Assembly: GCA_002781805.1 (NCBI GenBank)
Contig: PFFZ01000044.1
Coordinates: forward strand, 1 to 12,162
Direction of reading: 5' to 3'
DNA: 12,162 nucleotides
Origin: Nitrosopumilales archaeon CG15_BIG_FIL_POST_REV_8_21_14_020_37_12
Lineage (GTDB): Archaea > Thermoproteota > Nitrososphaeria > Nitrososphaerales > Nitrosopumilaceae
Shown piece after piece: positions 1 through 12,162 of the stretch. The position numbers and the translations under genes were made by a program. Position 1 is the first letter of the stretch. Every line of letters begins with the position of its first letter. Under the pieces are notes generated by a model. That model made no database searches and was not told where the DNA came from. It worked only from the letters and a program-made list of their open reading frames with translations.

Positions 1-64
1 AATTGTAGAAAAAGTCCGAAAAAACGTTCCTGAAAAAATCAGAATTGAGCGAATAAAAAAATAG
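1..64 (+). CDS. C-terminal tail of an unidentified protein (partial, runs off left edge)
   Basis: Reading the + strand in the frame that ends at TAG (62-64) gives about 20 codons with no stop, ending VPEKIRIERIKK. This highly charged, Lys/Arg/Glu-rich tail looks like the end of a real protein and not random translation. The stop lies 2 bp from the stop codon of the convergent GAPDH gene, which matches the packing of the other convergent pairs here. The protein family cannot be recognised from so short a piece. Confidence is limited by length and rests on the uninterrupted frame, its composition and its position. Confidence 0.5.
   Translation, partial: IVEKVRKNVPEKIRIERIKK
9..62 (-). terminator. 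U-rich terminator region for the GAPDH gene
   Basis: On the minus strand, just past the GAPDH stop, there are repeated T-runs: T7 at 55-61, T6 at 33-38, T6 at 19-24 and T5 at 9-13. Archaeal RNA polymerase commonly stops at U-rich stretches without a hairpin. The runs lie inside the 3' end of the opposing gene. This is inference from base composition only. Confidence 0.35.
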
Positions 65-66
65 TC

Positions 67-1116
67 TTACTTTTTTGCAAAATGTTGTTCCAGCATTTGC
101 TTTTTTTCTTTCATGTGAAATATCGATTCGGTATGAGCAAATGCCTCATCATATGATTTGCCAAACAACATGGCTTGCATCAGCATATGATTTTCAGGAA
201 TAACAATTCCGGTTTGATCATCAGAATACATCATTTGTATCGTGTCGCCAATGGACACAGTCATGTTGGCATGAATGTGAATCATGTTGGTATCAGTAAA
301 ATTAAATCCCATAGTACTTGCATAGTCCCGGACATCTTTTGTGCCTTTGGCAGTCCACAGTGTCGCAACACCAAATTCATTTTTAAAAATGTCATGTATT
401 TCAGATGGGTTTGGAGCATCATCTTTGAAGCGAATATCCATTATGTGCAGATGCATTTGCCTAGTAGGCACTTTAATCGCCCTAACAAACAATGGAGCAT
501 CTTTGCCAAAATAGGTTTTCACATCATCGCCATGATGTGGCTTTTCAGTCATCTCAATTGTGTCTTGAAGTTTTTTCTCTGTTTGTTCAATGTCTGCCCA
601 CCTTCTAACTAATGTAACATCAAAACGAAGCAATCTGTCGCCAAATCTATCTCTTAACGGCTCTAACACCCTACCCATGCCAGTGACATTACAGCTTCCT
701 TGCATGACATGTTTTTTCCCAATGGCCAAATCATAGTTAGCCCTTGAATTAAACAGCAAATCTGAAACAGACTCATCCCCGACAATAGTTTCTCCTCCTT
801 GATAGATGGCCATCAGGTTCTTTGGTTCATAAAGACTTTTTTTATTTCTGTAGCCATACCCACCAGGTGCTGCATCTATGACTAGATCACAGTTATCTAG
901 CGCATCTTCTATAGCACCTGCAATTTTGAGATTTTCAAAGTCTCCCATTTTTCTTTCTGGGACATAAACATCTATTCCTCTAGAATTTGCAACATTGACA
1001 TCTTCATCTGGGGAGTATTTTCCGACACCGATAACTGTAATCTCAGGATCATCTTTAAGAAAAGACGTTATTCTGCTGCCTATAGAACCATACCCATTGA
1101 CAAAAACTTTTTTCAT
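67..1116 (-). CDS. gap: Type II glyceraldehyde-3-phosphate dehydrogenase (archaeal, phosphorylating)
   Basis: The enzyme interconverts glyceraldehyde 3-phosphate and 1,3-bisphosphoglycerate with NAD(P) in the cytoplasm. In an autotrophic archaeon it probably runs in the gluconeogenic direction. The 349 residues are slightly above the usual 334-343 of archaeal GAPDHs. Visible signatures are the N-terminal Rossmann loop NGYGSIG (residues 7-13), the AAPGGYGYRNK and AIYQGGE segments, the catalytic cysteine C142 in SCNVTG, the RRWAD stretch (171-175), HHGDDV (194-199) and the histidine segment VPTRQMHLH (216-224). The SCN-TG and MH-H motifs separate it from the bacterial/eukaryotic class. One oddity is Trp in RRWAD, where I recall Ala in the family. 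A TATA-like element about 25-30 bp upstream of the ATG supports this start and a nearly leaderless mRNA. Its neighbours do not form an operon with it. Confidence 0.93.
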   Translation of the reverse strand: MKKVFVNGYGSIGSRITSFLKDDPEITVIGVGKYSPDEDVNVANSRGIDVYVPERKMGDFENLKIAGAIEDALDNCDLVIDAAPGGYGYRNKKSLYEPKNLMAIYQGGETIVGDESVSDLLFNSRANYDLAIGKKHVMQGSCNVTGMGRVLEPLRDRFGDRLLRFDVTLVRRWADIEQTEKKLQDTIEMTEKPHHGDDVKTYFGKDAPLFVRAIKVPTRQMHLHIMDIRFKDDAPNPSEIHDIFKNEFGVATLWTAKGTKDVRDYASTMGFNFTDTNMIHIHANMTVSIGDTIQMMYSDDQTGIVIPENHMLMQAMLFGKSYDEAFAHTESIFHMKEKKQMLEQHFAKK

Positions 1117-1136
1117 AGTTTTCTAAAATGGTGCCT

Positions 1137-1147
1137 ATTTATTTAGA
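1137..1147 (-). promoter_or_regulatory. Putative TATA box for the GAPDH gene
   Basis: Read on the minus strand, CTAAATAAAT lies about 24-31 bp upstream of the ATG at 1116. This is the archaeal TATA-to-start distance and would give a transcript starting at or very near the ATG. There is no Shine-Dalgarno sequence in front of the gene, which fits leaderless initiation. Confidence 0.4.
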
Positions 1148-1150
1148 TTA

Positions 1151-1164
1151 GTTCAACTATGAAC
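1151..1164. repeat. Short palindrome GTTCA-N4-TGAAC in a divergent promoter region
   Basis: A perfect 5+5 bp inverted repeat with a 4-bp centre sits just upstream of the GAPDH TATA-like box, between the two divergent genes. Its size and position suit a dimeric regulator, but one short copy could arise by chance. Confidence 0.3.
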
Positions 1165-1215
1165 ATTTTTGACACAAAGAAATAGACACTACACACAACA
1201 TGTGTAACAAATTCA

Positions 1216-1225
1216 CATATAATAA
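1216..1225 (+). promoter_or_regulatory. Putative TATA box for the glycosyltransferase/deacetylase cassette
   Basis: The AT-rich element CATATAATAA lies 27-36 bp upstream of the TTG at 1252. Archaeal spacing of about 25 bp from TATA to transcription start would put the RNA 5' end within a few bases of that TTG. This supports the TTG start and a nearly leaderless transcript covering both cassette genes. Confidence 0.5.
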
Positions 1226-1251
1226 CAAAAACCCAATAAGAACTACCAAGA

Positions 1252-3069
1252 TTGAACAAAAATTTACTTGTTGAAAAATTGATTTTGGCAATAAAAGATG
1301 AAAGAGGGGATTGGGGAAGGAATCACTATCTTCTAAAAAGAATAAATGAAGGAAAAGAGATTTTCGACTCTGATAAAAAATACTTGCAAAAAATTTTGCA
1401 AGAAGAAATACCATCAATCGTAGAAAACAAGATGGATATACCAAAAAAGGATCATACGGTATTTTTAAACAAAAAAATGATCAATTGTAGTGAATGTGAT
1501 CAAAAAATTGAATTGCATGACAAATCAGTGAGATACAAGAATAAATGGTATCATAAAAAATGCCACAAAATAGACAACACCAAACAGGAACATGATAATT
1601 CAAATAGTATCTACAAAACAGGCCAAAAAAGAATTGATTCGGTGCAAGTTTCCATTACGGTTGTAATTTTAGTTTTTTTGGTAAGTAGTGTTTATTTCAT
1701 TTTAGGTCCACTAAGTATGATTGCCATGGGTTTGGGAGGCATCTTACTCATATACCATCTTTTCAGCGCACACGCTAAAGCATTTTCAAAAAATAAATCA
1801 GGTATGCGTGGACCATCAATATTTTTGATGTTTTTGTTAATCACTCCATTTATCATTGGAGCAATAATTGCATACGAGGGGTTTTCTCTTTACCAATCAC
1901 CAATACGGATTATTCTCCTATGGGCAATGACTATCTCATTTTGGTCTACAATGTTATTTGTCCCGATGGCAGTATTTAGCAAACATAGAGAGGAGCTTCA
2001 ACCAGATGTAAAATCATATCCAACAATATCAGTAATTATTCCTGCATACAATGAAGAAAAAGTGATCAGACACACCATAGAATCATTAATAGAAACAAAG
2101 TACCCAAAAAAAGAAATTATTTTTGTCAATGACGGAAGCAAAGACAAAACATTAGATATTGCGTCACAATACAAAGACAAAATTACAGTATTAAGCAAAG
2201 AAAACGGAGGCAAGGCATCTGCACTCAATTACGGTTTAGTGTATGCCAAAGGGGAAATTGTGGTAATTGTAGATGCAGATACGATTGTTGGAAGAAATTC
2301 ACTCAAGGAAATGGTAAAGGGTTTCGAAGTAAACGAACATGTTGCAGCTGTGGCAGGAAACATAAAGGTAAGAAACAGAAATAATCTAATTACAAAATGT
2401 CAGGCACTAGAATACATCACAGGAATTCAGATTATAAGACGTGCATTTGACATATTTGGCTCAATTACAATTGTCCCTGGCGCGCTAGGAGCCTTTAAGA
2501 GATCATTTCTCATGGAGGCTGGAATGTACGGAAAAGAAACGATTGTAGAGGATTTTGATCAGACAATAAAATTGCTCAAAGCAGGATTAATCACTCAGGG
2601 AAGCACCAAAGCAACAGCATATACTGAGGCTCCAAGTACAATGAAGGATTTCATTGCACAGAGAAAAAGATGGTATCGAGGAAACATCCAAGTACTAAAA
2701 AGACATTCAGACGCATTAACAAATCCCAGATTCGGACATTTGCAAAGACTGTCATTTCCCTATTTGCTCTTAGGAATGCTAATAACACCAATCATAGGAT
2801 TTACTGCAACAATTAATGCCATAATTGGGATTGTTCAAGGGGACTGGGAATATGTCCTGCAAGTATTTGCAATATTCATCACAGTTCACTATTTAATGTC
2901 GGCATTAGCAATTAAAATCGATGATGAAGATCCAAAATTACTGTGGTATGCGGGTTTTTTGGTATTGGGCTTCAAACAGATTGTAGATTTTTTGCTACTC
3001 AAAGCACTAATAGAACAGATTTCAAGAAAAAAGGCAACTTGGACAAGTGCAAAACGCGTAGGAGTGTAA
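1252..3069 (+). CDS. Membrane family 2 glycosyltransferase (PgaC/IcaA-like) with N-terminal zinc finger
   Basis: This is a processive polysaccharide synthase of the kind that polymerises sugars from UDP-sugars on the cytoplasmic face and passes the chain across the membrane. Residues 12-50 form a small helical charged module (GDWGRNHYLL, SDKKYLQKIL). A LIM-like zinc finger follows (C79, C82, H101, C104/H105). Four hydrophobic segments (about 130-152, 155-175, 186-209, 218-243) precede the GT2 domain, which has VIIPAYNEE (261-269), NDGSKDKT (293-300), DAD (341-343), EDFD (433-436) and QRKRW (470-474), the Q-x-x-R-W motif of processive enzymes. Further membrane segments lie near 500-525, 533-553 and 563-587. 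The TTG start is preferred because the first internal ATG (residue 61) would remove the N-terminal module. The deacetylase gene begins 1 bp after the stop, so the two are probably co-transcribed. The product could be poly-N-acetylglucosamine, another beta-glycan or hyaluronan-like; sequence alone does not fix the sugar. Confidence 0.88.
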   Translation: MNKNLLVEKLILAIKDERGDWGRNHYLLKRINEGKEIFDSDKKYLQKILQEEIPSIVENKMDIPKKDHTVFLNKKMINCSECDQKIELHDKSVRYKNKWYHKKCHKIDNTKQEHDNSNSIYKTGQKRIDSVQVSITVVILVFLVSSVYFILGPLSMIAMGLGGILLIYHLFSAHAKAFSKNKSGMRGPSIFLMFLLITPFIIGAIIAYEGFSLYQSPIRIILLWAMTISFWSTMLFVPMAVFSKHREELQPDVKSYPTISVIIPAYNEEKVIRHTIESLIETKYPKKEIIFVNDGSKDKTLDIASQYKDKITVLSKENGGKASALNYGLVYAKGEIVVIVDADTIVGRNSLKEMVKGFEVNEHVAAVAGNIKVRNRNNLITKCQALEYITGIQIIRRAFDIFGSITIVPGALGAFKRSFLMEAGMYGKETIVEDFDQTIKLLKAGLITQGSTKATAYTEAPSTMKDFIAQRKRWYRGNIQVLKRHSDALTNPRFGHLQRLSFPYLLLGMLITPIIGFTATINAIIGIVQGDWEYVLQVFAIFITVHYLMSALAIKIDDEDPKLLWYAGFLVLGFKQIVDFLLLKALIEQISRKKATWTSAKRVGV

Positions 3070-3070
3070 A

Positions 3071-5005
3071 ATGAATAGGATTAGAATTACATGTCTAATC
3101 GGGATTTTTGTGATTTCTGCACTTTCTTTTCCTTACGTATTTGCAGAATCAGGAGATATTCAAGTTGAAATCAAATACACAAATGGAGACAGGGCAGATT
3201 TCAACGGACTAAAACTGGTAATATACCAAGATAACGATAAGATGCCAATACTACAAAAAATGATGGAGAGAAATCCAGAGGTAATTTCACTGCCAGTTAA
3301 CCACAGATACAAAGTTGAGGTGTTTGGAAATGGAATGTATGCTGATGTTGGGTATGTAGAACTAAAAGACAGCTTTGAGAAATTAGTAATACATACTCCG
3401 CTCACAGGAGGTCTCAAATTCATTATTTTTTATGACGATGGGCAAAAACCAATCCAAGATGCAAGAATAATCATAAAATCTTACGATGGAGAAGAATGGA
3501 GAAGCGGTAAGACCAACACCAATGGAGAAACTCTAAGATACTGGATTCAGCCAACCATCAGACAAACAGATTATTATATTTTAGAGATATATCTAGGAGA
3601 TCTTTTAGTACATACAGAATCACAAATAAAACTACAGGAAGGTATTGCACAGGATAGAAAAATAACCACATCCATTCCCAAAATCGTTGATGATTTAATC
3701 ACTGTATCACTATACAATTCAACATCCCAAAAAATTTCAAATAAAGATGGAGTGTTTTCAGTTATTTTAGAGAATTCAGAAGGAAGTTTCTTGAAGAAAT
3801 CAATGGTGAATTTTAGAGGGGATGCGTATTTTTCAAACATCCCGTCAGGGCAATACACAATGTCTGTTCTCAAAGATGGTGAGGTGAATTCTGACTGGGA
3901 CAGCATGGAAATTGCAATAATTGGAACCAATAACAATTTTGAGATATATAGAAAAAACATAGAGAATGTCAAAAATTTTGATGACATGGTTGAAGAAAAA
4001 GCTCAGTCATGTAATTGCATTGCATTTAGATTTGACGATGTTCAAGATTATTGGCTAAACAAAGTTCAGAAAGAATACATCAATGTATTTACAGAAGAGA
4101 GCGTTCCAGTGACATTGGGAATAATCACTGACTCATTTGGAAATGATCCAATAATTACAGATGCTGTTAAAGAATTACTGAAAAACAACTTGATAGAAGT
4201 GGCAAATCACGGGATTGGTAATTTGCCCTTGACGGATTTCACAAAACAGGAGCAAGAGGAATTGATCCAAAAGTCCATAGACAACATAAGAAAAATTCTA
4301 AATACAGACAGTAGTGTTTTCATACCTCCTCAAAACAAATTCAATAACGATACGACTAGAGTTTTAATCGATAAGGGGATCACGCACCTTAGTTCAAGTT
4401 TAGTTCAGGGCGATACACCACCATTTCCTTTGGAAAATCAAACACTGTACAGATTCCCAGAAATTACATCTACCGGTATTTTTGATGCAGAAAAGAAAAT
4501 GTTCGTAGGAGTAAACCATGAAGATACATTTTCTGAGGCCATGCAAGGATTGGAGAGGTATGGTTTTGCAGTAATCACTTCACACCCACAAGAATTTTCA
4601 ATTGCTAATGAAGGGACATATACAAATGAAGTAAACCGACAACAAATCGATGAACTTCGGCAATTAATTCAGAAGATAAAATCTGAAGAAATCAGAATTG
4701 TACCAATAAGCCAAATCAATATCGATTTAACTCAGACACACATCCCATATTGGATTAAGAACAATGCAGGTTGGTGGGCAGATGGCTCAATTGATGACTC
4801 TACATTTGTTCAGGGAATCCAGTACTTGATCAAAGAAGGAATAATGAACATTCCTCCAACCACACCAAATGCAGGAACTGGTTCCAATGAGATTCCATCG
4901 TGGATTAAGAACAATGCAGGTTGGTGGGCAAACAATCGCATCTCAGATTCTGATTTTGTATCTGGAATAGAGTATCTGATCAAAAACGGAATCATGAAAT
5001 ATTAA
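3071..5005 (+). CDS. Secreted polysaccharide-deacetylase-like protein with beta-sandwich modules and C-terminal WIKNNAGWW repeats
   Basis: Probably an extracytoplasmic enzyme that modifies the glycan made by the upstream synthase. Residues 1-25 are a signal peptide ending VFA|ES. Residues about 28-295 look like beta-sandwich modules of the carboxypeptidase-regulatory/CNA-B type (NTNGET, NIPSGQYTMSV). A NodB-like domain covers about 314-550: CIAFRFDDVQDYW carries the Asp pair D322/D323, VANHGIGN carries H380, FIPPQNKFNND (417-427) replaces the usual R-x-P-Y segment, and ITSHPQEF carries H505. The second metal histidine expected four residues after H380 is N384, so activity may be altered. Two C-terminal units (558-594 and 608-644) share WIKNNAGWWA, then F-V-x-GI-x-YLIK-x-GIM. 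The start is the ATG 1 bp after the glycosyltransferase stop. The 3' end overlaps the convergent regulator gene by 14 bp. Fold assignment is fairly secure; substrate is inferred from context. Confidence 0.8.
   Translation: MNRIRITCLIGIFVISALSFPYVFAESGDIQVEIKYTNGDRADFNGLKLVIYQDNDKMPILQKMMERNPEVISLPVNHRYKVEVFGNGMYADVGYVELKDSFEKLVIHTPLTGGLKFIIFYDDGQKPIQDARIIIKSYDGEEWRSGKTNTNGETLRYWIQPTIRQTDYYILEIYLGDLLVHTESQIKLQEGIAQDRKITTSIPKIVDDLITVSLYNSTSQKISNKDGVFSVILENSEGSFLKKSMVNFRGDAYFSNIPSGQYTMSVLKDGEVNSDWDSMEIAIIGTNNNFEIYRKNIENVKNFDDMVEEKAQSCNCIAFRFDDVQDYWLNKVQKEYINVFTEESVPVTLGIITDSFGNDPIITDAVKELLKNNLIEVANHGIGNLPLTDFTKQEQEELIQKSIDNIRKILNTDSSVFIPPQNKFNNDTTRVLIDKGITHLSSSLVQGDTPPFPLENQTLYRFPEITSTGIFDAEKKMFVGVNHEDTFSEAMQGLERYGFAVITSHPQEFSIANEGTYTNEVNRQQIDELRQLIQKIKSEEIRIVPISQINIDLTQTHIPYWIKNNAGWWADGSIDDSTFVQGIQYLIKEGIMNIPPTTPNAGTGSNEIPSWIKNNAGWWANNRISDSDFVSGIEYLIKNGIMKY
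4742..5002 (+). repeat. Two in-frame C-terminal repeats (WIKNNAGWW type) in the deacetylase-like protein
   Basis: Two units of about 37-40 residues are spaced exactly 50 residues (150 bp) apart. They share IP-x-WIKNNAGWWA, a D-S-x-FV segment and GI-x-YLIK-x-GIM. At the DNA level the 30 bases at 4751-4780 and 4901-4930 are identical, including third codon positions. I know this module from extracellular thaumarchaeal proteins, where it occurs in one or more copies. A cell-surface or S-layer anchoring role is a guess. Confidence 0.85.
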
Positions 5006-5951
5006 GTACTTTGAAACTTTTGCTGATTTTCCATCGCGCATCTTCTAACTTGAATTTATTTTCACACTTTAAACAAAGATAGTCAGTCGATAGATCTGGG
5101 AAAAAATCTTTACAGTCATTGCAAATGTAATGGTTTTGTAATACTCTATAATCCACACCCAGTGCTTTGATTTCTTTACCGCAGTTAGGGCATAAATCGT
5201 TTTCATAAGTTTTTTCTTCAGAAATATTTCCACAGTCATAGTGCTCCAATAACTTGCCCAACTTGAAATTTGAGCCCTTGCATGAAGGACAGTAAAAGAT
5301 TTGAGTTATTTTGACAGAATCACATCGATTGCACGCAATCTCTTTTTTATCACCTAAAGAGATTATCTTTCCATCCTTTTCTAATTTCTCAAGATATGAT
5401 GAAAAAAATTCACTAGAGACACCCAAAACCTGTTCCATCAAACCGATGCTAATTTGGCTTGAAGATTTTAGGAGAAAATCAAGATGTTCAATGATCTTAG
5501 AAGAGTTTTTTTCTTGAATATTGCTTCCTGTCTTGTCAGAATCCTTCTCAAAGAAGGATTGTTCGTTTTCAATTGTATTCATTATAGATTTGAGGTTTTC
5601 AAAACGTATTGGTTTTTCAATATATTGATACACGCCTAAACGAATCAATTCTTTAATTCCCTCGTCATCTTTCTCAGTAGCGGTTTCTAACACAACACGA
5701 GCATTAGGTTGTATTTCCAGTATTTGGGTCAAAATGGAATGGGCATCCATATCAGGCAACATAAAATCCAGGAATACTATCGGGTTTTTCATCTCATCGA
5801 CAAGTTCTTTGAATACAATAATTGCACTATGACCGGTATTACATGCGTGAATGTTTGTATAACCTAATTTTTCAAAATAATTTTTCAGGAGCATACTAAT
5901 AGCAGGACTGTCTTCAACAATCAAAATATCTTCTTTTGAAGCCAACACCAT
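4992..5951 (-). CDS. Response regulator: receiver domain, winged-helix-like linker and zinc-ribbon output domain
   Basis: A cytoplasmic signalling protein of 319 residues. Residues about 7-130 form a CheY-like receiver: acidic pair E13/D14 in IVEDSP, phospho-acceptor D62 in FLDFMLPD, the T90/A91/T92 region and K113 in IEKPI. Residues about 152-200 look like a winged helix (HLDFLL, LGVSSEFFSSYLEKLEKDGKI). The rest has Cys pairs C207/C210, C221/C224, C254/C257, C277/C280 and C293/C296, plus C240. This resembles the thaumarchaeal output domain TackOD1. Another in-frame ATG at 6023 would add 24 hydrophobic residues and cover the divergent promoter. I chose 5951 because the receiver begins a few residues later and a TATA-like box lies 31-39 bp upstream. 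No histidine kinase is adjacent. The output could be DNA or RNA binding, or protein contact. Confidence 0.85.
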   Translation of the reverse strand: MVLASKEDILIVEDSPAISMLLKNYFEKLGYTNIHACNTGHSAIIVFKELVDEMKNPIVFLDFMLPDMDAHSILTQILEIQPNARVVLETATEKDDEGIKELIRLGVYQYIEKPIRFENLKSIMNTIENEQSFFEKDSDKTGSNIQEKNSSKIIEHLDFLLKSSSQISIGLMEQVLGVSSEFFSSYLEKLEKDGKIISLGDKKEIACNRCDSVKITQIFYCPSCKGSNFKLGKLLEHYDCGNISEEKTYENDLCPNCGKEIKALGVDYRVLQNHYICNDCKDFFPDLSTDYLCLKCENKFKLEDARWKISKSFKVLNIS

Positions 5952-5981
5952 ATCAAATAACATCCAAAATAAAAATGACTT

Positions 5982-5990
5982 CATATTTAC
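5982..5990 (-). promoter_or_regulatory. Putative TATA box for the response regulator
   Basis: GTAAATATG on the minus strand lies 31-39 bp upstream of the preferred ATG at 5951. It would give a leader of only a few bases. The same AT-rich stretch read forward (CATATTTAC) lies about 41-49 bp upstream of the divergent oxidoreductase start, so it could serve both genes. Confidence 0.35.
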
Positions 5991-6030
5991 AGCACAAAAG
6001 ACTAAATGGTGTGAAAATTTCAAAGAGTTA

Positions 6031-6732
6031 TTGATTCATGGACCTTCTATAGGAATAGGTGCCGGAATAACTGCAGCTGTAATTTTAGTTGCTTTTTTTA
6101 CGCTAGGTATGACTACCGAAAAAGAACTAGTAATTGAGCCAGCACCCACAATTCAAGAATCTGGACCTCCAAAAGTAACAATGATGACTTTTCTTGATAA
6201 TGGATCACCAACACTAGGAAACCCTAATGCCCCAATCACACTTGTAGAATTTGGCGATTATCAATGCCATTACTGTAATGTTTTTTTCCATAATACGGAG
6301 GAACACATCTTGAAAAATTATGTGGAAACAGGGAAGGTGAAGATGATTTTCAAAGATTATAACATCATCGGACCGGATTCAGTCACTGCTTCACATGGAG
6401 CACATTGTGCAAATGACCAAGGGTTGTTCTGGGAATATCACGACAAGCTATACAGTAACTGGAGTGGGGAAAACAACGGATGGGCATCATCGGAAAATCT
6501 ATTCAAATTTGCTCAAGAAATAGGGCTCAACATGGATCAGTGGTCAGAATGCATGATAAACTCAAAGCATTCTGAAGTCATTCTTGCAAGTAATCAAGAC
6601 GCAAAGATGCTGGAGTTGACAGGAACACCGTCCTTTTTTGTAATAGATCCAAATAACAAAGTTACCAAATTATTTGGAGCACAACCGTATTCGCAATTTG
6701 AGAATATTTTTAATTCAATTCTAGAAAAATAG
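6031..6732 (+). CDS. Membrane-anchored DsbA-like thiol-disulfide oxidoreductase (thioredoxin fold)
   Basis: Likely forms or isomerises disulfides in exported proteins outside the cytoplasmic membrane. The 233 residues begin with an uncleaved signal-anchor helix (about 7-27), followed by a Pro/Glu-rich linker (30-48). The thioredoxin-fold domain has the active site C79-H-Y-C82 in GDYQCHYC and the cis-proline loop TGTP (P200). A long helical insertion carries C126 (GAHCA) and C174 (WSECM), a plausible second cysteine pair. The TTG at 6031 is the best start: the first in-frame ATG (residue 27) would delete the membrane helix, and the overlapping ATGs at 6006 and 6038 are out of frame and soon reach stops. 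It is divergent from the response regulator, with 79 bp between starts. Its partner, a DsbB/VKOR-like enzyme, is not in the window. Confidence 0.87.
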   Translation: MIHGPSIGIGAGITAAVILVAFFTLGMTTEKELVIEPAPTIQESGPPKVTMMTFLDNGSPTLGNPNAPITLVEFGDYQCHYCNVFFHNTEEHILKNYVETGKVKMIFKDYNIIGPDSVTASHGAHCANDQGLFWEYHDKLYSNWSGENNGWASSENLFKFAQEIGLNMDQWSECMINSKHSEVILASNQDAKMLELTGTPSFFVIDPNNKVTKLFGAQPYSQFENIFNSILEK

Positions 6733-6780
6733 AAAAAATCCCGATCAAATTGCATAAAATATAATAAAAATTCCAAAAAG

Positions 6781-6837
6781 TTGCTTTATGAGTAAGATAG
6801 AATTAGCTCAATATCCTTTTATGTGAATAGACGGAGG
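6781..6837 (+). promoter_or_regulatory. Promoter region and Shine-Dalgarno site for HMG-CoA synthase
   Basis: GGAGG at 6833-6837 lies 8 bp before the ATG at 6846 and is a good Shine-Dalgarno sequence, the clearest in this window. A leadered transcript is therefore expected, which favours the TATA-like TGCTTTATGAG at 6782-6792 over CTTTTATG at 6816-6823; the latter would start the RNA after the ribosome site. Confidence 0.5.
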
Positions 6838-6845
6838 CTAGCTTA

Positions 6846-8240
6846 ATGGCAGCAGGAATAGACGACATTGCAATATACATTCCAAGGTTATACATAGATG
6901 CAGCTGATTTTGCCAAGGCCAGAGGGTTAGATCCGGCAAAACTGCAAAAGGGATTAGGAGTATCACAGATGGCAATCGTTGACACCAACCAAGATCCTGC
7001 ATGTCTAGCTGCAAATGCATGTCTAAAAATCATGCAAAAAAACAAACTTTCACCAGAAGATATTGGAAGATTATATGTTTCCACTGAATCATCATTTGAC
7101 GAATCAAAGGCAATGAACTCCTATGTTATTGGGATGCTAGAACAGGTTTACGGACAAGGAGCTTTTGAGCACTGTGGTGGAGTTGAGACAAAGTTTGCCT
7201 GTGTCAGTGGCTCTTACGCATTATATGACAACACTAACTGGATTAGAGCAGGTGAGGCTGAGGGAAAACATGCATTGGTTGTAGTGTCAGACATTGCAAA
7301 ATACGATATGGGTTCTAGCGGAGAGATGACACAGGGAGCTGGCGCAGTTGTAATGTTGTTAAACGACAAACCAAGACTATTGGCGTTTGACCCAAAGGTC
7401 ACATCAACATCAATTAAAGATGAATATGATTTTTACAGACCATTTGGAAAAGAAACTCCAATTGTCCATGGACAGTATTCTAATTTACTTTACATGATAC
7501 AAGTGAGAAAAGCTCTAGAATCTTACAAAAAGAAAGTTCTTGCAACAGGATTAATGAGGTTAGAACCAGGAGAAACGATTTTGGATCATATTGATTATCT
7601 CAACATGCACCTACCATACAGCAACATGGGTAAAAAAGCACTAGCGTATCTGGTCAGACATGAATGGAGACAACTTCCAAGATGGAAGAAAATAATCCAG
7701 AGCATAGGGATGGAAGAGCCAGTTCCAAAAGACCCTCGCGGCACTATTGAATCAGTATTGGGAGACGAGGAGTTTATGGCAAAAGATCACGAGTTTACAA
7801 AATTATTTACAAAAACACCTGAATTTCAAGAGGTGTATGAAGCAAAGCTTTCTAGTTCACTTATTGCATCAAAGATGATTGGTAACTTGTACACTGCATC
7901 ATTATACTTGGGATTTAGAAGCAGTTTAGAGTTTGAATACCAAAAAGGAATAGACCTTAATGCAAAGAGAATAGGGTTTGGTTCATACGGCAGTGGCAGC
8001 AGTGCAATGGTGTTTAGCGGCGCCATTCAACCAGAATATGAAGAAATCGTCAAGGACATGAACCTAGAGGCAGAGATTGGCAATAGACGCAAATTGACAC
8101 TTGATGAGTATGAGGAATTACATGAAAACAAACTCACGCCTGAAGATGCAATGTTACATTCCAAACATGAGTTTGTTTTAGTAGATGTAAAAACAGACGT
8201 GGAATCTAGAGGCGAAAGACGCTATGTCTTTAATGAATAA
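6846..8240 (+). CDS. Hydroxymethylglutaryl-CoA synthase, long bacterial/eukaryotic-type form
   Basis: Condenses acetyl-CoA with acetoacetyl-CoA to HMG-CoA, the committed carbon source for mevalonate and archaeal isoprenoid lipids. The catalytic triad is visible: E81 in STESSFDESK, C119 in FACVSG and H255 in NMHLPYSNMGKKA. Supporting motifs are GAGAVVM (164-170), IGNLYTASLYLGF (345-357) and GSYGSGSSA (379-387). At 464 residues, and with NLYTASLYL and SYGSG segments, it resembles the MvaS/eukaryotic type more than the roughly 350-residue enzyme most archaea use with a thiolase and a DUF35 protein. The 136-residue Cys-to-His spacing is also close to the eukaryotic value. The ATG is fixed by a Shine-Dalgarno site 8 bp upstream. 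The stop TAA overlaps the next gene's ATG by one base, suggesting translational coupling. Function is secure; the origin is inference. Confidence 0.93.
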   Translation: MAAGIDDIAIYIPRLYIDAADFAKARGLDPAKLQKGLGVSQMAIVDTNQDPACLAANACLKIMQKNKLSPEDIGRLYVSTESSFDESKAMNSYVIGMLEQVYGQGAFEHCGGVETKFACVSGSYALYDNTNWIRAGEAEGKHALVVVSDIAKYDMGSSGEMTQGAGAVVMLLNDKPRLLAFDPKVTSTSIKDEYDFYRPFGKETPIVHGQYSNLLYMIQVRKALESYKKKVLATGLMRLEPGETILDHIDYLNMHLPYSNMGKKALAYLVRHEWRQLPRWKKIIQSIGMEEPVPKDPRGTIESVLGDEEFMAKDHEFTKLFTKTPEFQEVYEAKLSSSLIASKMIGNLYTASLYLGFRSSLEFEYQKGIDLNAKRIGFGSYGSGSSAMVFSGAIQPEYEEIVKDMNLEAEIGNRRKLTLDEYEELHENKLTPEDAMLHSKHEFVLVDVKTDVESRGERRYVFNE

Positions 8241-8788
8241 TGCAGGAAGATTCAAACCCAACAAAAGAATACCTTTTTGAGTACATTTCAAAGTCTAAAA
8301 AAATCCCTGAACTAATATCAAAACAGAGGTTCTCAGAGATCATAGAGGAGATAATCGCAAACTGTTATGACAAAATACTTACGTTTGGAAAAAAAGAAGA
8401 GACGGTAAGCACGCTGGCAACAGGATTGCTGCATTATTTACTTACAAATTCAATGTTACCAAGCCAAAGAAAAGTAAAGTATAGCGGAATTGACATAGAC
8501 ATAGTAATTCCGGATTTGAAAACATTGCAAAATGATCCTAAAAAATCATTGATCATATACATCCCAAAAACATACAACATCAAGACAATACAGGATAAAA
8601 TGGAGGAGTTTAAGAAAATCCAACCTGAAACGCAGAATATTTGGATAGTTCTTGGCGAGCACATGGACACAAAACATAGATGCTATGTACTTGAAAAGCA
8701 AAATAGTTCATTTTCAGAAATTATTTTTGACATTGCACAGTTTGTCAACATTGCAGGAGATAACAAATTCAAGATTTTAAGGGTATGA
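8240..8788 (+). CDS. Uncharacterised 182-residue protein translationally coupled to HMG-CoA synthase
   Basis: I do not recognise this family. The ATG shares its A with the HMG-CoA synthase stop (TAATG), so it is almost certainly in the same operon. It is soluble, with no signal peptide, membrane segment or Cys cluster. The first 75 residues look mainly helical (FSEIIEEIIANCYDKIL, TLATGLLHYLL). An alternating beta/alpha core follows: GIDIDIVIPDL (83-93), SLIIYIPKT (103-111), helix 113-127, NIWIVLGEH (133-141), RCYVLEK (147-153) and a closing helix 158-172. The acidic-strand pattern vaguely recalls a restriction-endonuclease-like or Rossmann-like fold, but no complete PD-(D/E)xK motif is seen. 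Coding character is good. It ends directly against the bioD stop, with no base between. Confidence 0.82.
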   Translation: MQEDSNPTKEYLFEYISKSKKIPELISKQRFSEIIEEIIANCYDKILTFGKKEETVSTLATGLLHYLLTNSMLPSQRKVKYSGIDIDIVIPDLKTLQNDPKKSLIIYIPKTYNIKTIQDKMEEFKKIQPETQNIWIVLGEHMDTKHRCYVLEKQNSSFSEIIFDIAQFVNIAGDNKFKILRV

Positions 8789-9472
8789 TCATGACAAAAT
8801 GGATTTCAAATCTAAATTCTTTTTAAATATTTTATGCAAAGATGAATCACTCAAATCATCGATGAATGGAATCGAACCCAGTATGTTTATGCCAGTAAGG
8901 TTTCTCAAATCACGTTTCAAGTCATTTTCTGCATATCCATCATCAAAATTATTGATAATTATTCCCTTGATTGGGATTTTGTATTTCTCACACATTTTAC
9001 AAGTCATGATTGTATGATTCACAGTTCCAACCCTGCTTCTCGTAACAATTACTGCAGGAATTTTCATTTCTTTAATGAGGTTAATCACATAGTAATCGCT
9101 CAAGATAGGAGTCATAATTCCACCCATGCCTTCAACAAGCAACATATCATGTAGTTTGGATAGCTTTTTGAAACTGTCAAGAATCAAGTTGACTCTAGGT
9201 TTTGTTTTCAGATTCTTCCATGCAGTATAAGGGGATGCTGCAATTGGAAAGAATTGTGGATTCATCAGGCTTTCAGGATCAGATGTTTGTGCTGCCCTTG
9301 AAAGAATTTCAACGTCTTCGGACTTGAAGCCTTCTTTTTGAGCGATTCCTGCAGCAAAGGGCTTCATCACACCGACATCAATATTCATTTTACGTATTGC
9401 AACGGCCAAACCCGCTGTGACGTATGTTTTACCTACATCTGTATCAGTACCTGTGATGAATAGAGATTTCAT
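8789..9472 (-). CDS. bioD: Dethiobiotin synthetase
   Basis: ATP-dependent ring closure of 7,8-diaminopelargonate with CO2 to dethiobiotin, the penultimate step of biotin synthesis, in the cytoplasm. From the chosen start (227 residues) the signatures are the P-loop GTDTDVGKT (residues 8-16), the substrate/phosphate lysine K37 in MKPFAAG, SPYTAW (80-85) and VEGMGG (113-118, the family VEGAGG with Ala to Met). NNF near 174-176 matches the nucleotide-base region. Length is normal for BioD (about 225). The frame also has an ATG at 9487 adding MLGNS; 9472 is preferred because it places the P-loop strand at the usual distance from the N-terminus. It is divergent from bioA, supporting its role in the cluster. 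Its stop abuts the stop of the convergent upstream-operon gene. Confidence 0.92.
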   Translation of the reverse strand: MKSLFITGTDTDVGKTYVTAGLAVAIRKMNIDVGVMKPFAAGIAQKEGFKSEDVEILSRAAQTSDPESLMNPQFFPIAASPYTAWKNLKTKPRVNLILDSFKKLSKLHDMLLVEGMGGIMTPILSDYYVINLIKEMKIPAVIVTRSRVGTVNHTIMTCKMCEKYKIPIKGIIINNFDDGYAENDLKRDLRNLTGINILGSIPFIDDLSDSSLHKIFKKNLDLKSILS

Positions 9473-9490
9473 GGAATTTCCTAACATGGT

Positions 9491-9522
9491 TTTATTGATT
9501 AATTATTCGGTTGATTATTAAG
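9491..9522. promoter_or_regulatory. Divergent bioD/bioA promoter region with TATA-like elements
   Basis: Between the divergent genes lie TTGATTAATTATT (9495-9507) and TTGATTATTAAG (9511-9522). Read forward, the second lies 23-34 bp upstream of the bioA TTG at 9545. Read in reverse, the first suits a bioD start at 9472 and the second a start at 9487. Both transcripts would be nearly leaderless. No BirA-type inverted repeat was found here. Confidence 0.4.
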
Positions 9523-9544
9523 ATCTTGAATTGTACTAATCTAG

Positions 9545-10858
9545 TTGAAAAGCTCCGTATGGCACCCAAATACACAGATGAAGGAATGGGATTATTTTGA
9601 TAAAATCACCAGTGCCAAAGGCATGTGGCTTACAGATTCCAAGGGACATAAGATGATTGATGCAGTGGCATCAATGTGGTGTAATGTTTGGGGTCACTCA
9701 AAACCAGAATTGGTCAGGGCCATTACAAAACAAAGCAAAAAACTACAACACACATCAATATTCAACATTACAAACGAACCTGTAGAAAAATTAGCTAAGA
9801 ATCTAGTAAAAATCTCACCTGGAATGCACAAAGCGTTTTTCTCAGATAATGGTTCATCAGCCATGGAAATTTCATTTAAGATTGCTTTACAATATTGGCA
9901 CAACCTAGGAGAAAAAAAGAAAACAAAGATCATGACACTACAAAATGGATATCACGGAGATACATTTGGAGCCATGGCAGTAGGGTATGTGCCGGAATTT
10001 TTTGGCAAATTTAAAAAACATCTATTCCCTACAATACAGATTCCAGTGCCAAACCAATATCGGCTTCCAAACAATTACACTCTATTGGAATATGAAAATT
10101 ATTGTCTAGACATGATAGAAAAAATTATGTCAAAAGACAACAAAATAGCGGCATTTGTGATGGAAAGCGGTGCACAAGTCGCAGGTGGAGTCATAATTTA
10201 TCCAAGAGGGTTCCAAAAAAGAATCAGTGAGATTTGTAAAAAATACAATGTGTTACTAGTATTAGATGAGATTGCCACAGGGTTTGGCAGGCTAGGTTCA
10301 ATGACAGAATATACGAATCAGAAGAGCAACCCAGACATTGTTTCATTTGGAAAAATGCTAACTGGAGGATATCTCACAATGGCTGCAACACTAGTCAATA
10401 AAAAAATTTATGGCTCATTTTTAGGCGATTTTAATGATTGGAGGCATTTGTTTCACGGTCATACATATACAGGAAACCCGCTTGCCGCCTCAGTTGCAAA
10501 TGAAAGTTTAAGACTATACCAAAAAGAAAGATTGATCAAAAAAATCCACAACACATCCAGGGTTTTTGAAAAGTATTATGATGAAATTTCTGAGATTGAC
10601 ATAGTAGGAGACATCAGGCACAAAGGAATGCTGATGGGTATTGAACTGGTAAAAGACAAGAGAAAGAAGACACCGATTCATCCAGAAAAATCAATCAATA
10701 AAATATTTTATGAGATTGGCAAGAAAAACGGGATTTATCTCAGAACCCTGGGCAACATAGTCATGCTTGTACCCCCATTGGCAATATCTGAAAAGGAACT
10801 AAACATGCTCATTTGCAATGCCATTGCGACCATAAAAGATGCAAGAAAACATGTGTAG
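9545..10858 (+). CDS. bioA: Adenosylmethionine-8-amino-7-oxononanoate (DAPA) aminotransferase
   Basis: PLP enzyme that converts 8-amino-7-oxononanoate to 7,8-diaminononanoate in biotin synthesis. The 437 residues show VWHPNTQM (5-12, matching the family W-H-P-x-T-Q start), SMWCNVWGH (43-51), DNGSSAMEI (101-109), the PLP-stacking Y136 in YHGDT, D241 in DEIATGFGR, the Schiff-base lysine K270 in SFGKMLTGGY, HTYTGNPLA (306-314) and R400 in YLRTLGN. The start is TTG: an in-frame TAG lies immediately before it (9542-9544), and the next ATG (residue 12) would remove the conserved HP-x-TQ segment. The enzyme could use SAM or, as in Bacillus-type BioA/BioK, lysine as amino donor; the sequence alone does not decide this. 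bioB follows after 73 bp with its own promoter. Confidence 0.93.
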   Translation: MKSSVWHPNTQMKEWDYFDKITSAKGMWLTDSKGHKMIDAVASMWCNVWGHSKPELVRAITKQSKKLQHTSIFNITNEPVEKLAKNLVKISPGMHKAFFSDNGSSAMEISFKIALQYWHNLGEKKKTKIMTLQNGYHGDTFGAMAVGYVPEFFGKFKKHLFPTIQIPVPNQYRLPNNYTLLEYENYCLDMIEKIMSKDNKIAAFVMESGAQVAGGVIIYPRGFQKRISEICKKYNVLLVLDEIATGFGRLGSMTEYTNQKSNPDIVSFGKMLTGGYLTMAATLVNKKIYGSFLGDFNDWRHLFHGHTYTGNPLAASVANESLRLYQKERLIKKIHNTSRVFEKYYDEISEIDIVGDIRHKGMLMGIELVKDKRKKTPIHPEKSINKIFYEIGKKNGIYLRTLGNIVMLVPPLAISEKELNMLICNAIATIKDARKHV

Positions 10859-10889
10859 TGTTAACCTGAATCATTCAAATGGTTAACCT
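10858..10889. promoter_or_regulatory. BirA-type biotin operator upstream of bioB
   Basis: The inverted repeat GTTAACC (10860-10866), 14-bp spacer, GGTTAAC (10881-10887) is perfect over 7+7 bases. The extended halves GTGTTAACC and GGTTAACCT match the known BirA operator pattern (WTGTWAACC, 14-16 bp, GGTTWACAW) at 8 of 9 positions each. The left half touches the last base of the bioA stop codon. The right half ends about 10 bp before the bioB TATA-like box, next to where TFB would bind. Biotin-loaded BirA binding here could block pre-initiation complex assembly. Regulation is inferred; the motif itself is directly visible. Confidence 0.72.
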
Positions 10890-10898
10890 TTCCAATAA

Positions 10899-10908
10899 TC
10901 TTATTTAA
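10899..10908 (+). promoter_or_regulatory. Putative TATA box for bioB
   Basis: TCTTATTTAA lies 24-33 bp upstream of the bioB ATG at 10932, the right distance for a leaderless mRNA. An ATG at 10918 falls in the gap, but its frame stops after three codons (ATG AAA AAA TAA). Confidence 0.5.
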
Positions 10909-10931
10909 CGGAAATTAATGAAAAAATAAGG

Positions 10932-11912
10932 ATGGATTTTGCACTAAAACACATCAAAGAATGCCAAGAAAAGGTATTTTCAGGAATTGGCCTATCAGTG
11001 CAGGATGTGGAGAAATTGTTTGACACACCTGATGAAAATCTACAAGACTTGGCAAAGGCTGCAAACGAGATTACGCGAGATTTTAACGGTAATAAGGTAG
11101 ATGTAGAAGAATTAAACAACATCAAGAAAAATGCGTGTAGCGAGGACTGTTCGTTTTGTGGACAATCAGCATTTTTTGACACAGGAATTGACACATACCA
11201 ATTGCCATCCCCGCAAGAAGTAGTTGTAAAAGCTCAAAATGCAAAAAATGATGGTGCAGAATCATACTGTTTGGTTGCGGCATGGAGAGCGCCATCTCAA
11301 AGAGACTTTGAAAAGGTATGTGAGATTATCTCTTTGATTAATGAAAAGGTTGGAATTAGCGTAGAATGTAGTTTGGGATTTCTAACACCAGATCAGGCAA
11401 AAAGACTAAAAGAACTCAAAGTCAAGAGATATAATCACAACTTGGAGACTGCAAGATCAAAATTTGCAGAAATTTGTACTACACATACATACAACGACAG
11501 ACTAGAAACACTAAGAATTGCACGAGATGCAGGGTTGGAGTTATGTACGGGAGGAATTATTGGTTTGGGGGAGACGAGAAAACAAAGAGTAGAATTGACG
11601 CTGGAACTGGCTTCAATCTTTCCAGAAGAAGTAACAATCAACATATTGGTTCCAATCCCTGGAACACCACTAGAGCTTCAAACACCATTACCAAATTCAG
11701 AGATAACCAGAATGTTCTCAGTAATTAGATTCTTGCTGCCAGAATCAGTAATCAAAATTTCAGGAGGACGTGAGACAAGTCTTGGAGATGACGGTGAAGA
11801 GTTGCTACAGAGTGGGGCAAACGGGATAATTACTTCAGGGTATCTCACGATGAATGGAAATAGTGCTGAAAAAGACATCAGAATGATAAAAAAGATAGGC
11901 CTTGAAGCCTAG
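10932..11912 (+). CDS. bioB: Biotin synthase (radical SAM)
   Basis: Inserts sulfur into dethiobiotin to make biotin, using a [4Fe-4S]/SAM centre and a sacrificial [2Fe-2S] cluster. The 326-residue protein has the radical-SAM cysteines C69, C73 and C76 in ACSEDCSFCGQSA. Candidate [2Fe-2S] ligands are C113 (SYCLVAAWR), C146 (VECSLG), C205 (LELCTGG) and R280 (SGGRE), so the full ligand set is present. YNHNLET (167-173) and GGIIGLGET (207-215) are diagnostic for BioB against other radical SAM enzymes. Length is normal. The ATG is supported by a TATA-like box 24-33 bp upstream; no spaced Shine-Dalgarno is present, so the mRNA is probably leaderless. Probably controlled by the BirA-type operator in front of it. 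No bioF follows. Confidence 0.96.
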   Translation: MDFALKHIKECQEKVFSGIGLSVQDVEKLFDTPDENLQDLAKAANEITRDFNGNKVDVEELNNIKKNACSEDCSFCGQSAFFDTGIDTYQLPSPQEVVVKAQNAKNDGAESYCLVAAWRAPSQRDFEKVCEIISLINEKVGISVECSLGFLTPDQAKRLKELKVKRYNHNLETARSKFAEICTTHTYNDRLETLRIARDAGLELCTGGIIGLGETRKQRVELTLELASIFPEEVTINILVPIPGTPLELQTPLPNSEITRMFSVIRFLLPESVIKISGGRETSLGDDGEELLQSGANGIITSGYLTMNGNSAEKDIRMIKKIGLEA

Positions 11913-12004
11913 CATAAGTAATTGGACGCAAATCTGCGTTGATGATGCAGAAAAATCATATTTGAACAGATGTCAACTTTACAGCATCAAGTAAAAATTT
12001 AATT

Positions 12005-12034
12005 TAAAAATAAAAAAGAAAGTGCGCTTTTTCT
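12005..12034. terminator. Bidirectional terminator between bioB and the convergent surface-protein gene
   Basis: A small hairpin AAAG-TGCG-CTTT (12019-12030) runs into CTTTTTCTT on the + strand. Read on the minus strand it runs into CTTTCTTTTTTATTTTT. Both strands therefore end in U-rich RNA at the junction of two convergent genes. The stem is short, so the U-tracts probably matter most. Confidence 0.45.
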
Positions 12035-12162
12035 TAAGCAGCACAGATGTTTATTACTGCATGTATCGCTATTGTTCCTGAATTTGTGATTGATCCTCCA
12101 CATAGATTGAATAATGCTCCATCATTCGTGATTGTATTACTGTTGGAAAACAAGCCTTGATT
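12034..12162 (-). CDS. C-terminal fragment of a beta-helix/repeat surface-type protein (partial, runs off right edge)
   Basis: The minus-strand frame is open from the window edge to a TAA at 12034-12036 and gives 42 residues. They include FSNSNTITNDGALFN, GGSITNSGTIAIH and end INICAA. The N-S-x-TITN-x-G and ITNSGTI rhythm is typical of beta-helical repeats in large secreted adhesin-like or surface proteins, which are common in marine thaumarchaea. Two cysteines lie in the fragment (LCGG and the INICAA end). A U-rich stretch follows the stop. The family cannot be named more precisely from the fragment, and most of the gene lies outside the window. Confidence 0.68.
   Translation of the reverse strand, partial: NQGLFSNSNTITNDGALFNLCGGSITNSGTIAIHAVINICAA

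Follow-up and report, generated by a model that had tools for sequence, protein, structure and literature searches.

The window, that is the whole stretch of 12,162 nucleotides analysed here, carries the biotin genes bioD, bioA and bioB, and a BirA-type palindrome lies between the last two. The features discussed are the following.

8789..9487, minus strand: bioD, divergent from bioA, without an operator of its own (Pfam AAA_26)
9545..10858, plus strand: bioA, the upstream neighbour, without an operator of its own (Pfam Aminotran_3, class-III aminotransferase)
10860..10866, plus strand: left half-site GTTAACC of the BirA-type operator (window sequence; conserved at bioB in the family)
10867..10880, plus strand: 14-nt spacer, variable among relatives (low column conservation)
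10881..10887, plus strand: right half-site GGTTAAC of the BirA-type operator (window sequence; conserved at bioB in the family)
10901..10908, plus strand: TATA-like TTATTTAA of the putative bioB promoter, 13 nt past the operator
10932..11912, plus strand: bioB, the gene behind the operator (Pfam Radical_SAM, BATS)

The core of the palindrome, GTTAACC TGAATCATTCAAAT GGTTAAC, occupies positions 10860-10887 and is the sole exact match in the window; dinucleotide shuffles of the window gave exact matches in 0/200 cases. The first-pass annotation had described a perfect 7+7 inverted repeat, GTTAACC-N14-GGTTAAC, and this description holds, except that the interval given there (10858-10889) includes two flanking bases on each side of the core. 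Its placement between the bioA stop and the bioB TATA box is also confirmed, the stop being at 10858 with the operator directly after it and the TATA-like stretch further on. When the window was scanned with GTWAACY-N14/15-RGTTWAC and matches were listed to 3 mismatches, two other matches appeared. One of them, GTTAACC-N14-ATTTAAC at 10882-10909 (one mismatch), takes the right half of the operator as its left half; it was set aside because it overlies the TATA-like box and because G001 and G004 have other letters in its second half. The other has 3 mismatches and lies within an open frame (7902-7929). bioA and bioD are thus without a visible operator, and the scan supports the earlier suggestion that bioB would be controlled separately from them.

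The bioB site fits the inverted-repeat pattern of BirA, GTWAACC-N14/15-GGTTWAC. The BirA consensus of bacterial biotin genes is given as TTGTAAACC-[N14/15]-GGTTTACAA, with a TTGTtAACC variant tabulated alongside (PMC545781, in the portion available); the outer flanks of the window core are G and T, unlike the outer T and A of that consensus. Judged from its sequence, the palindrome in front of bioB is very probably a docking site of BirA. On the other side of bioB (window 11913-12162) the host differs from G002, since bioF does not follow. On contig C16 the similarity to G002 breaks off with the end of bioB, and on contig C17, which carries the host bioF (G000:C17:10982-11467), it does so near the same point (L397, L398). 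Both contigs run into unrelated sequence, with a repeat-like frame on C16, and the break between bioB and bioF is either an insertion between the genes or an assembly fault.

Conservation was followed in 151 genomes of the family Nitrosopumilaceae, representing 22 genera (labelled g1, g2 and so on), which were searched for the N14 motif (at most one mismatch), BirA, L3 and BioB. The motif was present in 95/151 genomes, BirA in 139/151, L3 in 141/151 and BioB in 141/151, some BioB rows being weak matches that resemble other radical-SAM proteins. Upstream regions were read for representatives of each genus, some loci having been picked by the motif itself, and operators were counted by script (at most one mismatch to GTWAACY-N14/15-RGTTWAC, within 160 nt); by this count an operator stands before bioB in 65 of the 67 genomes of 15 genera (g1, g2, g3, g5, g7, g8, g9, g11, g12, g17, g18, g19, g20, g21 and g22). 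The two misses, G099 and G129 of g17, have a variant with a 16-nt spacer (N16) at bioB. With the same threshold and distance, no operator was found at bioB in any of 19 genomes of g4 (2), g6 (1), g10 (1), g13 (1) and g14 (14). A separate scan of unplaced rows detected the bioB operator in G015, G072 and G084 of g12, and none in G018, G035 and G074 (g15), G019 (g16) or G026 (g2), nor in the 89 nt of upstream sequence scanned for G013 (g10). Conservation upstream of bioB in relatives, raised as a check in the first-pass annotation, is thus observed. Beyond the family, an operator lies close upstream of bioB in the outgroup genomes G053 and G238 (family f2) and G236, G239 and G242 (family f8), five genomes of two families; the bioB operator is thus probably older than the family studied here.

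With spacers of 14 or 15, a single additional exact copy of the operator is present in the host genome (G000; 1.02 Mb, completeness 61%), situated at G000:C17:4402-4429, upstream of rpl3. The product of this gene is recognised by Pfam Ribosomal_L3 (235.8 bits), and the target is therefore ribosomal protein L3, not a gene of biotin metabolism or transport. The first-pass annotation had proposed a search for further copies at bioF, bioY or carboxylase genes; the single additional host copy is at none of these. rpl3 leads a ribosomal-protein cluster, and the frames after it in G002 resemble, by eye, L4, L23, S19, L22 and S3. In the host, 14 nt separate the end of the operator from TTTATTAG, and a further 27 nt lie between that element and the ATG, so that the distance from operator to TATA-like box is 14 nt at rpl3 and 13 nt at bioB. 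Since transcript starts can be predicted from the TATA box by the usual archaeal spacing, the rpl3 transcript would begin near the ATG. The distance between bioB and rpl3 is ∼8 kb in G002 and G003 (G002:C1:506767-514921) and 5-17 kb in many other genera, which makes the two BirA-type sites close neighbours in the genome.

The specificity of the pair of sites is apparent from 30 near-complete relatives, in which a relaxed pattern detected 38 sites, 38/38 at bioB or rpl3 according to the coordinates of BioB and L3; a reversed control pattern gave 15 matches in the same genomes. Each of 12 genomes of g1 and g11 has two sites, one at bioB, one at rpl3 and none elsewhere, and rpl3 is the sole site in 7/7 near-complete genomes of g14. 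A single site, at bioB, was found in G005, G008, G020, G022, G025, G036 and G082, and no relaxed-pattern site in G009, G011, G026 and G099; nor did bioY, birA or carboxylase genes carry one in the 30 genomes. A functionless palindrome arisen by chance, for which the short, A/T-rich half-sites and the matches of the reversed pattern could be invoked, is already refuted by the conservation of place and half-sites in 15 genera, and the confinement of all 38 sites to two genes and the empty shuffles of the window also tell against it; practically no weight can be given to it.

Matches elsewhere were also encountered and are taken as chance. They comprise, among the matches listed, some in coding sequence of g14 genomes (L031, L034) and one in G015 (L017) that is either intergenic or coding, together with family f8 matches away from bioB in G057 and G237 (both inside an open frame), G043 and G224, and a match of G227 within the ribosomal stretch, at the place of L23. 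The same holds for a site of a third kind, GTTAACC-N15-AGTTAAC, in the g13 genome G016 (L359, G016:C61:13774-13802), which is situated between open frames with no obvious biotin gene. Besides its bioB and rpl3 sites, G166 shows an apparent second bioA, followed by an operator of its own at the contig end (L378, G166:C14).

The rpl3 site was examined in the best 80 loci for host L3, a sample biased to close kin (mostly Nitrosarchaeum and Nitrosopumilus) of which 79 were readable upstream. Among these, 73/79 have the full operator, with a 14-nt spacer in 73/73, at 46-50 nt before the start. Conservation in the best-80 loci amounts to 1.92 and 1.91 bits per column in the half-sites, 0.72 in the spacer, 0.66 in the upstream flank and 1.38 in the TATA stretch; the core is flanked by T two bases before (1.9 bits) and A two bases after (2.0 bits), as in the published consensus. 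The six other readable loci (L326, L344-L347 and L350) all carry GGTTAAC 17-18 nt before the ATG. Across genera, the full operator lies upstream of the TATA box in g1 (5/5), g11 (10/10), g13 (1/1), g14 (18/18) and g18 (7/7), i.e. in 41/41 cases, and in g17 a one-mismatch form, GTTAYCY-N15-GGTTAAC, sits astride the TATA box (8/8); the other sixteen genera have none (0/55). In nine genera a lone GGTTWAC is found 17-24 nt before the rpl3 ATG, next to the TATA box: g3 (3/4), g5 (4/4), g7 (1/1), g12 (4/4), g16 (1/1), g19 (7/9), g20 (1/3), g21 (3/3) and g22 (2/2). Neither full nor half-site was found in the rpl3 upstream regions of g2, g4, g6, g8, g9, g10 and g15. A search on both strands with TAATGGGGTTWAC gave 15 matches in 22 genomes, 14 of them at rpl3, and 8 for the reversed pattern; the lone half-site is a specific element. 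Because g1, g11, g13, g14 and g18 group together in the BirA tree, which has an open backbone (support for the group 92/83, below the 95/80 mark), the upstream rpl3 operator looks like the invention of a single clade.

The host genome has one biotin protein ligase match, a 333-aa frame in which HTH_11, BPL_LplA_LipB and BPL_C all score above the Pfam cut-off. The N-terminal helix-turn-helix (HTH) that the first-pass annotation had proposed to look for is therefore present and, together with the ligase catalytic and C-terminal domains, places host BirA among the group II biotin protein ligases. With the HTH present and the bioB site conserved in relatives, neither of the two refuting observations named in that annotation was made. 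The solved chains that match it best are annotated as bifunctional ligase/repressor BirA and cover residues 14-330, the HTH included, whereas 235-aa ligases align only from residue 81. When BirA proteins of one or more genomes per genus were surveyed, 17 genera and G005 showed a recognisable N-terminal HTH and g4, g6, g10, g15 and G026 did not, genus g2 being mixed (G005 with HTH, G026 without); Pfam HTH_11 was absent from the four HTH-less examples scanned (G018, G007, G009 and G013). In the HTH-less lineages BirA retains its ligase part, and its DNA-binding part is degraded or absent (L212-L220); the genomes of g4, one such lineage, measure ∼0.8 Mb. A covariation between recognition helix and half-site (SRAA with GTAAACC, SRVA with GTTAACC), an idea prompted by the helix letters of E. 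coli and B. subtilis BirA, was rejected: the alanine genera form one clade, threonine pairs with both kinds of half-site (G082, G019 and G078) and rpl3 of g20 is an exception (3,0,1,6; p 0.033), which leaves this covariation weakly supported.

Operators accompany the HTH. By Fisher tests that ignore kinship, a full operator at bioB or rpl3 occurs in 17/18 HTH lineages versus 0/5 HTH-less ones (p 1.8e-4), and the bioB operator alone in 15/18 versus 0/5 (p 0.0017). The HTH-less genomes G007, G009, G018, G026, G028, G035 and G074 have no relaxed-pattern site genome-wide, and the 12/90 family genomes without such a match in a class-wide scan are seven HTH-less genomes and five of g8 and g17; among the matches listed, G018 has one to the N14 motif with one mismatch, outside the bioB and rpl3 upstream regions read. 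This distribution bears on the reading that the sites at bioB and rpl3 are both owned by a transcription factor other than BirA, which draws on the fact that BirA is designated through motif, HTH and co-occurrence. It is very unlikely, considering that the sites match the published BirA consensus (PMC545781, as far as accessible), that the operator is found at bioB in 15 genera and five genomes of two outgroup families, and that sites are absent from HTH-less lineages.

More serious is the reading that BirA acts at bioB only, the look-alike at rpl3 being the site of another winged-helix regulator or a basal promoter element. rpl3 is no biotin gene, nine genera show just one half-site, beside the TATA box, and the full rpl3 operator, considered by itself, shows no significant association with the HTH (6/18 versus 0/5, p 0.27, again ignoring kinship). 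However, rpl3 full or half-sites are found in 15/18 HTH lineages versus 0/5 HTH-less ones (p 0.0017, likewise ignoring kinship), and in g1 and g11 identical half-sites with a 14-nt spacer are confined to bioB and rpl3. Genus g14 is the most telling, with a bioB operator in 0/14, an rpl3 operator in 18/18 and an intact HTH in 13/13 proteins examined: if selection keeps this HTH, rpl3 would be the only visible reason, although weaker sites elsewhere are possible. Exceptions that count against control of both genes by BirA are G019 (HTH, no full operator at bioB or rpl3), G005, g8 and g9 (HTH and bioB operator, nothing at rpl3) and the N16 variant at bioB in G099 and G129. Restriction of BirA to bioB is, on this evidence, unlikely. 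The preferred reading, which we consider probable, is that BirA has one operator at the bioB promoter and, in the clade of the host, a second at the promoter of the rpl3 cluster. The bacterial-style repressor on an archaeal bioB promoter imagined in the first-pass annotation would thereby stand, given the BirA-type site, the host HTH and the conservation in relatives; the second target at rpl3 was unforeseen.

From the sites, their specificity and conservation, and their co-occurrence with the HTH, we infer binding, repression and signal as follows. BirA charged with biotinyl-5′-AMP would dimerise on GTWAACY-N14/15-RGTTWAC, and the bound dimer, just upstream of the TATA box or across it, would hinder TFB/TBP and thus repress the bioB and rpl3 promoters. 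In known logic, unbiotinylated carrier protein draws BirA off DNA. When carboxylase is being made and such protein is abundant, BirA would be engaged as ligase and both promoters would be released; synthesis of new carboxylase would then coincide with an open ribosomal operon. A single Biotin_lipoyl match per genome was found in 10/10 genomes searched, and we take this protein to be the biotin carrier that serves the acetyl/propionyl-CoA carboxylase in the CO2-fixation cycle.

The sign of control at rpl3 deserves separate consideration, since BirA might bind both sites and repress bioB but activate rpl3 (e.g. biotin sufficiency permitting ribosome synthesis). Such activation would be physiologically simpler, and in g1, g11, g13, g14 and g18 the operator lies upstream of the TATA-like box, a place used by archaeal activators. 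On the other hand, the operator-to-TATA distance in the host is nearly equal at both genes, and the TATA box of g17 rpl3 lies between the two half-sites of the operator; together with the g19 bioB operator, which ends beside a TATA-like stretch, this bracketing makes repression the better fit. Activation of rpl3 is thus improbable, to about the same degree as the restriction of BirA to bioB, and its probability is included in that of the preferred reading, from which it departs in sign only. A point against repression of both promoters is that there is no evident reason for ribosome synthesis to fall at high biotin.

Only tentatively, and as a conjecture that may well fail, can it be proposed that in Nitrosopumilaceae BirA has turned growth controller, sensing the unbiotinylated carrier of the CO2-fixation carboxylase and setting transcription of the rpl3 operon, which would couple carbon fixation to ribosome synthesis. 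For g14, ribosomal control may then be the sole role preserving the BirA DNA-binding domain. The rpl3 site suggests that ribosome production is tied, unexpectedly, to vitamin or carbon-fixation status, and we know of no account of how ammonia-oxidising archaea match ribosome synthesis to slow, energy-limited carbon fixation. The enzyme that would read out this putative regulon is the one that charges the single biotin-carrier protein of the genomes searched, and with two visible targets, biotin synthase and a ribosomal operon, an in vitro test requires one protein and two DNA fragments.

Concerning earlier systems, Rodionov et al. 2002 reportedly described a BirA regulon and signal conserved across Eubacteria and Archaea, with co-occurrence of HTH and sites, and are said to have included neither an ammonia-oxidising archaeon nor a ribosomal gene. 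The present system resembles that regulon in its HTH-bearing BirA and in a signal conserved in both domains. Because a BirA signal in bacteria and archaea was proposed there, the bioB part, taken by itself, adds no new kind; by its sequence features the bioB operator is a typical representative of a known one, in a group for which the literature searched gave no report of it. Archaeal BirA with an HTH has already been published (PMC3199775), BirA is named in general terms in a work on thaumarchaeal biotin genes (PMC6138646) and is mentioned only as a fusion in PMC11237513, each to the extent of the text available. Literature searches, to partly accessible texts and with most subscription journals outside their reach, gave no link between BirA and ribosomal-protein genes and no report of BirA as a regulator in ammonia-oxidising archaea, which is weak evidence of absence given this scope.

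In comparison with bacterial BirA operators (PMC545781, available portion), the half-sites, the spacer length, the place before bioB and the presence of an HTH-bearing BirA in the genome are alike, whereas the promoter here is archaeal and a second site lies at rpl3; in addition, most genera here have T at the third position in one half-site or both (GTTAAC). The BirA of Bacillus subtilis has three operators and binds them only with biotin and ATP (PMC4016012, accessible part). Both proteins are group II ligases with an N-terminal HTH and few operators per genome; the B. subtilis enzyme is characterised biochemically and the archaeal system by its sequence, and the operons targeted in B. subtilis, of bio or putative transport function, are bioWAFDBI, yuiG and yhfUTS, whereas here a ribosomal gene is among the candidate targets. 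It is this candidate operator at rpl3 that makes the putative BirA regulon a new variant.
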